From Planctomycetaceae bacterium (lineage in GTDB: Bacteria; Planctomycetota; Planctomycetia; Pirellulales; Pirellulaceae), in assembly GCA_002723275.1 (NCBI GenBank), contig PBNZ01000041.1, forward strand, positions 64,602 through 128,601: 64,000 nucleotides of DNA. Direction: 5' to 3'. Shown piece by piece: positions 1 to 64,000 of the stretch (position 1 is the first letter of the stretch; each line of letters starts with the position of its first letter). Position numbers and translations under genes: made by a program. Under the pieces are notes generated by a model. The model did no database searches. It was not told the DNA's origin and was given only the letters and a program-made list of their open reading frames with translations.

Positions 1-3000
1 TCGGCTTGATTGGCCGCACCTGGCGCAGGCATTCCGCGAGTTTCTACTGCTCCGTCAGCACTTTCTTCGTCCAAGTAGAGACTTGCTCCGGCATCGATGC
101 CTCCCGCAACCCCCTCGAGGCCGCCAAACCCGCCGTAGCTGGCAAGAGCCTCGCCAAGCAGAGCCGTATCAAAATCTCGATCAAGTTCATCGGGATTGGG
201 TGGCATCAGGTCGACGGCATTTTTCAACGACGTGGCCGTTACTGCCTGTTCGCCTGCAATTCGTCGGGCCAGCAGAATGCGTTCGACTGAATTCAGATGG
301 TCATATTTCCAAGGTGCGAGAAAAGAATCGAGATCATAGCCCAACAGATAATGATCCAAGAATGTTTTATTGATTTTTTGCCCAAGGTAAGGCTGAATGA
401 CCTTATCAAAAAATTCCGGATCCTTTCGAGACACAAAAAAGTTCAATTCATGACAAGCATACTTGGAGTAAATTTCCACCTTCTCATCATGTGACATTCG
501 ATCCCAACGAAGCAGGAAGCGAAATTCCTCGAGGTTTTCATCACCTGTCAGAGTTTGGTAGAGCTGGAACACTTGCGAGAGCGAATCATAGACCTGAAAT
601 CGTCCGGACCGAATATCATCCACAACAAACGGATCATCGGCGGATATGATTGAGATCTGCTTTTGCTGAGAAAAACTGGCATCAGGCTCCAGCGAATTCG
701 CCAAACGCAGGTCCAGTTTTTTGGGTGGAACTTCTGGCAACGAAATCGATTTCACAGCAGTCGTAAGCGGATCGACGGCAACGACAACCAAGAATTGTTT
801 ATCCCGCAGAGCAGAACGATCGATTGTGATACGTCCGTCAGCGTCTGCCTTTACATTTAATTCCACAATCGCGGCTTCGGCCAAAAAGTCGAGACTCGAT
901 TCATCGGTCGGATTTTTCATCTGCTGCTGACCTACACTGTTTCGAGCTTCATCCCTTGCCGCATCCGGAGCATCAGCTCCGAAGGCAGAATCTTCGGCAA
1001 GAAATTCTTGTTCTGTATTGGTATCCCGGACCGCCCAGGGATTCAGCAGCAACTGCGGCCTAGGCAGCATATTTCCGGGAAACTTTTCTGCATACTGACG
1101 GTCTAAAATGTAACGATACTCATCACCAATCTTCCGACCTTCAACGTAAAGACTGCTGGAGGGCACACGGTATCGATAGCCCGGGTCGGGGTCGCTGACC
1201 TTTGCCAGCTGATTAAACACATTAAATGCGGGTTGGTAATTCGTTGCGAGAAGATGAACCCGAGCCTCTGCTAAACCATTGACGATTCCAATCTTAATAC
1301 TCTCATCGTCAACCTCGATCGAATCAATGGTCAGCGGTGTTCGATTGCGAATCTCTAATTGGCGGAACTCACCCAGGGCATAGCCGGCGGCGAGTGTCCC
1401 CTCAGTCACCCACAAGCGGATTTGTTTTCCCACATCCTTCAAGAACAACAAATAATCACCGGCCTCAAGATTACGAACCAAAAGTTGCCCGTCTTGAATG
1501 TGAAGATGATCAAAGCGATCTGACGCGAATTTACCTCCGCGCAATTCGTAGAGTGCAAACTCACCTCGCTCCGGTCTCTCTGCTTTCCCTGAATATGGAA
1601 TACTAATTTCTTCGCCCAATAAGGAATTCACCTGTCCGTAATGGGTAACTCGATCGCGAGTGAGGTTCCACTGCCGGTCGGTCCCATCGTTCAGTCGCGT
1701 CCTGAGCCATTGGATCCCTGCCAGGTTACCCAGCGAGATCCGCCCCCGTTCGTCCGTTCGCAAGGTAACGTCTACGGTATTGCGAAAATCTTGGTGTTTG
1801 AATTTCAATCCGACGGGTCGATTCGAGCGGCGTTCGCCGGTCTTCCCGAGCAATTCCAGAAAATACTGACCATCCGCCTGCAAAAAATGCAGATCCTCAA
1901 TCCGAGTCGTCGCATCGATCAGATTGACTGAAAATGTCTGATTCGCTCCAAGCGACAGCGTTTTGTTCTCGCTAACACTCTCCACCTCAGCATTGAGTGT
2001 GACCGAAAGAGACTTGAGTCGCGGTGGCACCCGAAACTCATGAATCAGATCCCCCCCATCGGTAAGCTTCACGCCTGAGACGGAATCCGTCGCCATCACT
2101 CCATCTTGATCCTCTGAACTAATCGAGAGGCTAATGTTTTCCAACGAGCGAAGGCTGACAGGCTTTTGGTTCAGCAACAAACCGGGGCGAACCAATAGCT
2201 GAGCTAACCGGCCCGGCAACAGAGACTCACGATCAACATAAAAACCAACCTGCAGGTCATAGTTTTCTGACAAGTGGTTAAACGACGCCAGCGTGACGGT
2301 GTCATCATGGACCAAGATCATGGATCTTCGCCCCGGTTGGGTGCTGAAAGGAACCAAAATCCGCCCATTCCGATCGGCCTGGTATTCCCGTCCTCCCATC
2401 CACAATGATGCGTTCTGCAACAGTTGGTCTTGTTCATCAAAGACGAAAAACAGCAAGCCATTCGGCGTCGAATGCATCACATGACGAAGCTTTCCTTTTT
2501 GGAGCAATGCCCGACTGTTTTTTCCATTACCAATGAAATCCACAACATACAGGCCCGGCTTCTTCAGTGAGGGCAGTTTGAACTGACGACGCACCCTTCG
2601 CAACGGAGGTTCGCTGTATTGAAAGGAGAGTTCCTGATTCGGAATGAGGCCGTCAAGATTGATCGCCGTATCAACCTCACGCGACCTATCTCGGTAATAG
2701 TTGAGTGCATTGATACGATACACTTTGACAATCAGATTGGGCACGTTCTTGATGTCGACGTTAATCGTAACATCCTCGTCCGCACCAAAATGTTTTGGAT
2801 TTGTGCGGACAAACTCCAGATCGACACGATCCTTCAAACGTTGATACCTATCGGGAGGCAGCATGGAATACCACTGAGTCGGCTCGCCCTGCCCACTCAG
2901 AATCTTGGTTTCCGCAAACAAGTGCTGCAAATACAAATCGTTCAGATAAGGCTCGAAGACGCGATAGTTATCGTCGTCGACAAAAAAGTACTGCAAGTAT

Positions 3001-4094
3001 CGTCGCACGAGAGAGCCATCATCACGAATCGGCTGACAACGAGTCAGGCTGCGGAAGTCGGCTCCCATGTCAACTTGATGTCGACGATTCTCACCTTGCT
3101 CGAGATACCTTGGGTTAATGTAGGGCAGCGACCGAGGCAATTTCATGTACTCGATAAACTTATGGCGATCGTATCGCCCCTGCAATTCATCCAAAACCAG
3201 CTGGTGGTAGAGCACATGTGCCTTCAATGAATTGTGGGTCGGATTTAACGTCTCAACGAAACTCCAGAGGCGTTGGAGAAACTCACGACGAGCCGCCTGG
3301 TCGTATTGAACATTGACGTCGGCGGATGGCTGAAGCTTGGTCAGGTAAGTATTGACGAAATTCATCTGGTTTCTGAGAGCCGGCATCAGACCGAGACATT
3401 CGTCAAGCTGGTCCTTCAATAGATTCTGATGGATTTTGACTGAACCAAATCCTCGACTATTACGACTGTTCAGATCTGCAACAACCATTTGTGGCAAACC
3501 TTCGACATCTGGCGATTGCAATCGATTCAACAAATCACGTCGACGGGCCGCGTCAAGTGTCATCTCAGCGACCCAATCCAAAGCGCCATCCTCGAAGCCA
3601 TTGAGATTATTCCGATGCCGTTGCAAAGCTCGCTTCGTAAGTTGCTCTCTCGAAATCAGCGCCGCATCAAGTTCCGTCGGCAGCTGCTGTGCTCGATCCA
3701 CCGTATCGCGTTGATGGTTGAAACGCAGCGATAGCTGCTGACTCAAATATGCGAGTGACTTCTGAGGATTCCTATCGTAGGTCAGCAGTGCCTGTCGATG
3801 CTGGATCTCTCGAACCTGTGCGTTGACTTTATGGCGTTTAATCCATTCCGCCAGTAATTCCTCAACGCGATCGTATTGCTCCGTATTCTGCAAATGCAAA
3901 CAGGAGAAGTAATAGAACTCATTGGTTCCCGGTATCAGTTGCTCAAGGGCCTTGGCTCGATCTCCCGCGAGACTGAACTCTTCGATGTAGCCAATCTCCT
4001 CTCCCGATAGATGAGAGGTCGACAACCCAACTGCTGTGCAGGTCACCAGGAGAAGCGTAGATAGTACGCGGCGCACACGAATACCAAACAACAT
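1..4094 (-). CDS. Giant secreted macroglobulin-like protein, C-terminus cut by window edge
   Basis: Reading the minus strand from the ATG at 4094 gives one uninterrupted frame to base 1, at least 1364 codons, so the 3' end lies outside the window. The N-terminus (MLFGIRVRRVLSTLLLVTCT...) is a signal peptide of about 31 residues. Residues about 35-420 look helical and repeat-like. From about residue 425 (LEFVRTNPKHFGADEDVTI) the sequence becomes a series of beta-strand-rich segments resembling the MG domains of alpha-2-macroglobulins. A well-marked stretch near residue 1200 (YACHELNFFVSRKDPEFF) is followed by a Gly-rich, acidic region at the edge. No thioester motif is visible in the part present. 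The product is probably exported to the periplasm or cell surface; its function is unknown to me. It is transcribed divergently from the esterase gene at 4401. The frame is certain, the MG assignment is by eye. Confidence 0.85.
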   Translation of the reverse strand, partial: MLFGIRVRRVLSTLLLVTCTAVGLSTSHLSGEEIGYIEEFSLAGDRAKALEQLIPGTNEFYYFSCLHLQNTEQYDRVEELLAEWIKRHKVNAQVREIQHRQALLTYDRNPQKSLAYLSQQLSLRFNHQRDTVDRAQQLPTELDAALISREQLTKRALQRHRNNLNGFEDGALDWVAEMTLDAARRRDLLNRLQSPDVEGLPQMVVADLNSRNSRGFGSVKIHQNLLKDQLDECLGLMPALRNQMNFVNTYLTKLQPSADVNVQYDQAARREFLQRLWSFVETLNPTHNSLKAHVLYHQLVLDELQGRYDRHKFIEYMKLPRSLPYINPRYLEQGENRRHQVDMGADFRSLTRCQPIRDDGSLVRRYLQYFFVDDDNYRVFEPYLNDLYLQHLFAETKILSGQGEPTQWYSMLPPDRYQRLKDRVDLEFVRTNPKHFGADEDVTINVDIKNVPNLIVKVYRINALNYYRDRSREVDTAINLDGLIPNQELSFQYSEPPLRRVRRQFKLPSLKKPGLYVVDFIGNGKNSRALLQKGKLRHVMHSTPNGLLFFVFDEQDQLLQNASLWMGGREYQADRNGRILVPFSTQPGRRSMILVHDDTVTLASFNHLSENYDLQVGFYVDRESLLPGRLAQLLVRPGLLLNQKPVSLRSLENISLSISSEDQDGVMATDSVSGVKLTDGGDLIHEFRVPPRLKSLSVTLNAEVESVSENKTLSLGANQTFSVNLIDATTRIEDLHFLQADGQYFLELLGKTGERRSNRPVGLKFKHQDFRNTVDVTLRTDERGRISLGNLAGIQWLRTRLNDGTDRQWNLTRDRVTHYGQVNSLLGEEISIPYSGKAERPERGEFALYELRGGKFASDRFDHLHIQDGQLLVRNLEAGDYLLFLKDVGKQIRLWVTEGTLAAGYALGEFRQLEIRNRTPLTIDSIEVDDESIKIGIVNGLAEARVHLLATNYQPAFNVFNQLAKVSDPDPGYRYRVPSSSLYVEGRKIGDEYRYILDRQYAEKFPGNMLPRPQLLLNPWAVRDTNTEQEFLAEDSAFGADAPDAARDEARNSVGQQQMKNPTDESSLDFLAEAAIVELNVKADADGRITIDRSALRDKQFLVVVAVDPLTTAVKSISLPEVPPKKLDLRLANSLEPDASFSQQKQISIISADDPFVVDDIRSGRFQVYDSLSQVFQLYQTLTGDENLEEFRFLLRWDRMSHDEKVEIYSKYACHELNFFVSRKDPEFFDKVIQPYLGQKINKTFLDHYLLGYDLDSFLAPWKYDHLNSVERILLARRIAGEQAVTATSLKNAVDLMPPNPDELDRDFDTALLGEALASYGGFGGLEGVAGGIDAGASLYLDEESADGAVETRGMPAPGAANQA

Positions 4095-4400
4095 AGTTTC
4101 TAGCCTTGATTGAAATAACAAATAAAATTTTTGGTTTTCTTCGCCGGGCCACCAACAACCTTCTTCACGTTCGGAGGCCCGGAGACAGCTTCACACCGGG
4201 GGAAAAACAATCTCGCCGGTCCCATTTCGACGACAAAGTACCTCAGTTAGTTTCCCTCCTTTTTTCGATTTCGCAAAATGATCGTTTACGTCGTCGTGAA
4301 TAGACTTCAAAATCAGACGTATTCGGCCATTGCAAGGATTATTTCAGGTATATTCCGCCATCCTATGATCCTGTCGATCCCTCCAAATAAAGGTGCCTTG
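4095..4400. other. Divergent intergenic region between giant secreted protein and esterase
   Basis: About 306 bases separate the start of the minus-strand giant gene (4094) and the chosen start of the plus-strand esterase (4401). It must carry both promoters. It is AT-richer than its flanks around 4106-4135 and 4255-4360. Short open frames here show no family features. A purine run (aaagg, near 4389) lies about 8 bases before the esterase ATG and can serve as its ribosome binding site. I see no convincing -35/-10 pair. Confidence 0.5.
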
Positions 4401-6443
4401 ATGCGTCCCAGCCTCACCCTCGCCCTGAGTTTTACCTTTGCATTTTGCCTCTATGCCCCTGATCTCCGCATTGCACAGGGCCAAACAGCTGCACCTTTGA
4501 TGGCCGGGGATCGAATGCTGCGTACCTACTTTGCCGAAGAGACAGCGCGAATCAGCGCGAGCAATCTCAGCAACGTCAAGACGATTGCCAATTGGAAAGC
4601 GGCGCGGCCAACTGCGACACGGCAACTTCATGAGATGCTCGGACTGTCACCAATGCCGGAACGGACACCGCTACAGGCAGAGATTACGAAATCATTTGAG
4701 CACGACGGGATTGTGGTCGAGTGCATTCATTTTCAGTCGCGTCCGGGACTCTATGTCACGGCCAATTTATACCGGCCTGCAAAGATCAACAAGCGTTTGC
4801 CGGCGGTTCTGTATGTCTGCGGACACGGTCGAGTCAAGCAGGATGGAATCTCGTACGGCAACAAGGTGCACTACCATCACCATGGTGCATGGTTTGCTCG
4901 CAATGGTTATGTCTGTTTGACGATTGACTCATTGCAACTCGGTGAAATCGAAGGCATTCACCATGGGACTCACCATTACGACATGTGGTGGTGGCTCTGC
5001 CGCGGCTACACACCCGCCGGTGTCGAAGCGTGGAATTGCATTCGCGCCGTTGACTACCTCGAATCGAGAGACGAAGTTGACGCGAATCGAATCGGCGTTA
5101 CCGGGCGTAGTGGCGGTGGAATCTACAGTTGGTGGGTTGCTGCCTTGGATGAACGCATTGCGGCAGCAGTTCCCGTGGCCGGCATCACCGACCTGGAGAA
5201 CCATGTTGTTGATGATTGTGTTGAAGGACACTGTGATTGCATGTTCTTCGTCAACACCTTCCAATGGGATTACCCACAATTGGCCGCGATGGTCGCCCCT
5301 CGCCCTCTTCTCATCAGCAACACAGATCGCGACAGCATTTTCCCATTGGATGGAGTCGTTCGTACCTTTGAGATAACTCATCGAATCTACGCACTTCATG
5401 ACGCCCAAGAGCAACTTGCTCTTAATATCGCGGCGGGAACTCACAAAGACACGCAAGAGCTTCGCATTAATGCCTTTCGCTGGTTGAATCACCATCTTCG
5501 GGGAGACGACCAACCGATTACCGATGCAGCGACAATCATTTTCAAACCCCAGCAGTTGAAAGTATTCGACGAATTACCGAAGGACGAACGAAACACCGAT
5601 GTTCAAGAATGGTTCGTGCCCAAGGCGGTCGACCTGCGCGTGCCCCTCGGGCAAACGGACTGGAAGCAAATGAAACAAGGCTGGCACAAAGTGTTGAAAG
5701 AACGTGTCTTCGCAAGTTGGCCTGAGTCGTCACCGAGCTTCGAAACACGTCTCATCGTGCATCAGCAATCGGACGCTGTTGAATACAAGGTCTTCGAGTT
5801 CGAGAGTCAGTCAAACATTCCCCTTTCGCTCTTCCTGTTCCGTCCTCCATCGGCGGAGACCGACGAGGTTCTTCTTAAGGTACTGGATGAAGCGGAATGG
5901 CGAGAATTCCGCCGAGAGCAGGCGCACCTCGAGGGCACCGGTGAGCCCGCCAATGACTCAAAACTGGCGCGACTCAAACAGACCACGGTTTATTTCGCAC
6001 CCCGGGGAATCGGACCGACAGCTTGGGATTCGGACGAGCGACATCACACACAAATTCGTCGCCGTTTTTATCTACTCGGACAAACGCTCGATGCCACGAG
6101 AGTTTGGGATATCCGCCGCGCCATTCAATTACTCGAGGCACTCAACATCCCGACCACCCAACTCACCGTCGAGGCGCAGAATAACCTGGCTGGAGTTACC
6201 TTGTACGCAACGCTGTACGAACCCACGGTCGACCGAATCCGACTTAGCACTTTGACGAACTCTCATCGAAACGGACCGTACTTCCTGAACATTCAACGTT
6301 TCTTTGATCTGCCTCAAACGGTAGCAATGCTGGCCGACCAGTGCGAAGTCCACCTCACGGACGCAAATCCCAAAGACTGGAGTTACGTCATCGAAACTCA
6401 AAAAGTGACGTCGAGTGAGCCGGTTGTTTTCGGACAACCGTAG
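4401..6443 (+). CDS. Secreted acetyl xylan esterase-like alpha/beta hydrolase
   Basis: A 680-residue protein with a signal peptide (MRPSLTLALSFTFAFCLYAP, cleavage near residue 27). The central part is an alpha/beta hydrolase of the acetyl-xylan-esterase/dienelactone-hydrolase type common in planctomycetes. The nucleophile elbow is GRSGG with Ser237, a likely acid is Asp311 in NTDRDSIFP, and a likely histidine is His348 in AGTHKD. A His-rich stretch (NKVHYHHHGAWFARNG) precedes the nucleophile. The C-terminal 250 residues form an extra region without a clear family. The open frame extends upstream to 4278, but the ATG at 4401 directly begins the signal peptide and has a purine-rich site before it, so I choose it. 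Likely role: periplasmic or surface removal of acyl groups from polysaccharides. The substrate is inferred from the family. Confidence 0.8.
   Translation: MRPSLTLALSFTFAFCLYAPDLRIAQGQTAAPLMAGDRMLRTYFAEETARISASNLSNVKTIANWKAARPTATRQLHEMLGLSPMPERTPLQAEITKSFEHDGIVVECIHFQSRPGLYVTANLYRPAKINKRLPAVLYVCGHGRVKQDGISYGNKVHYHHHGAWFARNGYVCLTIDSLQLGEIEGIHHGTHHYDMWWWLCRGYTPAGVEAWNCIRAVDYLESRDEVDANRIGVTGRSGGGIYSWWVAALDERIAAAVPVAGITDLENHVVDDCVEGHCDCMFFVNTFQWDYPQLAAMVAPRPLLISNTDRDSIFPLDGVVRTFEITHRIYALHDAQEQLALNIAAGTHKDTQELRINAFRWLNHHLRGDDQPITDAATIIFKPQQLKVFDELPKDERNTDVQEWFVPKAVDLRVPLGQTDWKQMKQGWHKVLKERVFASWPESSPSFETRLIVHQQSDAVEYKVFEFESQSNIPLSLFLFRPPSAETDEVLLKVLDEAEWREFRREQAHLEGTGEPANDSKLARLKQTTVYFAPRGIGPTAWDSDERHHTQIRRRFYLLGQTLDATRVWDIRRAIQLLEALNIPTTQLTVEAQNNLAGVTLYATLYEPTVDRIRLSTLTNSHRNGPYFLNIQRFFDLPQTVAMLADQCEVHLTDANPKDWSYVIETQKVTSSEPVVFGQP
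6421..6440 (+). terminator. Perfect 7-bp hairpin at the end of the esterase gene
   Basis: CGGTTGT (6421-6427) and ACAACCG (6434-6440) form a perfect stem with a 6-base loop, ending right at the TAG stop of the esterase. No T-run follows, so it would be an atypical terminator or an mRNA 3'-end structure between the convergent esterase and mutS genes. Confidence 0.3.
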
Positions 6444-6534
6444 GCTGCTTGAGACACGGTCGACCGGTCAATCTCACCCGCGCGCAAATCAGGGAAATCG
6501 ATGAAGAAGCATGGAGACCGCCCAATTGTGACGG

Positions 6535-9141
6535 CTATTCCAGGGAGTCTTTCCAACGTTGAATCGACGTTAACGCTTGGATTGGGGTCATTTCATCTAG
6601 ATTCGACTCACGAATTTCATCCAGAAGTGGATGCTCCGCAGCACCAAACAACGTCAATTGGAGATCTCCCTTTGGCTGTTTGAAGTGTGGCGGTGAAATC
6701 TTGGGCCGCCCCTGGCCATCCAGGTGCTCGGATTCCAACCGAGCCAGGATCTGTTTGGCTCGTTCATTGACGTCAGACGGAATACCAGCAAGTCGCGCGA
6801 CATGAATGCCATAGCTCTTGTCGGCAGAGCCTTCCACGATTTTGTGCAGGAAGACGACATCCTCCTGCCATTCCTTTACCGCCACATTGAGATTCCGGAC
6901 ACCCTTCAAAGTCTGCTCCAGATCAGTCAGCTCATGATAGTGAGTCGCGAATAGCGTTCGGCAATCAACATGATCGTGCAGATGCTCAACAATGGCCCAG
7001 GCCAATGAGAGCCCATCGTAAGTGCTGGTCCCTCGGCCAATCTCATCGAGAATGACAAGGCTACGACGCGTGGCTGTATTGAGAATACGAGCCGTTTCGG
7101 TCATTTCGACCATAAAGGTACTTTGACCTTTCGAAAGCTCGTCGCTCGCGCCGACACGGGCAAAGATGCGATCAGCGATGCCGATCTTAGCCGATTTCGC
7201 CGGCACATAACTTCCGATCTGCGCCATCAAGGTAATGAGCGCGACCTGCCGAATGTAAGTGCTCTTCCCAGCCATATTAGGGCCGGTAATGAGTAACAGC
7301 TTGCCAGTTTCATCATGCGCATCCGTGTCGTTAGGAACAAAGGTGCCTTGAGGCTCGACAATGTCCAGGACCGGGTGACGTCCTTCGACGATCGACAAGA
7401 CGGGTTCGGCAACGATCTCCGGTCGACAATAGCCTTGCCGTCGAGCGAGTTCTGCCAAACTGACCAGTGCATCTAGATCGGCAAGAATATCAGCCGTTGC
7501 CTGCAATCGTCGGGCAGAGATTTGAACCGCATCCCGCAATTCCAGGAACAAGTCATACTCCAGATCTTTAGCCTTCTCGTCAGCCGACAAGACCTTCTCT
7601 TCATACTCTTTCAGTTCTGGCGTGATGTAACGTTCCGCGTTCTTGAGCGTTTGCTTTCGAATATAGGTTTCCGGCACTTTGTCGCGGTGAGCATTGGTCA
7701 CTTCGATGTAGTAACCAAAGACTTTATTGAAGCCCACCTTCAGATTTGGAATACCACATTCTTCGAGCTGCTGAGCCTGGTATTTGGCGATCCATTCTTT
7801 CCCGCCTGAGGCAAGTCGGCGTAGCTCGTCAAGCTTCGGATCAAACCCTTCTCGAATGAACCCACCGTCCCGAGACAGAAGTGGACATTCTTCATTGAGA
7901 GCTTCGAGGAGCTTATCGCGGAGATCGGGACAAAGATCTAATTCGACCTGCAGTCGCCTCAGCAACTCGCTCGAACGTCCCTCTAAACGCGATTTGACCG
8001 TAGGCAAGTTCTGCAGAGTCCGGGCAATACAACTCAAATCACGAGGATTCGTACGTCCCGTCGCAACGCGTGCCAACAAGCGCTGCATATCGTAAACGCC
8101 CTTAAGCTCCTGCTGAAGATCATGGCAGATCGCCGAGTCCTCCAAAAACTCACCCACGGCATCATATCGATCTTCAATGATCGCGGCGTCAGTCAGAGGG
8201 TTCGCAATCCAATCGGCCAGGCGTCTCGATCCCATTGAGGTAACCGTACGGTCGATGACGGCCAACAACGATCCTTCACGCTTTCCATCGCGCAAGGTTC
8301 GTGTGATTTCGAGACTACGTCGTGTGGCCTGATCAATCTCCAGACAGTGCCCTGTACGATAAGGCGTCAGGCGATCGATGTGCTGAAGAGAAGATTTTTG
8401 GGTCTCATTCAAATAGGCGATGATGCCGCCCGCAGCACGAACTGCCAATCGATCGTCATCACTGAATCCAAACCCTTCGAGCGTCATTGTCCCGAAGTGT
8501 TGAGAGAGAGTTTCACCGCTCGCTTCGAAGGCGAATTCCCAGGCAGGTCGTAATGTCGTCATCATGGACTCATCGGACAATGCATCCTGCCACTCAAACT
8601 CTTCGACGGCGAGGCATTCAACCGGTTGAATCCTGGAGAGTTCATCCGAGATCTGTTGGGCCGGCACACGGGTTGCAAAGAATTGCCCCGTGGACAATTC
8701 CACCCAGGCCAATCCGACCCAGTCAGACTGCTCAAACTGCTGCTGATCAGCGACGATCGCGGCCAGATAATTGCTCTCCCGAGGATCGAGCAAGGCGTCA
8801 TCAGTAAGCGTTCCGGGCGAGACAACGCGTGTCACATCACGTTTGACGAGCCCCTTCGCTTTCTTGGGATCTTCAACCTGTTCGCAGATCGCGACGCGAA
8901 ATCCCTGTCGAATCAGCTTCGCGAGATAGCTTTCCATTTGATGATGCGGAAAGCCTGCCATCGCGACGGGGTTGTCGGTATTCTTATCCCGACTGGTCAA
9001 GGTCAGCCCGACCTTTTCCGCCGCGATCTTCGCGTCTTCAAAAAACAGCTCGTAAAAGTCGCCCATGCGAAACAGCAGCAGGGCGTCACCACATGCCGCC
9101 TTCGCATCCATGTATTGCTGCATCATTGGTGTCGTAGCCAT
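6535..9141 (-). CDS. mutS: DNA mismatch repair protein MutS
   Basis: An 868-residue protein of normal MutS length. The mismatch-reading FYE motif is at residues 29-31 (RMGDFYELFF), the Walker A motif TGPNMAGKST lies near residue 620, and the Walker B/signature region VILDEIGRGTSTYDG near residue 695, followed by the conserved FATHYHEL. MutS binds base mismatches and small loops and recruits MutL to start strand-directed repair. The ATG at 9141 gives the standard N-terminus beginning just before the MMQQYMDAK region. It is the last gene of a minus-strand run, 33 bases after the FliG-like gene, and converges on the esterase. No mutL is in the window. Assignment is essentially certain. Confidence 0.98.
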   Translation of the reverse strand: MATTPMMQQYMDAKAACGDALLLFRMGDFYELFFEDAKIAAEKVGLTLTSRDKNTDNPVAMAGFPHHQMESYLAKLIRQGFRVAICEQVEDPKKAKGLVKRDVTRVVSPGTLTDDALLDPRESNYLAAIVADQQQFEQSDWVGLAWVELSTGQFFATRVPAQQISDELSRIQPVECLAVEEFEWQDALSDESMMTTLRPAWEFAFEASGETLSQHFGTMTLEGFGFSDDDRLAVRAAGGIIAYLNETQKSSLQHIDRLTPYRTGHCLEIDQATRRSLEITRTLRDGKREGSLLAVIDRTVTSMGSRRLADWIANPLTDAAIIEDRYDAVGEFLEDSAICHDLQQELKGVYDMQRLLARVATGRTNPRDLSCIARTLQNLPTVKSRLEGRSSELLRRLQVELDLCPDLRDKLLEALNEECPLLSRDGGFIREGFDPKLDELRRLASGGKEWIAKYQAQQLEECGIPNLKVGFNKVFGYYIEVTNAHRDKVPETYIRKQTLKNAERYITPELKEYEEKVLSADEKAKDLEYDLFLELRDAVQISARRLQATADILADLDALVSLAELARRQGYCRPEIVAEPVLSIVEGRHPVLDIVEPQGTFVPNDTDAHDETGKLLLITGPNMAGKSTYIRQVALITLMAQIGSYVPAKSAKIGIADRIFARVGASDELSKGQSTFMVEMTETARILNTATRRSLVILDEIGRGTSTYDGLSLAWAIVEHLHDHVDCRTLFATHYHELTDLEQTLKGVRNLNVAVKEWQEDVVFLHKIVEGSADKSYGIHVARLAGIPSDVNERAKQILARLESEHLDGQGRPKISPPHFKQPKGDLQLTLFGAAEHPLLDEIRESNLDEMTPIQALTSIQRWKDSLE

Positions 9142-9174
9142 GGCGGGGATGGTACCACGCCAAACGGGGCACGA

Positions 9175-9837
9175 CTAGGGGCAGCCAGGGGATGATTTCG
9201 TCTCATCCGCGTTCCGATCGACGGTCCCCCGATACTCGCGAATCGACTTCGCCAACATCTGGTGCACCGTCCCGGAGCTACTGGCGAGAATCTGGTCCAG
9301 AATATTGCCGGATCGAGCCGTCGCATCGGCCTGGACGGGCATACGCCGCTTGAGAATGGAGGACATCATATCTGCCAAATCAGCCAATGCGAATTCCGAA
9401 ACGACTCCCAGAGCTCCCAATCGGCGAATCACCTGACACCGACGTTCCTCAGTCATCAGCGCCAAAATCTCCGCCGACAATGGGCCAGGCAGTTGGGCGA
9501 TTACCGCGGCTTGTGTCTGAGGCAACTCATCTTTGAGCAGACGAAGAATCACCGAAGGAGGTAGCGGCGCGAGAAAATGGAACGGAGGGACGCTAGGGCC
9601 AGCGTTCTCAACGCGATGGCTCTGCCCAGAGGATCGTGTTCGTGTCGATTCCGCCAGCAGTTGAAAGAATTCGTCCAACGTTCGCTTGCGATCCAGTTCA
9701 GCCGTTGGTGTCGAACTCTCAGCTAACTTCTTCACGGCAGCGGCTTGAGTTGGTGTTAAGTGCTCCAACAGACGCGATGCCAACGGTCCAGGAAGACTGG
9801 CGAGTAAGGTAGCCGCTTTTCGAATTCCTGCGGTCAT
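9175..9837 (-). CDS. FliG-like protein lacking a motor domain
   Basis: A 220-residue protein. The first about 60 residues (GIRKAATLLASLPGPLASRLLEHLTPTQAAAV) resemble the N-terminal FliG domain. The segment from about residue 105 (LPPSVILRLLKDELPQTQAAVIAQLPGPLSAEILALMTEERRCQVIRRL) matches the FliG middle-domain repeat pattern. The charged C-terminal torque domain of FliG, with its EHPQ-type linker, is not evident, and FliG is normally about 330 residues. I choose the ATG at 9837 because AAGGATTGAAGG sits just upstream and the family N-terminus begins there; a TTG at 9915 in the same frame is possible. No other flagellar genes are nearby. Neighbours are mutS downstream and a pterin-synthase homologue upstream. 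It could be a divergent flagellar switch component or a FliG paralogue of other function. Confidence 0.65.
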   Translation of the reverse strand: MTAGIRKAATLLASLPGPLASRLLEHLTPTQAAAVKKLAESSTPTAELDRKRTLDEFFQLLAESTRTRSSGQSHRVENAGPSVPPFHFLAPLPPSVILRLLKDELPQTQAAVIAQLPGPLSAEILALMTEERRCQVIRRLGALGVVSEFALADLADMMSSILKRRMPVQADATARSGNILDQILASSSGTVHQMLAKSIREYRGTVDRNADETKSSPGCP

Positions 9838-9967
9838 CGCAACCTTCAATCCTTGATCCGAAGCATTGTCAAAACGGGCCCACGCATAACGGATTATCGT
9901 CCCCCTCGTCTCCAATATTGAAGAAATCGCCCATCAGTCGATGACGTCAGAGACGTCACCATCAAAG

Positions 9968-10459
9968 CTAGCGAGCCGACCAGATCCATTGAGCCCACTG
10001 CCCATTGTTCTCATCCACGGCTATGGACAGTCTTTCGGGTTGGGCGCATCCGAGTGATGCGACCTCGGCAAGCAACTGCTCACCTAGATATTTGGCCAAG
10101 AGCTCAGCGGTGGTATTTGTAACGGGCAACAAAACACAATCTTCGCGAGGAAAAACCCAACGTCGATCTTCAAAGGTAGCCACCACTTCTCGTTCACTCG
10201 CGACGACCTTAATTTGCTGATGCTTTGTCGGCAGGATAACGTGATGATCCCAGTCGTCGACCATTCGTTTAAGACTATCACGCAGGGCGATAAAATCGAT
10301 CACGTACTGATTTTCATCCAACGGCCCATCAACTTCCGCTTCAATCCGATAATTGTGACCATGGAGTCGCTCACAGATATTTCCATTGAACGTAATAAAA
10401 TGCGCTGCGCTGAAGACGAGATAGTCTTTGGTCAGTTTGACTCGATACGATTCGCTCAT
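9968..10459 (-). CDS. 6-pyruvoyl-tetrahydropterin synthase / QueD family protein
   Basis: A 163-residue protein of the T-fold pterin family. Visible hallmarks are the zinc histidine in FSAAHFI, the CERLHGHNYR segment with catalytic Cys followed by HGH, VIDFIALRDSLK, the DHHVILP histidine, and NTTAELLAKYL. The CxxxHGH form is the one seen in QueD (6-carboxytetrahydropterin synthase) and PTPS. The ATG at 10459 follows GGATGAAG at good spacing; the upstream extension to 10522 overlaps the previous gene and lacks family similarity. Only 4 bases separate it from the CitG-like gene upstream, so the two are likely translated together. It may act in queuosine synthesis, but its partner suggests a pterin for the methanopterin-like cofactor instead. 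No queC, queE or queF is visible in the window. Confidence 0.85.
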   Translation of the reverse strand: MSESYRVKLTKDYLVFSAAHFITFNGNICERLHGHNYRIEAEVDGPLDENQYVIDFIALRDSLKRMVDDWDHHVILPTKHQQIKVVASEREVVATFEDRRWVFPREDCVLLPVTNTTAELLAKYLGEQLLAEVASLGCAQPERLSIAVDENNGQWAQWIWSAR

Positions 10460-10463
10460 AGCT

Positions 10464-11306
10464 TCATCCAAACGGTGGCTTGATTTTGTTTTCACATAGC
10501 AACACAAAGAGTCCGGCGGCAATCAGGTCCGCGGTCGTGCCAGGGTTTCGACGATGCCCGTCACACCGCAACCAAAAATCGAGATCGGCCAGAGCTCGTT
10601 CGTAGTTCTCCGTCCCTGGCTCGCCGGCGGCAAGGACTCCCGCAGCTCGAACGGAAGCCTCTGTTGCAAGCTCGACTCCACATTTTCGACCAATCAGGCT
10701 GTCAGGATACCGACTCATTAATGTCACATGGGCCGAGACGATTCGCTGGGGAAGCGTCATGCGATCGCCTTGCTCCAGCAGCGGCACGACCTCTTCAAAA
10801 ATCTCACCGAAACCGTTGTTATATTGCTTCGCGATCAAATCCCGGTGAGCGGCTTCATGCATGGCTTCCAGCAGATTGTCGGGCGGATCCTGTTGGACAT
10901 CGTGCGTGGCTACCTGCTCTCCCTTTGGCTGCAGGCCTCCCGGAGCGGCGAGTCGAATAGCCTCATACACTGCAACGGCATCCGCAGCATCCATGGCCGC
11001 AAGAACATCCGCAAGTGAATTCCGCACATCCCCTCCGCGATGGGCGACGGCCAATGGCGAAAGCAACAGAACGATACCAAGATTCGTGTTTTCCCGCGTG
11101 ACCTGCCCCGTTGCTTGAACGGATTGCAGGACCGTTGCCCCTACTCTTTCCGCCCGCTCCATGACCGGGCCGAGAGCAACCGCACTCGCCACAAAATCGT
11201 TGAGTGACGTATCTTCGAAATCAGCCCCACGATGAACGTTGCCTGGCTTCGGCGCCGTCACCTCAAGTAAACAAGCGAGCGTTGCACATTGCCCCGTTGT
11301 CAACAT
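10464..11306 (-). CDS. CitG/MdcB-like (triphosphoribosyl-dephospho-CoA synthase family) protein
   Basis: A 280-residue protein. The N-terminal TAPKPGNVHRGADFEDTSLNDF is the signature of the CitG/MdcB family, and the conserved NTNLGIVLLLSPLA follows near residue 75. Classical members make the prosthetic group of citrate lyase or malonate decarboxylase, but neither enzyme is encoded here. As I recall, relatives (COG1767) occur in the methanopterin/methanofuran gene set of methylotrophs. Its 4-base spacing to the pterin synthase homologue downstream fits that. The ATG at 11306 is chosen; a TTG three codons upstream (11315) is equally possible, and neither has a clear ribosome binding site. Family call is firm, the reaction is not. 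Confidence 0.8.
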   Translation of the reverse strand: MLTTGQCATLACLLEVTAPKPGNVHRGADFEDTSLNDFVASAVALGPVMERAERVGATVLQSVQATGQVTRENTNLGIVLLLSPLAVAHRGGDVRNSLADVLAAMDAADAVAVYEAIRLAAPGGLQPKGEQVATHDVQQDPPDNLLEAMHEAAHRDLIAKQYNNGFGEIFEEVVPLLEQGDRMTLPQRIVSAHVTLMSRYPDSLIGRKCGVELATEASVRAAGVLAAGEPGTENYERALADLDFWLRCDGHRRNPGTTADLIAAGLFVLLCENKIKPPFG

Positions 11307-11346
11307 TTTCGTCAAACCGCAAGCAAAAACGGAGGAACGTTTTGTT

Positions 11347-12255
11347 CTAAACAGCTTCGACGTTCTGATTCAAAAACGCCTGGAGCCGTGTGACGATTTG
11401 ATCGGTCGACTCTTCGACCACCCAGTGCCCTGCCTCTTCTATTTCCATCACTTCTGCCTGAGGCATGAGTTCTTGGAATCGACGCAAACACTCAGGTCGA
11501 AAGCACCAATCCTGCATGCCCCAAATCAACAACGTCGGGAAGCCGACCAGCGCGGGCAGTTGCGACTCGATGCCCTCCAGAACTGCCCAGGTCGGATGAG
11601 CTGGTGAGGCAGGGATATCTTTCACGAATCCATAAACACCGACGCGGTGATCCCACGTATCGTAAGGCGCCAGCAAGCCCTGCTGAACTGCGGGCGACAA
11701 CTTACTTGACCCCGAAACAGCCATCCACAAAGCCGCTCGGGAAAACATATTCATTCCCTGCAGCGCAACTTTCCCGAAAACCGGCATGCGACAGGCTCGA
11801 ATGCGCCAGGGAATATAGGGTGGCGGAAACGCTCCCGTGTTGAACAATACATAGCGTTTGAAACGATCCGGGCGTTGCAGGGCAGCTCCCATTCCAATCG
11901 CTCCGCCCCAATCGTGCCCCAGGATCGTGGCATCCCTAAGATCCAAATGATCGATCAAGCTGACCAGATTATCGATGTGCGAGGCGAGCTGATAAGGGTA
12001 GTCGATCGGTTTATCGCTGAGACCACACCCGAGATGATCAGGAACGACGCAGCGAAACGATGGTGAAAATGCATCGACAAGGCCTCGCCAATAAAAGGAC
12101 CAGGTGGGATTGCCGTGCACCATCAAAAGCGGCTCACCGTTTCCCTCATCCAGATAGTGATACCGATAGCCATCGACCCTGATTTCATGGGGGTCGTAGG
12201 GATACAGGGCTTTCCAGTCACCGTCTGGCATCGGCAGAACCACATCAAGGGACAA
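11347..12255 (-). CDS. Haloalkane-dehalogenase-like alpha/beta hydrolase, OleB-like
   Basis: A 302-residue alpha/beta hydrolase. LLMVHGNPTWSFYWR forms the oxyanion region, GHDWGG places an aspartate nucleophile at Asp115, WGMQDW near residue 248 supplies a second acid, and EAGHWVVEE the histidine. The Asp nucleophile is typical of haloalkane dehalogenases and of OleB, the beta-lactone decarboxylase of long-chain olefin synthesis. Segments such as VPDHLGCGLSDKP, FNTGAFPPPYIPWRIR and LLAPYDTWDHRVGV look closer to OleB in my recollection. No oleA, oleC or oleD is adjacent. The TTG at 12255 is the longest start; GTG at 12243 or ATG at 12231 are alternatives. It heads the minus-strand run toward the CitG-like gene, 40 bases downstream. 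Confidence 0.75.
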   Translation of the reverse strand: MSLDVVLPMPDGDWKALYPYDPHEIRVDGYRYHYLDEGNGEPLLMVHGNPTWSFYWRGLVDAFSPSFRCVVPDHLGCGLSDKPIDYPYQLASHIDNLVSLIDHLDLRDATILGHDWGGAIGMGAALQRPDRFKRYVLFNTGAFPPPYIPWRIRACRMPVFGKVALQGMNMFSRAALWMAVSGSSKLSPAVQQGLLAPYDTWDHRVGVYGFVKDIPASPAHPTWAVLEGIESQLPALVGFPTLLIWGMQDWCFRPECLRRFQELMPQAEVMEIEEAGHWVVEESTDQIVTRLQAFLNQNVEAV

Positions 12256-12557
12256 CCGCTCCCGGAAATCCGGGCAGCACTTTCACGAATCAGCTTGAAT
12301 TCAAGCAGATCAAACGATCCCGTAGCATAACGAGGCTCAACGTATCTGAATAGCGGTGAGCCCGTCGGAGGGTTCTATCGGTGTAATTCACGCCCCTGTT
12401 TTTTCGTCGATAAATGATCATCGCCTGCGGGCGGATCACATGCTAGGCTTCCAACAGGGGAGATGTGACTGTCCATCAGTTTAGTTGCCGGAAATCAACA
12501 TCCGACACTCGGCGGTGTTGCCGTTTCACCACTCACCCACGACAGAGGGTACAAAAT
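12256..12557. other. Divergent intergenic region upstream of a small membrane protein
   Basis: About 302 bases lie between the hydrolase start at 12255 (minus) and the small gene at 12558 (plus). I find no gene, tRNA or clear promoter pair. The sequence just before 12558 contains GAGGGT about 7 bases from the ATG, a plausible ribosome binding site. The plus-strand open frame reaching back to 12465 shows no conserved features before the chosen start. Confidence 0.4.
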
Positions 12558-12749
12558 ATGCCAGCGGACTCACCTCGGCAAACCGATGATCAAAGCACCA
12601 ACACGGTGCCCCTCGAAATGCCTTCCGAAATCAAGAACGAGCCGAGCAAGCCAGCAAAAAACGAGGCTCCCACCCAAAACAGTGTCCCAAGCTGGATTCT
12701 AGGGGTCGTCGTCATCATGCTTTGCGCGATGCGAGTCTTTTCCAACTAA
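12558..12749 (+). CDS. Small single-pass membrane protein, hypothetical
   Basis: A 63-residue protein: a polar N-terminal half rich in Asp, Glu, Lys and Pro (MPADSPRQTDDQSTNTVPLE...) followed by one hydrophobic segment near the C-terminus (SWILGVVVIMLCAMRVF, residues about 45-61). The ATG at 12558 has a GAGGGT site 7 bases upstream. It stands alone, facing the CbiX-like gene, which ends at 12889 on the other strand. I do not recognise a family. It is short enough to be a chance frame, but the tail-anchor layout and the ribosome site favour a real gene. Confidence 0.5.
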   Translation: MPADSPRQTDDQSTNTVPLEMPSEIKNEPSKPAKNEAPTQNSVPSWILGVVVIMLCAMRVFSN

Positions 12750-12888
12750 GCTTCATCTTCAACTAGGCTTCATCTGCCAAGCACCGAGCCTACCTGTTAC
12801 TCGCATCCGCACGCGAAATCGATACGACATCATCTCGACTCGCTCGCCCGTCTGGATCCCGGATGACGATGCCTCGACATCTTCGGCT

Positions 12889-13413
12889 TCACTTCTCGTC
12901 GTCTGCCGTGTCTTGATCAAAGCTGTGCTCGCCCTGATCGTCGCAAACGTCAAAGCAATGAGAATCATGCGACGCCTCACGAACACACTCGGCAATCCGA
13001 TCCTGAATAACTTGCAGCATGAGTGCGTGCAATCCGAGCGGAGCCGCTACGAGAAAACGAGTACCAGGATGACGCTGACAAGCCTCTGCCGCTAATTGAG
13101 GAATATCTTGATGCCAGTGGCGTCCCGGGGACAGAAAATAGGGAAATACAATGATTAATTCTGCGCCTTGTTGCACTGCCCGATCGAAGGCGGTTTGAAT
13201 CGATGGCTCCGCCAATTCCATGTGGGCAGGTTCAACAATTTTCAAGCCAGTCGCCCTTTGGAAGTTTTCCGCGACGACCAATAACAATTGATTACTCTCT
13301 TCGCGGCGAGACCCATGATCGACAACAATTACGGCTGGCGAAACTTGTCGGCTGTAAGCTGACGCCAGCATCGCTTTCAACGTTTGTCCAAAATCAGCTT
13401 CTTGCTCACTCAC
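12889..13413 (-). CDS. CbiX/SirB-like chelatase
   Basis: A 174-residue single-domain protein of the CbiX family. VVDHGSRREESNQLL carries the first metal/tetrapyrrole histidine, and FPYFLSPGRHWHQDIPQLAAEA the second conserved HxxxDIP region. Family members insert cobalt or iron into sirohydrochlorin for cobalamin or siroheme. The acidic C-terminal tail (CDDQGEHSFDQDTADDEK) is poorly conserved. The start is GTG at 13413. It lies 42 bases after the epimerase gene and is the last of the minus-strand run that begins with the P-type ATPase. No other cobalamin or siroheme gene is seen in the window, so the metal cannot be decided from context. Confidence 0.8.
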   Translation of the reverse strand: MSEQEADFGQTLKAMLASAYSRQVSPAVIVVDHGSRREESNQLLLVVAENFQRATGLKIVEPAHMELAEPSIQTAFDRAVQQGAELIIVFPYFLSPGRHWHQDIPQLAAEACQRHPGTRFLVAAPLGLHALMLQVIQDRIAECVREASHDSHCFDVCDDQGEHSFDQDTADDEK

Positions 13414-13455
13414 GAATTCAGTCCCCGCTCAAAAGGCTTTAACTCCACCAGAAAT

Positions 13456-14361
13456 TTAATGGGCTTCAACCGACTGCGCCGCCTGCACCAGCGTCTGCAC
13501 TGTTTTTCTCAGCAATGGCTCGCCTCCAAACTCCATTCCTAAGGCGCGAAGTTTCCCAGTTTCGATTTGATGCTTCGGACTCTTCGGACCGCCTTGAATG
13601 TCGGCCGGACTCCCGGACACCTGTTTTGCGAGCTGTGCCACTTCAAACTCTGAAACATACCGCTCATAGCAATTGAAGGCTTGCCCCTCGATTCCATCAG
13701 CGTTCAACAGAAGGGTAGCAGCCTTGGCAACATCAGCGACATGAACTTCCTTACCTCCCCGTTGGCAATTGACATCCCGACCATCAACAACGGCCTTCAC
13801 GAGCTCGAACCACTTACTGTGCTCGATCGGATGGGCAGCTCCGTAGATTCCCGTCGGTCGCAGGGCACAAACAGGAAAATGTTGGCCTAAGCCAAAGGCG
13901 TGAATAAATTTCTCAATCGCTGCCTTGTGAGCTCCGTAATGTGTGAGCGGCCACAACGGATGTGCCTCGTCCAGTAAACGATCGTCGAGAATCTGTTCGT
14001 GGACCGCACATGTCGAAATGAATACGAACCGTTCGATTTGCTGGCGGCGAGCTTCTTCCATCAGCCGTAGGGACCCTAGAAGATTTCGCTCCACAAACTC
14101 GATCAAATCTCCTTCCGCACCTCGAAAACCATCTCCAGGCCGATCGAGTGCTGCATGAATGACCGCATCACATCCCTCTAACAGGTCGCGAGTCGCCTCG
14201 GGTGAATTCAACTGACCTGTAACCCATTCGATGTCGTCGGGCAAGCTTTGCACATCACTGGTCGGTCGACGCCAGCAACGACATTGATGTCCATCCTGCA
14301 ACAGTTGCTGGACCAGGTATCGTCCGACAAATCCCGAAGCTCCGGTAAGTGCAACTTTCAT
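13456..14361 (-). CDS. NAD-dependent epimerase/dehydratase (extended SDR)
   Basis: A 301-residue extended short-chain dehydrogenase. The N-terminal MKVALTGASGFVGRYLVQQLL is the GxxGxxG nucleotide-binding loop. HYGAHKAAIEKF holds the YxxxK catalytic pair near residue 142, and the upstream FVFISTCAVH supplies the serine/threonine region. LRPTGIYGA is the usual substrate-side motif. Such enzymes act on nucleotide sugars or similar alcohols in the cytoplasm; the substrate is not evident. The ATG at 14361 gives the canonical Rossmann start. It sits 32 bases after the isochorismatase-like gene. Confidence 0.85.
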   Translation of the reverse strand: MKVALTGASGFVGRYLVQQLLQDGHQCRCWRRPTSDVQSLPDDIEWVTGQLNSPEATRDLLEGCDAVIHAALDRPGDGFRGAEGDLIEFVERNLLGSLRLMEEARRQQIERFVFISTCAVHEQILDDRLLDEAHPLWPLTHYGAHKAAIEKFIHAFGLGQHFPVCALRPTGIYGAAHPIEHSKWFELVKAVVDGRDVNCQRGGKEVHVADVAKAATLLLNADGIEGQAFNCYERYVSEFEVAQLAKQVSGSPADIQGGPKSPKHQIETGKLRALGMEFGGEPLLRKTVQTLVQAAQSVEAH

Positions 14362-14393
14362 TGAAAAACCTCACTTCGCTTATGAACTAGCGC

Positions 14394-14984
14394 TTATGAA
14401 CTGGAATCTGCAGGGGGTGACTGACGAACCAATTGACTGATTTGTTTAAACGGCGCCGTACCAGCTTCTCGACACCATTCAAACAATGCCATCTCCGTGG
14501 TGACAAGGGTCGCACCACTACTTTCCATGCGCCGTTGGGCGGTCACACAATCCACTTCATAACGCGACCCCACCGCATCAACGGGCACATACACTTCGTA
14601 GCCTTCGGAAAGCAGGTCGAGTGACGTTTGCATCACGCACACGTGCGCCTCGATACCCGCCACGACAACCTTCTGAATTTCGATGCTCTTAAGTTGCTCA
14701 ATGAATTCCGCCTGCCCGCAGCAACTAAAGGTAAGCTTACCGGCCAATGGCTCGACAAAGGGCTGCAGTTCACCGACCGTTGCGCCCAACTTTTCCGGAT
14801 ATTGCTCGGTCGCCAGACAAGGAACTTGCAGAATCTGAGCCCCGGTGAGCAACCGAGTTAGATTCCAGACAAGTCTGTCACGATGAGGGATGACACTCAG
14901 GAGTTTTTCCTGCGCATCGACGATTAACAGGGCCGTGTCGTCAGACGACATAAGCAGTCGACTGCGGGAATAAGCATCAGACAT
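14394..14984 (-). CDS. Isochorismatase-family cysteine hydrolase
   Basis: A 196-residue protein of the isochorismatase/YcaC fold. ALLIVDAQEKLL provides the catalytic Asp near residue 23, GKLTFSCCG the family lysine region, and VVAGIEAHVCVMQTSLDLL the nucleophilic Cys in the normal VCV context. It closely resembles the small YcaC/ISOC1-type hydrolases of unknown substrate rather than siderophore isochorismatases. Start ATG at 14984. It lies 62 bases after the P-type ATPase stop and 32 bases before the epimerase, as part of a co-directional run. Confidence 0.85.
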   Translation of the reverse strand: MSDAYSRSRLLMSSDDTALLIVDAQEKLLSVIPHRDRLVWNLTRLLTGAQILQVPCLATEQYPEKLGATVGELQPFVEPLAGKLTFSCCGQAEFIEQLKSIEIQKVVVAGIEAHVCVMQTSLDLLSEGYEVYVPVDAVGSRYEVDCVTAQRRMESSGATLVTTEMALFEWCREAGTAPFKQISQLVRQSPPADSSS

Positions 14985-15046
14985 CTTGGTTCTCAGTCAC
15001 CGAGGATCTTTTGCGAGGAATACTGACTTCAGTTGCAATCTTGATC

Positions 15047-17230
15047 TTAGGGGGCAACCGCTTCCTGTGGAATGGGAGGCTCCATTGATTCTTGCTTCAC
15101 TTTCAACAGTCGAGTGCCATTCGCAATGACCAAAAAGCTGGCCCCCACATCAGCTCCCACGGCCATCCACATGGTGGCGTAATCGACTGCAGCCAACCCG
15201 AGCACGACGAGCTTAACTCCTAAGGCGATTGAAATATTCTGAATGAGGATGGCACGTGTCTGGCGACTCAGTCGAATGAGATCTGAAATCCTCGTCAACA
15301 GAGGCTGCATAATGACGACATCACTCGTTTCCAACGCGGTATCGCTTGCAGCAGTTCCCAACGCGATGCCGATGGGAGCGGCCGCGAGCGCGGGCGCATC
15401 GTTGACTCCATCCCCCACCATCACCAGATCTTTGTGTTGTCCTGTCAACTCACGAACGCGCACAATCTTGTCATCCGGGAGCAACTCAGCCAAGAACCGA
15501 TCCACCCCCAGTTCTTGGGCGACTCGACGCGCGACGGACTCACGATCGCCGGTCAGCATAACGGTCTGCTCGACTCCCAACGACCGCCATTCTTCAATGG
15601 CGGCAACGGCATCTGGCCGCAGCTCATCACTCATTTCAATGTAACCTTGTAGCCGTCCCTGCTGAACAACGTAGGCACGGGTCACTGCATCACCATCGTC
15701 GACCGTTTCGACTCCGAGAGTCTGAAGATAATTGCCGCTGGCCACCACCATTTCCAGCTGGTTAACTTTTCCACGAACACCATAGCCTCGTAACACTTCG
15801 AAAGATTCGACCACTGCCGTCGTGGTTGTTGCGGCCTCAGCTGCCTCCACAATCGCTCGCGCCAAGGGATGTTCACTGTGCTGCTCCAGGGCAGCAGCCT
15901 GCCCCAATAATTCCTCGACACTGAGGTCTCCGCAGACCTCGACACGAACCACTTTGGGATTGCCCACCGTCAGCGTACCGGTTTTGTCGAGAGCGATCCG
16001 TCGGACACGTCCCATCAACTCTAGAAACTCCCCCCCCTTAACGAGGATGCCACGTCGACTCGCCTGATAGAGCCCACACACGACGGTGATGGGTGTCGAT
16101 AGAACAAGAGCACACGGGCAGGCGATAACCAGCATCACGAGAGCCCGCCGAAACCAGGCTCGCCACACTTCTGAAAAACTTCCATCTCCCAGCATCGAAA
16201 GATACTGGGGAGCAATCGCCGAGACCAACCAAGGCAGCAGAGACAAAGCGACTGCAAAAGCGATCACCGCGGGTGTGTAAACTTGTGCAAAACGATCGAC
16301 AAAGCGTTCCGTCGGCGAGCGATTCGCTTGAGCGTCAGCAATTAAACGCGAGATTCTCGCGGGCGTACTATCCGTGGCGGACTTGCGAACCTCAACATCG
16401 AGCGATCCTTCTTGGTTCAATGATCCTCCGTAAAGGTTCTCACCGGGCTCCTTGTTGACCGGCATGCTTTCACCGGTGATCGTCGCTTCGTTAACGCTGG
16501 ATTGTCCGGCAATGACTTTGCCATCGATTGGGACCCGTTCTCCGGGCAAGACTCGAATGATTTGGCCAACTTCGAGTAATTCCACAGGAACGACGGTTAG
16601 CGTTTGCCGATCCGACTCGAGTCGATGCGCAGTCGCAGGCGCGAGATTCATCAAAGCGCGAATCGAATCATTGGCCTTCCGTTTACTTGCCTCGTCGATT
16701 ACCAATGAAAATCGAAATAACACCATTCCGGTTGCAGCCTCAAGCCATTCTCCAGTGAGAACAGCTCCGATGGACGCAACAGTTAAGAGAGCATTCATAT
16801 CGAGCTGTCTGAGACAGACGGCGCGCCAGGCGTTCTTTGCGACGGGAATACCGGCGAGCACCACGGCGGCGATGGCGAAGGCGGGAACAAGATGAGAGAG
16901 ATTGACAAGAGCAAAGAGCATCGCAATCAACAGCAGCGCAGTTGCGATCCATAAATCAACGCGAATCGCACGTCGCGGTGCCTCAACTTCGACTTGATCA
17001 TGCCCCTGAAACAGGGTGGCCTCAAAACCCGTCCTTTGAATCGTTTGGCAAATGAGTTCCGCATCGAGCGATGGCTCATGCTCAATCCTCAGCTTTCTTG
17101 CCAAATAATCGGGCCGGAGCTGACGAATTCCCGTCAGAGGTTGCAGGGCGGCCTCGATCAACCCCAATTCAGTAGGGCAATCGAGATCAGGCACATGCAG
17201 AGTTGTCCACTGTGTTGTCGAACTGCTCAA
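15047..17230 (-). CDS. Heavy-metal (Zn/Cd/Pb-type) P1B ATPase
   Basis: A 727-residue metal-export ATPase. An N-terminal HMA-like domain has VPDLDCPTE with only one of the two usual cysteines (Cys18). TGES is at 252-255, the CPC transmembrane metal site at 371-373, the phosphorylation motif DKTGT at 415-419, and GDGVNDAPAL near 630. The last helix has MWMAVGADVGASFLVIANGTRLL, where the aspartate matches ZntA-type Zn/Cd/Pb pumps, so zinc or cadmium export across the inner membrane is most likely. The start is a TTG at 17230, because an in-frame TAA lies three codons upstream and no ATG follows for a long way. Direct repeats directly upstream (17244-17269) could be an operator. Confidence 0.92.
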   Translation of the reverse strand: MSSSTTQWTTLHVPDLDCPTELGLIEAALQPLTGIRQLRPDYLARKLRIEHEPSLDAELICQTIQRTGFEATLFQGHDQVEVEAPRRAIRVDLWIATALLLIAMLFALVNLSHLVPAFAIAAVVLAGIPVAKNAWRAVCLRQLDMNALLTVASIGAVLTGEWLEAATGMVLFRFSLVIDEASKRKANDSIRALMNLAPATAHRLESDRQTLTVVPVELLEVGQIIRVLPGERVPIDGKVIAGQSSVNEATITGESMPVNKEPGENLYGGSLNQEGSLDVEVRKSATDSTPARISRLIADAQANRSPTERFVDRFAQVYTPAVIAFAVALSLLPWLVSAIAPQYLSMLGDGSFSEVWRAWFRRALVMLVIACPCALVLSTPITVVCGLYQASRRGILVKGGEFLELMGRVRRIALDKTGTLTVGNPKVVRVEVCGDLSVEELLGQAAALEQHSEHPLARAIVEAAEAATTTTAVVESFEVLRGYGVRGKVNQLEMVVASGNYLQTLGVETVDDGDAVTRAYVVQQGRLQGYIEMSDELRPDAVAAIEEWRSLGVEQTVMLTGDRESVARRVAQELGVDRFLAELLPDDKIVRVRELTGQHKDLVMVGDGVNDAPALAAAPIGIALGTAASDTALETSDVVIMQPLLTRISDLIRLSRQTRAILIQNISIALGVKLVVLGLAAVDYATMWMAVGADVGASFLVIANGTRLLKVKQESMEPPIPQEAVAP

Positions 17231-17627
17231 TGTTGTTTACTACGTTCTTTACAACCGTGTTCTTTACAAACGTTTTATCGACGTGGCTGACGACCGAATC
17301 GGCGACGAGGGCAACTGCGAAGCGGCTTCCACCCGTTCACGGGGACAGGGAAGCTCCAAATTCGCCACAAACACCTCCCTAGTCGACCTGATTTGTTTCA
17401 TACCATTGTTTTCTTATTGTACGATCCGACCGAGTGCGGGTCAGCGCCGATGCAGCTCGACTCACCCGAATTCACGCATTCACTCAATTTCACGCATACA
17501 GAATCACCCTGGTTTTGCAACTCCAGAAGTGACCCGTGTTACACCATCGAGAGTGCACTATGCCACTAGCCGAAAACCGCAAATTTGACGACAATAGATG
17601 AGTCAACAATAGGAATGGAAGACCCTC
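17231..17627. other. Divergent intergenic region between P-type ATPase and hslV
   Basis: About 397 bases without a supported gene. The ATPase-proximal end holds two 11-bp direct repeats (listed separately). The hslV-proximal end is AT-rich around 17390-17420 but I see neither a CIRCE inverted repeat nor a clear sigma-32 promoter. GGAATGGAAGA precedes the hslV ATG and can serve as its ribosome binding site. Confidence 0.5.
17244..17269 (-). promoter_or_regulatory. Two 11-bp direct repeats upstream of the P-type ATPase
   Basis: On the plus strand GTTCTTTACAA occurs at 17244-17254 and again at 17259-17269, a 15-base period. A related partly inverted element (GTTGTTTACTAC, from 17232) adjoins them on the ATPase side. 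They end about 14 bases from the ATPase start codon at 17230, where a metal-responsive repressor would bind. The repeat is direct sequence evidence; the operator role is inference. Confidence 0.35.
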
Positions 17628-18164
17628 ATGAAAATTCGATCAACGACGATTCTGACCGTTCGGCGCGACAACAAAGTTGCGATTGGCGGCGATGGTCAGG
17701 TCACCTTGGATACCGCCATCGTCAAGGCGGACTCCGTCAAGATCCGACCGCTCGTCGATGGCAAGGTCATTTGCGGCTTTGCCGGTGCTGGTGCAGACGC
17801 TTTTGCCTTGCTGGAACGTTTCGAAGTCAAGCTGAAGGATTACCCTTCGAACGTCCCGCGAGCAGCAACGGAATTAGCCAAGGATTGGCGAACCGACCGG
17901 GCATTGCGGCGATTGCAAGCGCTCCTGGTCGTCATCGACGCCAAACACACTTTGCTCGTTGGCGGAACGGGTGACGTAATTCAACCGACCGACGGAATTT
18001 TAGGCATCGGTTCAGGTGGAAATTACGCAACGGCGGCCGCGCGAGCACTCGTCAGAAACACCGACATGGACGCTGCCGAGATCGTACGCGAGTCACTGAT
18101 GGTGGCAGCAGACATCGACATCTACACCAATTCTAACATCGTCGTGAAGGAGTTAGCGTGCTGA
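17628..18164 (+). CDS. hslV: ATP-dependent protease subunit HslV
   Basis: A 178-residue threonine protease subunit. The N-terminus MKIRSTTILTVRRDNKVAIGGDGQVT has the TT that becomes Thr1 after removal of the short propeptide (Thr6 here), with the following GGDGQVT motif typical of HslV. HslV forms the double-hexamer proteolytic core of the cytoplasmic HslVU complex, which degrades unfolded and short-lived proteins in heat and other stress. The ATG at 17628 gives normal length. The gene overlaps hslU by 7 bases, so the two subunits are made from one message. Confidence 0.97.
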   Translation: MKIRSTTILTVRRDNKVAIGGDGQVTLDTAIVKADSVKIRPLVDGKVICGFAGAGADAFALLERFEVKLKDYPSNVPRAATELAKDWRTDRALRRLQALLVVIDAKHTLLVGGTGDVIQPTDGILGIGSGGNYATAAARALVRNTDMDAAEIVRESLMVAADIDIYTNSNIVVKELAC

Positions 18165-19531
18165 ACCTGACGAAGTTCTTGTCCTCCCCATCCCAGCACC
18201 AGTTAACACCGCGTGAGATCGTTGCTGCCTTGGACCAGCACATCGTGGGTCAACGCGATGCCAAGCGTGCTGTTGCAATCGCCGTCCGCAATCGCTGGCG
18301 ACGGCAGCAATTGCAGGACGACATGCGGAACGAGGTGGCTCCGAAGAATATCCTCATGATCGGGCCGACGGGTGTCGGCAAAACCGAAATCGCGCGTCGA
18401 TTGGCGCGTTTAACGGGCAGCCCCTTCATCAAGGTCGAAGCAACCAAGTACACGGAGGTCGGTTATTACGGGCGCGATGTCGAGAGCATGGTGCGCGAAC
18501 TCGTTGAGAACGGGATCGGTATCGTCCGCGAACGAGAAATGAAGACTGTTGAGGAAGAGGCTCAGAAGAAAACGGAAGAACGGCTTCTTGATCTTCTGGT
18601 CCCGCCTCCCGTCAGCGTCGATGTCGGGGGTGATGATACAAATACGGCGGAGCATTACCAACGTTCTCGTGACCGAATGCGAGCGATGCTCGTGGCGGGA
18701 GAACTCGAGCAGCGAGAGGTGGAACTGAAGCTCGAACAAAAATCCAGTCCCGTAATGATTGGCGGAATGGGAGTCGGGGAACAAATGGATGTGGACATCC
18801 AAGGTATGTTCGACAAATTCCTTCCCAAGAACACAGTTCGTCGCAAACTACGCGTCGCTGAAGCTCGACAGGTCATCTTCGAACAATGCTGTGAATCATT
18901 ACTCGACGAAGAAAAAGTTAATGCAGCTGCCATCGAACTAGCAGAGAACACCGGCATTATCTTTCTCGATGAAATCGACAAGGTCGTGTCCAGTGATTCG
19001 AAGGGAACGGATGTTTCTCGACAGGGCGTACAGCGAGATTTGCTTCCCATCGTCGAAGGCACGAGCGTTCAAACACGATACGGTTATGTGCGAACGGATC
19101 ACATCTTGTTCGTGGCTGCGGGAGCCTTCCATCGCGCAAACCCAGCCGATTTAATGCCAGAACTGCAGGGGCGTTTCCCGATACGTGTTGAGCTCAATGA
19201 TTTAACAAAAGAGGATTTCATTCGCATCCTAACTGAGCCGACCAGCTCCCTGACTCGGCAGTATGAAGCCATGATGGCTACGGAGAACGTCACACTCAAT
19301 TTCACAGAAGACGCTCTCGACGCACTCGCCACCTACGCCTTCAAGGTCAACCAGACCACGCAAAACATCGGCGCTCGTCGACTCTACACGATTCTTGAGA
19401 GATTGCTCGAAGAACTCTCCTTCGAGGCTCCTGATATGTCGGGCGGCCGTGTGGACGTCAATGCAGCGTATGTGAATCAACGACTCTCAGAAATCACCGA
19501 AGACGAGGACCTAAGCCGCTTCATTCTGTAG
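18158..19531 (+). CDS. hslU: ATP-dependent protease ATPase subunit HslU
   Basis: A 457-residue AAA+ unfoldase. LTPREIVAALDQHIVGQRDAKRAVAIAVRNRWRR is the canonical HslU start. Walker A GPTGVGKTE is at 69-77, and Walker B IIFLDEIDK is in the second half, after the HslU-specific I domain (about 110-240). The start is GTG at 18158 with AAGGAG just upstream, and it overlaps the hslV stop, a usual sign of translational coupling. HslU feeds unfolded substrates to HslV. No heat-shock operator was recognised upstream of the operon. Confidence 0.97.
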   Translation: MLNLTKFLSSPSQHQLTPREIVAALDQHIVGQRDAKRAVAIAVRNRWRRQQLQDDMRNEVAPKNILMIGPTGVGKTEIARRLARLTGSPFIKVEATKYTEVGYYGRDVESMVRELVENGIGIVREREMKTVEEEAQKKTEERLLDLLVPPPVSVDVGGDDTNTAEHYQRSRDRMRAMLVAGELEQREVELKLEQKSSPVMIGGMGVGEQMDVDIQGMFDKFLPKNTVRRKLRVAEARQVIFEQCCESLLDEEKVNAAAIELAENTGIIFLDEIDKVVSSDSKGTDVSRQGVQRDLLPIVEGTSVQTRYGYVRTDHILFVAAGAFHRANPADLMPELQGRFPIRVELNDLTKEDFIRILTEPTSSLTRQYEAMMATENVTLNFTEDALDALATYAFKVNQTTQNIGARRLYTILERLLEELSFEAPDMSGGRVDVNAAYVNQRLSEITEDEDLSRFIL

Positions 19532-19689
19532 GGCGATACACTCAGCCAAACTTTCGATCGCGCATCATTCTGTGGTATGTTGATGCGGCTCGATGCACGC
19601 GTGATCGGGAGATCGACTACAATCATCCTGGTGTGCCGCAGAACGGGTGTGCCGCTAAGGACAAAAAGAGGCAGCAAACAAGATTATCG

Positions 19690-20088
19690 ATGAATGAATA
19701 TCGTTATATTCAGGCAGAAAAGAAGGCTCATTCGATGATAATTTGTTTCGCCGAGCAGAATCTCGAAGGCGAAACTCTCGCTGAATGCATCCGTCTTGAA
19801 ATCGATCAGTTATTGCAAGGCGAGAGTCCCGACAAACTGATCGTCGACTTTACGAATGTCCGCAGGATTTCATCACTGGTGATCTCAACCCTTCTATTAG
19901 TCCGCCAAAAACTATCGACAAGACGCATTCCCGTCGTCCTCTGCTCACTGCCGGTACCGATCCTTGAAATCTACCGCACGCTCCAACTCGCCGGAACCCA
20001 GTTCCAGGTATTCGACAGCGTGAACGATGCCCTTGCCGCTCCCACCGTGCTCGACAGCGTCTATCCAGACGAGCAAATGGAAGACTGA
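19690..20088 (+). CDS. STAS-domain anti-sigma factor antagonist-like protein
   Basis: A 132-residue STAS domain protein. The core IICFAEQNLEGETLAECIRLEIDQLL followed by KLIVDFTNVRRISSLVISTLLLVRQKL is the STAS pattern. The phosphorylatable serine is probably the second Ser of RRISSLV, where the usual DSSG is replaced by SSLV. Such proteins bind anti-sigma factors or kinases in partner switching. The ATG at 19690 precedes the conserved domain; the longer frame to 19633 adds a polar unconserved stretch. The next gene on the same strand (20366) encodes a SpoIIE/RsbU-type phosphatase, a natural partner. No RsbW-type kinase is nearby. Confidence 0.75.
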   Translation: MNEYRYIQAEKKAHSMIICFAEQNLEGETLAECIRLEIDQLLQGESPDKLIVDFTNVRRISSLVISTLLLVRQKLSTRRIPVVLCSLPVPILEIYRTLQLAGTQFQVFDSVNDALAAPTVLDSVYPDEQMED

Positions 20089-20365
20089 ATCGCACGTCTG
20101 ACGATGAATCGTCCAGTGGAAATAAAGACTCACTCTCTTGCGAATTGCTTACCGTTGAAGGTCCTTATTGCATTTTTGCTTTTCACGAACTGGTAACGCC
20201 ATTTGACAACGCTATCGTGCGGCCGCCCTTCCTATCTATCGCAAACGATGGGTTCCTGTCAAAATGCAAGAAGGCGGTTCGGATTTTCAACGTCCTTGAA
20301 CTGAGTTAGATCGTGACCCATGCCATTCTGGATGTCCCCGTGACATCGCAACCCTTTGCAGCTCC

Positions 20366-21508
20366 ATGTCAGACGGTGAACTTGGCGGCAAAACCCGAGT
20401 GTTACTGATTGAAGACAGCGACACCGATGCGCTGTTGATCCAGGCACATTTAAAAAAATCGGGATTGCCTGTGGTGATTCGTCGTGAAGGCCGACTGGGC
20501 GAAGGCTTACGTCATATCGATCAGGGTGCCGTGGACGTTGTGCTTTTGGATTTAAATCTTCCTGACAGTACCGGACTTGATACGTTTCGCGCGATCCATG
20601 ATCGGGTGAAACGACTACCCGTCATTGTTTTGAGCGGGCAAGATGATCTGGAGACGGCAGTGACTGCGGTCTCTCAAGGTGCCCAAGATTATCTCCCCAA
20701 GACGGAATTAAACCGAATCACGTTAGCTCGTTCGGTACGTTATGCCGTTGAACGTTCTCGACGTCAGCAGGCCGAACAGGAACTGAGTACAGCCGGTGAT
20801 ATTCAACGGAGCCTGTTTCCGCAGGAGGCTCCATCCGTACCTGGATTCGACATCTACGGACGCTGTGAACCGGCGGTATCAGCCGGAGGTGACTACTTTG
20901 ATTATTTTCCATTGGCAGATGGAAATATTGCGATCGTCATCGCCGACGTTTCAGGCCACGGCATTGGCCCATCCCTCATTATGTCGGAAACGCGGGCCAT
21001 TTTGCGTACGCTGGCAATCTCACAAACCGATGCCGGAAGAATCCTCACGCAAGCCAATCAAGTGCTTTCCGCTGATCTCGACGACAGCATTTTCGTCGCG
21101 GTCATGCTTGTCCACTTGAACTCAAAAACACGAGAGGTAAAGTTTGCGAGCGCAGGCCATCCCGCTGTCTTACTCAATGCGGCCGGCAGGGTAAAACTGA
21201 AGCTACAATCCAAGGACCCGCCTTTAGGCATCATCGATGACCACGAATACAGCACCCATGCGGGACTCCACCTTTCGGCCGGTGATGTTCTGCTGCTGTT
21301 TACCGACGGAATCGTCGAAAGCCTTAGTGACGATGATAGTCTGTTCGGCGAAACGAGGTTGATTGAATCCGTCACAGCCATGCAACACCGATCGAGTCGC
21401 GCAGCCGTGGACGAAATCTTCAAGCGAGTTGAGAAACACACAAGTGACACATCCCATCGAGACGATCAGACCGTCGTCGTTGTCTCGACTCATCGCGAAG
21501 ACAAGTAA
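20366..21508 (+). CDS. Response regulator with SpoIIE/RsbU-type PP2C phosphatase domain
   Basis: A 380-residue two-domain signal protein. Residues about 10-130 form a receiver (RVLLIEDSDTDALL, phospho-acceptor Asp62 in VVLLDLNLPDS, Lys in YLPKTEL). A helical linker (SRRQQAEQELSTAGDIQRSLFP) leads to a PP2C/SpoIIE domain with metal-binding aspartates in GGDYFDYF and IADVSGHG, and LLLFTDGIVES, HRDDQTVVVV at the end. It would dephosphorylate a STAS antagonist once its receiver is activated, releasing a sigma factor or other target. The STAS protein encoded at 19690 is the obvious candidate substrate. Start ATG at 20366. Confidence 0.92.
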   Translation: MSDGELGGKTRVLLIEDSDTDALLIQAHLKKSGLPVVIRREGRLGEGLRHIDQGAVDVVLLDLNLPDSTGLDTFRAIHDRVKRLPVIVLSGQDDLETAVTAVSQGAQDYLPKTELNRITLARSVRYAVERSRRQQAEQELSTAGDIQRSLFPQEAPSVPGFDIYGRCEPAVSAGGDYFDYFPLADGNIAIVIADVSGHGIGPSLIMSETRAILRTLAISQTDAGRILTQANQVLSADLDDSIFVAVMLVHLNSKTREVKFASAGHPAVLLNAAGRVKLKLQSKDPPLGIIDDHEYSTHAGLHLSAGDVLLLFTDGIVESLSDDDSLFGETRLIESVTAMQHRSSRAAVDEIFKRVEKHTSDTSHRDDQTVVVVSTHREDK

Positions 21509-21760
21509 GCGTTCACGCCATGGCTTCCGGCGATTTCACGACTGAGTGAGAAACGCCAACCGTCACCGTCTCGATCCTGACAATCTGCAAAAAGAAGAAT
21601 TATCGTTGTGGAACCTCAAAAAAGCGGCGGAACATTTTGATTCGGATGGCAAGTTCGACAACAATCGACATCGGTGATAACCTTTTCCCAGCAACGACGC
21701 GACGTCGATAGCCCAATTCACGCCCTCCAACTCTTTCCAGTCAACATCCGAATAAACCGA

Positions 21761-22948
21761 ATGCTCGCTTTTCGAATTCGACAGATCGGCAGTTTCCTGA
21801 TTGTGTTCGGTAGCCTCATTGGCTCAGTCCAAGCCGATGCGTGGAAACGACATGTGATTGACGACAATGCGGCAGGCGCCGACGGCGTCCGTCTACTGGA
21901 TATCGATCGAGATGGAAAATTGGACATTGCTACAGGCTGGGAAGAAGCCGGTCTCGTGCGAGCCTATTTGCACCCCCAGTTCTCTCGTGTGAAACAACGA
22001 TGGCCGCAGGTCACGGTTGGCAACGTCCCCAAACCCGAAGATGCTGTTTTCTGTGATCTCGATCAAGATGGTCGATTTGATCTGATCAGCTGCTGCGAAG
22101 GCAGTACCAAATCGGTCTTCGTTCACTGGAGCCCCAAAGATGTCGGCCAGTTATTGAACTCGTCTTCCTGGACGACCGAGGCAATTCCCGCCCTCGTCGG
22201 GCAGCAAGCCTGGATGTTCTGCGTTCCCGGACAGATTGACGGAATCGGCGGCCCCGATCTGATCGTCGGCTCAAAGGGGGAGAACGCTTCGATCTCATTG
22301 CTAATCAACCCTGCTAGATCTCGAGAGCTCAATTCATGGCAAGTCATTCGGCTTCGCGATTCTGGGTGGATCATGTCACTCCAATTACATGACATGAATC
22401 AGGATGGAGCGATCGATATTTTACTGAGTGATCGTCGAGGAACCCGCCGAGGCGTTTATTGGCTTGAGAATCCCGGAGTCGAAAAGATCAGGTACCCGGA
22501 GTCGTGGCGCGAGCATCTGATCGGTGGCCAGGACCATGAAGTCATGTTTTTAGATCGATTTGATTTTGATGCAGACCGACGCCCTGAAATCCTGACGGCG
22601 ACTCAGCAAGGTCAGCTATTGTTATTTTCCGATCAAGACGGGAAATGGTCCGCTGAAGCAATCGAGTTACCGAAGGGCTTCCAACGCGGGAAAGGGGTTG
22701 CCGCAGGAGACATCGACAAAGATGGAAGCATTGACTTCGCCGCGACCACCGAAGACGGAAGTGTTGCCTGGTATCGCAACACAGAGCAAGGCTGGCAAAT
22801 CGTCCCCATCAGCACGCGCGACGGCATCAAATTCGACCGCGCAGAACTTATCGATCTCGATGGCGACGGTGATCTCGATCTGATCACCTGCGAAGAGCGC
22901 ACCGGGCTAGGCGTGATCTGGTACGAAAACCCTCTGCTTAGCCAGTAA
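21761..22948 (+). CDS. Secreted FG-GAP/VCBS-repeat protein
   Basis: A 395-residue secreted protein. The N-terminus (MLAFRIRQIGSFLIVFGSLIG, cleavage near AQADA) is a signal peptide, so the ATG at 21761 is preferred over the upstream in-frame GTG at 21674. Repeated calcium-binding DxDxDGxxD motifs (LLDIDRDGKLDIATG, FCDLDQDGRFDLIS, LHDMNQDGAIDIL, AGDIDKDGSIDFA, LIDLDGDGDLDLIT) show a beta-propeller of FG-GAP/VCBS type. Such proteins in planctomycetes are extracellular and often paired with polysaccharide-related genes. It lies head-to-tail against the DUF1501 gene, with only 2 bases between stop codons. Confidence 0.85.
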   Translation: MLAFRIRQIGSFLIVFGSLIGSVQADAWKRHVIDDNAAGADGVRLLDIDRDGKLDIATGWEEAGLVRAYLHPQFSRVKQRWPQVTVGNVPKPEDAVFCDLDQDGRFDLISCCEGSTKSVFVHWSPKDVGQLLNSSSWTTEAIPALVGQQAWMFCVPGQIDGIGGPDLIVGSKGENASISLLINPARSRELNSWQVIRLRDSGWIMSLQLHDMNQDGAIDILLSDRRGTRRGVYWLENPGVEKIRYPESWREHLIGGQDHEVMFLDRFDFDADRRPEILTATQQGQLLLFSDQDGKWSAEAIELPKGFQRGKGVAAGDIDKDGSIDFAATTEDGSVAWYRNTEQGWQIVPISTRDGIKFDRAELIDLDGDGDLDLITCEERTGLGVIWYENPLLSQ

Positions 22949-22950
22949 GA

Positions 22951-24387
22951 CTATGCAAACAGTTCCTGAACCGGTTTGCCTAGACCGTCTTCCGTAACGT
23001 AAAACGGCCGCTTCTCGATCTCAAATGCTGTATCCGGTGAAATCCCCATCGCGGTCAGAATCGTCGCATGCATGTCGCTGATCGAAACTGGATTCTTGAT
23101 TGCGAGACAGGGACGTTCAGGTGAAGTTTCACCATACATGAAACCTTCCTTGATTCCCCCGCCGAACATCAAAACCGAAGTTCCACCGGTGAAGTGTCGG
23201 TGCAAGCCGTACTGCTTGAGCTCTTGCATGACATCTGTTTTGGCTCGAGACTGATCGCGAGCTTCACTGCCCGGCACGCCTTCAATCATCATGTCTCTCG
23301 AGAATTCGCTCGCCAGTACAACCAGCGTACGATCGAGCAAGCCGCGTTCTTCGAGATCGAGAACCAATTGAGCGATGGGCCGGTCAATCTGCTGCTTCAT
23401 GCTTCGGACCGTGGTATGACCGTTTTCGTGGGTATCCCAATGCAGGAAGGGCACGTATTCGTTGGTGACCTCGATAAAACGAGCTCCCGACTCCACCAAC
23501 CGACGTGCCAATAGACATCCCCGACCAAAGTGGCCGGTATTGTAACGATCGTAGCTTTCCTTCGGTTCCTTGGTCAGGTCAAAGGCAACGCGTTCTGGGG
23601 AGCTGAGGAGTCGGTAGGCATTCTCCATCGAACGCATCATCGATTCCTGTTGAAAGTCACTAACGTTGTCGGCCTGAGAATTAGCTTGAATCAATTCACG
23701 GTAGCGACGAAAACGGTTTTCGAACCGCTGACTTGTCATTCCCTTAGGTGGCCTCACGGCATCCAGAGCTTGATCCGGATAGGGCATCAGGAACGGACCG
23801 TACTCACTGCCGAGAAATCCGGCGGTGTGAAATGCCTTCAATTCCTCCTTCTCACCCACGCCTTCCAATCGTTGACCGATATCAATAAAGGGTGGAATCG
23901 CTGGATTGCGGGGTCCAAGAATCCGCGCGATCCAAGCTCCGAGATGCGGAGCTGCCACCGTCTGCGGCGGCACATACCCAGTATGCCAGTGATACTGATG
24001 TCGAGAATGGAGGATATTCCCTAGATCAGGTTGAACGTGAGAACGGATGATCGACCCGCGATCCATCACGCCAGCAATGTTCTCGAGCCCTGCCGTGAAT
24101 TTGATCGGATCGACCACGGTATCAATCGCGGGAAACGTGCTAATGATCTGCTCAGCCGGCACCCCAACCTCGAACGGCAGATAACGTTTCGGGTCGAAAG
24201 TATCGGGAGCAGCCATTCCGCCGGCCATCCACAATAAGATGCAACAGTCTGCTTTCGCTTCCGGCCGCGAGGATCCAGCGGCCATCGCACGAGGTGCGGA
24301 CATCGCGAGAGCGGCGGCGCTCGCAGCCGCGGTTTTCGCCAGGAATTCTCGTCTTGTCGCCTGTTCATTCACCGAGGGATGAGACAT
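22951..24387 (-). CDS. DUF1501 (Tat-exported) protein, first copy
   Basis: A 478-residue DUF1501 protein. TRREFLAKTAAASAAALAMSAP is a Tat signal. The domain shares sulfatase/phosphatase-like features: WMAGGMAAPDTFDPKR, HWDTHENGH near residue 320, LASEFSRD and DMHATILTAMGI. DUF1501 proteins are nearly always encoded with PSD1-type cytochrome proteins in planctomycetes, and here the PSD1 gene lies directly upstream on the same strand, 28 bases away. Their joint role is unknown to me, though an exported polymer-handling function has been suggested. The ATG at 24387 has AAGGAAAACG before it; a GTG at 24405 is the longer option. Confidence 0.85.
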   Translation of the reverse strand: MSHPSVNEQATRREFLAKTAAASAAALAMSAPRAMAAGSSRPEAKADCCILLWMAGGMAAPDTFDPKRYLPFEVGVPAEQIISTFPAIDTVVDPIKFTAGLENIAGVMDRGSIIRSHVQPDLGNILHSRHQYHWHTGYVPPQTVAAPHLGAWIARILGPRNPAIPPFIDIGQRLEGVGEKEELKAFHTAGFLGSEYGPFLMPYPDQALDAVRPPKGMTSQRFENRFRRYRELIQANSQADNVSDFQQESMMRSMENAYRLLSSPERVAFDLTKEPKESYDRYNTGHFGRGCLLARRLVESGARFIEVTNEYVPFLHWDTHENGHTTVRSMKQQIDRPIAQLVLDLEERGLLDRTLVVLASEFSRDMMIEGVPGSEARDQSRAKTDVMQELKQYGLHRHFTGGTSVLMFGGGIKEGFMYGETSPERPCLAIKNPVSISDMHATILTAMGISPDTAFEIEKRPFYVTEDGLGKPVQELFA

Positions 24388-24415
24388 TTCGTTTTCCTTC
24401 GTCACACCAAAGTCT

Positions 24416-26290
24416 TTAACGGATCAATTGAAATTCGGGCAGCATCAACAATACCCATAGGTAATCGCTCACACTTTCTTGACTCGGATCTTCCCCGATC
24501 AAACTTGACGACAACTGCAATTCATCACCAGATGGGGGCCGAGACAGGGCCAATTGGAAAGAGGTCTGCACCATCTCGTCAGGCGAAACCTTTCCACCCA
24601 CCAGTTTGGCAGCTCCATTCGCCAGCATTTGCGACAGTCGCTCACCATTGGACAGGTCCAATGCCTGTAGCGTCGTGAGGGAATCCGGTCTCGTCGTCAC
24701 CACTTGCTCACGGTTCGGTCTTCCCAAAGAACGCATCAGAGGATCGGAGATGACCAAAGAAGCTCGTACGGGCCGATCACCTCGTTCGCCAGTCTTGACG
24801 GCAGAATCATTCGGCCCAGTCCCCGTAATCTTCCAAATCGCATCCATAAACTGTTCTGCCGACATTCGTTTGACGTGGGGACCAACAAAGACATATTCCT
24901 CAACGTCTTCCACTGGATTCCACGACGTGGCCTTCGCCGCATAGACTTGAGAGGTCGCAATGAGTCGAATCAACGCCTTCAGGTCGTACTCCTGATCGAC
25001 GAGGTCTCGCGCTAGATAATCCAACAATTCGGGACTCCAGGCATCCCCCGCCATCACATCGACGGGATGCACGATGCCGCGTCCCATCATGCGTTGCCAA
25101 ATACGATTCACAATCGTTCGTGAAAATCGGCCGTTCTCTTCCTTGGTCAACAATTCTGCTAGTTGCTGCAAGCGTTCATCACGTGGCAACTCAGGGTTAA
25201 GTTCGCCCAATTCGGGATAGACGAATTGAGCCTTTGCAACTTCGCCGGTCGGCTGGTCGCATCGGTGAATCTCCAAAGGCTGGTCGGCAATGACCGCTGC
25301 TAAACCGTATGCATCGGTCAGCTTCAAGCTATCGATAAAGCTATCGTGGCAAGAAGCACATTTGAGATTGATTCCGAGAAACACCTGGCCAACGTTTTGT
25401 GAAAACTGAAGCTCTCGAATCTGACTGGCGTTAACCCGTCCTCGCCATCTGATTCCCCGAATAAACCCTTCCGAATCGCCCGTCGGGCTGATCAATTCGC
25501 GAACAAATTGATCATAAGGTTTGTTATCGCGGAGCGAACGGTAGAGCCAATCGGTAATCTGCTTCCGTCCCCCATCAATAAATCCGGTGCCCACGTAATC
25601 GTTACGCAACAGGTCATTCCAAAAGGTAAGCCAGTGTTCTGCATAGCCCACCTCGTCTGCCAACAGTGCATCGATCAAACGTTCTCGACGGTCCGTTCCT
25701 TCGTCCCCAAGATGCGTCTGCATCACGGCTGGATCGGGTAATTCCCCAACGAGGTCGAGATAAGCTCGACGGACGAACCGCCGCTCACTGACACGCTCCG
25801 GTCGCTCAACTCCCTGTTCTTGCCAATAGCTTCCAACCAGTCGATCGATCGGATGATCACCCCAATCGGCAGACGTTGGCAACTCGATCTCTTGAAGCTG
25901 TAACGGTCGTTTTGCCGAAGTCTCGGCAAAGGAGAATCCTTCCTGCCAAGGCAACCCTTGCTGGACCCACGCTGTGAGCGTTTCAATTTCGGCCGGAGCA
26001 AGTGCAGGTTTGCCAAATGGCATGCGGGTATCGTTATCCTCCGAATTCAGGCGAACCAAGAATTCGCTTTCAAGATCGCCGGCGGTCACGGTACCAGAGC
26101 GGAGTAAGGACTCGCGGGTATCGATCGATAAATCACCTTTATAGGTACCGGCGGCATGGCACGAAGCACAATGTTTCTTTAAGAGTGGCAGTACGTCATG
26201 AGAAAAATCAACCGCTTCGTCTGCCGCGATCACCTGCAGCGGGCCACAAACAATCAGGCTAATCAGACTGAATACGATTCGATTTTGCAT
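24416..26290 (-). CDS. Planctomycete cytochrome / DUF1549 / DUF1553 (PSD1) protein, short form
   Basis: A 624-residue exported protein with signal peptide MQNRIVFSLISLIVCGPLQVIAA. A c-type heme site CASCHA (PSCyt1) lies near residue 41 (LLKKHCASCHAAGTYKGDL). DUF1549 (PSCyt2) follows with HPIDRLVGSYWQEQGV and RRAYLDLVGELP, and includes a second heme-like motif CASCHDSFID near residue 320. DUF1553 (PSD1) ends the protein, with NRIWQRMMGRGIVHPVD and LRPD-type motifs. It is shorter than the other copy in this window (826 residues) because it lacks the coiled-coil insertion. It is followed by DUF1501 in the usual order and would be the electron-transfer or scaffold partner of that protein. Confidence 0.88.
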   Translation of the reverse strand: MQNRIVFSLISLIVCGPLQVIAADEAVDFSHDVLPLLKKHCASCHAAGTYKGDLSIDTRESLLRSGTVTAGDLESEFLVRLNSEDNDTRMPFGKPALAPAEIETLTAWVQQGLPWQEGFSFAETSAKRPLQLQEIELPTSADWGDHPIDRLVGSYWQEQGVERPERVSERRFVRRAYLDLVGELPDPAVMQTHLGDEGTDRRERLIDALLADEVGYAEHWLTFWNDLLRNDYVGTGFIDGGRKQITDWLYRSLRDNKPYDQFVRELISPTGDSEGFIRGIRWRGRVNASQIRELQFSQNVGQVFLGINLKCASCHDSFIDSLKLTDAYGLAAVIADQPLEIHRCDQPTGEVAKAQFVYPELGELNPELPRDERLQQLAELLTKEENGRFSRTIVNRIWQRMMGRGIVHPVDVMAGDAWSPELLDYLARDLVDQEYDLKALIRLIATSQVYAAKATSWNPVEDVEEYVFVGPHVKRMSAEQFMDAIWKITGTGPNDSAVKTGERGDRPVRASLVISDPLMRSLGRPNREQVVTTRPDSLTTLQALDLSNGERLSQMLANGAAKLVGGKVSPDEMVQTSFQLALSRPPSGDELQLSSSLIGEDPSQESVSDYLWVLLMLPEFQLIR

Positions 26291-26628
26291 AGCAGATATT
26301 CGTTAAGAGCATTCGCGGCAATTACATCGACACAAGTCAACCGGACTGATATCGCCAGACAGGTCCACCTGAAGTCATCTCGTATTTTCCGACATCTTCC
26401 GCTGCGATTCAAGCATTGAACCGACCCAGATGATCAGCATCCTCACAAAAAGGAAGTTCAAGGGCAAGAAAAGTGGTTTTGGCGGCGGCGGCCGAAGTGC
26501 ACCAAAATGAACGGAGACTCGATAATCGCCCGTAGATTTCGGCGATCGTTACTCGACACGGCCAAATAAGGGGAGTAACATCCCTTACTATTCTCGCCCA
26601 TTCACCATGCCTGCCTGAGGAGTATTCG
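26291..26628. other. Divergent intergenic region between PSD1 and DUF3500 genes
   Basis: About 338 bases carrying the two divergent promoters. A short inverted repeat (TAAGGG 26567-26572, CCCTTA 26582-26587) lies some 40 bases before the DUF3500 start, and GAGGAG precedes its ATG. I see no gene or other named site. Confidence 0.4.
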
Positions 26629-27666
26629 ATGTTTCGAGCATCTTCGCATCTAACGATGGCAATTTTCGCCATTGTATCCATCACCTTCGTCACTCCGACT
26701 GTCCACGCGCACACTCCCGCCGAAGCGATGGCGGAGGCCGCCACTCGATTCCTGGCCTCTTTGACACCGGAACAGCGTCAGAAGGCGGAATATGATTTTG
26801 ACGGTGAGGAGCGCAAGGGATGGCACTTTATCCCGAAGGATCGAAGCGGCCTGGCTTTGAATGAGATGAAGCCTCACCAACAACAACTCGCCTTCGTGCT
26901 GATGCACAGTGCCTTCAGTCATCGTGGAGCTTCGAAGGCGTTAAACATCATGGCTTTGGAACAGATCCTCCATGAAATGGAAAACAATAACCCTCGGCGC
27001 GACCCCTCGCTCTACCACTTTTATATTTTTGGAAAACCATCCACGAAGGACACTTGGGGATGGCGAATCGAAGGTCATCATCTTTCGGTCAGCATCACGG
27101 TCGTAAACGGCAAGCACATTGCGGCAACTCCGTCCTTCTTCGGGGCGAACCCGGGCAAAGTCATGCAGGGTCCTCACAAAGGTCTGCGCGTGCTCGCTCG
27201 CGAAGAAGATCTTGCTCGTGAACTCGCTCTCTCGCTGAATGAAGAACAACGCAAGGCAGCGATCATCTCGACGGAAGCTCCGGACGATGTGATCAACGGC
27301 CCAGGTCGAGAAGCAACAGCCCTGGAGCCCAAGGGCTTGTCAGCTCGAAAGATGACGCAGGACCAGCAGAAACTGATGATGACCATTGTCCGCGAATACG
27401 TGAACAATTTACGTCCGGAACTCGCACGGGCTGACCTGCAAAAGATTCGCAAAGCAGGCCCCAAAAACATCCACTTTGCTTGGGCCGGGAGCCTTACCCC
27501 GGGTAAAGGTCATTATTATCGCTTGCAGGGCCCGACGTTCATCATGGAATACGACAACACGCAGAACGACGCGAATCACATCCACTGCGTGTGGCGCGAT
27601 TTTGAGAATGATTTCGGTGAAGACTTGTTGAAAAAGCACTACGACAAGGCTCATGCCAACAAGTAA
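26629..27666 (+). CDS. Secreted DUF3500 protein
   Basis: A 345-residue secreted protein. The N-terminus MFRASSHLTMAIFAIVSITFVTPTVHA is a signal peptide. The rest matches DUF3500 in my recollection: RFLASLTPEQRQKAEYDFDGEERKGWHFIP, LNIMALEQILHEMEN, WGWRIEGHHLSVSITVVNG, NHIHCVWRDFENDFG. Histidine and glutamate pairs in WGWRIEGHHLS and IHCVWRD could hold a metal, but the function is unknown. GAGGAG lies 7 bases before the ATG at 26629. nagA follows at 27745 on the same strand with a 78-base gap, so the two may be co-transcribed, tying it loosely to amino-sugar use. Confidence 0.85.
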   Translation: MFRASSHLTMAIFAIVSITFVTPTVHAHTPAEAMAEAATRFLASLTPEQRQKAEYDFDGEERKGWHFIPKDRSGLALNEMKPHQQQLAFVLMHSAFSHRGASKALNIMALEQILHEMENNNPRRDPSLYHFYIFGKPSTKDTWGWRIEGHHLSVSITVVNGKHIAATPSFFGANPGKVMQGPHKGLRVLAREEDLARELALSLNEEQRKAAIISTEAPDDVINGPGREATALEPKGLSARKMTQDQQKLMMTIVREYVNNLRPELARADLQKIRKAGPKNIHFAWAGSLTPGKGHYYRLQGPTFIMEYDNTQNDANHIHCVWRDFENDFGEDLLKKHYDKAHANK

Positions 27667-27744
27667 TCGTTGTCGAGTGGCGATCATTGGGCCAGCGACA
27701 ATCGCGTCGCTGTGCCCAAGGCACACGGATGGAGACGCGTCTCG

Positions 27745-28656
27745 ATGAACTATTTCGATCTACAGGTAAACGGATATCGAGGCGTCGACTTCAACGGCGA
27801 CTCGATGACCTTGGAGCAAGTTGCCGAGGCCTGCCGATCGCTGAAATCCGAGGGCGTGGAAGCCATTCTGGCGACCATCATCACCGACGATCTGGACGCG
27901 ATGTGTCGTCGGCTCAGCCAACTCGCAAGCTTTCAAGATCAAGAGCCCATTGTGCGTGAAGTGATTCACGGCTTCCACATCGAAGGCCCTTTTCTGAATG
28001 AGCAGCCCGGCTACATCGGTGCCCATCCCGCCGCCGCTGCCAAACCGGCCAACTTAGACGACACCCAACGTCTTCTCGATGCAGCCTGTGGACGAACGCG
28101 AATCTTTACTTTGGCACCGGAACGAGATAATGACTACGCCGTCATTCGTCATTTAAGCGAGAATGACATCGTCGTTTCGGCCGGTCATTGCAATCCAAGC
28201 CACGAACAGTTGCAGGAAGCAATCTCCGCGGGGCTTCGCATGTTCACCCATCTCGGCAATGGATGCCCGCTGGAGATGCATCGCCATGACAACATCATCC
28301 AACGTGCGCTTCATGAATCGAATTACCTTTGGATCGGGTTCATTGCCGACGGTGTCCACGTCCCCTTTTTCGCATTGCGGAACTATCTGACCACCGCAGG
28401 ACTCGATCGTTGCTATGTCGTCACCGACGCAATATCAGCGGCCGGACTGGGCGCAGGCACTTTTGAGCTGGCGGGGCAAACCGTTGTCGTCGACGAACAC
28501 CTCGCAACCTGGGCCGCAGACCGTTCACACCTCATGGGATCGGCCGGCACAATGCCACGATCAGAAGCGAACCTGCGGGATCACCTTCAGCTCAGCGACG
28601 CCGACATTGAAACACTGCTTTGGCACAATCCTCGCAAAGCTCTGGGGATCGTCTAA
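27745..28656 (+). CDS. nagA: N-acetylglucosamine-6-phosphate deacetylase-like amidohydrolase
   Basis: A 303-residue amidohydrolase. FHIEGPFLNEQPGYIGAHP (the HIEGP motif of NagA), SAGHCNPSHEQL (a metal histidine), THLGNGCPLEMHRHDN and VTDAISAAGLGAG (catalytic Asp in TDA) follow in family order. It is shorter than typical NagA (about 380) because the small beta-sandwich domain flanking the barrel is mostly absent at the N-terminus, where the protein begins directly with MNYFDLQVNGYRGVDFNG. The ATG at 27745 has GGATGGAGA upstream. It would remove the acetyl group from N-acetylglucosamine 6-phosphate in amino-sugar recycling. Confidence 0.8.
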   Translation: MNYFDLQVNGYRGVDFNGDSMTLEQVAEACRSLKSEGVEAILATIITDDLDAMCRRLSQLASFQDQEPIVREVIHGFHIEGPFLNEQPGYIGAHPAAAAKPANLDDTQRLLDAACGRTRIFTLAPERDNDYAVIRHLSENDIVVSAGHCNPSHEQLQEAISAGLRMFTHLGNGCPLEMHRHDNIIQRALHESNYLWIGFIADGVHVPFFALRNYLTTAGLDRCYVVTDAISAAGLGAGTFELAGQTVVVDEHLATWAADRSHLMGSAGTMPRSEANLRDHLQLSDADIETLLWHNPRKALGIV

Positions 28657-28755
28657 CCAGGCAGATATGCCGAGCAACCCGCTCGCGGCACCGTTCGCAT
28701 CTCCGCCGAGCGGCCTATTCTCAAGTGCCGCCCGTTGAGTTTGGATTTATCCGAC

Positions 28756-30096
28756 TTAGACGCGAGGAATCTCAAATCCTTCGCGCTGCTCACGTCCAAA
28801 CATGCTGGCCGCTTGTTCGTCGCCGACGATTTTTTCGGCTTGCGGATCCCATTGAATGACGCGTCCCAAACGGGCCGCGATCGCCGCTAGATGGCAGGAA
28901 TTCATCGTTTGCACGTGCGAGTAGACATCCGAAACGGGCAATCCACCTTCGGAGATACAACGATAGAAGTTCTGCTTATGGCCTTCGTGTGGTTTCCCTT
29001 TGTAGAGGGCCGAGACATCGGCATCCGTGTACATGTCTTTGTCCCAATTCTCTTCGATGGGCGTACCGGTGATCTTGCCACGGTTGACAAAGATGCGCCC
29101 CTTGGTGCCTTCGAAGGAGACACCATTGTCACCTCGACTGGTAATCACCATCGTCGTTCCGCTGTCAAATTTGCAGTCGACGGCGAAATCATGGGAGGTG
29201 TTATAGCAGTCGTCAACGGTGGGATATCCGTCTTCAAAAGGTACCGGATGTTGAGCATCGGTTCCGTCAAACGATACCGGCCCCTGCCCTTCCTTATCCT
29301 CATTCAATGCCCAAACGGCGATGTCAACGTGATGAGCTCCCCAGTCCGTGAACTTACCTCCCGAATACTCATACCACCAACGGAATTGGTAGTGACAGCG
29401 TTTGTCGATGTAATCAACATAGGGAGCCTGTCCGAGCCAGAAATTCCAATCGAGTTCCGCGGGCGGATTCGAAGTCGGGAATGGCCCGCCTTTGGGTCCC
29501 CCATTAATGCCGACGGTCACCTTTTCGATATCACCCAGCAATCCCTTTTGAACCATGTTCACCGCACGCATGAATCGACCACGGTCGCTTCTTTGCTGAG
29601 TCCCAATGAAAAACACCTGATCGTTATATTTCTTGCACGCGTTTCGAATGAGTTGATTCTCTTCGAGCGTCAGCGTTAGAGGCTTTTGAATGAAAACATG
29701 CTTTCCGGCCTGCAACGCTTCAATCGCAATTTTGATGTGCCAGTGATCCGGCGTAACAATGCTCACGACATCGATGTCGTTGCGGTCCAGCAACTCTCGA
29801 TAGTCCTTATAAGCATCGGCTTTCCCTTTACCAATTCGCTCATCATTCTTGGCTCGATCAGCGTGACGAGAATCCACGTCGCAAACAGCTGCAACGTCGC
29901 CAAACCGTGCGTGCTGCCGTGCGTCGCCGGTTCCCATGCTGCCAACACCGATACAACCCACGACCGGTCGGTCATTCTTCTCTTGATTTGCAAACGCCTT
30001 GGGGCTCCAGGAGAAAAACGGAACCGTGCTACTCGCCGCCGCCAGGGCGGTGGTCTTCTTGATGAAGTCACGACGATGAGTTTGCTGACGCGTCAT
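28756..30096 (-). CDS. Tat-exported Gfo/Idh/MocA-family oxidoreductase
   Basis: A 446-residue oxidoreductase. HRRDFIKKTTALAAASSTVPFF is a Tat signal, expected because NAD(P) must be bound before export. The Rossmann fold VVGCIGVGSMGTGDARQHARFGDVAAVCDVD leads to VTPDHWHIKIAIEALQAGKHVFIQKPLTLT (catalytic lysine in QKPL). The C-terminal domain has GGKFTDWGAHHVDIAVWAL with the family histidine. Planctomycetes carry many such exported proteins, often with sugar catabolic genes; nagA lies convergent just downstream. The substrate is probably a sugar or inositol derivative, by family only. Start ATG at 30096. Confidence 0.9.
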   Translation of the reverse strand: MTRQQTHRRDFIKKTTALAAASSTVPFFSWSPKAFANQEKNDRPVVGCIGVGSMGTGDARQHARFGDVAAVCDVDSRHADRAKNDERIGKGKADAYKDYRELLDRNDIDVVSIVTPDHWHIKIAIEALQAGKHVFIQKPLTLTLEENQLIRNACKKYNDQVFFIGTQQRSDRGRFMRAVNMVQKGLLGDIEKVTVGINGGPKGGPFPTSNPPAELDWNFWLGQAPYVDYIDKRCHYQFRWWYEYSGGKFTDWGAHHVDIAVWALNEDKEGQGPVSFDGTDAQHPVPFEDGYPTVDDCYNTSHDFAVDCKFDSGTTMVITSRGDNGVSFEGTKGRIFVNRGKITGTPIEENWDKDMYTDADVSALYKGKPHEGHKQNFYRCISEGGLPVSDVYSHVQTMNSCHLAAIAARLGRVIQWDPQAEKIVGDEQAASMFGREQREGFEIPRV

Positions 30097-30335
30097 GGAC
30101 TGAATTCCTTTTTGTGGGCAGATAAGGGTAGCAAAGATTGGTGGGCAGGATTCATTTCGAAGGCAAACAAGCTGGCAGTCCTTATCATTACTTGTCGTCC
30201 CAGAAAGCCTGTCTATTTAGGATAAGCATTTCCAGGCTTGGATTCCAGTTCTTCGACAGACATTCGGATTTCAATACAGCGTGATCGAGATGATTCGTCG
30301 CGATATTGTCTCAGAAGCCGATCGTTTTCAACCCT

Positions 30336-31829
30336 TTACGCCAACCAGTCTGTAATGACCTTGCCCGCCACATCGGTGAGGCGGAAGTCACGGCCTTGGA
30401 AGCGGTAAGTTAGCTTTTTATGGTCAAGCCCAAAGGCATGCAAAAGTGTCGCGTGAAAATCATTTACATGAACCGGGTTTTCGACGACATCCCAACCGAT
30501 ATCATCGGTCGCTCCATAGGTCATCCCCTGCTTGAATCCACCGCCGGCCATGAACATTGAAAACGCAAACGGATGATGATCACGTCCGGTGTTGGCTGAT
30601 CGCCCTCCCCGGTTTTCTCCCAAGGGCGTGCGTCCAAATTCCGTGCCCCAGACCACGAGAGTATCGTCAAGCAAGCCCCGTTGTTTCAGATCTCGAATCA
30701 GGGCCGCCATTGGTTTGTCGGCCATACCGGCATTGAATTTGATCTCGTTATCGAGATTGGAATGATGATCCCAGGAGGCGTGGATCACATTGATGAAGCG
30801 GACTCCCCGCTCGACCATTCGGCGAGCCAGCAGACAATTACGCGCAAACGAGTCGTAGGTATCTTTGTTTCCACTCGAACCACGGGCAGACGTATCGGGA
30901 TCGGAACGGCCAATCCCATAGTCATCAAGCGTGGCCTGGGTTTCCTGATTTAAGTCGATCAAGTCGGGGGCAGCCGACTGCATCCGACCGGCAAGTTCAT
31001 AGCTGGCGATACGACTGGCAATTTCAGGATCATGGACTTCTTGAAAACGGCGCTGATTCAAGTCTCTCAAGGTGCCCAAAGCCCGACTCTGCAATTCAGG
31101 TGGTACCCCGGCAGGCGTTGTCAGATTTAAAACGGGTTCGCCGGAGTTGCGAAACAGGACACCCGAGTAGGACGTCGGCAAGAAGCCACTTTGGTAGAGC
31201 GTGGCTCCGCCACTTGACCCCCGGCCGGAACTCAGCACAACATAGCCCGGTAGATTTTCGGACTCACTACCGAGTCCATAGGTAATCCAGGAACCCATTG
31301 TTGGCATCCCGAAACGTGAGACACCACACTGCATTAACAACTGTCCCGGATGATGATTAAACTCTTCGCTCGTCATACTTCGAATCATCAGTAAATCGTC
31401 TGCACAACCGGACAAATGGGGCAGCAGGTCGCTAAACTCCATTCCGGATTCGCCGTATTTGGAGAATTTTCGTTTCGTTCCCAACAGCGTTGCGGAATCT
31501 GGTTGGATGAAGGCAAAGCGAGCACGATCGAGCACCCCCTTCGGGAGGCTCTGTCCGTTGCGCTCATTCAGAACGGGTTTAGGATCAAACAAATCTACTT
31601 GAGAAGGCGCGCCCGCCATGAAAAAGAAGATGCAGGACTTCGCACGGGGCGCGGTATTCGGCGGTTGAACTTGCATCGGACCCTGCTGCTCAGCATTTTC
31701 CGCTGCGTCTGCCGATTCCAGCAGACCATTCTGAGCAAGCATGCTGCTCAACGCAACACCCCCGAGGCCACTAGCCGAGGTATTGAAAAACTCACGCCTT
31801 GTTCGCTGGATCTGTTCGTAAGGATTCAT
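30336..31829 (-). CDS. DUF1501 (Tat-exported) protein, second copy
   Basis: A 497-residue DUF1501 protein with a Tat signal (RTRREFFNTSASGLGGVALSSML). The region KSCIFFFMAGAPSQVDLFDPKPVLN is the family start, followed by HHPGQLLMQCGVSRFG, RFINVIHASWDHHSNLDNE and WGTEFGRTPLGENRGGRSANTGRDHHPFAFSMFM, DFHATLLHAFGLDHKKLTYR. The second copy differs from the one at 22951 in keeping the GRDHHP motif, which the first lacks. It is 10 bases downstream of the PSD1 gene and on the same strand, so an operon is likely. Confidence 0.9.
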   Translation of the reverse strand: MNPYEQIQRTRREFFNTSASGLGGVALSSMLAQNGLLESADAAENAEQQGPMQVQPPNTAPRAKSCIFFFMAGAPSQVDLFDPKPVLNERNGQSLPKGVLDRARFAFIQPDSATLLGTKRKFSKYGESGMEFSDLLPHLSGCADDLLMIRSMTSEEFNHHPGQLLMQCGVSRFGMPTMGSWITYGLGSESENLPGYVVLSSGRGSSGGATLYQSGFLPTSYSGVLFRNSGEPVLNLTTPAGVPPELQSRALGTLRDLNQRRFQEVHDPEIASRIASYELAGRMQSAAPDLIDLNQETQATLDDYGIGRSDPDTSARGSSGNKDTYDSFARNCLLARRMVERGVRFINVIHASWDHHSNLDNEIKFNAGMADKPMAALIRDLKQRGLLDDTLVVWGTEFGRTPLGENRGGRSANTGRDHHPFAFSMFMAGGGFKQGMTYGATDDIGWDVVENPVHVNDFHATLLHAFGLDHKKLTYRFQGRDFRLTDVAGKVITDWLA

Positions 31830-31839
31830 ATGCGCTTCG

Positions 31840-34320
31840 CTATTCTCGTGTCATGAATTCATCGAGATTAAGAAGGACTCGCAAGGTTGACGCCCAGGCC
31901 GCCAATTCAATGGGGTTGTCGTTACCGGAAGCAGTCAACCACTGCTCTGCCGCCTCAGGATTCGCCTGATAGAAGGCCCGTGATTCGGCTAACAATTCAA
32001 GCAACGATTCAAGTTCAGCTTGCTCTGCTGATCGAGCCAGACAGATTTTGATGGCGTTTGCCAACCGTTCTTCATCGCTTCCCTCGCTCGCCAGAATTCG
32101 CTGAGCAAATCCAGCGGCCGCTTCGGCAAAAACAATATTGTTCAGCATGGTAAGGGCACCAAGCGGAGTATTCGATCGATTCCGTTGCACATTCGTGACG
32201 TTTGCATCGGGACAATCAAAGGTCATTAAGGTCGGGTGAGGTGCTGTCCGCTTAAAGAATGTGTAAAGTCCTCGGCGGTATCGATCTCCGCCTTTGCTAG
32301 TTGCCCACTTGAACGAATTGGCGTACGAGACTGCAGCAACTTCCGAAGGCATCGGCGGAAAGACACTCGGTCCGCCCATGCCTTGGTCTAATAAGCCACC
32401 AATCGAGAGACTCACATCCCGCAACGTTTCAGCTTCGACTCGAAACCGATTCTGGCGAGAAAGCCAACGATTCAAGGGATCGATTTGCGCCATTTCGGGG
32501 CGATGCACCGAAGATTGACGATAGGTCTGCGAAAGAACGGTCTCACGTATCATTGCTTTTCGCGACCAATCGAGCTGGCGATATCGGTTGGCCAGGTAAT
32601 CCAGCAACCGCGGATGGGTGGGACGATCACCACGGACCCCAAAATCATTGGGAGTCGCCACGATGCCTTGTCCGAAAAGATATTGCCACAGATGATTCAC
32701 GATCACACGTGAGGTCAACGGGTTTTCATCACTGACGAGCCATTTTGCAAGTTCCAATCGAGTCGGTTCCGTGCTGGCCGATGGAATGGAGGGCAGAATC
32801 GCGAGCGATTCAGGATTCACGCTCTCAAGCGGTTCCAAGAATTCCCCACGTCTGAGGATATGAGTCTGGCGACGATCTATCGCTCGCTCTCCAACAACCC
32901 TCACCTTGACTAGATCCGATGCTGGCTTTTTCTTCTCGACTTCGGAGACCGCTTTCCGAGCTGCTTGTAACGGTTCCGTTGCCTTCTGATAAGCTTCGTT
33001 AAGCTGCTTCTTCTGCTCGTCATTCCGCTCCGCCACAGCCACGTCAAGAGCCGCTCGAATCGGTTCGTCAAGTTTTTCGCGGTCCTCATCCTTGAGAGAG
33101 GCCTCCCAGGCGGCGACGTCCGCGGGGAACTCGCCTTCTCGTTCCTTGAGCGAGGTTTGGACAACCTTCAATTCCGCTTCGTAGCGATCCCGCTCACGCT
33201 GCAAGGACCGTATTTCGTACGGCGTTTTTGGAACCTCAGAATTAATCTCGTCCGCATTGTTGAAAAACGCGAACAACTGATAGTACTCAGCGTGGGACAA
33301 CTCGTCATATTTATGCGAGTGGCAGCGGGCACAACCGACCGTTAATCCAAGCCAAACAGTACCGAGCGTTTCCGTCCGATCCATGACCGCAGCCACGCGC
33401 CACTGCTCAGGATTCGTACCTCCCTCGGTGTTCGTCAACGTCTGACGATGGAAAGCGGTTGCCAGTTTTTCCTCGGACGTCGATTCTTCCAGTAAATCCC
33501 CCGCCAATTGAGCGACCGTGAATTCGTCGAAGGGTAAATCTTCATTAATCGCCTTCAACACCCAATCGCGATATCGCCACGCCTGAGGTCGATTTCGATC
33601 TTTTTCATAGCCATCAGAATCGGCATAACGAGCCATATCCAGCCAATGGCGTCCCCACCTCTCCGCGAAATGAGGAGAGGCAAGCAGGCGATCAACGATA
33701 CGCTCATAGGCATCAGGCGAGGAATCTTCAACAAAGGCGGTGACCGCCTCTGGAGCTGGAGGTAATCCGAGTAGATCGTAATAGAGACGCTTGATCAAAA
33801 CCGGACGTGCCGCCGATGCTGACGGTGCAATGCCCTCTTGATGCAGGCGAGATAACACGAAAGCATCGATCGGAGTTCGACTCCAATCATCCCGCAGCGC
33901 CGCATCCCAAGCCTCAACATTCTCCGGTTGAGGGTTCAAAGGTCGATAGGCCCAATGCTGATCAAATCTGGCTCCCTCGCTAATCCAACGAGTGAGAAGA
34001 GCGATTTCTTCTTCCGTCAGCGGATCTCCTTCCGGGGGCATCCGTAAATCTTCGTCGCTGGAACTCACCCGAGCCAGAATCTCGCTTGCTGATGGATCTC
34101 CAACGACAATCGCCATCGCACCCGATTCAAGTTCCTTGAGCGCCTCGGCACGACGATGAAGCCGAAGACCTCCCTCATCGTTATCGACGCCATGGCAAGC
34201 GAGGCAACGTTCCGCCAACAGCGGCTGGATGTCTCTGCCGAAATCGATAGGAGCTTCTGCAAAACAGGGCACCACCGGCAAGGTCCAAAGGCAAAGAATG
34301 GCGAGGAATCGAACGGGCAT
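31840..34320 (-). CDS. Planctomycete cytochrome / DUF1549 / DUF1553 (PSD1) protein, long form
   Basis: An 826-residue exported protein. The ATG at 34320 opens a signal peptide (MPVRFLAILCLWTLPVVPCFA) and follows GGAAG; a TTG at 34350 is the longer start. PSCyt1 has CLACHGVDNDEGGLRL (CxxCH near residue 43), then PSCyt2/DUF1549 (RTPIDAFVLSRLHQEGI, FAERWGRHWLDMARYADSDG), a heme-type CARCHSHKYD near residue 340, a long charged coiled-coil segment (about 375-475) and PSD1/DUF1553 (VNHLWQYLFGQGIVATPNDFGVRGDRPTHP). It is paired with DUF1501 directly downstream. The coiled coil is the main difference from the first copy. Confidence 0.9.
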   Translation of the reverse strand: MPVRFLAILCLWTLPVVPCFAEAPIDFGRDIQPLLAERCLACHGVDNDEGGLRLHRRAEALKELESGAMAIVVGDPSASEILARVSSSDEDLRMPPEGDPLTEEEIALLTRWISEGARFDQHWAYRPLNPQPENVEAWDAALRDDWSRTPIDAFVLSRLHQEGIAPSASAARPVLIKRLYYDLLGLPPAPEAVTAFVEDSSPDAYERIVDRLLASPHFAERWGRHWLDMARYADSDGYEKDRNRPQAWRYRDWVLKAINEDLPFDEFTVAQLAGDLLEESTSEEKLATAFHRQTLTNTEGGTNPEQWRVAAVMDRTETLGTVWLGLTVGCARCHSHKYDELSHAEYYQLFAFFNNADEINSEVPKTPYEIRSLQRERDRYEAELKVVQTSLKEREGEFPADVAAWEASLKDEDREKLDEPIRAALDVAVAERNDEQKKQLNEAYQKATEPLQAARKAVSEVEKKKPASDLVKVRVVGERAIDRRQTHILRRGEFLEPLESVNPESLAILPSIPSASTEPTRLELAKWLVSDENPLTSRVIVNHLWQYLFGQGIVATPNDFGVRGDRPTHPRLLDYLANRYRQLDWSRKAMIRETVLSQTYRQSSVHRPEMAQIDPLNRWLSRQNRFRVEAETLRDVSLSIGGLLDQGMGGPSVFPPMPSEVAAVSYANSFKWATSKGGDRYRRGLYTFFKRTAPHPTLMTFDCPDANVTNVQRNRSNTPLGALTMLNNIVFAEAAAGFAQRILASEGSDEERLANAIKICLARSAEQAELESLLELLAESRAFYQANPEAAEQWLTASGNDNPIELAAWASTLRVLLNLDEFMTRE

Positions 34321-34623
34321 GCTTTTACTTCCATCGAGACTAACGTTCAACTCAAGCGTTCCAATTGGTGCCGAAGCTCAAGCCAACGCGATCAAGGCGT
34401 GATTCGAATGTCTCACAGTATAGCTGGTCCAACCGTCCAATCAAAACTTGACGTAGATCCCGGAAGATCCCCAAAGAGCCCCGTGACAACCCGACAACTC
34501 GCGATTTCGCTCCCGTTTTCGAGTCGAACCCACGCTTACCGCGTCTCGCAGGTGGCTGCGAAGCGACTATACTCGTGAAGTTGCCGACGATTTCGGACAC
34601 TTCCCCCGTTTTGGCAGATCAGT
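34321..34623. other. Divergent intergenic region with a TATACT -10-like box
   Basis: About 303 bases between the PSD1 start (34320, minus) and the plus-strand gene at 34624. A TATACT hexamer at 34568-34573 lies about 50 bases before the 34624 start and could be a -10 element, but no matching -35 is clear. Nothing else is recognised. Confidence 0.4.
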
Positions 34624-35820
34624 ATGAGAATCGCAACCCTCGGTTTTGATGAAGAATTAGTCGAGTTTGTTCGTCAAATCGAACGATCTCCCAAGCACCA
34701 TCTGGTCGGATCGTTTGACGCCGGCGATGGAGCCTCCGAAATCGAGGCGATATCGCCCCAAACCCGTGCGACCGCCGAGAGCTGGGAAGGGCTGCTCAGT
34801 GGCACAGTCGCCGATCTGGTCATTGTGGCCTCGCGTCCTTCGTCCGCAGCGGCCGTTGAGCAGCGAGACGATCAACTGCGAAAACTCGTCCAGGCTGGCA
34901 CACCGATGCTGCTGATCCAGTCAACCTGCCAAATGATTGTGGCCTTCGAATTAGAAATGATCCGGCAGGACTCGAAGTGCGTGATGCTCCCCTACCACCC
35001 CATGCTCTTCCACCCAGCTTATCAGGCAATCCGAAAACTCGTCACGGATGAGAATACTGAACAACTTGGAAACATCGAACAGATAATCTGGAATCGACAG
35101 GCCGTTACGCGAGATCGAAAAACCGTTCTTGATACCTTCACTCACGATGCCATTGTGCTACGCGACCTGCTCGGCAATGTGACTCGCATTGCAGCCATGG
35201 TCAGTTCTGATAGCGACAGCGGCTTTGCTAACCTTGGGGTTCAACTCACCGGATCCGACGAACAATTGGCACGTTGGTCGATCGGCCCCGTCCAGGAACA
35301 TTCCGGAGCAAAGCTAACGGTGGTTGGCTCGACGGGCTCTGCTGTCCTGGCGATGCTTCCAAACGAGCCTTGTCAGTTGTCGATCGATGGTAAGCGAAAG
35401 GAGATCAAAGAAACATGCCCCGTGAATGCCGCATTGGCCTGGGCCGAAGAGCATCTCGCATCCGATGATGGTTCGATGTGGGACCAGGCGTGCCGCGTCA
35501 TGGAACTGGAAGATGCGGTCCAACGTAGTGCTCGCCGAGGTCGGACTATTGAACTCTACAACGAGATGGTATCGGAGCGAGAAACATTCAAGAGCATGAT
35601 GGCAGCCGGTGGCTGCGGTCTCCTGCTCTGGGTCATGTTCCTGTTGTTGGTAGCGGGCATCGTGGAGGGGCTTCAACTCCCGATTCGTGACAGTTTGTTC
35701 TGGAGACTCTGGCCGGTCTATCTGGCGGCTCCGCTCTTTATCTTTCTTTTGATGCAACTTTTACAGCTCGCCGCTGCCAAACCGGAAACACCAACGGTTC
35801 CAGAAGAAGATGAAGTTTAA
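34624..35820 (+). CDS. Gfo/Idh/MocA-like protein with C-terminal membrane anchor
   Basis: A 398-residue protein. The first about 120 residues form a Rossmann-like fold (MRIATLGFDEELVEFVRQIERS; VADLVIVASRPSSAAAVEQ; LVQAGTPMLLIQSTC), and the middle resembles the substrate domain of Gfo/Idh/MocA proteins (DTFTHDAIVLRDLLGNV; VVGSTGSAVLAMLPN). The canonical glycine-rich GxGxxG loop is degraded to TLGFDEE and the catalytic EKP lysine is replaced by IQST. Two hydrophobic segments follow near the C-terminus (about 330-350 and 360-385), so it is membrane-anchored with the fold in the cytoplasm. It is probably not a normal dehydrogenase. Start ATG at 34624. Confidence 0.65.
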   Translation: MRIATLGFDEELVEFVRQIERSPKHHLVGSFDAGDGASEIEAISPQTRATAESWEGLLSGTVADLVIVASRPSSAAAVEQRDDQLRKLVQAGTPMLLIQSTCQMIVAFELEMIRQDSKCVMLPYHPMLFHPAYQAIRKLVTDENTEQLGNIEQIIWNRQAVTRDRKTVLDTFTHDAIVLRDLLGNVTRIAAMVSSDSDSGFANLGVQLTGSDEQLARWSIGPVQEHSGAKLTVVGSTGSAVLAMLPNEPCQLSIDGKRKEIKETCPVNAALAWAEEHLASDDGSMWDQACRVMELEDAVQRSARRGRTIELYNEMVSERETFKSMMAAGGCGLLLWVMFLLLVAGIVEGLQLPIRDSLFWRLWPVYLAAPLFIFLLMQLLQLAAAKPETPTVPEEDEV

Positions 35821-35824
35821 GAGC

Positions 35825-35850
35825 GCATGCTCGCTTGCATGCCAGCATGC
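35825..35850 (+). terminator. Hairpin with three GCATGC copies after the membrane oxidoreductase-like gene
   Basis: Five bases past the stop of the 34624 gene, GCATGC occurs three times (35825, 35837, 35845). GCATGCT (35825-35831) and AGCATGC (35844-35850) form a 7-bp stem with a 12-base loop. No T-run follows, so a terminator role is only possible. Confidence 0.3.
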
Positions 35851-36027
35851 TGTCATAGGTTTTCAATGGCCTGACTTCAATCTAGGTGGACTATACCGGG
35901 CAAGCTCTCGCAGTTGAAGCAGCAGTCGGTGCGGATCCGAAGATGGTTGTGCCTACCTCTTGGCACGTCGGGGGTTCTCCCTGGGTGCCGTCAAGCTTCC
36001 TACCTCCAACGGCCCACCACTGACGCG

Positions 36028-37395
36028 ATGAAGCAATCCCAACCTCATTGGCGATTACGCCTTCGTTTGTTCACAACGGCAACTGCTGGTTTTGCGATGC
36101 TTTTGGCATTCTTTCAGTTTGCAGATGCGTCTGAACTACGCCGCTCAGCAATCGTTCAAGCGGTCGCTGGAGCTAGATCATCCGTCGTCAGTATTCACGG
36201 CCATAAAACAATTCCCAATGCAAGTGCGTCCAATCCTGCCAGCACAGGAGGTCGTCGCGTAAACGGGATGGGCACTGGCGTCGTCGTCGATCCTCGAGGT
36301 TATATCGTTACCAACCATCACGTGGTCGAAAACGTCGGTCAAATCAACGTCAATCTCGACAACGGTCGCTCCTATGTTGCTCGCATGATCGCTCACGATC
36401 CCTACACGGACCTGGCGATCATCAAGATTCCGACGCGACACGAGTTACCCTTGATCAAGATTGGCAAATCGCACGATTTGATGACGGGTGAAGAGGTCGT
36501 CGCGGTTGGGAATGCTTACGGATACGAGCAGACGGTAACTCGCGGAATCGTCAGTGCTTTACACCGCACCGTGAAGGTCAACGACGAGCAGAAGTATTAT
36601 GACCTGATCCAGACGGATGCGAGCATCAACCCAGGTAACTCGGGTGGACCGTTATTAAATATCGATGGCGAAATGATCGGCATCAACGTCGCAGTTCGAG
36701 TCGGAGCCCAGGGAATTGGTTTCGCGATCCCGGTCGACAAGGCAATGGAAGTCGCCGCTCAACTTTTAAGCAAAGAGCGAGCAGGCGTATGGCACGGCGT
36801 CATCACGGGTAGCCAGAGCGGAAGCCAAGGTCTCCTTGCAGAGCGGATTCAAGATGGAAGTCCGGCAGCAGTGGCAGGCATTCAAGCAGGGGACGTCATT
36901 TCCCTGGTCAACGATATTCCCGTTGACCGAGCCCTTGATCTTGAGCGAGCGCTGATCGGAACCAATGCAGGCGAGCAAATCTCGTTTTTGGTCAATCGCA
37001 ATGGCGAAGAACTCCCGATTCGCCTCGAATTAGCACGCCGCGGTCGTAAGCAGCGCGGTTCCAACCAGGTCGATTCAGCCGTTTTCGACCTTGCCTGGAG
37101 CAGGTTTGGCATGCAACTGATTGAAATCCCCCCCCAGAAATTCGAGCGAGGTTCGAGCCAGTTCAAGGGTGGCTTGAAAATCGTGACGGTTCGTGCCGGC
37201 AGTCCTGCCGCTCGCCAGGGTGTTCGGTCGGGCGACATTCTGGTTGGCTTGCACAAATGGGAAACCGCATCGGCCTCTGATCTGTCTTACGTTATGAAGC
37301 AACCCAAGGTCCTTCAAAATCAGTCGGTCAAATTCTTTATCATGAGAAATGAAGAGACGTTGTTTGGGCATCTCCCCGCCACTCAACGTCGATGA
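36028..37395 (+). CDS. DegP/HtrA-like periplasmic serine protease with two PDZ domains
   Basis: A 455-residue protease. A hydrophobic N-terminal segment (LRLFTTATAGFAMLLAFFQF) is a signal peptide or anchor. The trypsin-like domain has the triad His98 (TNHHV), Asp128 (YTDLAII) and Ser205 (NPGNSGGP). A PDZ domain follows (RIQDGSPAAVAGIQAGDVISLVND, about 265-340) and a second, shorter one (VTVRAGSPAARQGVRSGDILVGL, about 385-440). It degrades or refolds misfolded envelope proteins. A TTG at 35914 gives a longer frame, but the ATG at 36028 puts the hydrophobic segment near the N-terminus. It lies before thiL and tsaE on the same strand, without obvious functional connection. Confidence 0.93.
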   Translation: MKQSQPHWRLRLRLFTTATAGFAMLLAFFQFADASELRRSAIVQAVAGARSSVVSIHGHKTIPNASASNPASTGGRRVNGMGTGVVVDPRGYIVTNHHVVENVGQINVNLDNGRSYVARMIAHDPYTDLAIIKIPTRHELPLIKIGKSHDLMTGEEVVAVGNAYGYEQTVTRGIVSALHRTVKVNDEQKYYDLIQTDASINPGNSGGPLLNIDGEMIGINVAVRVGAQGIGFAIPVDKAMEVAAQLLSKERAGVWHGVITGSQSGSQGLLAERIQDGSPAAVAGIQAGDVISLVNDIPVDRALDLERALIGTNAGEQISFLVNRNGEELPIRLELARRGRKQRGSNQVDSAVFDLAWSRFGMQLIEIPPQKFERGSSQFKGGLKIVTVRAGSPAARQGVRSGDILVGLHKWETASASDLSYVMKQPKVLQNQSVKFFIMRNEETLFGHLPATQRR

Positions 37396-37460
37396 GCAGC
37401 GATTTTCGATGGCATCTTGCCGCAATCGGCGGAGAAGGCATAATGCGGCCTGCGGAGATA

Positions 37461-37492
37461 TGCTGAAACGCTCGCCCTGCTGAAACGCTCGC
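37461..37492. repeat. Perfect 15-bp direct repeat ending at the thiL start codon
   Basis: TGCTGAAACGCTCGC occurs at 37461-37475 and again at 37478-37492, separated by CC, and the second copy ends directly at the thiL ATG (37493). It replaces a normal ribosome binding site in the leader. It may be a recent duplication or a binding site. Confidence 0.7.
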
Positions 37493-38410
37493 ATGATTGA
37501 ACACGAGTTTCTCGACTGGCTGAGGCAACGCCTGCCGAAATCAGATTCGTCGTCGACGGATGACTACCAACTGCAGGATGACGCCGCCCGCATGCACTTG
37601 GCCGGTGATGCGATCGTGACTTCTGATCTATTATGTGAGGGAGTCCACTTTGAGCTGAAACAGATGTCAGCGCACCAGATCGGCCGCAAAGCGCTTGCTG
37701 TCAACCTTAGCGACCTCGCCGCCATGGCAGCCAGTCCGACCGCCGCGGTCGTCTCATTATTGCTCTCACCCTCCACGGACCTGAATTGGGCGAAGGACTG
37801 TTACGAGGGGCTGCTGAGCCTGGCGGATCAGTACGGCTTGCAAATCGTGGGAGGCGACACCAATCGCTGGTCGTCGGGTATCGTGATTTCCGTCACCGCG
37901 ATCGGACAATCGGGTACAGGCGGGATCCTCAGCCGTTCTCAAGCCCAAGTCGGTGATCAGATTGTCGTCACAGGAAGTCTGGGCGGCAGTCTCCAGGGAC
38001 ATCATTTCCGTTTTACTCCCCGTGTCCATGAAGCGATTGAATTGATGGAGCAGTTTACGCTGCACTCAGGTATGGACATCAGCGATGGCTTGACTCTGGA
38101 TCTCTCGCGACTTTGCGAAGCGAGTAAACTCGGCGCGGAACTATGGCTGGACCAGATTCCGATCTCCGCGGCCGCTCAAGCCGCTAGTGAACATTCGATG
38201 AAAACTCCCCTCGAACACGCTCTCGGCGATGGAGAGGACTTTGAATTACTCCTGACGTTACCTGCCGATGAAGCCGCGCGATTGACAAAACTCCAGCCCT
38301 TGGAAATCCCGATCACCCCGATTGGACAAATCGTCGCTGAGCAAGGACTATGGACGCGGGCTGCGGACGGTTCCAAGACGGCCATCGCTCCCCGTGGGTA
38401 TATTCACTAG
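37493..38410 (+). CDS. thiL: Thiamine-monophosphate kinase
   Basis: A 305-residue ThiL. DDAARMHLAGDAIVTSDLLCEGVHFEL is the family ATP/Mg region, NLSDLAAMAASPTAAVVSLLL the next conserved stretch, GGDTNR and VTAIGQ follow, and GMDISDGLTLDLSRLCEAS and GDGEDFELLLTLP complete the pattern. It phosphorylates thiamine monophosphate to the active diphosphate in the cytoplasm. Its ATG at 37493 has no good Shine-Dalgarno; instead, a 15-bp direct repeat fills the leader. It is 97 bases after the DegP gene and 96 before tsaE. Confidence 0.95.
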   Translation: MIEHEFLDWLRQRLPKSDSSSTDDYQLQDDAARMHLAGDAIVTSDLLCEGVHFELKQMSAHQIGRKALAVNLSDLAAMAASPTAAVVSLLLSPSTDLNWAKDCYEGLLSLADQYGLQIVGGDTNRWSSGIVISVTAIGQSGTGGILSRSQAQVGDQIVVTGSLGGSLQGHHFRFTPRVHEAIELMEQFTLHSGMDISDGLTLDLSRLCEASKLGAELWLDQIPISAAAQAASEHSMKTPLEHALGDGEDFELLLTLPADEAARLTKLQPLEIPITPIGQIVAEQGLWTRAADGSKTAIAPRGYIH

Positions 38411-38506
38411 GATATCCGTGCTAAGAAAAATTCAATTCCAGAGGATAGCTCGTTCTCCAGCCGAACGAGTCAGCCACCCGAGCCGTCAGTTAAGGATCAT
38501 GTCTGG

Positions 38507-38980
38507 ATGAAAGAAATCGAGTTTGTCGCGAAGTCCGAGCAAGACACCATGAGATTGGGAAACGCGTTGGCCCAAGTTCTGCCACCGCAAGCCTTAGTTG
38601 CTCTCCAAGGAACGCTCGGCGCCGGCAAGACGAATCTAACGAAGGCGATCGCCGTTGCTCTCGAAGTGCCGGCTGATCAGGTCTTAAGTCCGACCTTTAC
38701 TTTGTGCAATGAGTATCAGGGGAATCGTCCCATCTATCATCTCGATCTTTATCGCATCACGGATGAAGATGAATTGCTCGAAATCGGCTTCGACGAATAC
38801 CTGCAAAAACCAGGCCTGACCATTGTCGAGTGGGCAGACCGATATGATGCAGCATTACCGGCGGGCAGAATCACCGTCGACATCGAAGTCATGGATGAGT
38901 CGACACGAAGGTTTTTAGTTCGCGGAGAGACGGCCGAGTACGAAAGCTGCGTCGGCGAGTTAGTGGCGTATCTGGGCTGA
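38507..38980 (+). CDS. tsaE: tRNA threonylcarbamoyladenosine ATPase TsaE
   Basis: A 157-residue TsaE (YjeE). Walker A GTLGAGKTN is at 35-43. SPTFTLCNEYQ, IYHLDLYRITDEDELLEIGFDEYL and TIVEWADRYDAALP are family hallmarks in the usual order. TsaE is the ATPase that, with TsaB and TsaD, makes the t6A modification of ANN-decoding tRNAs. TsaB and TsaD are not in this window. ATG at 38507. Confidence 0.96.
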   Translation: MKEIEFVAKSEQDTMRLGNALAQVLPPQALVALQGTLGAGKTNLTKAIAVALEVPADQVLSPTFTLCNEYQGNRPIYHLDLYRITDEDELLEIGFDEYLQKPGLTIVEWADRYDAALPAGRITVDIEVMDESTRRFLVRGETAEYESCVGELVAYLG

Positions 38981-39057
38981 AAACTCGGCGGCTGCCTGCA
39001 GCCCCTGAGGCGGTTGGATCACGAAAGCCGACCCCAGCTCAATCGCCCCTTCAACGA

Positions 39058-39468
39058 TTAGCTCAGCTTTTCACCACAACCTTCGAAATCACCGTTCGCC
39101 GATCCGACCAGACGACAACCAACGATCTGAAAATCGCCGCACGGCGTACAATGCTCGACCCGTGCGAGTAAATTCATTTGGTGCCCCGTTTCGGGAGCCG
39201 CAATGGTTATCTTTAAAAAGGGCGTCTCAATCGTTCGTGTGTGGAAGAAACCGATTCCCGAACAGGACACATCTCGAGTGACGGCGTTGAACTCATCGCC
39301 TTGAGGCTCGAAAGATTCATCAAGCGGACAGAGCCGAATGGGAATCGCGACCGATTCGCGCGGCTCGACTCGTCGAAAATGACCTCCAAATGAATAATAT
39401 TGAACAATGACTTGCTGCATGAACGCGGCAATCACTTCGGATGTGGCTTCTGCCACTTTCGAATTCAT
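39058..39468 (-). CDS. PilZ-domain protein, putative c-di-GMP receptor
   Basis: A 136-residue PilZ domain. The c-di-GMP motifs are RRVEPRESVAIPI (RxxxR form) and, about 30 residues on, VTRDVSCSGIGF (DxSxxG). An N-terminal helical stretch of about 35 residues precedes the barrel. AAGGAG lies 10 bases before the ATG at 39468; the GTG at 39474 in the same frame would be too close. It is probably a cytoplasmic cyclic-di-GMP sensor with an unknown target; no diguanylate cyclase is nearby. It converges on tsaE. Confidence 0.8.
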   Translation of the reverse strand: MNSKVAEATSEVIAAFMQQVIVQYYSFGGHFRRVEPRESVAIPIRLCPLDESFEPQGDEFNAVTRDVSCSGIGFFHTRTIETPFLKITIAAPETGHQMNLLARVEHCTPCGDFQIVGCRLVGSANGDFEGCGEKLS

Positions 39469-40125
39469 GGTCACGCATCTCCTTCACTCGGTTTTGTCAG
39501 CTCTGCGAATTTCGAGAGAGTTTCAGGTGAAGGATAGGTTGCCCGAGATGAAAACGACGTGAGAGACGGTTGTTCGCTATATCCCGCAAATTGTTCGCTA
39601 TATCCCGCAAATGCGGAATGCTCAATTCGTTCATGCCTCCAACAATTGCACGCAACCACAAAATCACCAACCGCATCAACTCGACGGGATCTCAAAACAT
39701 TCAGCCTAGTGATTCAGGTGATCACGTGTCGCGTGCAGTCGATCCAAAACCGTTGGATGGCATTCGACAACGCGATCGGTGACAACGTCGTGTGAAAGCA
39801 ACATGACAGCGGCCTGCGCAAACAATTCGCCAAGATGGGCAGCACTCCACGAAACAAAAACATTACATCAAGCGACTTCACACCTCGTTCCATCAAGCCA
39901 TCACCTGAAAATCCCACAAAGATGTTGGAGAAAAACTGTCTCCTGATGCTGTCGCTCAACAATCGTGGACGAACGAACATCACCGTCTCTGAATGACGTA
40001 GTACTTTCCACGAATGTTTTTCGAAAAGCAGGCTACGTGACATCATCTCTCCACACCCGACACTTATCACGGAAGAATGAAGTGCATAATTAAGTGCAAG
40101 AAAGTTCATCAGCAAGGGGGTTCCT
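39469..40125. other. 657-base region between PilZ and hemerythrin-like genes, no supported gene
   Basis: Divergent region. It contains a perfect 21-bp tandem repeat (39570-39611, listed separately). A 148-codon minus-strand frame (39714-40160) overlaps the next gene and lacks family features, so I do not call it. Before the hemerythrin-like gene there is AAGTGCA repeated twice around 40080-40100 and AAGGGGG as a ribosome binding site. Confidence 0.5.
39570..39611. repeat. Perfect 21-bp tandem repeat, two copies
   Basis: The 21-base unit beginning TTGTTCGC and ending CCGCAAA occupies 39570-39590 and is repeated exactly at 39591-39611. The unit length of 21 keeps any reading frame open through it. 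There are only two copies and no spacer, so it is not a CRISPR array. Confidence 0.85.
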
Positions 40126-40605
40126 ATGACGCTCATTCGCACAGGCATGCTCACCGTCAATGCAGCGTTCCTTCAAGATCTGAAGGACGACAACGTGCAT
40201 TTGCGGGAGTTACTGGCGACGGTTAACGACGTCCTTTCCCACGCAAGTTATCGCTCGATTCATGCCGGAGCGTTCGCAGAGCTATTGAGCGGACTACGAG
40301 ATCAATTGGCCACCCATTTTACTCTCGAAGAATGCTTTGGATATTTTGACGACGCTGTGGAGGTCGCATCTCGATTCAGCACTCAGGCCGACATCCTGCA
40401 GGCACAACATGCCTCACTCTTTTCAGAAATCTGCGAAATCGTCGACGAGGCCGAATGCTTGGCCTATGGGGAACCGAACGCATGCCCAATGAGTTTAATT
40501 GTCGAGCGTTACCGTCTTTTCCATCGCGTCTTGGAGGCTCATGAGAACGGTGAGCGAGAACTGATCATGGCTGCTTTGAATGAGGACATCGGTGTCGGGG
40601 ATTGA
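40126..40605 (+). CDS. Hemerythrin-like HHE-domain protein
   Basis: A 159-residue helical protein with the spacing of a hemerythrin HHE domain: a histidine in the first helix (NVHLRELL), HFTLEE in the second (H followed by E), QHASLFSEI in the third, and FHRVLEAHENGERELI in the last. It would bind a di-iron center for oxygen or NO sensing or for iron handling in the cytoplasm. AAGGGGG precedes the ATG at 40126. No neighbour explains it further, and helix boundaries were judged by eye. Confidence 0.7.
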   Translation: MTLIRTGMLTVNAAFLQDLKDDNVHLRELLATVNDVLSHASYRSIHAGAFAELLSGLRDQLATHFTLEECFGYFDDAVEVASRFSTQADILQAQHASLFSEICEIVDEAECLAYGEPNACPMSLIVERYRLFHRVLEAHENGERELIMAALNEDIGVGD

Positions 40606-40782
40606 GCCTCTGAGAAACTTTCCAGGATCCAATTCACCTCATCATGCAGGCGTCCTCACCGACACGACGTTCGGTTCACCTGTCTCAGGCGGATGAGGTC
40701 TGCGCGACAGACAGACCTCACCCGAACAGATTACCTTAAAGCCGATTTCTCGCGCCAGCAATTGCCTCTTTATCAAGTGGAT

Positions 40783-41961
40783 TCAATCGCGAACCTGTCT
40801 GAAAAGGTGGACTCCCTTTTTGTTGGAAGTGATCACGTCCAACAAACCATCTCCATTGACATCCGCGACTTCGAACTGAGTTCCCGGTCCACTATTACGG
40901 TCGAACAGATGAGGCGTCCAAACGGGTTTGCCATTTTCTCGCGTCAATCGGAACCAATAGAAAACCGCTGGTTGATCTCCGCCTGGATCATTTCCGCCGT
41001 GAGCCCACCAGCGTTTTCCAGTCACAAAATCCTTCACGCCATCGCCATCCATGTCGGCAAGACACATTCCATGCGTTTGCGAAAATGAAGAATCGATTTC
41101 ATGGGTTTTCCAGGAATTGGGAGAGGTTTGTTCGTGCCACCAAATCCCGTATCGATGAGCACTACTACTCAGCACGTCGTTGTCTCCATCACCATCATAG
41201 TCGTACACATACATTTGGGCCGCGTCTTCGCCAAAGGGAGCAGGGTTAAATTTCCAGGGTCCCTGTCGACGATTCTCTGGCGCCTGCCACCAGCCGGCCG
41301 GGATGAGGATATCCATCCGACCATCCTGATCGATATCACCAATGCCTAACCCATGAGCGTATTTGTTCGTTCCAGGCGCAGCATTCTGAGACACTCGATG
41401 AATCGACCATCGTTCAAGCGGATTCTGGGTTGCAGTCAGGAAAGCCATAAACCGATCCGGACCATCGGACGATGGGGTGTCGGGGGCGACCGCCATCACC
41501 CAATCTTTGTTGCCATCCCCGTCAACATCCACAAATTGCGGACTTTCGTTATTGGAAACGGGCGTCAATTCATGACGCGTCCAGGGCCCCTTTTCGTTCT
41601 TCGGATTTTCAAACCACCAGGTCGGTTGGCCGGGAAAGTCGACGACCATGAGGTCAATCCAGCCATCTCCGTTGACATCGTGGGCAATATTGGCGAATGA
41701 GTTGGAATATCCTTTCGGTTCATACTCTGGAGTTTTCTCAAGAATCGGGTGCATTTTCCAATCAGGCGATTCATACCAGACGAAACCAGCGGCAATGTCT
41801 GACTTGCCGTCCCGATTAAAGTCGCCGACCGCAACCCCTTCACTACGAAAATCGGCATCGAGTTGAGTGCGATCAAACCGAAGCTCCACCTTTTCCGCCT
41901 GGACGGTAGCATTGAGGAGCATGGACAACAGAAAAACCGCCTTAATCACGTTCGTGTTCAA
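40783..41961 (-). CDS. Secreted FG-GAP/VCBS-repeat protein, second
   Basis: A 392-residue secreted protein with signal peptide (MNTNVIKAVFLLSMLLNATVQA). FG-GAP/VCBS repeats carry Ca-binding motifs (VGDFNRDGKSDIA, AHDVNGDGWIDLM, FVDVDGDGNKDWVM, IGDIDQDGRMDIL, YDYDGDGDNDVLS, LADMDGDGVKDFV, VADVNGDGLLDVI), a beta-propeller. It resembles the protein at 21761. The start is TTG at 41961: AGGAG is 9 bases upstream, and the GTG five codons in gives a shorter signal peptide. It is divergent from the HtrA fusion gene at 42136, with a perfect inverted repeat in the gap. Confidence 0.85.
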   Translation of the reverse strand: MNTNVIKAVFLLSMLLNATVQAEKVELRFDRTQLDADFRSEGVAVGDFNRDGKSDIAAGFVWYESPDWKMHPILEKTPEYEPKGYSNSFANIAHDVNGDGWIDLMVVDFPGQPTWWFENPKNEKGPWTRHELTPVSNNESPQFVDVDGDGNKDWVMAVAPDTPSSDGPDRFMAFLTATQNPLERWSIHRVSQNAAPGTNKYAHGLGIGDIDQDGRMDILIPAGWWQAPENRRQGPWKFNPAPFGEDAAQMYVYDYDGDGDNDVLSSSAHRYGIWWHEQTSPNSWKTHEIDSSFSQTHGMCLADMDGDGVKDFVTGKRWWAHGGNDPGGDQPAVFYWFRLTRENGKPVWTPHLFDRNSGPGTQFEVADVNGDGLLDVITSNKKGVHLFRQVRD

Positions 41962-42092
41962 TTTTCTCGTCTCCTAAGAGATCCGCGATACCACCTTTTT
42001 CGTCAAAATGACGATCGAATGGCTCTTATCATATTCACCTTCATCGCCAATAACGAGTAAAAAGATAAAAGTAGCCGTGGTCAACGGCACGT

Positions 42093-42116
42093 CGGTTTTG
42101 TCGACCGACAAAACCG
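42093..42116. promoter_or_regulatory. Perfect 11-bp inverted repeat upstream of the HtrA fusion gene
   Basis: CGGTTTTGTCG (42093-42103) and CGACAAAACCG (42106-42116) form a perfect palindrome with a 2-base center, 19 bases before the TTG start at 42136. It could be an operator for a dimeric regulator or, if transcribed, a hairpin just ahead of the GGAG ribosome site (42125-42128). It also lies in the promoter region of the divergent VCBS gene. Confidence 0.5.
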
Positions 42117-42135
42117 GATCGAATGGAGAAACCCC

Positions 42136-44364
42136 TTGTATCGCATTGTCAGCACGTTGTTTTTGTTGGTGGCACTCCTGCCACTGCTCGTCTTTGGCGA
42201 GGAGGATCAAGCCAAATCGAATCCGGAGCAGAAGGTTGCACAGGCGGATCAGCAGCGAAGTGTTGCGAACCTGGTCGAGTCGACACGCAACTCCGTGGTA
42301 ACGGTCACGGTCGAAGGCCGTGACGGCCGGCAGGCTGGAATGGGCACAGGCTTTGTGATCTCAAAAACGGGGCTAATTGCCACAAATCTGCATGTCATTG
42401 GCGAAGCGCGGCCCATTCGAGTTCGCTTTCATAATGGTCGGGAACTTTCGGTGCAGGAGGTCCATGCGTCCGATCGAAATTTCGATTTAGCGATCATTCG
42501 TGTATCAGCCCAGGATTTGGAACCTCTTCCTTTAGGCAAAACAGACATCGTTCAAGGCACCTCGGTTGTTGCTTTGGGTAACCCGATGGGTCTGCGGCAC
42601 AGTGTGGTTGACGGCATTGTATCGGGCTACCGAGAGATTGACGGGCGACGCATGATCCAGATGGCGATGCCCATCGAGCCTGGCAACAGCGGTGGTCCGC
42701 TGCTCGACCTGGATGGCAATGTCGCAGGAATCGTGACCATGAAGTCAGCAATCACTGCCAATCTTGGCTTTGCAGTCCGAGTTGCCGATCTCCAATCTCT
42801 CATTGAAACACCCAATCCCGTTCCCATGGAGCGATGGAAGACGATCGGATCCTTAGACCCACGCGAGTGGACAACTTTATTCGGAGCGAGTTGGCAGAAA
42901 CGAGCTGGACGCATCGTTGTCTCCCAAGCAGGCGATGGTTTTGGAGGTCGGTCACTCTGCCTCGCGAATCGCGAGATCCCAGAAAACGAATTTGAAGTCG
43001 GAGTCTTTGTGAAGCTCGACGACGAAGCGGGAGCAGCGGGTTTAGCCTTTGCGGCTGATGGCGATCAAAGACACTTTGGATTCTATCCCTCCGGTGGACG
43101 ACTCCGTCTTACTCAATTCAACGGCCCCACTGTCTATTCCTGGCAAATCCTGGACGAACTTCCCTCAGAACACTATCGTCCTGATGAATGGAATCACCTC
43201 AAGGTGCACGTTGGTGCGGACAAACTCAAATGCTATGTCAATGACCATTTGCTGATCGAGCGGCGCGTACCTGATCTCAAACCTGGCAAAGTTGGTCTGG
43301 TCAAGTTCCGCCAAACGAGCGCGAGCTTTAAACGCTTCGAACTTGACAAAACGATCGCGTCAACTCAGATATCGTCCGAGCGCCGAGATAAAGTCGACGA
43401 AAAGATTGACCAACTCACCTTAGATGACTGGCTTCCTTCGGGAGCTGTCGATGGCCTGGCAACGGATGTCGATGCCAGCCTCACGGTCCTCCGCGAACGC
43501 GCTGCCCAATACGACGAGCAGGCTCGCCGTCTGCGGCAACTGGCCGGCGACGTACATGCCCGAAAAGTATGTGATGAGCTTCGCAAAGTATTAGCCGAGG
43601 ATCCTATTGATCTCATTCACGCCGCATTACTTATCTCACGACTGGACAACCCCGACCTGGAAATCGACGTCTATCGAAAGCAGTTCAACCAGCTCTCAAA
43701 GGACATCCGCGACGAACTACCGGAGACCGCAAATCCTCAACAGCGACTGGAACGACTCAATCAATATCTTTTTGAACAAAATGGTTTTCACGGCAGTCGC
43801 ACGAATTATTATCACGCCGCGAATAGTTACTTTGATCGAGTCCTCGACGACCGAGAGGGTCTGCCCATCAGCTTGTCGCTGCTGTATATCGAACTGGCTC
43901 GACGCTTGGAACTAAACGTCGAGGGCGTTGGCCTCCCGGGACATTTTGTCGTTCGATATATCCCCGAAGAGGGCGAATCTCAGTTGATTGATGTATTCGA
44001 TAGTGGAGCCGAGTTAACGCCGGAGGCTGCCCGCCGCATGGTGACGGAATTCAGCGGCGGCGAATTCCGGGAAGAATACCTGGATGCATACACGCCCCAA
44101 GAAATCATCGTTCGAATCCTCCGTAATTTGCAGGGCATCTCGCAGGGAGAAGAAGACTTTGAGGCAACGTTGCGCTATCTGGAGGCGATGGTAATCGTCG
44201 AGCCAGAAGTTGCCAATCATCGCGGATTACGCGCGGTCCTACGACATCAGACAGGTCGTAAACAGGCCGCCGTCGAAGATCTCGATTGGTTCCTCGAAAA
44301 CAGCCCGGCTGGCATCGATCTGAATCAGATCCGGGCGATGCGGGAGACCTTCTCAGAACCCTGA
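42136..44364 (+). CDS. HtrA-type protease fused to LamG-like and SirB1/transglutaminase-like domains
   Basis: A 742-residue secreted protein with a signal peptide (MYRIVSTLFLLVALLPLLVFG). Residues about 45-225 are a trypsin-like HtrA protease with the triad His86 (TNLHV), Asp117 (FDLAII) and Ser185 (GNSGGP). About 235-395 is a concanavalin/LamG-like domain of the kind in DUF1080 proteins (FEVGVFVKLDDEAGAAGLAF, DEWNHLKVHVGADKLKCYVND). About 490-742 is a SirB1-like Transglut_core2 domain (NYYHAANSYFDRVLDDREGLPISLSLLYIELARRL, GLPGHFVVRY); its catalytic cysteine seems absent, serine in its place. There is no PDZ domain. The start is TTG with GGAG at good spacing. Domain order is read by eye; the combined function is unknown. 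Confidence 0.75.
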   Translation: MYRIVSTLFLLVALLPLLVFGEEDQAKSNPEQKVAQADQQRSVANLVESTRNSVVTVTVEGRDGRQAGMGTGFVISKTGLIATNLHVIGEARPIRVRFHNGRELSVQEVHASDRNFDLAIIRVSAQDLEPLPLGKTDIVQGTSVVALGNPMGLRHSVVDGIVSGYREIDGRRMIQMAMPIEPGNSGGPLLDLDGNVAGIVTMKSAITANLGFAVRVADLQSLIETPNPVPMERWKTIGSLDPREWTTLFGASWQKRAGRIVVSQAGDGFGGRSLCLANREIPENEFEVGVFVKLDDEAGAAGLAFAADGDQRHFGFYPSGGRLRLTQFNGPTVYSWQILDELPSEHYRPDEWNHLKVHVGADKLKCYVNDHLLIERRVPDLKPGKVGLVKFRQTSASFKRFELDKTIASTQISSERRDKVDEKIDQLTLDDWLPSGAVDGLATDVDASLTVLRERAAQYDEQARRLRQLAGDVHARKVCDELRKVLAEDPIDLIHAALLISRLDNPDLEIDVYRKQFNQLSKDIRDELPETANPQQRLERLNQYLFEQNGFHGSRTNYYHAANSYFDRVLDDREGLPISLSLLYIELARRLELNVEGVGLPGHFVVRYIPEEGESQLIDVFDSGAELTPEAARRMVTEFSGGEFREEYLDAYTPQEIIVRILRNLQGISQGEEDFEATLRYLEAMVIVEPEVANHRGLRAVLRHQTGRKQAAVEDLDWFLENSPAGIDLNQIRAMRETFSEP

Positions 44365-44455
44365 TGCGTTTCTAGCCGCTTTCTATAAACTCGGCAGGCG
44401 ATGCTGGCCGAAATGCGAGCTAACGAGCGAATGATGTCTCCTCCTGAGAGTTCCG

Positions 44456-45610
44456 TTACTTGCTGCCTTGATCAACTTTCTTACCGTCAGGTCGATTTTC
44501 GAGCAACCAATCTTCAAGGACGACATGTTTGATCAACGGGGCACGCAACAATCCAGCCCGGTTCGGCAACAGACTCTGCAACCAAGGACGTCGAATGACC
44601 GCTGAAAGAGCCCGCATGCGTCGGCTCCCGCGAGTCTGAGCTTCCACGTTTGCAGCGAGACGTTCAAACGTCGCTGGCAAAATATTTGGCTCCGGACCGA
44701 TGTGAACGATCGTATCCACACCCATTTTGAGAAGTTCATCGACGACATTCCACAGCTGTTGGGGATGGTCAATCCACTGCGAAATAATTTCTCGGGAATT
44801 AAACTGATGATAAGACTTCTCCCCGGTAACCATCGACAACACAGGCGGATTCGGCTCGGTGAATCCGCCGGGTAATGTATGCAGCATGACAGACGCTCGA
44901 TCCGTAATATTGCGTTGCCAGACAATCGGCGTGTGCAAGGGCGGCCAACGATGCTCGTTCATTCGCAAATAAATTCGATGAGGAAGAATCTCACTTAGGT
45001 GAGCCTTCAATCGTTTCACCGTATCCTCAGTCCCCATCACCAGTAGCGAGTTGGGGGACAGCCACGCTGACACACCGATCACTCCCCTGCCTTCGGCGTT
45101 CAGATGCAAACAGACTTCTCTCACGCGATCGCTCGAGATTGAGTCACCCCGTGAAAAGAGGACTCCCATCGACACGTTTTTTGCCAGATCAGCGCAATCT
45201 GCAGCCATTGCCAATGGAATCCGAATGGCATCACTCGTTTCATAGACACCGCCCGCGACAAGAGCAGAAATTTCTCCAAGACTGAAGCCAATGGACACTC
45301 GAGCCTGCGAGTAGTCGATCCCATGGAATTCCGACAGCAATTTCAATTGAGCGATTTCCATGGAGACGATCAATGCAATCGCTTCATCGTAGACCTCCAG
45401 GGTGGTATCTTCACCGCGTTCAACCCGGCCAACAAGGTCAACCTTGCGTTCGACCACACTTTCACAGACCTCAGAAGCCTCCTTGAGTGCCTGCTGGACC
45501 AATGGCCCGTAGACATCGTGCTGGAGAAGCTCACGACTGCGTCCCATGTTGGTCACGTTATATCCGCGAAACGCCAGCACGCCATTCGATAGTTGCAGTT
45601 CATCACTCAT
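44456..45610 (-). CDS. FabD-like discrete acyltransferase
   Basis: A 384-residue protein of the malonyl-CoA:ACP transacylase fold. The nucleophile is Ser110 in GFSLGE (canonical GHSLGE, His replaced by Phe), and the second catalytic residue is probably His226 in PPLHTPIV. The arginine that grips the malonyl carboxylate in FabD (in DALRLVRLRG) aligns with Met135 in DAIRIPLAMAAD, so the enzyme may prefer an uncharged acyl group. The protein is longer than FabD (about 310) by a C-terminal tail. The first 100 residues are also atypical. It is divergent from the SDR gene at 45875. It may act on a secondary-metabolite or fatty-acid carrier; no ACP gene is nearby. Confidence 0.65.
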   Translation of the reverse strand: MSDELQLSNGVLAFRGYNVTNMGRSRELLQHDVYGPLVQQALKEASEVCESVVERKVDLVGRVERGEDTTLEVYDEAIALIVSMEIAQLKLLSEFHGIDYSQARVSIGFSLGEISALVAGGVYETSDAIRIPLAMAADCADLAKNVSMGVLFSRGDSISSDRVREVCLHLNAEGRGVIGVSAWLSPNSLLVMGTEDTVKRLKAHLSEILPHRIYLRMNEHRWPPLHTPIVWQRNITDRASVMLHTLPGGFTEPNPPVLSMVTGEKSYHQFNSREIISQWIDHPQQLWNVVDELLKMGVDTIVHIGPEPNILPATFERLAANVEAQTRGSRRMRALSAVIRRPWLQSLLPNRAGLLRAPLIKHVVLEDWLLENRPDGKKVDQGSK

Positions 45611-45874
45611 AGGGTCTCGAGACGGATCTTAGCCCGCCCACAGTTGTCGGATTACGCTGATATTTCCTGTCTTGGCGACACTTTCACGGAGCGACGCCCT
45701 CGCGGACTTCTACCCGAGGAATCCTACGTCAAGCACGCTTCGGCGGCCAGAGATCTTCTGGAATCCGCAGCGAACTCGCAGCAGGTCGATTGCCTGGTAA
45801 CGATTTGACCACTACAACAAATCATTATTCACCAGAATAACCCCACGCCAATCTGATAGTCGGGCCAATTAGGC

Positions 45875-46669
45875 ATGGAAGATAAGCATTTATTAAAAGG
45901 CAAAGTTGCAGTCGTCACCGGATCGTCGAGCGGGATTGGGGCAGCGATCGCTCTCGAATTGGCCGCGTCGCAGGCCCATGTCATTGTTCATGCGAGGTCG
46001 AGTCAGGCCGAGGGAGAACGTGTCGTCGCAGCGGTCCGAGAACACGGCGTCGAAAGCACGTTGATGCTGGCCGACATCTCTGATCCCATCGCCTGCCAAA
46101 GATTCATCGACGAAGCCTGGCAATGGCGAGAGGGAGTCGACATCTGGATCAACAACGCCGGCGCCGATGTCTTAACCGGCGAATACGTCTCGCTGAGCTT
46201 TGAAGACAAATTGGAAGTATTGTGGCAAGTTGACGTTCTCGGCACGATCCGTCTGTCACGGCTTGCCGGTGAAAGGATGATTCAACAAGCAGGCGTCATT
46301 ATCAATGTCGGCTGGGACCAGGCTGCCACCGGGATGGAGGGCGACAGCGGAGAGATGTTCTCAACGAGCAAGGGAGCCATCATGGCCTTTACACGTAGCT
46401 TGGCACGTTCGCTCGCACCGAACGTTCGCGTAAATTGTGTGGCTCCTGGCTGGATCAAGACGGCGTGGGGAGAACAAAGTTCGGACTATTGGAATCGACG
46501 TGCCGAGCAGGAATCGCTGTTAGGGCGATGGGGAACGCCACAAGACGTTGCCCAAGTCGTCGGATTCCTCGTTTCCCCAGCCGCTCGTTTCATCACCGGC
46601 GAAATCCTCCCCGTCAATGGAGGATTCGTTGGCTCTGCAACCGGACCATCGACTGATGAGCAAGCGTGA
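45875..46669 (+). CDS. SDR-family protein lacking the catalytic tyrosine
   Basis: A 264-residue classical SDR. TGSSSGIG (15-22) is the cofactor loop, NNAG (93-96) the structural motif and PGWIKTAWGE (191-200) the usual follow-on. In the catalytic YxxxK motif, Tyr is replaced by Phe162 (MFSTSK, Lys166 kept), and the usual serine region reads INVGWDQAATG without a serine at the expected place. It may therefore be a reductase with a changed mechanism or a binding protein. It opens a plus-strand gene run and overlaps the next gene by 14 bases, so it is translated with the C1-cofactor genes. Start ATG at 45875. Confidence 0.8.
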   Translation: MEDKHLLKGKVAVVTGSSSGIGAAIALELAASQAHVIVHARSSQAEGERVVAAVREHGVESTLMLADISDPIACQRFIDEAWQWREGVDIWINNAGADVLTGEYVSLSFEDKLEVLWQVDVLGTIRLSRLAGERMIQQAGVIINVGWDQAATGMEGDSGEMFSTSKGAIMAFTRSLARSLAPNVRVNCVAPGWIKTAWGEQSSDYWNRRAEQESLLGRWGTPQDVAQVVGFLVSPAARFITGEILPVNGGFVGSATGPSTDEQA

Positions 46670-48044
46670 CCACATTCATTTCGTAACGGGCCGCCTTGCA
46701 GAACATGCGTTGCGGGACATCGTCAAAGAGCTCGCTGCTAAGGTCGGCTTTGCCTATTCGATCGACGTTCTCCCGATCACGGTCGCGGCACTCATGACTC
46801 CCAAATGGGTTGCCCGCCATATCCAGATTCCGTCTGAGACTACTCGTATTGTTTTGCCCGGCTACTGCAACGGCGACCTCGCTCCACTGAAACAGTTATC
46901 CGATCTGCCGATCGACCTTGGTCCGCATGATCTGCGCGAACTGCCAACTCTCTTCGGTCATCAATCGGAGACGAGAAAAGACTACGGAAAATACTCGATT
47001 GAGATCCTCGCTGAGATTAATCACGCTCCACGACTTTCCCTGGCTGAAATTGAAAAGCACGCCAAGCAACTGGCCGCCGATGGTGCAGACCTCATTGATA
47101 TTGGTTGCGAACCGAGCCATACCTGGCAGAACGTTGGGGATGCCGTGCGGCTCCTCAAGGATCTCGGGTTAAGAGTTTCCATCGATAGCTTCAATGTGGT
47201 TGAAATCGAGGCGGCGGTCGAGGCGGGTGCAGAATTGGTTCTCTCGGTGAATAGCAGCAATCGCGAAGCGGCCTGCGATTGGGGATGCGAGGTGGTCGTC
47301 ATTCCCGACGACATTGAAACCCAGGCAGGTCTGGCAGAAACGACCGAGCTATTGACGGAACATCAGGTGCCCGTGCGACTGGACCCGATCCTTGAGCCCA
47401 TCGGCTGCGGTTTCACAAACAGTCTTCAAAGGTATTGGAAGGTCAGAGAACAATATCCCGACCTACCCATCATGATGGGAATTGGGAACATCACCGAACT
47501 GACCGATACCGACTCCCTGGGGATCAACTTGCTCCTATTGGCAATTTGCGAGGAGCTCAAAATCCACAGCGTGCTGACAACGCAGGTAATTAACTGGGCA
47601 AGATCGAGCGTACGTGAATGTGCTCTCGCAAGACAACTCGTCTACCACGCACACACCCATCGTGTCATTCCAAAGCACACGGCGCCGGAGCTGGTCGTCC
47701 TACGAGACCCACGTCTATTGCCGATGGGAGCGGAAAGTCTTGAGCGACTTTTCGAACAGATCAAAGACCCAAATTATCGGCTTTTCGCGGAAGACGGTCA
47801 GCTGCACATCATCAATTCAGAAGTGCACATCAGCGGCACGAATCCCTACGAATTATTTGCTCAGTTGATGGCCACGGAACCGAGGAATGTCGATCCGTCC
47901 CACGCATTCTATCTGGGCTATGAATTATCCAAGGCAGTGACCGCCTTGACTTTAGGCAAGCAATATCGTCAGGATGAAGCATTGGACTGGGGATTCCTGA
48001 CGATCCCCGAGAAGACTCATCGTAACCAGAAGCCCACCGACTGA
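46656..48044 (+). CDS. Dihydropteroate synthase-related protein (DUF6513 N-domain)
   Basis: A 462-residue protein. Residues 1-110 (HIHFVTGRLAEHALRDIVKELAAKVGF...) form the N-domain typical of this family, and residues about 115-330 a TIM barrel like dihydropteroate synthase (LAEINHAPRLSLAEIEKHAKQLAADGADLIDIGCEPS, LRVSIDSFNVVEIEAAVEAGAELVLSVNSSN, DPILEPIGCG). The C-domain is characteristic of the archaeal/methylotroph branch (TIGR00284-type). Such proteins include MfnF of methanofuran synthesis and candidates for the pterin-joining step of methanopterin, so the exact substrate is open. The ATG at 46656 begins the conserved domain, inside the SDR stop. pabB follows after 18 bases. Confidence 0.85.
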   Translation: MSKRDHIHFVTGRLAEHALRDIVKELAAKVGFAYSIDVLPITVAALMTPKWVARHIQIPSETTRIVLPGYCNGDLAPLKQLSDLPIDLGPHDLRELPTLFGHQSETRKDYGKYSIEILAEINHAPRLSLAEIEKHAKQLAADGADLIDIGCEPSHTWQNVGDAVRLLKDLGLRVSIDSFNVVEIEAAVEAGAELVLSVNSSNREAACDWGCEVVVIPDDIETQAGLAETTELLTEHQVPVRLDPILEPIGCGFTNSLQRYWKVREQYPDLPIMMGIGNITELTDTDSLGINLLLLAICEELKIHSVLTTQVINWARSSVRECALARQLVYHAHTHRVIPKHTAPELVVLRDPRLLPMGAESLERLFEQIKDPNYRLFAEDGQLHIINSEVHISGTNPYELFAQLMATEPRNVDPSHAFYLGYELSKAVTALTLGKQYRQDEALDWGFLTIPEKTHRNQKPTD

Positions 48045-48062
48045 TCGTCCGGAAACCGCAGG

Positions 48063-49502
48063 ATGCCGACTCCGCCCGTCTCCAAATTACCGGCATTCCA
48101 TCCACTCGTGCACGAGATTACACCGAGTCTTTCTCCGGCGGAGGTTTTCGACCGACTTGCTGCCCTGCCCCATTGCATCTTTTTCGACAGCGCACAGCAA
48201 GACTCCAAGTTAGGACGATTCTCTTATCTGGCCGCCGATCCGTTCAAGATGCTCCGCGTACCGGGTGGAAATGAGTCACCCTTTGTGCAATTCGAAAACC
48301 AGTTGAGCGATTGTTCCTTTGAACGGGTACCGGAACTGCCGGCCTTCCAAGGCGGGGCTGCTGGTTTATTCGGCTATGACCTGGGACACTCATGGGAAAG
48401 GCTCCCTCGAACTCGTTACAACGAGTTTGTTTTACCGGTACTCGCAGTAGGCTTTTACGATACGGTCATTGCTTTTGATCACGCCCAGGATCGCAGCTGG
48501 ATTATCGCTCAGGGGTGGCCTGAACGGACCCCGGAAAAACGGGAACGCCGAGCATCTGAACGACTGCAACAGTTTCGAGCTCTGTTGGAGAGCAATTCAA
48601 CCACCGCTCCAGAACGCCCTAACCAGCAAACAGTCAACCTTGCCGGAGAGCACTATCCAGTAACTCCGATTGGACGCCGGGGAACAACCGCACTGCGCAG
48701 TAATTTCTCATCGGATGGTTTCCAGGAAGCGGTCGCAGCGGCGATTGAATACATTCATGCAGGGGATTTATTTCAAGTCAATCTTGCGCAAAGATTGTTG
48801 CTACCTCAAAACTGTGATTCCATTGCACTCTACCAACGACTCCGAAAAGAAAACCCGGCCCCCTTCGCCGGCTTCTTCGATCTTGGCGATTATCAGATTG
48901 TGAGTGCATCACCGGAAAGGTTTCTTCAGGTCAATGAAGGTCGAGTGGAAACGCGTCCAATTAAGGGAACGCGCCGACGCATGACGGGCGCGGAGGCGGA
49001 GCTATTTAATGGCTCAGAGCTGAAACAGAGCGTCAAGGATCGAGCTGAAAACGTGATGATCGTCGACCTGATGCGAAATGATCTTTCGCGTGTTTGTGAG
49101 CCGGCATCGGTCGTCGTCGACCAGCTTTGTGAAGTCGAAAACTATCAATATGTGCAGCATCTCGTTTCCGCGGTAACCGGAAAGTTATCAGCAGGAAAAA
49201 CCGTTTTCGATCTCATCACCGCTTCCTTTCCAGGCGGTTCGATCACCGGAGCTCCCAAGGTGCGGGCGATGGAGGTCATTTCCACGCTCGAGCCGCATGC
49301 ACGCGGTGCTTATTGCGGTTCACTGGGCTATCTCACTCCCGACGGACATCTAGACCTGAGCATTCTGATTCGCACAATAACAGCAGGCGGCGGCTGGTGG
49401 CAGATGCCGGTCGGGGGCGGCATCGTGGCTCAATCCGATCCGGCTGACGAATATGCAGAAACGTGGCACAAGGCCGAAGGCCTGCTTCGCGCCGTGCTTT
49501 GA
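48063..49502 (+). CDS. pabB: Aminodeoxychorismate synthase component I
   Basis: A 479-residue chorismate-utilizing enzyme. The catalytic lysine is in PIKGT (Lys301), the PabB form, rather than PIAGT of anthranilate synthase. LRSNFSSDGFQEAVAAAIEYIHAGDLFQVNLAQR, KDRAENVMIVDLMRNDLSRVC and SITGAPKVRAMEVI are the other hallmarks. With PabA it makes 4-amino-4-deoxychorismate, the precursor of p-aminobenzoate, for folate and here probably methanopterin. ATG at 48063. It is followed by pabA after 22 bases. No pabC is seen in the window. Confidence 0.9.
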   Translation: MPTPPVSKLPAFHPLVHEITPSLSPAEVFDRLAALPHCIFFDSAQQDSKLGRFSYLAADPFKMLRVPGGNESPFVQFENQLSDCSFERVPELPAFQGGAAGLFGYDLGHSWERLPRTRYNEFVLPVLAVGFYDTVIAFDHAQDRSWIIAQGWPERTPEKRERRASERLQQFRALLESNSTTAPERPNQQTVNLAGEHYPVTPIGRRGTTALRSNFSSDGFQEAVAAAIEYIHAGDLFQVNLAQRLLLPQNCDSIALYQRLRKENPAPFAGFFDLGDYQIVSASPERFLQVNEGRVETRPIKGTRRRMTGAEAELFNGSELKQSVKDRAENVMIVDLMRNDLSRVCEPASVVVDQLCEVENYQYVQHLVSAVTGKLSAGKTVFDLITASFPGGSITGAPKVRAMEVISTLEPHARGAYCGSLGYLTPDGHLDLSILIRTITAGGGWWQMPVGGGIVAQSDPADEYAETWHKAEGLLRAVL

Positions 49503-49524
49503 CCGAATAACGATTGAACCGTTC

Positions 49525-50187
49525 ATGCTTCTTCTGATCGACAATTACGACAGCTTTGTCTACAACCTCGCTCGCTATTTGCAGCGACTGGGAGCGGAAA
49601 CGATTGTCGTGCGTAATGATGAAGTCTCGATCGAATGGATCCGTCGCAACCCCATCGAAGCGATCGTGTTGTCGCCTGGCCCGTGCACGCCTCAAGAGGC
49701 CGGCATGAGTCTCGAGATCGTGCAGGCGTTCGCCGATCATTTACCGCTGCTCGGAGTTTGCCTTGGACACCAGACCATTGCTGCTGCCTTTGGAGCCAAG
49801 ATCGTGCGAGCCAACAAACCCATGCACGGTCGTACAAGCCGAATTCATTGGCAGTCCGGCAGCCTGTTCGAGGGCCTTAATAATCCACTTGAGGTCGCAC
49901 GCTACCATTCGCTCGTCGTCGATGAGGCCTCATTGCCTGCCGAACTGCAAATCACCGCAAGGACCTCAGACGATACGATCATGGCTTTTGAGCACGAGTC
50001 ATTACCGATTGTGGGTTGGCAGTTTCATCCGGAATCGATTCTGACCGACGGTGGCTACTCGATGTTGGCTGCTTTTTTTCGTCGCGCCGGGATTCCCATG
50101 AGTTCACCCCTTCCCGATATGGCGAGTGAACAGCGTCGAAAAAAGATGATTCCAGAAGTCACTCCCAACCGGCCCATTACCTTTTAG
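49525..50187 (+). CDS. pabA: Aminodeoxychorismate synthase component II (glutamine amidotransferase)
   Basis: A 220-residue class I glutamine amidotransferase. LLIDNYDSFVYNLARYL is the start of the PabA/TrpG family, the nucleophile is Cys79 in GVCLGHQT, and His168 with Glu170 (WQFHPES) complete the triad. It releases ammonia from glutamine for PabB, directly upstream. The ATG at 49525 begins the conserved domain; the frame continues upstream into pabB. TrpG cannot be excluded from sequence alone, but the PabB PIKGT motif beside it argues for PabA. Confidence 0.92.
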   Translation: MLLLIDNYDSFVYNLARYLQRLGAETIVVRNDEVSIEWIRRNPIEAIVLSPGPCTPQEAGMSLEIVQAFADHLPLLGVCLGHQTIAAAFGAKIVRANKPMHGRTSRIHWQSGSLFEGLNNPLEVARYHSLVVDEASLPAELQITARTSDDTIMAFEHESLPIVGWQFHPESILTDGGYSMLAAFFRRAGIPMSSPLPDMASEQRRKKMIPEVTPNRPITF

Positions 50188-50202
50188 GAAGGAGTGCAAC
50201 CC

Positions 50203-50772
50203 TTGATCCTGGAAGGCATTGTCACAACGACGAATGAAGACGGCTCGCCGAATATCTCGCCGATGGGGCCGATCGTCGATCGTGAGGTCAGCAGCCTGGA
50301 ATTACGCCCCTATCAAACCTCGCGAACCTATCAGAACCTGAAACGTCACCCCGAAGGTATCTTTCACATTACGGACGATGTGGAATTGCTGGCCCGCTGT
50401 GCCGTGGGCAGCCCTCCCGTCTCGCCAACGGTAACACCTGCGACGGCCGTCAGTGGCTGGATCCTAACCAATAGTTGTCGCTGGTATGCATTTCGGGCGG
50501 TTAACATCGACGATGAGGAACCGAGGACGACGATTCGGTGTGAAATTATCGAACGGGGAAAAATCCGAGACTTCTTCGGCTTCAATCGTGCGAAACATGC
50601 GGTTCTGGAGGCAGCCATTCTCGCAACACGAGTGCACTTGTTACCGCGGGAAGAGATTCTACGTGAATTTGCACGTCTTGAGATACCGGTGCAAAAGACG
50701 GCAGGTGCCCAGGAAGAACGGGCATTTGAGTTTCTCAAGGAATACGTTCAAAATGGTGACTCTCGCGCTTAA
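50203..50772 (+). CDS. DUF447-family flavoprotein-like protein
   Basis: A 189-residue DUF447 protein (MILEGIVTTTNEDGSPNISPMGPIVDR is the family start; TSRTYQNLKRHPEGIFHITDDVELLARCAV follows). The split-barrel fold resembles FMN-binding flavin reductases. DUF447 occurs mainly in methanogens, methylotrophs and planctomycetes, in step with methanopterin genes, and it lies here between pabA and beta-RFAP synthase. The start is TTG at 50203, 8 bases after AGGAAGGAG (50186-50194); the GTG at 50194 lies inside that site. The reaction is unknown. Confidence 0.85.
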   Translation: MILEGIVTTTNEDGSPNISPMGPIVDREVSSLELRPYQTSRTYQNLKRHPEGIFHITDDVELLARCAVGSPPVSPTVTPATAVSGWILTNSCRWYAFRAVNIDDEEPRTTIRCEIIERGKIRDFFGFNRAKHAVLEAAILATRVHLLPREEILREFARLEIPVQKTAGAQEERAFEFLKEYVQNGDSRA

Positions 50773-50811
50773 TTTATCGTGCATCGACACCGCTGCCTGC
50801 CGGGCCACCTC

Positions 50812-51672
50812 ATGACTTGCCGCCGTACCCGAATATCAGCACCGGCACGACTCCATTTCGGCCTTCTGTCGTTTGGAAATCCAAAGGTAAAGCCCTACGG
50901 CGGGATAGGATTGATGGTATCTCGCCCGGCGACCGTGCTCACCGTCGAACCCTGCTCGCAGTTCACTGCTGACGGCATGCAGAGCGAACGCGTTCAGAAG
51001 TTCGCCAAGGTCTGGCAGCAACGTCGAGGCCTACCTTTGCCCGAATGCACGATTCGCGTCGAATCGGTGGCCCCGCAGCATGTTGGCCTCGGGAGCGGCA
51101 CCCAGTTGGCCATGTCGGTCGCGACCGCTCTGCACTGCGCAAGTGAGATACCGTTACCAACGGCATCGGAATTATCACGATCCGTCGGAAGGGGTCATCG
51201 CTCTTGCATCGGCAGCCATGGATTTTTTGAGGGAGGTTTACTTTTCGAACTGGGTCGTGAATCAGACGAGGCGTTCGCAGAAATCGAAGCGAGAGTTGAA
51301 CTACCCGAGGCTTGGCGAGTCGTACAGCTCCGCCCTCGACAACAGGCAGGCTTATCAGGTCATGCTGAGCTGATTGCATTCGACAAGCTTCCGGCGGTCC
51401 CAGCCGAAGCCACAAACGCGTTGCTAAATGAGGTTCGCGAAAACATTCTGCCAGCTGCCTGGGACGGTAACTTTTTGGAATTCAGCGAGAGCGTTTACCG
51501 TTACGGACTCCTCGCAGGGGAATGCTTTACCCAAGTTCAGGGTGGTCCTTTTGCGAACCCAACGCTGGATTCCTGGGTCCAAGACATTCGTGGGCATGGT
51601 GTCGCGGGAGTTGGACAAAGCTCGTGGGGGCCCAGTCTGTTCGTGCTCCAAGAAACAAAAGACGCTGCGTAG
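50812..51672 (+). CDS. mptG: Beta-ribofuranosylaminobenzene 5'-phosphate synthase
   Basis: A 286-residue GHMP-fold protein. RISAPARLHFGLLSFG is the family N-terminus, PQHVGLGSGTQLA (88-100) the GHMP loop, and AGLSGHAELIAFDKLP and GVGQSSWGPSLFV the beta-RFAP synthase signatures. The enzyme joins p-aminobenzoate with phosphoribosyl pyrophosphate, losing CO2 and pyrophosphate, in the committed step to the arylamine of methanopterin. pabB and pabA upstream supply the aminobenzoate. The ATG at 50812 begins the conserved domain; a GTG at 50779 is 11 codons longer, and neither has a strong ribosome site. It is the last gene of the operon. Confidence 0.9.
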   Translation: MTCRRTRISAPARLHFGLLSFGNPKVKPYGGIGLMVSRPATVLTVEPCSQFTADGMQSERVQKFAKVWQQRRGLPLPECTIRVESVAPQHVGLGSGTQLAMSVATALHCASEIPLPTASELSRSVGRGHRSCIGSHGFFEGGLLFELGRESDEAFAEIEARVELPEAWRVVQLRPRQQAGLSGHAELIAFDKLPAVPAEATNALLNEVRENILPAAWDGNFLEFSESVYRYGLLAGECFTQVQGGPFANPTLDSWVQDIRGHGVAGVGQSSWGPSLFVLQETKDAA

Positions 51673-51903
51673 GATTTTGTGCAATGGTTTCACGATGAGA
51701 TATCCTCGACAACGGAAAGTCATTCGATCATTTCGACGATTAGCAACCAGGGGGTCAAAATCAGTGAAGTCGCCTCAGCCTGACCAATTCTGAGCCGAAA
51801 TGGCGAGGTATCGGCAGCCCTGCAACCATCTCGACATGCCCTACCCGACGGCTGTTCGACCGCCTAGAATTACTCGATTGAACATACAAAAGGACTTTAT
51901 TCG

Positions 51904-52614
51904 ATGGCTGAACTCGGTGTAAATATCGACCATGTGGCAACCGTACGGCAGGCGAGGCAAACCTATGAGCCCGACCCTGTTTGGGCCGCGACTCTGGCTG
52001 AATTAGGGGGTGCAGACAGCATCACGATTCACCTCCGTGAAGATCGTCGCCATATCCAGGATCGTGATCTCAGGATCCTGAAGGATACGGTCACCGTCAA
52101 ACTCAATCTGGAAATGGCCTGCGACGAATCCATCGTCAAACTCGCGTGCGAAGCGATCCCAGAACAGGTCACATTAGTTCCTGAGCGACGCGAGGAGGTA
52201 ACGACAGAGGGAGGCTTGAACGTGGTCGGACATCCGCCAGCGGTCAAGTCGGCGATCGAGTCGCTCCAAGGCGAGGGGATCATTGTGAGTTTATTCCTTG
52301 ACCCCGACGAAGCTCAAATCCGAGCAGCCCACGAGCTCGGTGCCGAGGGAGTAGAAATCCACACCGGGCCGTACGCGTTGGCGAAGGCGGAAAACCAGCA
52401 GAAAGAGCTAAAAAGACTGATGTCAGCCGGTGCGTTGACTCGGCAGTTGGGAATGACGCTGCACGCAGGTCACGGCCTGACCTATCGCAATGTCCAACCA
52501 GTGGCTCGTATCGAAGAAATGTGCGAGCTAAACATCGGTCACAGCATTGTCGCTCGAGCCTTAATGGTCGGAATGCAACAAGCAGTGCGAGAAATGAAGG
52601 ACTTAATCGTGTAA
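51904..52614 (+). CDS. pdxJ: Pyridoxine 5'-phosphate synthase
   Basis: A 236-residue PdxJ. The N-terminus [29 protein letters not shown] is diagnostic, with the catalytic region [20 protein letters not shown] and later [13 protein letters not shown] and [12 protein letters not shown]. It condenses 1-deoxyxylulose 5-phosphate and 3-amino-2-oxopropyl phosphate into pyridoxine phosphate in vitamin B6 synthesis. ATG at 51904 follows AAAAGGAC. It lies about 230 bases after the C1-cofactor operon. Confidence 0.97.
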
Positions 52615-52710
52615 TATCACGTCTGGTTGGAACCGGGCGGTTTCCTGACACGGTTCACTGGCCTATCATGGCGAACTCCATCACCAGATTTGAGGAAAAC
52701 AGGCAACGAT

Positions 52711-53601
52711 ATGACACGGAAAGGCGCTGATTTCGCCGGTTTATCGGTGGCTCTTGTAACTCCCTTTACGACGGACGGTCGAGTGGACGTCCAAGCGTTA
52801 AGGGATCAGGTCAATTTCCAGATTGAGGCTGGCACCACCTGCCTCTGTCCGGTCGGCACAACGGGTGAGTCCCCGACACTCACTCACGACGAGCACGAGC
52901 AGGTAATCTCTGAAGTCGTGCAGGCTGCATCGGGCCGGGTTAAGGTCATGCCTGGTACCGGCTCGAACAGCACGGCTGAGGCGATGCGTCTGACAAACTG
53001 GGCGGCCCGAGAGGGTGCCGACGCGGCACTGATGGTGGCTCCCTATTACAACAAGCCGACCCAAGAGGGTTTTTACGCACACTACAAGGCGATTGCAGAG
53101 GCGGTAGAGATTCCGATTTGCGTCTACAACATTCCTGGACGCACCGGTAAGAACATCGAACCCGAAACGATCCAACGACTCGCCGAACTGCAGAATATTA
53201 CCATGGTGAAAGAGGCGACCGGTTCGATGGATCAGGCCTCTCAAATCCTCGCCGAAACTGATCTCACGGTTTTGAGCGGAGACGACAGCATGACGCTCCC
53301 GTTGATGTCCGTGGGCGGGGAGGGCGTGATTTCTGTCGTAGGCAACATCGTGCCTCGAGATATGATTCAGCTGTTGCAGACCTATCAAGCTGGAGATTTT
53401 GCGACAGCTCAACAATGGCACGCAAAGCTCTTCACGCTGTGCCGTGATTTACTTTCGTTGTCGACAAACCCGATTCCGATCAAGGCAGCGATGCAGATGT
53501 TAGGGCGGGACACGGGTCATTTGCGACTTCCAATGACACCTCTCGACGAATCGGGACAGGCCAAGCTTCGAGACACCCTGGCTGGCTACGGATTACTGTA
53601 G
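52711..53601 (+). CDS. dapA: 4-hydroxy-tetrahydrodipicolinate synthase
   Basis: A 296-residue Dap[31 protein letters not shown] (T44-T45-type motif), [26 protein letters not shown] with the catalytic Tyr, and [11 protein letters not shown] with the Schiff-base lysine are all present. It joins pyruvate and aspartate semialdehyde on the way to diaminopimelate and lysine. The ATG at 52711 begins the normal N-terminus; the frame extends upstream to 52627 without conservation. It is 96 bases after pdxJ. Confidence 0.97.
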
Positions 53602-53641
53602 TTTTGTGCGGTGAGGGAATCGGTTTAAGGAGATTGCTGTA

Positions 53642-54349
53642 ATGGCCGAAAACGATTTCGACATCGAAGGTCTGGCTCGCTATCTCCATATCACCCCTCA
53701 ACAGGTCGATCGCCTGGTGACACGGGGCAAGATTCCAGGACGCAAGGTTTCCGGAAAATGGCGATTTTCGTCGGCCGAAATCCACCACTGGATGGAAGAA
53801 CGGATGGGTCTCTTGGAGGACGGTGAGCTCGCACATATGGAAGGTGCGCTAGCCCGAGCGGACAATCTCGTCACCGATGAATTACTGCTTCGCGAAATGC
53901 TTTCGCTAGAAACGATCGCGGTACCGCTGACGGCGAAGACCAAGGGTTCCGTCATCTCGACAATGGTCGAGTTAGCAGCCACGACCGGCATGCTATGGGA
54001 TCCGGCCAAAATGGAAGAAGCGGTTCGCAGCCGTGAGCAATTACAGACGACGGCGATGGAATCAGGGGTCGCGTTGCTTCACCCACGTCGCCCGCTTACA
54101 AATCTGCTTGGCGAAGCCGTGCTTGCAATCGGAATTTCGGCTCAAGGAATCCCCTTTGGGGGTGGCCGCCGACTGACCGACATCTTTATTCTGATTTGTT
54201 CGACGGACGATCGCGGACATTTACGCACTCTCGCAAGACTCAGTCGAATCCTAGGCAACGAGGATTTACTTCAAGAGTTGCGTCACTCAGCCGATGCAAC
54301 TCAAGTACAGGAACTGATCGCTCAAGCCGAAGCTGACCTAGCATTTTGA
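53642..54349 (+). CDS. HTH (excisionase-like) - PTS EIIA type-2 fusion protein
   Basis: A 235-residue protein. The first about 55 residues are an excisionase-type helix-turn-helix (LARYLHITPQQVDRLVTRGKIPGRKVSGKWRFSSAEIHHWME). From about residue 80 an EIIA (PtsN-like, nitrogen-PTS) domain follows, with the phosphorylatable histidine His147 in ALLHPRRP. The pattern suggests a DNA-binding or protein-binding regulator whose phosphorylation state reports on metabolism. No HPr or EI gene is seen in the window. ATG at 53642 with a GGAG upstream. The next gene starts 7 bases after its stop, so the two form an operon. Confidence 0.8.
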   Translation: MAENDFDIEGLARYLHITPQQVDRLVTRGKIPGRKVSGKWRFSSAEIHHWMEERMGLLEDGELAHMEGALARADNLVTDELLLREMLSLETIAVPLTAKTKGSVISTMVELAATTGMLWDPAKMEEAVRSREQLQTTAMESGVALLHPRRPLTNLLGEAVLAIGISAQGIPFGGGRRLTDIFILICSTDDRGHLRTLARLSRILGNEDLLQELRHSADATQVQELIAQAEADLAF

Positions 54350-54356
54350 TTCAAAT

Positions 54357-55172
54357 ATGACGCGACCACTGCTGCTGATTGGCCAAACGCGAACGCAAGA
54401 ATTCTGCTCGATCCGCAGATGGCTCGAGGCCCATTTCGACCTTACCCAAGCCACCGATTTCAACGATCTTCCAGCTGCTCTCGATTTCTATCCGATCATT
54501 CTGGTCGCAATGTCCGTGCGTCATCAGTTTCGGCAGTCGGAAATTGAGCAGCTGCGACGAACAGCACCTCTTGCCAAAATCTGCGTCATTGTCGGCAGCT
54601 GGTGTGAGGGAGAGACACGGAGCGGCACAGCCTGGCCCGGCGTCGAACGGCTGTATCGCTACGAACTGATTCCACGGGCAATTTCCGAGGGATGGACCGG
54701 CGATCCTCGCTGTCTTCCTCCGACCTACAGCGCGGACGAGTCATGGCTGGCGAGAGCAGACCAGGCATACTTGCTAGAAACCCCTGATTCATTCTGTATG
54801 GTCTGCAGTCGAGACCCCGAATTTCGCAACTCACTCGCCAACGTCGCCAAGCGATTCGACCTGAATCTGGTTACGATGGCTCCGACAGACATCTCAGCGA
54901 GCCAAGACGTTGCGGCGGTCATCTACGACGCTGACCGAAATCGGCCTGAGCGTCAGGAGACACTCCAGCGACTCTCGAATTCCTTTCCTCGGGCACGGAT
55001 CGTGGTGGTGCTGGAATTCCCTCGACACGACGAAATCCGCGAAATCCTCTCATTCGGTGGCCATCACGTTGTCGGTAAACCCTTCGATATCGTGGATTTG
55101 TTAACCGCCATTTCCGCAGATACGTTAACCTCCGACAATCTCTCTCGCTCCGAGGATGGCTTCCCCTCGTGA
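54357..55172 (+). CDS. Tandem receiver-like signalling protein
   Basis: A 271-residue protein of two receiver-like domains. The N-terminal one (RPLLLIGQTRTQEFCSIRRWLEA, about 3-125) is degraded: its acceptor position reads LVAMSV with no aspartate. The C-terminal one (DSFCMVCSRDPEFRNSLANVAKRFDL..., about 140-265) keeps VIYDADRN as a possible phospho-acceptor and VGKPFDIVDLLTAI as the conserved lysine. No output domain is fused. It is directly after the HTH-EIIA gene (7 bases), which suggests joint function. Its kinase is unknown. Confidence 0.6.
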   Translation: MTRPLLLIGQTRTQEFCSIRRWLEAHFDLTQATDFNDLPAALDFYPIILVAMSVRHQFRQSEIEQLRRTAPLAKICVIVGSWCEGETRSGTAWPGVERLYRYELIPRAISEGWTGDPRCLPPTYSADESWLARADQAYLLETPDSFCMVCSRDPEFRNSLANVAKRFDLNLVTMAPTDISASQDVAAVIYDADRNRPERQETLQRLSNSFPRARIVVVLEFPRHDEIREILSFGGHHVVGKPFDIVDLLTAISADTLTSDNLSRSEDGFPS

Positions 55173-55259
55173 GCGAGCGATCGGTTTGATAGGATATTGG
55201 AATAGGTAGGTCCAGCGTCACCTTAGGTGACCATTTAGATTGCCCCCGGAAGATATTCT

Positions 55260-56630
55260 TTGACGACCGCACCCACCCCCACCACAACGGCAACTCACAA
55301 GGCCACCTACGTTTTTGTGAGTCTGGGCTGCCCCAAAAACACCGTCGACAGCGAGCGGATGCTCGGCCTGCTGCTATTGGACGGTTATGAGCTTGTTACC
55401 GATCCCGACGGAGCCGACTTTGTCGTGGTCAATACGTGCGGGTTCATTGAGGAGGCACGAAAAGAATCGTTTTCAGCAATCCATGAAATGCTGGATTTAA
55501 AGCGAGAGGGACGAACACGAGGCGTGATTGTCTCCGGATGCCTGGCAGAGCGTCAAAAGAACGATTTACTGGAGACTTGCCCTGAGATCGACCATCTCGT
55601 TGGGGTTTTCGGCCGGGAGGAGATCACCCGTGTTGCCGATCGCTTGGTCGTTGACCTGGAAGAACAACGAACCGTTTTTCGACCGGCTACCATTCGTGCA
55701 CTCCCGGACACCGATCGTCTGCGAATCACACCAGGCCACTTCGCCTATCTGAAGATCTCAGAGGGATGCGATCGACTTTGCACCTTCTGCGCGATCCCCA
55801 AGATGCGTGGCAAGCATGTCACCAAACCGATTGAACAAGTAATTCAGGAAACGGAAGGATTGGTCAAGGACGGCGTTTGCGAACTGATCGTCGTCGCTCA
55901 AGACACCACCTATTACGGGATGGATTTGTATGGCGAGCCGCGACTCGCTGAATTGCTGGAACAATTAGACCAAGTAAACGGTCTGGAATGGATTCGTTTA
56001 ATGTATTTCTACCCGATGTACATTGACGATCGCTTAATCCAAACGTTGGCCCAGAGCAAGCGGATCGTTCCTTATTTGGACATGCCGTTACAACACATTA
56101 ACGATCGGATGTTACAACGCATGTCGAGACGAGTAACTCAATCAAAAACCGAAGAATTACTTGGAAAGCGGCGTGGAAACATTCCCGACCTGGTCCTACG
56201 TACAACGTTCATCACTGGATTCCCTGGGGAGACAGACGAGCAATTTGAAGAGCCGGTTGAATTCGTCCGTGAACAACGTTTTGAACGAATGGGCGCTTTC
56301 AATAATTCGCCTGAGCCTGATACACCGGCGGCGCGACTGAAAAATCCTATTCCGTTTGAAATCATGGAACAGCGTCGAGAAGAGTTGATGCAGGTCCAGC
56401 AACAGATTTCGTCCGAATGGAATCAGCAACAACAGGGGCGTCAGATGGAGGTCATCTTGGATGCACCGATCCCGGAACAGGCGGACGCATGGGTCGATCG
56501 CTCGCAAGCGGACGCACCCGATGTAGACGGCCTTGTTTACGTCACCGGCGAAAACCTGCAAGAAGGGCAAATTGTGAATTGCGAAATCGTCGCAGCCCGA
56601 GAATATAACCTGACTGCAGCCGCAATCTAA
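55260..56630 (+). CDS. rimO: Ribosomal protein S12 methylthiotransferase
   Basis: A 456-residue MiaB/RimO-type radical SAM enzyme. The auxiliary cluster cysteines are Cys24 (SLGCPKNTVDSE), Cys60 and Cys94, and the radical-SAM motif is CDRLCTFC (170-177). SLGCPKNTVDSERMLG and MPLQHINDRMLQRM match RimO rather than MiaB, and a TRAM domain follows (VDRSQADAPDVDGLVYV). RimO methylthiolates an aspartate of ribosomal protein S12. The start is TTG at 55260 with GGAAG 7 bases upstream. pgsA follows 40 bases on. Confidence 0.95.
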   Translation: MTTAPTPTTTATHKATYVFVSLGCPKNTVDSERMLGLLLLDGYELVTDPDGADFVVVNTCGFIEEARKESFSAIHEMLDLKREGRTRGVIVSGCLAERQKNDLLETCPEIDHLVGVFGREEITRVADRLVVDLEEQRTVFRPATIRALPDTDRLRITPGHFAYLKISEGCDRLCTFCAIPKMRGKHVTKPIEQVIQETEGLVKDGVCELIVVAQDTTYYGMDLYGEPRLAELLEQLDQVNGLEWIRLMYFYPMYIDDRLIQTLAQSKRIVPYLDMPLQHINDRMLQRMSRRVTQSKTEELLGKRRGNIPDLVLRTTFITGFPGETDEQFEEPVEFVREQRFERMGAFNNSPEPDTPAARLKNPIPFEIMEQRREELMQVQQQISSEWNQQQQGRQMEVILDAPIPEQADAWVDRSQADAPDVDGLVYVTGENLQEGQIVNCEIVAAREYNLTAAAI

Positions 56631-56670
56631 TCCTTCATCCACGCTAGTTACCCGGGACAAAGGTTGTTCA

Positions 56671-57261
56671 ATGGAAGCCAACAAGCAAGAAGCTAATCCA
56701 TTTGCATTAAACCTTCCCAATCAAATCACGATTACTCGACTTGTCGTCTCGATCCTGGTTTTCGTTTGCATACCGATGGGCTATTTCATCGCCGCCTTGA
56801 TCTTTTTCCTCATAGCCGCAGGCACCGACTGGGCAGATGGTTACATTGCTCGCAAGTATCAATTGGTCACCAAACTCGGTCGCATCCTTGACCCTTTTGC
56901 CGACAAGATACTCATCTGCGGTGCGTTCATCTTCCTGGGAGCCGAACCTGGTTCGGAGATCACCGCTTGGATGGCCGTTGTCGTGGTTGGTCGTGAACTT
57001 CTGGTGACTGTCTTAAGAAGCTTTATGGAAGAACAGGGCGTCGATTTCTCAGCCCAAATGGCCGGCAAGCTCAAAATGGTATTTCAATGCGTCGCGGTTG
57101 TCGCCAGCCTTGCACTGTTGGCGACTTCGGCTGATAAACGACCCGACTGGTTACTTTATCTGACGATCATTTCCGTTTGGACCGCCATCGTCTCCACCAT
57201 TTATTCTGGAGCCGGATATATCATCATCGCAGCACGCTTACTGCGTCAGCCCAAGCCCTAA
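56671..57261 (+). CDS. pgsA: CDP-diacylglycerol-glycerol-3-phosphate 3-phosphatidyltransferase
   Basis: A 196-residue membrane protein of the CDP-alcohol phosphatidyltransferase family. The catalytic motif DWADGYIARKYQLVTKLGRI with LDPFADK is complete. N-terminal NLPNQITITRLVVS is typical of PgsA. It makes phosphatidylglycerol phosphate in the inner membrane. ATG at 56671. It lies between rimO and the CPBP-type gene, which starts 8 bases after its stop. Confidence 0.95.
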   Translation: MEANKQEANPFALNLPNQITITRLVVSILVFVCIPMGYFIAALIFFLIAAGTDWADGYIARKYQLVTKLGRILDPFADKILICGAFIFLGAEPGSEITAWMAVVVVGRELLVTVLRSFMEEQGVDFSAQMAGKLKMVFQCVAVVASLALLATSADKRPDWLLYLTIISVWTAIVSTIYSGAGYIIIAARLLRQPKP

Positions 57262-57269
57262 GTCAGGCA

Positions 57270-58361
57270 ATGTTGTTATCTTGGATTCAAGCGTTGTTAT
57301 TGAGCATCGCGATTCTTGCCATCCCAGCGAGTCTCGCATTCTGGGTTCTGGCGTTCCGACGAATGATCGCCGGCCAACCTCTGTTGCCATGGACGCCGCG
57401 TAAACCATCTCCCTGGCAATTGGTGGATTTGCTGATCGTCGTCATCGTTTCCCTGCTCGCAATCTCGGCTGCAAGTGGATGGATGTCCTTGAATATCGAA
57501 CCGCAAGCTGCGGAGATAGAGCTTGAAGATCTGCCCGTCGATCAACAGATTGGCATGCTCGTGTCGATCGCCTGCGCCTCCATGTTTGCCTTGATGATTT
57601 CATTTGCGATCGTGCGTCTGCGGACCGGGGCGACAACAAGAGATTTCGGAATTGATACGACCTCAATCCTTAGCGACCTTCGGTTATCGATTGTGGCGTT
57701 TACCATGCTGACGGTACCGATGCTGGCGATCCAGGGCACATTGACGTTCCTGATTCAACCCGAGGACCGGCATCCGTTCATCGATATGATTCTGGAATCG
57801 CCTGATTTTCGATTCTTGGGAGTCATCACCTTTTCGGCAATTATTGTCGCTCCACTTACCGAAGAATTCCTGTTCCGAGTGCTATTGTTAGGTTGGCTAG
57901 AGCGTGTCGTGGTTTTTTCGAACGCAAATCGCTTCCTCAACTCGGACCGTTATGAAAGCTTCCTCCACACCCAGCATCTCACAAAGGAAGCGTCGGACCG
58001 ACCAACGACGGGTTCGCCAGAACCAGAGTCGACCGGATTCAAATCCCAGGCCGAGGAAGAATTCGGAAGCTTGCCGGACTCCACCACGGTCGACGGGTCG
58101 GGCCAATATCCCGATTCGGCTGAAATCCCAGAGAACATGCCGTTCTGGTGGATTCCGATCGCGGTTTCAGGCCTACTGTTTGGGCTCGCCCATTGGGGAC
58201 AGGGGGTAGCCCCGGTCGCCCTTGTATTCCTGGGGTGCGGACTGGGCTATATCTATCAGCGGACTCACCGAGTTTTGCCGTGTATTCTGGTCCATTTCCT
58301 GGTGAACCTGTTCGCCATCGCGCAAATGGCATTCTACATCGTTCAACAGGACGCATCTTAG
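57270..58361 (+). CDS. CPBP-family intramembrane protease with a long insert
   Basis: A 363-residue membrane protein with several hydrophobic helices. The CPBP (CaaX-type/Abi) metal motifs are EEFLFR (EExxxR), FGLAHW (FxxxH) and HFLVNL (HxxxN), in normal order. Between the first two lies a polar, low-complexity insert (from SNANRFLNSDRY to SAEIPENMPFW, about 65 residues) that is not in typical members and probably forms a loop outside the membrane. Substrate unknown. The ATG at 57270 is 8 bases after the pgsA stop. Confidence 0.85.
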   Translation: MLLSWIQALLLSIAILAIPASLAFWVLAFRRMIAGQPLLPWTPRKPSPWQLVDLLIVVIVSLLAISAASGWMSLNIEPQAAEIELEDLPVDQQIGMLVSIACASMFALMISFAIVRLRTGATTRDFGIDTTSILSDLRLSIVAFTMLTVPMLAIQGTLTFLIQPEDRHPFIDMILESPDFRFLGVITFSAIIVAPLTEEFLFRVLLLGWLERVVVFSNANRFLNSDRYESFLHTQHLTKEASDRPTTGSPEPESTGFKSQAEEEFGSLPDSTTVDGSGQYPDSAEIPENMPFWWIPIAVSGLLFGLAHWGQGVAPVALVFLGCGLGYIYQRTHRVLPCILVHFLVNLFAIAQMAFYIVQQDAS

Positions 58362-58394
58362 AACGCCGTCTGTCGCAGTGGGGGCGTTCCTGGC

Positions 58395-58400
58395 TATAAT
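58395..58400 (+). promoter_or_regulatory. TATAAT -10-like box upstream of the oxidoreductase gene
   Basis: A perfect TATAAT (58395-58400) lies 82 bases before the ATG at 58482. The -35 region at 17-base spacing (58372-58377) does not match TTGACA. It is a candidate sigma-70 -10 element only. Confidence 0.35.
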
Positions 58401-58481
58401 CTTCGCCACGAGCAGGTATTAGCTCGAAGATGACTTCGCAGCAATCGCGGCAGTTTCAATTGACCAGAGAGGAATAAGTCC

Positions 58482-59573
58482 ATGGCGTTTGGTTTTGGCA
58501 TTATTGGTTGCGGCATGATCTCCAACTTTCATGCGAAGGCAATAAATGACATTCGGGGTGCGAAAGTCGCAGCTTGCTTTGATGCCTATGAGCCCGCTGC
58601 TCAACGATTTGCCGAGGCTCAAGGCTGCCGCAGCTATACCCGCCTGGGGGATATGCTCAAGGACGACGAGGTCGACATTGTGACGATTTGCACACCGTCT
58701 GGTGCTCACATGGAGCCTGCTATTGCGGCAGCCAAGGCGGGCAAACACATCATTGTCGAAAAGCCCTTGGAAATCACGCTGAAACGTTGTGACCGCATCA
58801 TCCAAGAATGCAAGAAAAACAAAGTCGTCCTGTCGACGATCTTTCCATCGCGGTTCCATGAGTCCTCACAGCTGATCAAGAAAGCGATCGAAAAGAAACG
58901 CTTTGGACAAATTACCATGGGCGACGCCTACGTCAAATGGTTCCGCACTCAGGAATACTATGACAGTGGCGCCTGGCGTGGCACCTGGAAGCTTGACGGA
59001 GGTGGGGCGCTGATGAATCAGGCCATTCACAGCGTCGACTTGCTTGCTTGGCTCATGGGCCCGATCGAATCAATTACTGCTCATACGTCAACGCTTGCCC
59101 ATAAGAGAATCGCCGTTGAGGACGTAGCCGTGGCCACCGTCAAATTCAAGAACGGAGCCTTGGGAGTCATCGAAGCATCGACCGCCGCTTATCCTGGATA
59201 CCTGAAACGCATCGAGATTCACGGTTCCGATGGTACTGCCGTCCTGGAGGAAGAGGACATCAAGGCGTGGGACTTTGCCAAAACCACCAAGGCGGATCGT
59301 GCGATCTTGGAGCGTATGGCAGGAAAAACCAAGACCGGCGGGGGAGCTTCTGATCCCACAGCGATCGGGCATCACGGCCACACGGCCCAATTCAAGGATG
59401 TATTGAAAGCGATCAAGACCGGAAAACCAGCCCAAGTTGATGGGCCCGAGGGTCGTCGCTCGGTCGAGATCATCCTGGCGATCTACAAATCGGCTGAAAC
59501 GGGAAAAACGGTCGATCTCCCGTTAAAAAGCGATCCGGTCCTGAAGGCTCGCAGCCGAGACAAAAAGGGCTAG
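58482..59573 (+). CDS. Gfo/Idh/MocA-family oxidoreductase, cytoplasmic
   Basis: A 363-residue oxidoreductase without signal peptide. FGIIGCGMISNFHAKAI is the NAD(P) loop, TICTPSGAHMEPAIAAAKAGKHIIVEKPLEITL holds the catalytic lysine (EKPL), and GGGALMNQAIHSVDLLAWLMG carries the family histidine. The C-terminal domain fits glucose-fructose/inositol dehydrogenase types. The exact sugar substrate is unknown. ATG at 58482. It is the cytoplasmic counterpart of the Tat-exported protein at 28756. Confidence 0.92.
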   Translation: MAFGFGIIGCGMISNFHAKAINDIRGAKVAACFDAYEPAAQRFAEAQGCRSYTRLGDMLKDDEVDIVTICTPSGAHMEPAIAAAKAGKHIIVEKPLEITLKRCDRIIQECKKNKVVLSTIFPSRFHESSQLIKKAIEKKRFGQITMGDAYVKWFRTQEYYDSGAWRGTWKLDGGGALMNQAIHSVDLLAWLMGPIESITAHTSTLAHKRIAVEDVAVATVKFKNGALGVIEASTAAYPGYLKRIEIHGSDGTAVLEEEDIKAWDFAKTTKADRAILERMAGKTKTGGGASDPTAIGHHGHTAQFKDVLKAIKTGKPAQVDGPEGRRSVEIILAIYKSAETGKTVDLPLKSDPVLKARSRDKKG

Positions 59574-59718
59574 AGGACGTATTCATCTTCCCCAAGAACG
59601 GCGAAGCTGTCAGAATTCAACTAGAGTGAAGTGCGCATCGCCCCGCAGCGTATTGGCGCAGCGTATGGGTACGGAGTTGGAGAGAGTCGCGCGGCACGAC
59701 TGACGGACGCTTAGCAAC

Positions 59719-60774
59719 ATGGACGCTGCCAGGAAACGCAAGAAGAAACGGCGCCCCCGCCCGGTCATATCCTGGCTGGGATACTTCGCTGTTCGTCTGC
59801 TGTTCTGCCTGGTCCAATCGATTTCGATCGAGCGTTGTCTTCGCGTTGCGAGATGTCTGGCATTTATCTGTTACGATGCTTTGAAGATTCGCCGAGAAAC
59901 GATCGACGGCAATGTTGCTGCGGCTTTTCCTGATCTTACTCCTTCCGCACGTCAACAGATGGCACGAGACATGTGGGAGCACATCATCATGATGGCTTGC
60001 GAGTTAGCCCACGTGCCTCGCAAGATCCACGACACGAACTGGCGGCATCATGTTCACATGTCTCCCCAAGACATGCGAGTTTTTGTCAGGCAGCTGCTCA
60101 GCCCTCGTCCGGTCGTTATTGTCTCAGGTCATTACGGCAATTTTGAAGTCGGCGGAATTATCGCCGGACTCCTCGGATTCCCGACCTTCACGGTTGCCCG
60201 CCCCCTCGACAATCCTTATGTCCACAACTTTGTCACTCGCTTTCGCGAGGGAACCGGGCAATTCATGCTCCCCAAGCGTGGAAGCGCTCATTTAATCGAC
60301 GGTATTCTCCAAGCCGGCGAAACGTTAGTATTACTAGGCGATCAATCGGCAGGCCCGAAAGGTTGCTGGGTGGACTTCTTCGGAAGACCCGCCTCCTGCC
60401 ACAAGGCCGTCGCCCTCTTCTCCTTAGTGAATCGTGCTCCCATGCTTCTGGCCTACAGTAAACGCGGCCGGAAGCCACTGCATTTCGACCTCGGCATTAC
60501 GGCAGAATTTGATCCGTTAAGTGATGAATCTGGTGGAGTCAAAGAGTTGACCCAATGGTACAGCGATCAACTCGAATCAATGATTCGCACCGATCCGTCT
60601 CAATACTGGTGGTTGCATCGACGCTGGAAACAAAAACCGATGAAACGTCGCCGCCGTGACCATGCCACGAAACAGCCGGGATCGCATAGCGTGCCACATT
60701 CGACGACCGAACGTGCAACAGACTCAGCCACCGCGACTCACCACACACCTCCCCCCTTGCACGACTCGCCATAA
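59719..60774 (+). CDS. LpxL/HtrB-type lipid A (lysophospholipid) acyltransferase
   Basis: A 351-residue acyltransferase. A basic N-terminus is followed by a hydrophobic segment (VISWLGYFAVRLLFCLVQSI). The catalytic H(x)4E is in SGHYGNFEVGG, with LLGDQSAGPKGCWVDFFGRPA and QYWWLHRRWK as further LpxL/HtrB hallmarks. It transfers an acyl chain from acyl-ACP to a lipid A precursor in the inner membrane. A low-complexity Thr/His/Pro tail (about 320-351) is extra. ATG at 59719. Its presence supports an LPS-type outer membrane in this organism. Confidence 0.85.
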   Translation: MDAARKRKKKRRPRPVISWLGYFAVRLLFCLVQSISIERCLRVARCLAFICYDALKIRRETIDGNVAAAFPDLTPSARQQMARDMWEHIIMMACELAHVPRKIHDTNWRHHVHMSPQDMRVFVRQLLSPRPVVIVSGHYGNFEVGGIIAGLLGFPTFTVARPLDNPYVHNFVTRFREGTGQFMLPKRGSAHLIDGILQAGETLVLLGDQSAGPKGCWVDFFGRPASCHKAVALFSLVNRAPMLLAYSKRGRKPLHFDLGITAEFDPLSDESGGVKELTQWYSDQLESMIRTDPSQYWWLHRRWKQKPMKRRRRDHATKQPGSHSVPHSTTERATDSATATHHTPPPLHDSP

Positions 60775-60875
60775 GCCATGAATTATGCGAGACGGACTCG
60801 GCGGATGGCTCCTACTATGCTACGCTGCCGAGTAATGGATACGTCGATATCGACCGCCCCCAAGACATCGCCGCG

Positions 60876-61205
60876 ATGAGTGAATATATTTGCATTGCCA
60901 AAACGACCGATTGCCCCCCAGGTCAGGGCATCGAGGTTGTTGCAGCGGGTCGCATGATCGCTTTGTTTAATGTGGATGGTCAATTCTTCGCACTCGACGG
61001 CGTGTGCCCTCATCAAGGTGGTCCCTTGGGCCAAGGTGAGCTTTGTGGATCGATTGTTACCTGTCCGTGGCACGGCTGGCAATTCGACGTCGAGGATGGG
61101 AAGAACCAGATTACCTCCACCATTTGCCAACCCCGATTCGAATTGAAAATTGAGGAGGGCAAAGTCATGATCGCACAAAGCCATCTCACTGATTTTGCCG
61201 AATAA
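60876..61205 (+). CDS. Rieske [2Fe-2S] ferredoxin-type protein
   Basis: A 109-residue single-domain Rieske protein. The cluster ligands are CPHQG and CPWHGW (CxH...CxxH), and the surrounding DGVCPHQGGPLGQG is typical of NirD/dioxygenase-ferredoxin types. It would carry electrons for an oxygenase or reductase, which is not found nearby. ATG at 60876. The GNAT gene follows at 61266, 60 bases after its stop. Confidence 0.9.
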   Translation: MSEYICIAKTTDCPPGQGIEVVAAGRMIALFNVDGQFFALDGVCPHQGGPLGQGELCGSIVTCPWHGWQFDVEDGKNQITSTICQPRFELKIEEGKVMIAQSHLTDFAE

Positions 61206-61265
61206 GGGCGGCTATGCCGCAGACCATATGAAATCTCATCCGCATCCTGAGAGGCGTCTCGAAAA

Positions 61266-62213
61266 GTGATTACCTATCGACCGTTTCTCAACTGTGATCC
61301 ACCCGCGATTTGTGAGATCTGGGAACGACAAACGAGAGACATTGGCATGATGCACCCAATGTCCGTCTTGCTGCTCGAGACGTTCGTTCTATCGAAACCC
61401 TATTTTGATCGGCTAGGCCTGATCATGGCCTTGGAAGACGGCAAGCCGATCGGTTTCGTCCATGCCGGATTTGGCCCCAATACACTCAGGACAGAAATCT
61501 CAAACGACATTGGAGTGATCTGCATGCTGGTCGTCGCGGATCATCCGCAACGTGAGCAAATCCATAGTGAATTGATTCAACACAGCGAAAGCTATCTACG
61601 TGGAAAAGGCGCGATCGAAATACACGCTTTCGGAGCGTACCCCAACAGTCCATTTTATTTGGGGCTTTACGACGGCAGCGCCAGTCCTGGAATTCTCTCG
61701 TTCGATCAAATCGGGGAAAAATCTTTTCGGCAGGCAGGTTATGAAGAGATTGAGCGGTATGGAATGTTCGAGCGATCGCTCGTTCGCTATCGGTTCCCCA
61801 TTGATCGGTCACTCGTCCTGCTGAAACGCCAATTTAGAGTTCGCCTGATCACCGAGTCACGGCAACTCAGCTGGTGGGATGCCTGTGCCTTCGGACCGAC
61901 CGACCGCATACGGTTTGTGATGGAACCCAAACGAGGCGGTGATCCAGTTGGAGAAGTAAGTTTTTGGGACATGGGCCCACTTGCCTATCGAAGTGGCGGC
62001 ACGACGATGGGCATGATCGACCTGATGGTCGAAGACGAGCATCAACAGCGGGGCTGTGGAACATATCTCGTGGCTGAAAGCCTCCAGCAATTAGCGAAGT
62101 CTGGCATCTTAATGATTCAGACACAGGCAGCGCAAAATAGTACGGCAGCTTGCAAGATTCTATCGAAGCTCGGTTTCGAGCAGCGGGATTACGGGACGCT
62201 GCTGGGAAAATAA
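61266..62213 (+). CDS. Tandem GNAT acetyltransferase
   Basis: A 315-residue protein with two GNAT-like halves. The N-half has VCMLVVADHPQREQIHSELIQHSESYLRGKGAIEIHAFG; the C-half has GMIDLMVEDEHQQRGCGTYLVAESLQQLAKSGI with the acetyl-CoA loop (QQRGCG) and ends with NSTAACKILSKLGFEQRDYG. The C-half keeps the full loop, the N-half less so. Acceptor unknown. The start is GTG at 61266. It converges on the MetE-like gene, with only 15 bases between them. Confidence 0.8.
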   Translation: MITYRPFLNCDPPAICEIWERQTRDIGMMHPMSVLLLETFVLSKPYFDRLGLIMALEDGKPIGFVHAGFGPNTLRTEISNDIGVICMLVVADHPQREQIHSELIQHSESYLRGKGAIEIHAFGAYPNSPFYLGLYDGSASPGILSFDQIGEKSFRQAGYEEIERYGMFERSLVRYRFPIDRSLVLLKRQFRVRLITESRQLSWWDACAFGPTDRIRFVMEPKRGGDPVGEVSFWDMGPLAYRSGGTTMGMIDLMVEDEHQQRGCGTYLVAESLQQLAKSGILMIQTQAAQNSTAACKILSKLGFEQRDYGTLLGK

Positions 62214-62228
62214 CGCTTCTCGCCGAAG

Positions 62229-63230
62229 TCACCTCGAAGGCCTGCCCTGAAAGAGATCCCGCCCTTCCACCATCGCTCTCATTTTGGCATCCGAAACGCT
62301 TCGAGGTAACATCCAGAAACCGCAATCTGGGTGGATGTACTGGATTCGTTCTTCACCAACTCGGTCAGCCACGACTTCGATCCGTTCAGCAACGACCTCT
62401 TTCGATTCCACCACGTTATCCTTGATATCAATAACGCCGATCCCCAGGCCAATCCGATCATTGATTTCCGGAAGAATCGCCAAGTCATCTGACGGCCTGC
62501 GAGCGAGCTCCAGGACCAGATGGTCCACTTCTAACGAATTCAGAAACTCAACAATCTGCTGATAAGTTCCCTGTTGAATTCGTTGCCCGCCATAGTTTCC
62601 AAAGCACAAGTGAACCGCTTTGGTGCCTTGCACTCCCTCAAGCACGCGATTAATCGCTCGAGCAGCCAAAGCACCATCCTGAGGATTTCCGGTAACGTTC
62701 GCCTCATCAACCTGAATCACGTCCGCGTCGATTTCCTCGAGTTGTTCCTTCAACACATCGGCCAAGGCCATGACTAACGTATCCAAGTCTCGATAGAAGT
62801 CATCGAAGAGAGTTTTTGCCAGCATGTATGGGCTCGTGACCGTAAATTTCTTGGGCAGCGTCGACAACTCTCGATAGAGTGCATAATCCGCCTGCAGATC
62901 CAATGCTCCAGATTCAATCTGATCGATCACGATTGCGGGTGGCTTCGCCCGAAATCCCATACCGGCCTGTTGACGCCATTGTTTTAATTCAGCTCGAGTC
63001 AATTCATTTCGAATGCCGGACAGGGGTCGGAGAAAATAATCGATCATGCCATTCGTCTCAGCATGATTAACATCCCACCGATACAGCTCACCGTCGGCCA
63101 CGAGATCAATGCCCGCTAGTTCCTGCGTCTTGATGACAGCCAGCATCGCGTCTCGCAGACTTTCTCGATTGCTGATGACTTTCAGCCACATCGGTACGGG
63201 ATAGCTCCCAACTACGGTCGTTTGAATCAT
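62229..63230 (-). CDS. Cobalamin-independent methionine synthase-like (MetE C-terminal type) protein
   Basis: A 333-residue protein matching only the catalytic C-terminal half of MetE. TTVVGSYPVPMWL is the family start, VIQVDEANVTGNPQDG the substrate region, and HLCFGNYG and HPDCGFWMLPR hold zinc ligands (H and C, then C). Full-length MetE is about 750 residues, so this belongs to the short archaeal-type/MetE-like group, whose methyl donor may be a corrinoid or a methanopterin-like carrier rather than folate. ATG at 63230. It is 61 bases after the enolase-superfamily gene and likely in one operon. A demethylase or thiol methyltransferase role is also possible. Confidence 0.8.
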   Translation of the reverse strand: MIQTTVVGSYPVPMWLKVISNRESLRDAMLAVIKTQELAGIDLVADGELYRWDVNHAETNGMIDYFLRPLSGIRNELTRAELKQWRQQAGMGFRAKPPAIVIDQIESGALDLQADYALYRELSTLPKKFTVTSPYMLAKTLFDDFYRDLDTLVMALADVLKEQLEEIDADVIQVDEANVTGNPQDGALAARAINRVLEGVQGTKAVHLCFGNYGGQRIQQGTYQQIVEFLNSLEVDHLVLELARRPSDDLAILPEINDRIGLGIGVIDIKDNVVESKEVVAERIEVVADRVGEERIQYIHPDCGFWMLPRSVSDAKMRAMVEGRDLFQGRPSR

Positions 63231-63291
63231 GACAATCCCTATCCTTCAAAACATTTCCGATCGGTCAAATCGAACTGACGGTATCTCAACC

Positions 63292-64000
63292 TCACAAACC
63301 AAGGGATGCAAAATCCCACTCTTGAGCGGATTGCATCGCATCGAAATCAGGTTCGGGCTGAAACCCAAACCCAATACATTGAAGCGTACCGATTTGAAAC
63401 TTTCCATCCATCAGTCGCGGACGGACAAATTGCTCGTCCTGAAAGTAAAAATCACCATGGGATTTGAGAGCCAGACGCTGCTGCGTCTCCGGCAAATAAG
63501 AAATCCCAGGATGGTAATGGTGGCCGTTTCGTTCCACATGTGAAAGTCCCAGCGTGGCCGTTAGACAAAGATCGCTTTGGACAGGAATGATTCCGACACT
63601 GCAGAGATCTTCGCCGGTCATCACCAACGTCTGCGACTCGGTTTGATGACGCTTCCAGTTAAGCCCGGCGTTAAAGAGACTCCTGATCGGCCCCTTACAG
63701 TTTTTGCTACTGATACCTCGATAACCTACATCGAGTGCCCGCCGGTAGCTTCCCACATCCTCGTCGGATTCATCGATGATTACAGGCTTTGCGTGTGACA
63801 GCTTTCGAATTCCTTCGGTCTTCGACGGATCGAGCGCTATTTCTCTGGAAAAAGGCTGTTCAATCACGATTGTATTCTTCCAGAGCACCGCCAATCGGGG
63901 GTTCCTTTGCAACCGCTCAATCAACGCATCAAATTCAGCTGGATCGGAAAACTGCTCGTTCCCATCCAAGGTGACGACGTAATCATCGCCTCGATGGCGT
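63292..64000 (-). CDS. Enolase-superfamily (mandelate racemase/muconate lactonizing) enzyme, 5' end cut
   Basis: The frame is open to the right edge (235 codons seen), so the start lies outside; the TTG at 63967-63969 is not taken as the start because conserved sequence continues before it. Metal ligands fit the superfamily: Asp in VVTLDGNEQF, Glu in VIEQPF, and Asp/Glu in PVIIDESDED, followed by the GYRGISSKNCKG lysine region of the barrel. The rest (LVMTGEDLCSVGIIPVQSDLCL) matches a planctomycete-typical branch of unknown substrate. It is upstream of and co-directional with the MetE-like gene. Confidence 0.8.
   Translation of the reverse strand, partial: RHRGDDYVVTLDGNEQFSDPAEFDALIERLQRNPRLAVLWKNTIVIEQPFSREIALDPSKTEGIRKLSHAKPVIIDESDEDVGSYRRALDVGYRGISSKNCKGPIRSLFNAGLNWKRHQTESQTLVMTGEDLCSVGIIPVQSDLCLTATLGLSHVERNGHHYHPGISYLPETQQRLALKSHGDFYFQDEQFVRPRLMDGKFQIGTLQCIGFGFQPEPDFDAMQSAQEWDFASLGL

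Follow-up and report, generated by a model that had tools for sequence, protein, structure and literature searches.

A short-chain dehydrogenase as a candidate dihydromethanopterin reductase in a probable tetrahydromethanopterin operon of planctomycetes

The window (the whole stretch of 64,000 nucleotides analyzed here, from a Planctomycetaceae bacterium) carries six close-packed genes that very probably constitute an operon for the biosynthesis of tetrahydromethanopterin (H4MPT), and the first of them encodes a short-chain dehydrogenase (SDR) that proves to be a near-constant, specialized member of it. Judging from sequence, conservation and distribution, this SDR is likely to act in a pterin step of the H4MPT pathway, and there is about an even chance that the step is the reduction of dihydromethanopterin. 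The novelty lies in the SDR, the planctomycete H4MPT genes themselves being known: genes for C1 transfer and the H4MPT pathway in planctomycetes were reportedly published by Chistoserdova and by Bauer in 2004, and later work covers them too (Chistoserdova, 2016; PMC5020050).

The window ORFs and a family profile search place all six genes on the + strand, in agreement with the sequence-only reading, which had described them as running in one direction with overlaps or short gaps. They encode the GWDQ-type SDR (45875-46669; adh_short_C2, 8.6e-48), the proposed dihydromethanopterin (dihydropterin) reductase; a protein resembling dihydropteroate synthase (DHPS-like; 46656-48044; DUF6513 2.4e-19, Pterin_bind 6.4e-9, PterinBD-DUF4346 8.7e-9), proposed as the dihydropteroate-synthase analogue of the H4MPT branch; PabB, component I of aminodeoxychorismate synthase (48063-49502; Chorismate_bind 1.5e-89); PabA, the glutamine amidotransferase component (49525-50187; GATase 2e-57, TIGR00566 passed); a DUF447 protein (50194-50772; DUF447_N 2.3e-21, DUF447_C 5.4e-14), a companion of H4MPT genes; and a divergent beta-RFAP-synthase homologue of the GHMP family (50779-51672; NCBIfam BetaRFA-P_synth 7.3e-28, far under the cut-off). 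With the starts chosen, the SDR and DHPS-like genes overlap by 14 bases and the later gaps measure 18, 22, 6 and 6 bases; the DHPS-like start was set at the ATG at 46656 in an ORF opening at 46548, that of PabA at 49525 in an ORF opening at 49453, and ATG 50812 is an alternative start for the beta-RFAP-synthase homologue. The gene pdxJ comes 231 bases after the latter. An acyltransferase-like gene divergent from the SDR (44456-45610, - strand) probably lies outside the operon; it is a conserved neighbor that also adjoins SDRs without a DHPS-like gene. Comparison with other planctomycetes revealed the complete six-gene order in 20 of the 40 DUF447-centered loci fetched from the family and the order, suggesting that the arrangement is more than chance. 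The same window holds, on the - strand, a pair (9968-11315) formed by a PTPS-like pterin enzyme (9968-10522) and an overlapping CitG-like protein (10464-11315), a pair that the sequence-only reading did not connect with the operon. CitG also belongs to the mch clusters of proteobacteria and of distantly related planctomycetes.

The interpretation of the cluster as a methanopterin-type C1 operon, advanced from the sequence alone, is supported by the rest of the genome, which encodes Mch (C22:24673, with RimK adjoining), two Fae (C3, C15), two FTR (C19, C2) and an Mpt_N (Mtd-type) dehydrogenase beside the C3 Fae; the refuting case named with that reading, a genome devoid of other methanopterin-linked C1 genes, does not apply. 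Across 146 genomes of the order, Mch was detected in 114, DUF447 in 113, Fae in 116 and DUF6513 in 111, and the four vary together; in the cross-tabulations, which cover 145 of these genomes, Mch and DUF447 occur together in 111, Mch alone in 3, DUF447 alone in 2 and neither in 29.

Profile searches further define the individual proteins. PabB passes the pabB model TIGR00553 (329.8 bits vs a cut-off of 328.4), fails the trpE model TIGR00564 (375.6 vs 517.7) and scores under the cut-off of the PabB-clade2 model (357.6; 408.55); it reads PIKGT, which we take to be the PabB form, PIAGT being that of TrpE. The DHPS-like protein lies above the Pfam cut-off for DUF6513 and under the NCBIfam cut-offs of TIGR00284 (188.7 vs 256.65) and NF040726 (97.6 vs 328), and the DUF6513 protein of Phyllobacterium is likewise under that of TIGR00284 (198.3). 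Its product, left open by the sequence-only reading, most likely falls in the methanopterin branch, since the gene tracks Mch, lies beside the beta-RFAP-synthase homologue here and beside mch in two distant planctomycetes (G064 and G117), and is accompanied by separate MfnB and MfnE-like genes in proteobacterial clusters. DUF447 is probably a flavin split barrel; a PADLOC search of it gave no match, and no paper pairing it with tetrahydromethanopterin was found in the open-licence literature, which does not imply absence from print. Among 43 beta-RFAP-synthase homologues the GxGxGTQ columns are conserved in at least 97%. As read from the alignment, the position of the pABA-binding R26 of MTH0830 is Arg in 25 of the 43 and Lys in the window protein, and that of the pABA-binding D19 is Ser in the latter; the R26K variant of MTH0830 is described as still active, with a tenfold higher KM (PMC6787355).

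The SDR, to which the sequence-only reading gave little weight, follows the H4MPT genes closely. In the order (145 genomes), SDR and DUF447 occur together in 108 genomes, DUF447 alone in 5, SDR alone in 13 and neither in 19, the SDR matches including fragments (G145, G201) and divergent sequences of the f83 group. In a draw of 119 genomes over the phylum, the SDR was found in exactly the same 9 genomes as DUF447, belonging to five families, and not in the 110 without DUF447. In both sets, an SDR was counted as absent on the strength of the best 17-21 candidates that a first look gave for each genome. It is missing from six Mch-bearing genomes, four of which are 65-88% complete, the others being G226 (92%) and G238 (90%), for which incompleteness is a less ready excuse. 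The SDR lies directly upstream of the DUF6513 gene in 70 of the 106 order genomes with both and does not adjoin it in the other 36; in the phylum draw the two are apart in G024, G048, G069 and G105. The full operon with the SDR is present in Blastopirellula marina DSM 3645 (L149), and in G064 and G117 the SDR forms part of a run on one strand, mch-RimK-CitG-PTPS-SDR-(PCD in G117)-DHPS-like-pabB. A strictly H4MPT-specific SDR was rejected: 12 of the 29 order genomes lacking Mch and DUF447 keep it at E<=1e-55, meaning that it is not exclusive to H4MPT.

At the sequence level the SDR keeps the classical motifs TGX3GXG and NNAG and has Phe in place of the catalytic Tyr of YxxxK, with Lys retained, in 24 of 24 sequences of an alignment chosen by neighborhood and similarity and in 79 of 80 of a larger one (the best 80 of 487), where G20 is also an invariant column. 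G146, W147, D148, Q149, F162 and K166 are present in all 24 sequences of the smaller set, which gives the fairer count for GWDQ, as the loci of the larger set were fetched with patterns including GWDQ and NAGxDxLTG and its conservation there is partly built in. GWDQ is also read in L139, L161 and L167, and is altered or not recognized in the divergent f83 sequences L176, L177 and L179. The idea that Q149 is lost only with H4MPT was rejected, R, T or G standing there elsewhere too, for example in L135, where the operon is complete, and in L198, which comes from the DUF447-positive genome G087. By sequence and fold the protein is nearest, among the matches listed, to FabG-type reductases. A Y167F SDR structure (PDB 3itd) is titled 'inactive'. 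Pterin-reducing SDRs do exist, namely PTR1 and FolM, which share with the window protein the SDR fold and a pterin-linked neighborhood, but they are marked by TGX3RXG (PMC1971073), a motif absent from the window SDR, which differs further in its Phe and its FabG-like best profile matches; the absence of PTR1 and FolM among the best 50-60 PDB matches listed says little.

The position of the SDR is informative when compared with the H4MPT islands of proteobacteria (Aquabacterium pTB101, Azoarcus pAZKH, Phyllobacterium p_unnamed4), where DUF6513 and DUF447 are likewise clustered, mch, RimK, CitG and beta-RFAP synthase occur in one or another, and the overlapping genes follow the order reductase-DUF6513-DUF447; the Aquabacterium arrangement mch-RimK-CitG-(aldolase, other strand)-flavoprotein-DUF6513-DUF447 is comparable to the run in G064 and G117. 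Unlike the planctomycete operon, these islands carry DUF6513 and DUF447 without intervening pabA/pabB, often have MfnB after DUF447, and show a DmrB-type flavoprotein, not an SDR, before DUF6513. Of the 14 proteobacterial loci opened (from 36 records), 11 have this flavoprotein immediately upstream of DUF6513, six of the 11 having been used to build the DmrB profile and five found by it; in three Azospirillum clusters the slot has no DmrB. Three of the flavoproteins score 84-93 bits on the AfpA model TIGR02699 and 93-109 on TIGR02700, 'dihydromethanopterin reductase (acceptor)', under the curated cut-offs of both. DmrB/AfpA and DmrX share gene position and proposed reaction with the SDR but belong to an unrelated protein family. 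None of them scored above cut-off in the 146 order genomes (best on TIGR02699, 24 bits), the genome of the window giving no match at E<=0.001, and among 160 loci from planctomycetes the DmrB profile had no match at E<=1e-3. In the excerpts of Chistoserdova (2016) considered here, Afp is not recognized in planctomycetes, DmrA is named only for Methylobacterium, and no planctomycete dihydromethanopterin reductase is named (PMC5020050). A search of open-licence papers found no proposal of an SDR in this role and none joining methanopterin biosynthesis with a short-chain dehydrogenase, which does not imply absence from print. The genome also encodes one FolA-type DHFR, so another reductase is possible.

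Gene content, conservation, co-occurrence, position and residue changes suggest a scheme in which all catalytic steps, and the cofactor, are proposed. PabA and PabB would form aminodeoxychorismate, towards p-aminobenzoate, which the beta-RFAP-synthase homologue would join with PRPP; the DHPS-like enzyme would couple a dihydropterin to the resulting arylamine; DUF447, present in nearly all Mch genomes of the order, would perform a step of the pathway, at a guess the opening of the ribofuranose and its reduction to ribitol; and the SDR would carry out the final reduction of the dihydropterin as the planctomycete dihydromethanopterin reductase, replacing the unrelated DmrB. It may transfer hydride from NADPH to the pterin C=N bond, relying on its conserved Trp-Asp and Lys in place of the serine and tyrosine typical of SDRs. 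In a broader version, put forward tentatively, the SDR would represent a new class of dihydropterin reductase lacking the SDR serine and tyrosine, which finishes H4MPT in Planctomycetota instead of DmrA/DmrB and also serves as dihydrofolate reductase in those planctomycetes that have neither FolA nor ThyA and presumably use ThyX, and this second role would explain why some lineages kept it after losing H4MPT.

Alternatively, the SDR might have dihydrofolate or a pterin precursor as its substrate, as a FolM-like reductase that shares the supply genes for pABA and pterin, a reading that we consider rather unlikely. Among its neighbors in G064 and G117 are the pterin enzymes PTPS and PCD, and pabB directly follows it in two genomes devoid of Mch, Fae, DUF447, DUF6513 and FTR, namely G136 and G153. 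FolA is missing from all 12 genomes of the order that carry the SDR and no H4MPT markers, the SDR occurs in none of the five with FolA but without Mch and DUF447, and FolA is present in 57 of 57 genomes with a strong ThyA match (weak ones left out); ThyX organisms without a known DHFR are described as still needing one (PMC1971073). However, a clean complementarity between SDR and FolA was not found, 12 further order genomes having neither of these nor Mch and DUF447 (among these, G203, at 62% completeness, has Fae), and the contrast gives a Fisher p of 0.059 among related genomes. A dihydrofolate or precursor role also sits poorly with the lack of the SDR in the 110 phylum-draw genomes, and in f83 genomes the retained SDR is divergent or changed at Q149.

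It is improbable that the SDR opens and reduces the arylamine ribofuranosyl ring to the deoxyribitol, DUF447 doing something else. We know of no enzyme assigned to this step, which needs a reductase; the SDR adjoins the DHPS-like gene, and an SDR lacking its Tyr could conceivably give hydride to a quinone-methide-like intermediate. Yet every methanopterin user needs ring opening, and 14 proteobacterial loci (loci, not genomes) gave no SDR profile match at E<=1e-10, whereas 13 of them contain DUF447 (none lies within the L240 stretch). It is equally doubtful that the SDR is an unrelated neighbor whose place merely reflects synteny with the acyltransferase-like gene: the two are paired in loci without an adjoining DHPS-like gene (e.g., L089-L091, L097, L108, L156), but the SDR shares its nine phylum-draw genomes with DUF447 and lies within the mch run of G064 and G117, where an acyltransferase-like gene was not matched. 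That the cluster is a folate operon whose DHPS-like protein makes dihydropteroate is scarcely credible. PabAB supply folate too, and G136 and G153 retain pabB next to the SDR although their H4MPT genes are gone, but the joint loss of DUF447, DUF6513, Fae and Mch speaks against this reading; among genomes without Mch and DUF447, DUF6513 persists only in G135 and G236.

Planctomycetes are drawn on in arguing how methanopterin-linked C1 metabolism arose (PMC5020050). The SDR makes a good candidate for the enzyme that completes H4MPT in planctomycetes and has so far been missing: a single candidate with an atypical active site, linked to the pathway over the phylum, may reduce this gap to a simple assay. 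An SDR and DmrB in the same operon slot would add a case of non-orthologous displacement, and the enzyme could show C=N reduction by an SDR without its tyrosine.

The run at 45875-51672 encodes, in the same direction, a GWDQ-type short-chain dehydrogenase/reductase (SDR), a DHPS-like protein (DUF6513), PabB, PabA, DUF447 and a beta-RFAP-synthase homologue. The names of the six genes are backed by Pfam and NCBIfam, the DHPS-like and beta-RFAP proteins scoring under the curated NCBIfam cut-offs, and PabB is over the cut-off of the pabB model, not that of trpE. The SDR and DHPS-like genes overlap by 14 bases and the subsequent gaps measure 18, 22, 6 and 6 bases with the starts chosen here, which bears out the close-packed, one-direction operon proposed in the sequence-only reading. 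The operon is followed by pdxJ and dapA, and upstream lies an acyltransferase-like gene with weak similarity to MdcH/FabD (44456-45610, minus strand), which many loci retain in divergent orientation to the SDR, some of them without an adjoining DHPS-like gene. Comparison with other planctomycetes recovered the complete six-gene order in 20 of 40 DUF447-centred loci (20 from the family and 20 from other families of the order, all from DUF447-positive genomes). In several of the other loci, as well as in genomes G061, G064 and G117 of a wider draw from the phylum, PabA, DUF447 and RFAP synthase remain together when the first three genes do not adjoin them; thus, this trio looks like one module.

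The assignment of the operon to methanopterin, which depended on the presence of other C1 genes in the genome, was sustained: Mch is encoded on contig C22 next to a RimK-type ATP-grasp gene, Fae at C3:111610 and C15:11683, FTR at C2:197773 and C19:36100, and a Mpt_N-type methylene-tetrahydromethanopterin (H4MPT) dehydrogenase adjoins the C3 Fae. One of the two copies of Fae, and likewise of FTR, scores lower. The overlapping PTPS and CitG genes of the window (9968-11315, minus strand) are a second piece of H4MPT biosynthesis; such a pair stands directly before the SDR in the mch cluster of G064 and G117. Among 146 genomes of the order, the number of genomes was 116 for Fae, 114 for Mch, 113 for DUF447 and 111 for DUF6513. 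Mch and DUF447 co-occur in 111 of the 145 nameable genomes, with Mch only in 3, DUF447 only in 2 and neither in 29 (Fisher 8e-25, a value that overstates independence because the genomes are related); four of the five mismatched genomes are 65-80% complete and the fifth, G210, 93%. The operon and its H4MPT assignment, in outline already known, almost certainly hold. In two members of a single genus, DUF6513 (G135:C1:4281908-4282168 and G236:C301:26348-26602) is present without Mch, Fae, DUF447 or SDR, so in these a DHPS-like protein may act in a different pathway.

Solved relatives of DUF447 include 3b5m (6.9e-57), 2iml, 2nr4 and 2ptf (MTH_863), the last of which presumably binds FMN. DUF447 was detected in 4 of 14 control genomes (Methanocaldococcus jannaschii, Haloferax volcanii, Sulfolobus acidocaldarius and Methanosarcina acetivorans), accompanied by Mch in all of these except Sulfolobus; among the controls, Fae and FTR occur in both methanogens and DUF6513 is confined to Methanocaldococcus and Sulfolobus, an unevenness indicating that these partners are not always together outside planctomycetes. 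In 7 of 8 annotated proteobacterial clusters the gene immediately after DUF6513 is DUF447. So general a companion suits a step common to all methanopterin-type cofactors, which we infer would be a reduction that opens the ribofuranosyl ring.

The SDR most likely belongs to the H4MPT system. Searches with a profile built from 24 SDRs of the operon, in which each genome contributed its 17-21 best first-look candidates, detected it in 121 of 146 order genomes (E<=1e-55) and in 9 of 119 genomes drawn from the phylum (E<=1e-52), exactly the nine with DUF447, which represent five families and include three genomes outside the class. The match within the order is good, if inexact: of 145 genomes, 108 have both DUF447 and SDR, 5 DUF447 only, 13 SDR only and 19 neither. 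With all or nearly all candidates scored, the SDR reached at least 334 bits in the eight DUF447-positive phylum genomes and other SDRs at most 174, the divergent SDRs of the f83 genomes from the order search being intermediate (214-278 bits); in a tree, a branch with 100/99 support split 74 SDR rows from 22 other SDRs, two of which sit on very long branches. The SDR lies directly upstream of DUF6513, within 500 bases, in 70 of the 106 order genomes having both; in the remainder the genes are 4-6.5 kb apart on opposite strands (9), 1.8 Mb apart (1) or on different contigs (26). A one-strand run of mch, RimK, CitG, PTPS, SDR, (PCD in G117), DHPS-like gene and pabB is found in G064 and G117, which belong to other families and lie outside the class; in G061 too the SDR stands before the DHPS-like gene, not in G024, G048, G069 or G105.

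In most of the proteobacterial clusters opened, the corresponding position is occupied by a flavoprotein. Plasmid tblastn searches returned 35 records for DUF447 and 36 for the DHPS-like protein, all proteobacterial by genus name. Of the latter, 14 loci were opened (L235-L248); these are H4MPT clusters carried by large plasmids from genera that include Azospirillum, Rhizobium, Phyllobacterium and Paraburkholderia, some of the plasmids being typed mobilizable. A DmrB-type flavoprotein frame is directly upstream of the DHPS-like gene in 11 of the 14 (six served to build a profile that found the other five), and none was detected there in three Azospirillum loci. The three flavoproteins compared with NCBIfam matched two models, dihydromethanopterin reductase (acceptor) with E-values of 2e-26 to 2e-31 and AfpA with 84-93 bits, all under curated cut-offs. 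Six annotated flavoprotein/DHPS-like pairs overlap by 4-22 bases, as does the SDR/DHPS-like pair of this window (14). None of the 146 order genomes exceeded the AfpA cut-off (best 24 bits; 13 weak matches, the model also matching weakly in most control genomes), and the flavoprotein profile matched none of 160 planctomycete neighbourhoods at E<=1e-3. According to Chistoserdova (2016, PMC5020050), the Afp gene is not recognised in planctomycetes and Methylobacterium has DmrA instead; a 2018 study reports a tree in which all planctomycete homologues group with DfrA (PMC6193120).

The active site of the SDR is unusual. G146, W147, D148, Q149, F162 and K166 are invariant across 24 SDRs taken by neighbourhood and similarity; in the best 80 of 487 SDRs, N144, G146, W147, D148, G153 and K166 are invariant and Q149 is kept in 72. 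The tyrosine position of YxxxK is Phe in 79 of these 80 and Tyr in one, the locus search patterns favouring the GWDQ columns, not the Phe column; the exception, L147 (Planctomycetales bacterium 10988; identical in sequence to L181, G123), has an adjoining DHPS-like gene. In both FabG-type HMMER alignments shown, WDQ is a three-residue insertion right before the catalytic serine, whose place A150 occupies, and F162 and K166 align to Tyr and Lys, so that neither the usual serine nor the usual tyrosine seems to be present. The confidently predicted structure (mean pLDDT 94.5) is FabG-like (4jro, Z 35.0, rmsd 2.2 over 241 residues, among the structure matches listed); those listed also include 3itd, a fungal 17beta-hydroxysteroid dehydrogenase whose Y167F form is called inactive in the entry title. 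A natural Phe here argues against ordinary carbonyl reduction and fits C=N reduction, short of proof. The SDR lacks the TGX3RXG motif of PTR1/FolM proteins (PMC1971073), so it may act like a pteridine reductase without belonging to that family by motif.

Some results count against tying the SDR to H4MPT. It is kept in 12 order genomes without Mch, Fae, DUF447 or DUF6513: FolA is absent from all 12, and in two (G136 and G153, where FTR is also absent) pabB directly follows the SDR. Conversely, none of five FolA-positive genomes without Mch and DUF447 has the SDR; 12 further genomes without Mch and DUF447 have neither. A strong ThyA match occurs in 57 of 59 FolA genomes. These patterns hint at a dihydrofolate role in FolA-less lineages, but the FolA/SDR contrast is not significant (p 0.059) and is confounded by kinship. 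In f83 genomes the retained SDR is divergent or has Q149 changed. At the strict cut-off the SDR is absent from six Mch genomes (G141, G146, G155, G192, G226 and G238), and a looser search gave no clear orthologue in G141, G226 and G238.

Returning to a role in H4MPT synthesis, the SDR would fill, by non-orthologous displacement, the operon slot held by DmrB in proteobacteria. We put forward, as a new and testable proposal whose chances we consider evenly balanced, that the SDR encoded first in the operon is the dihydromethanopterin reductase so far missing in planctomycetes.
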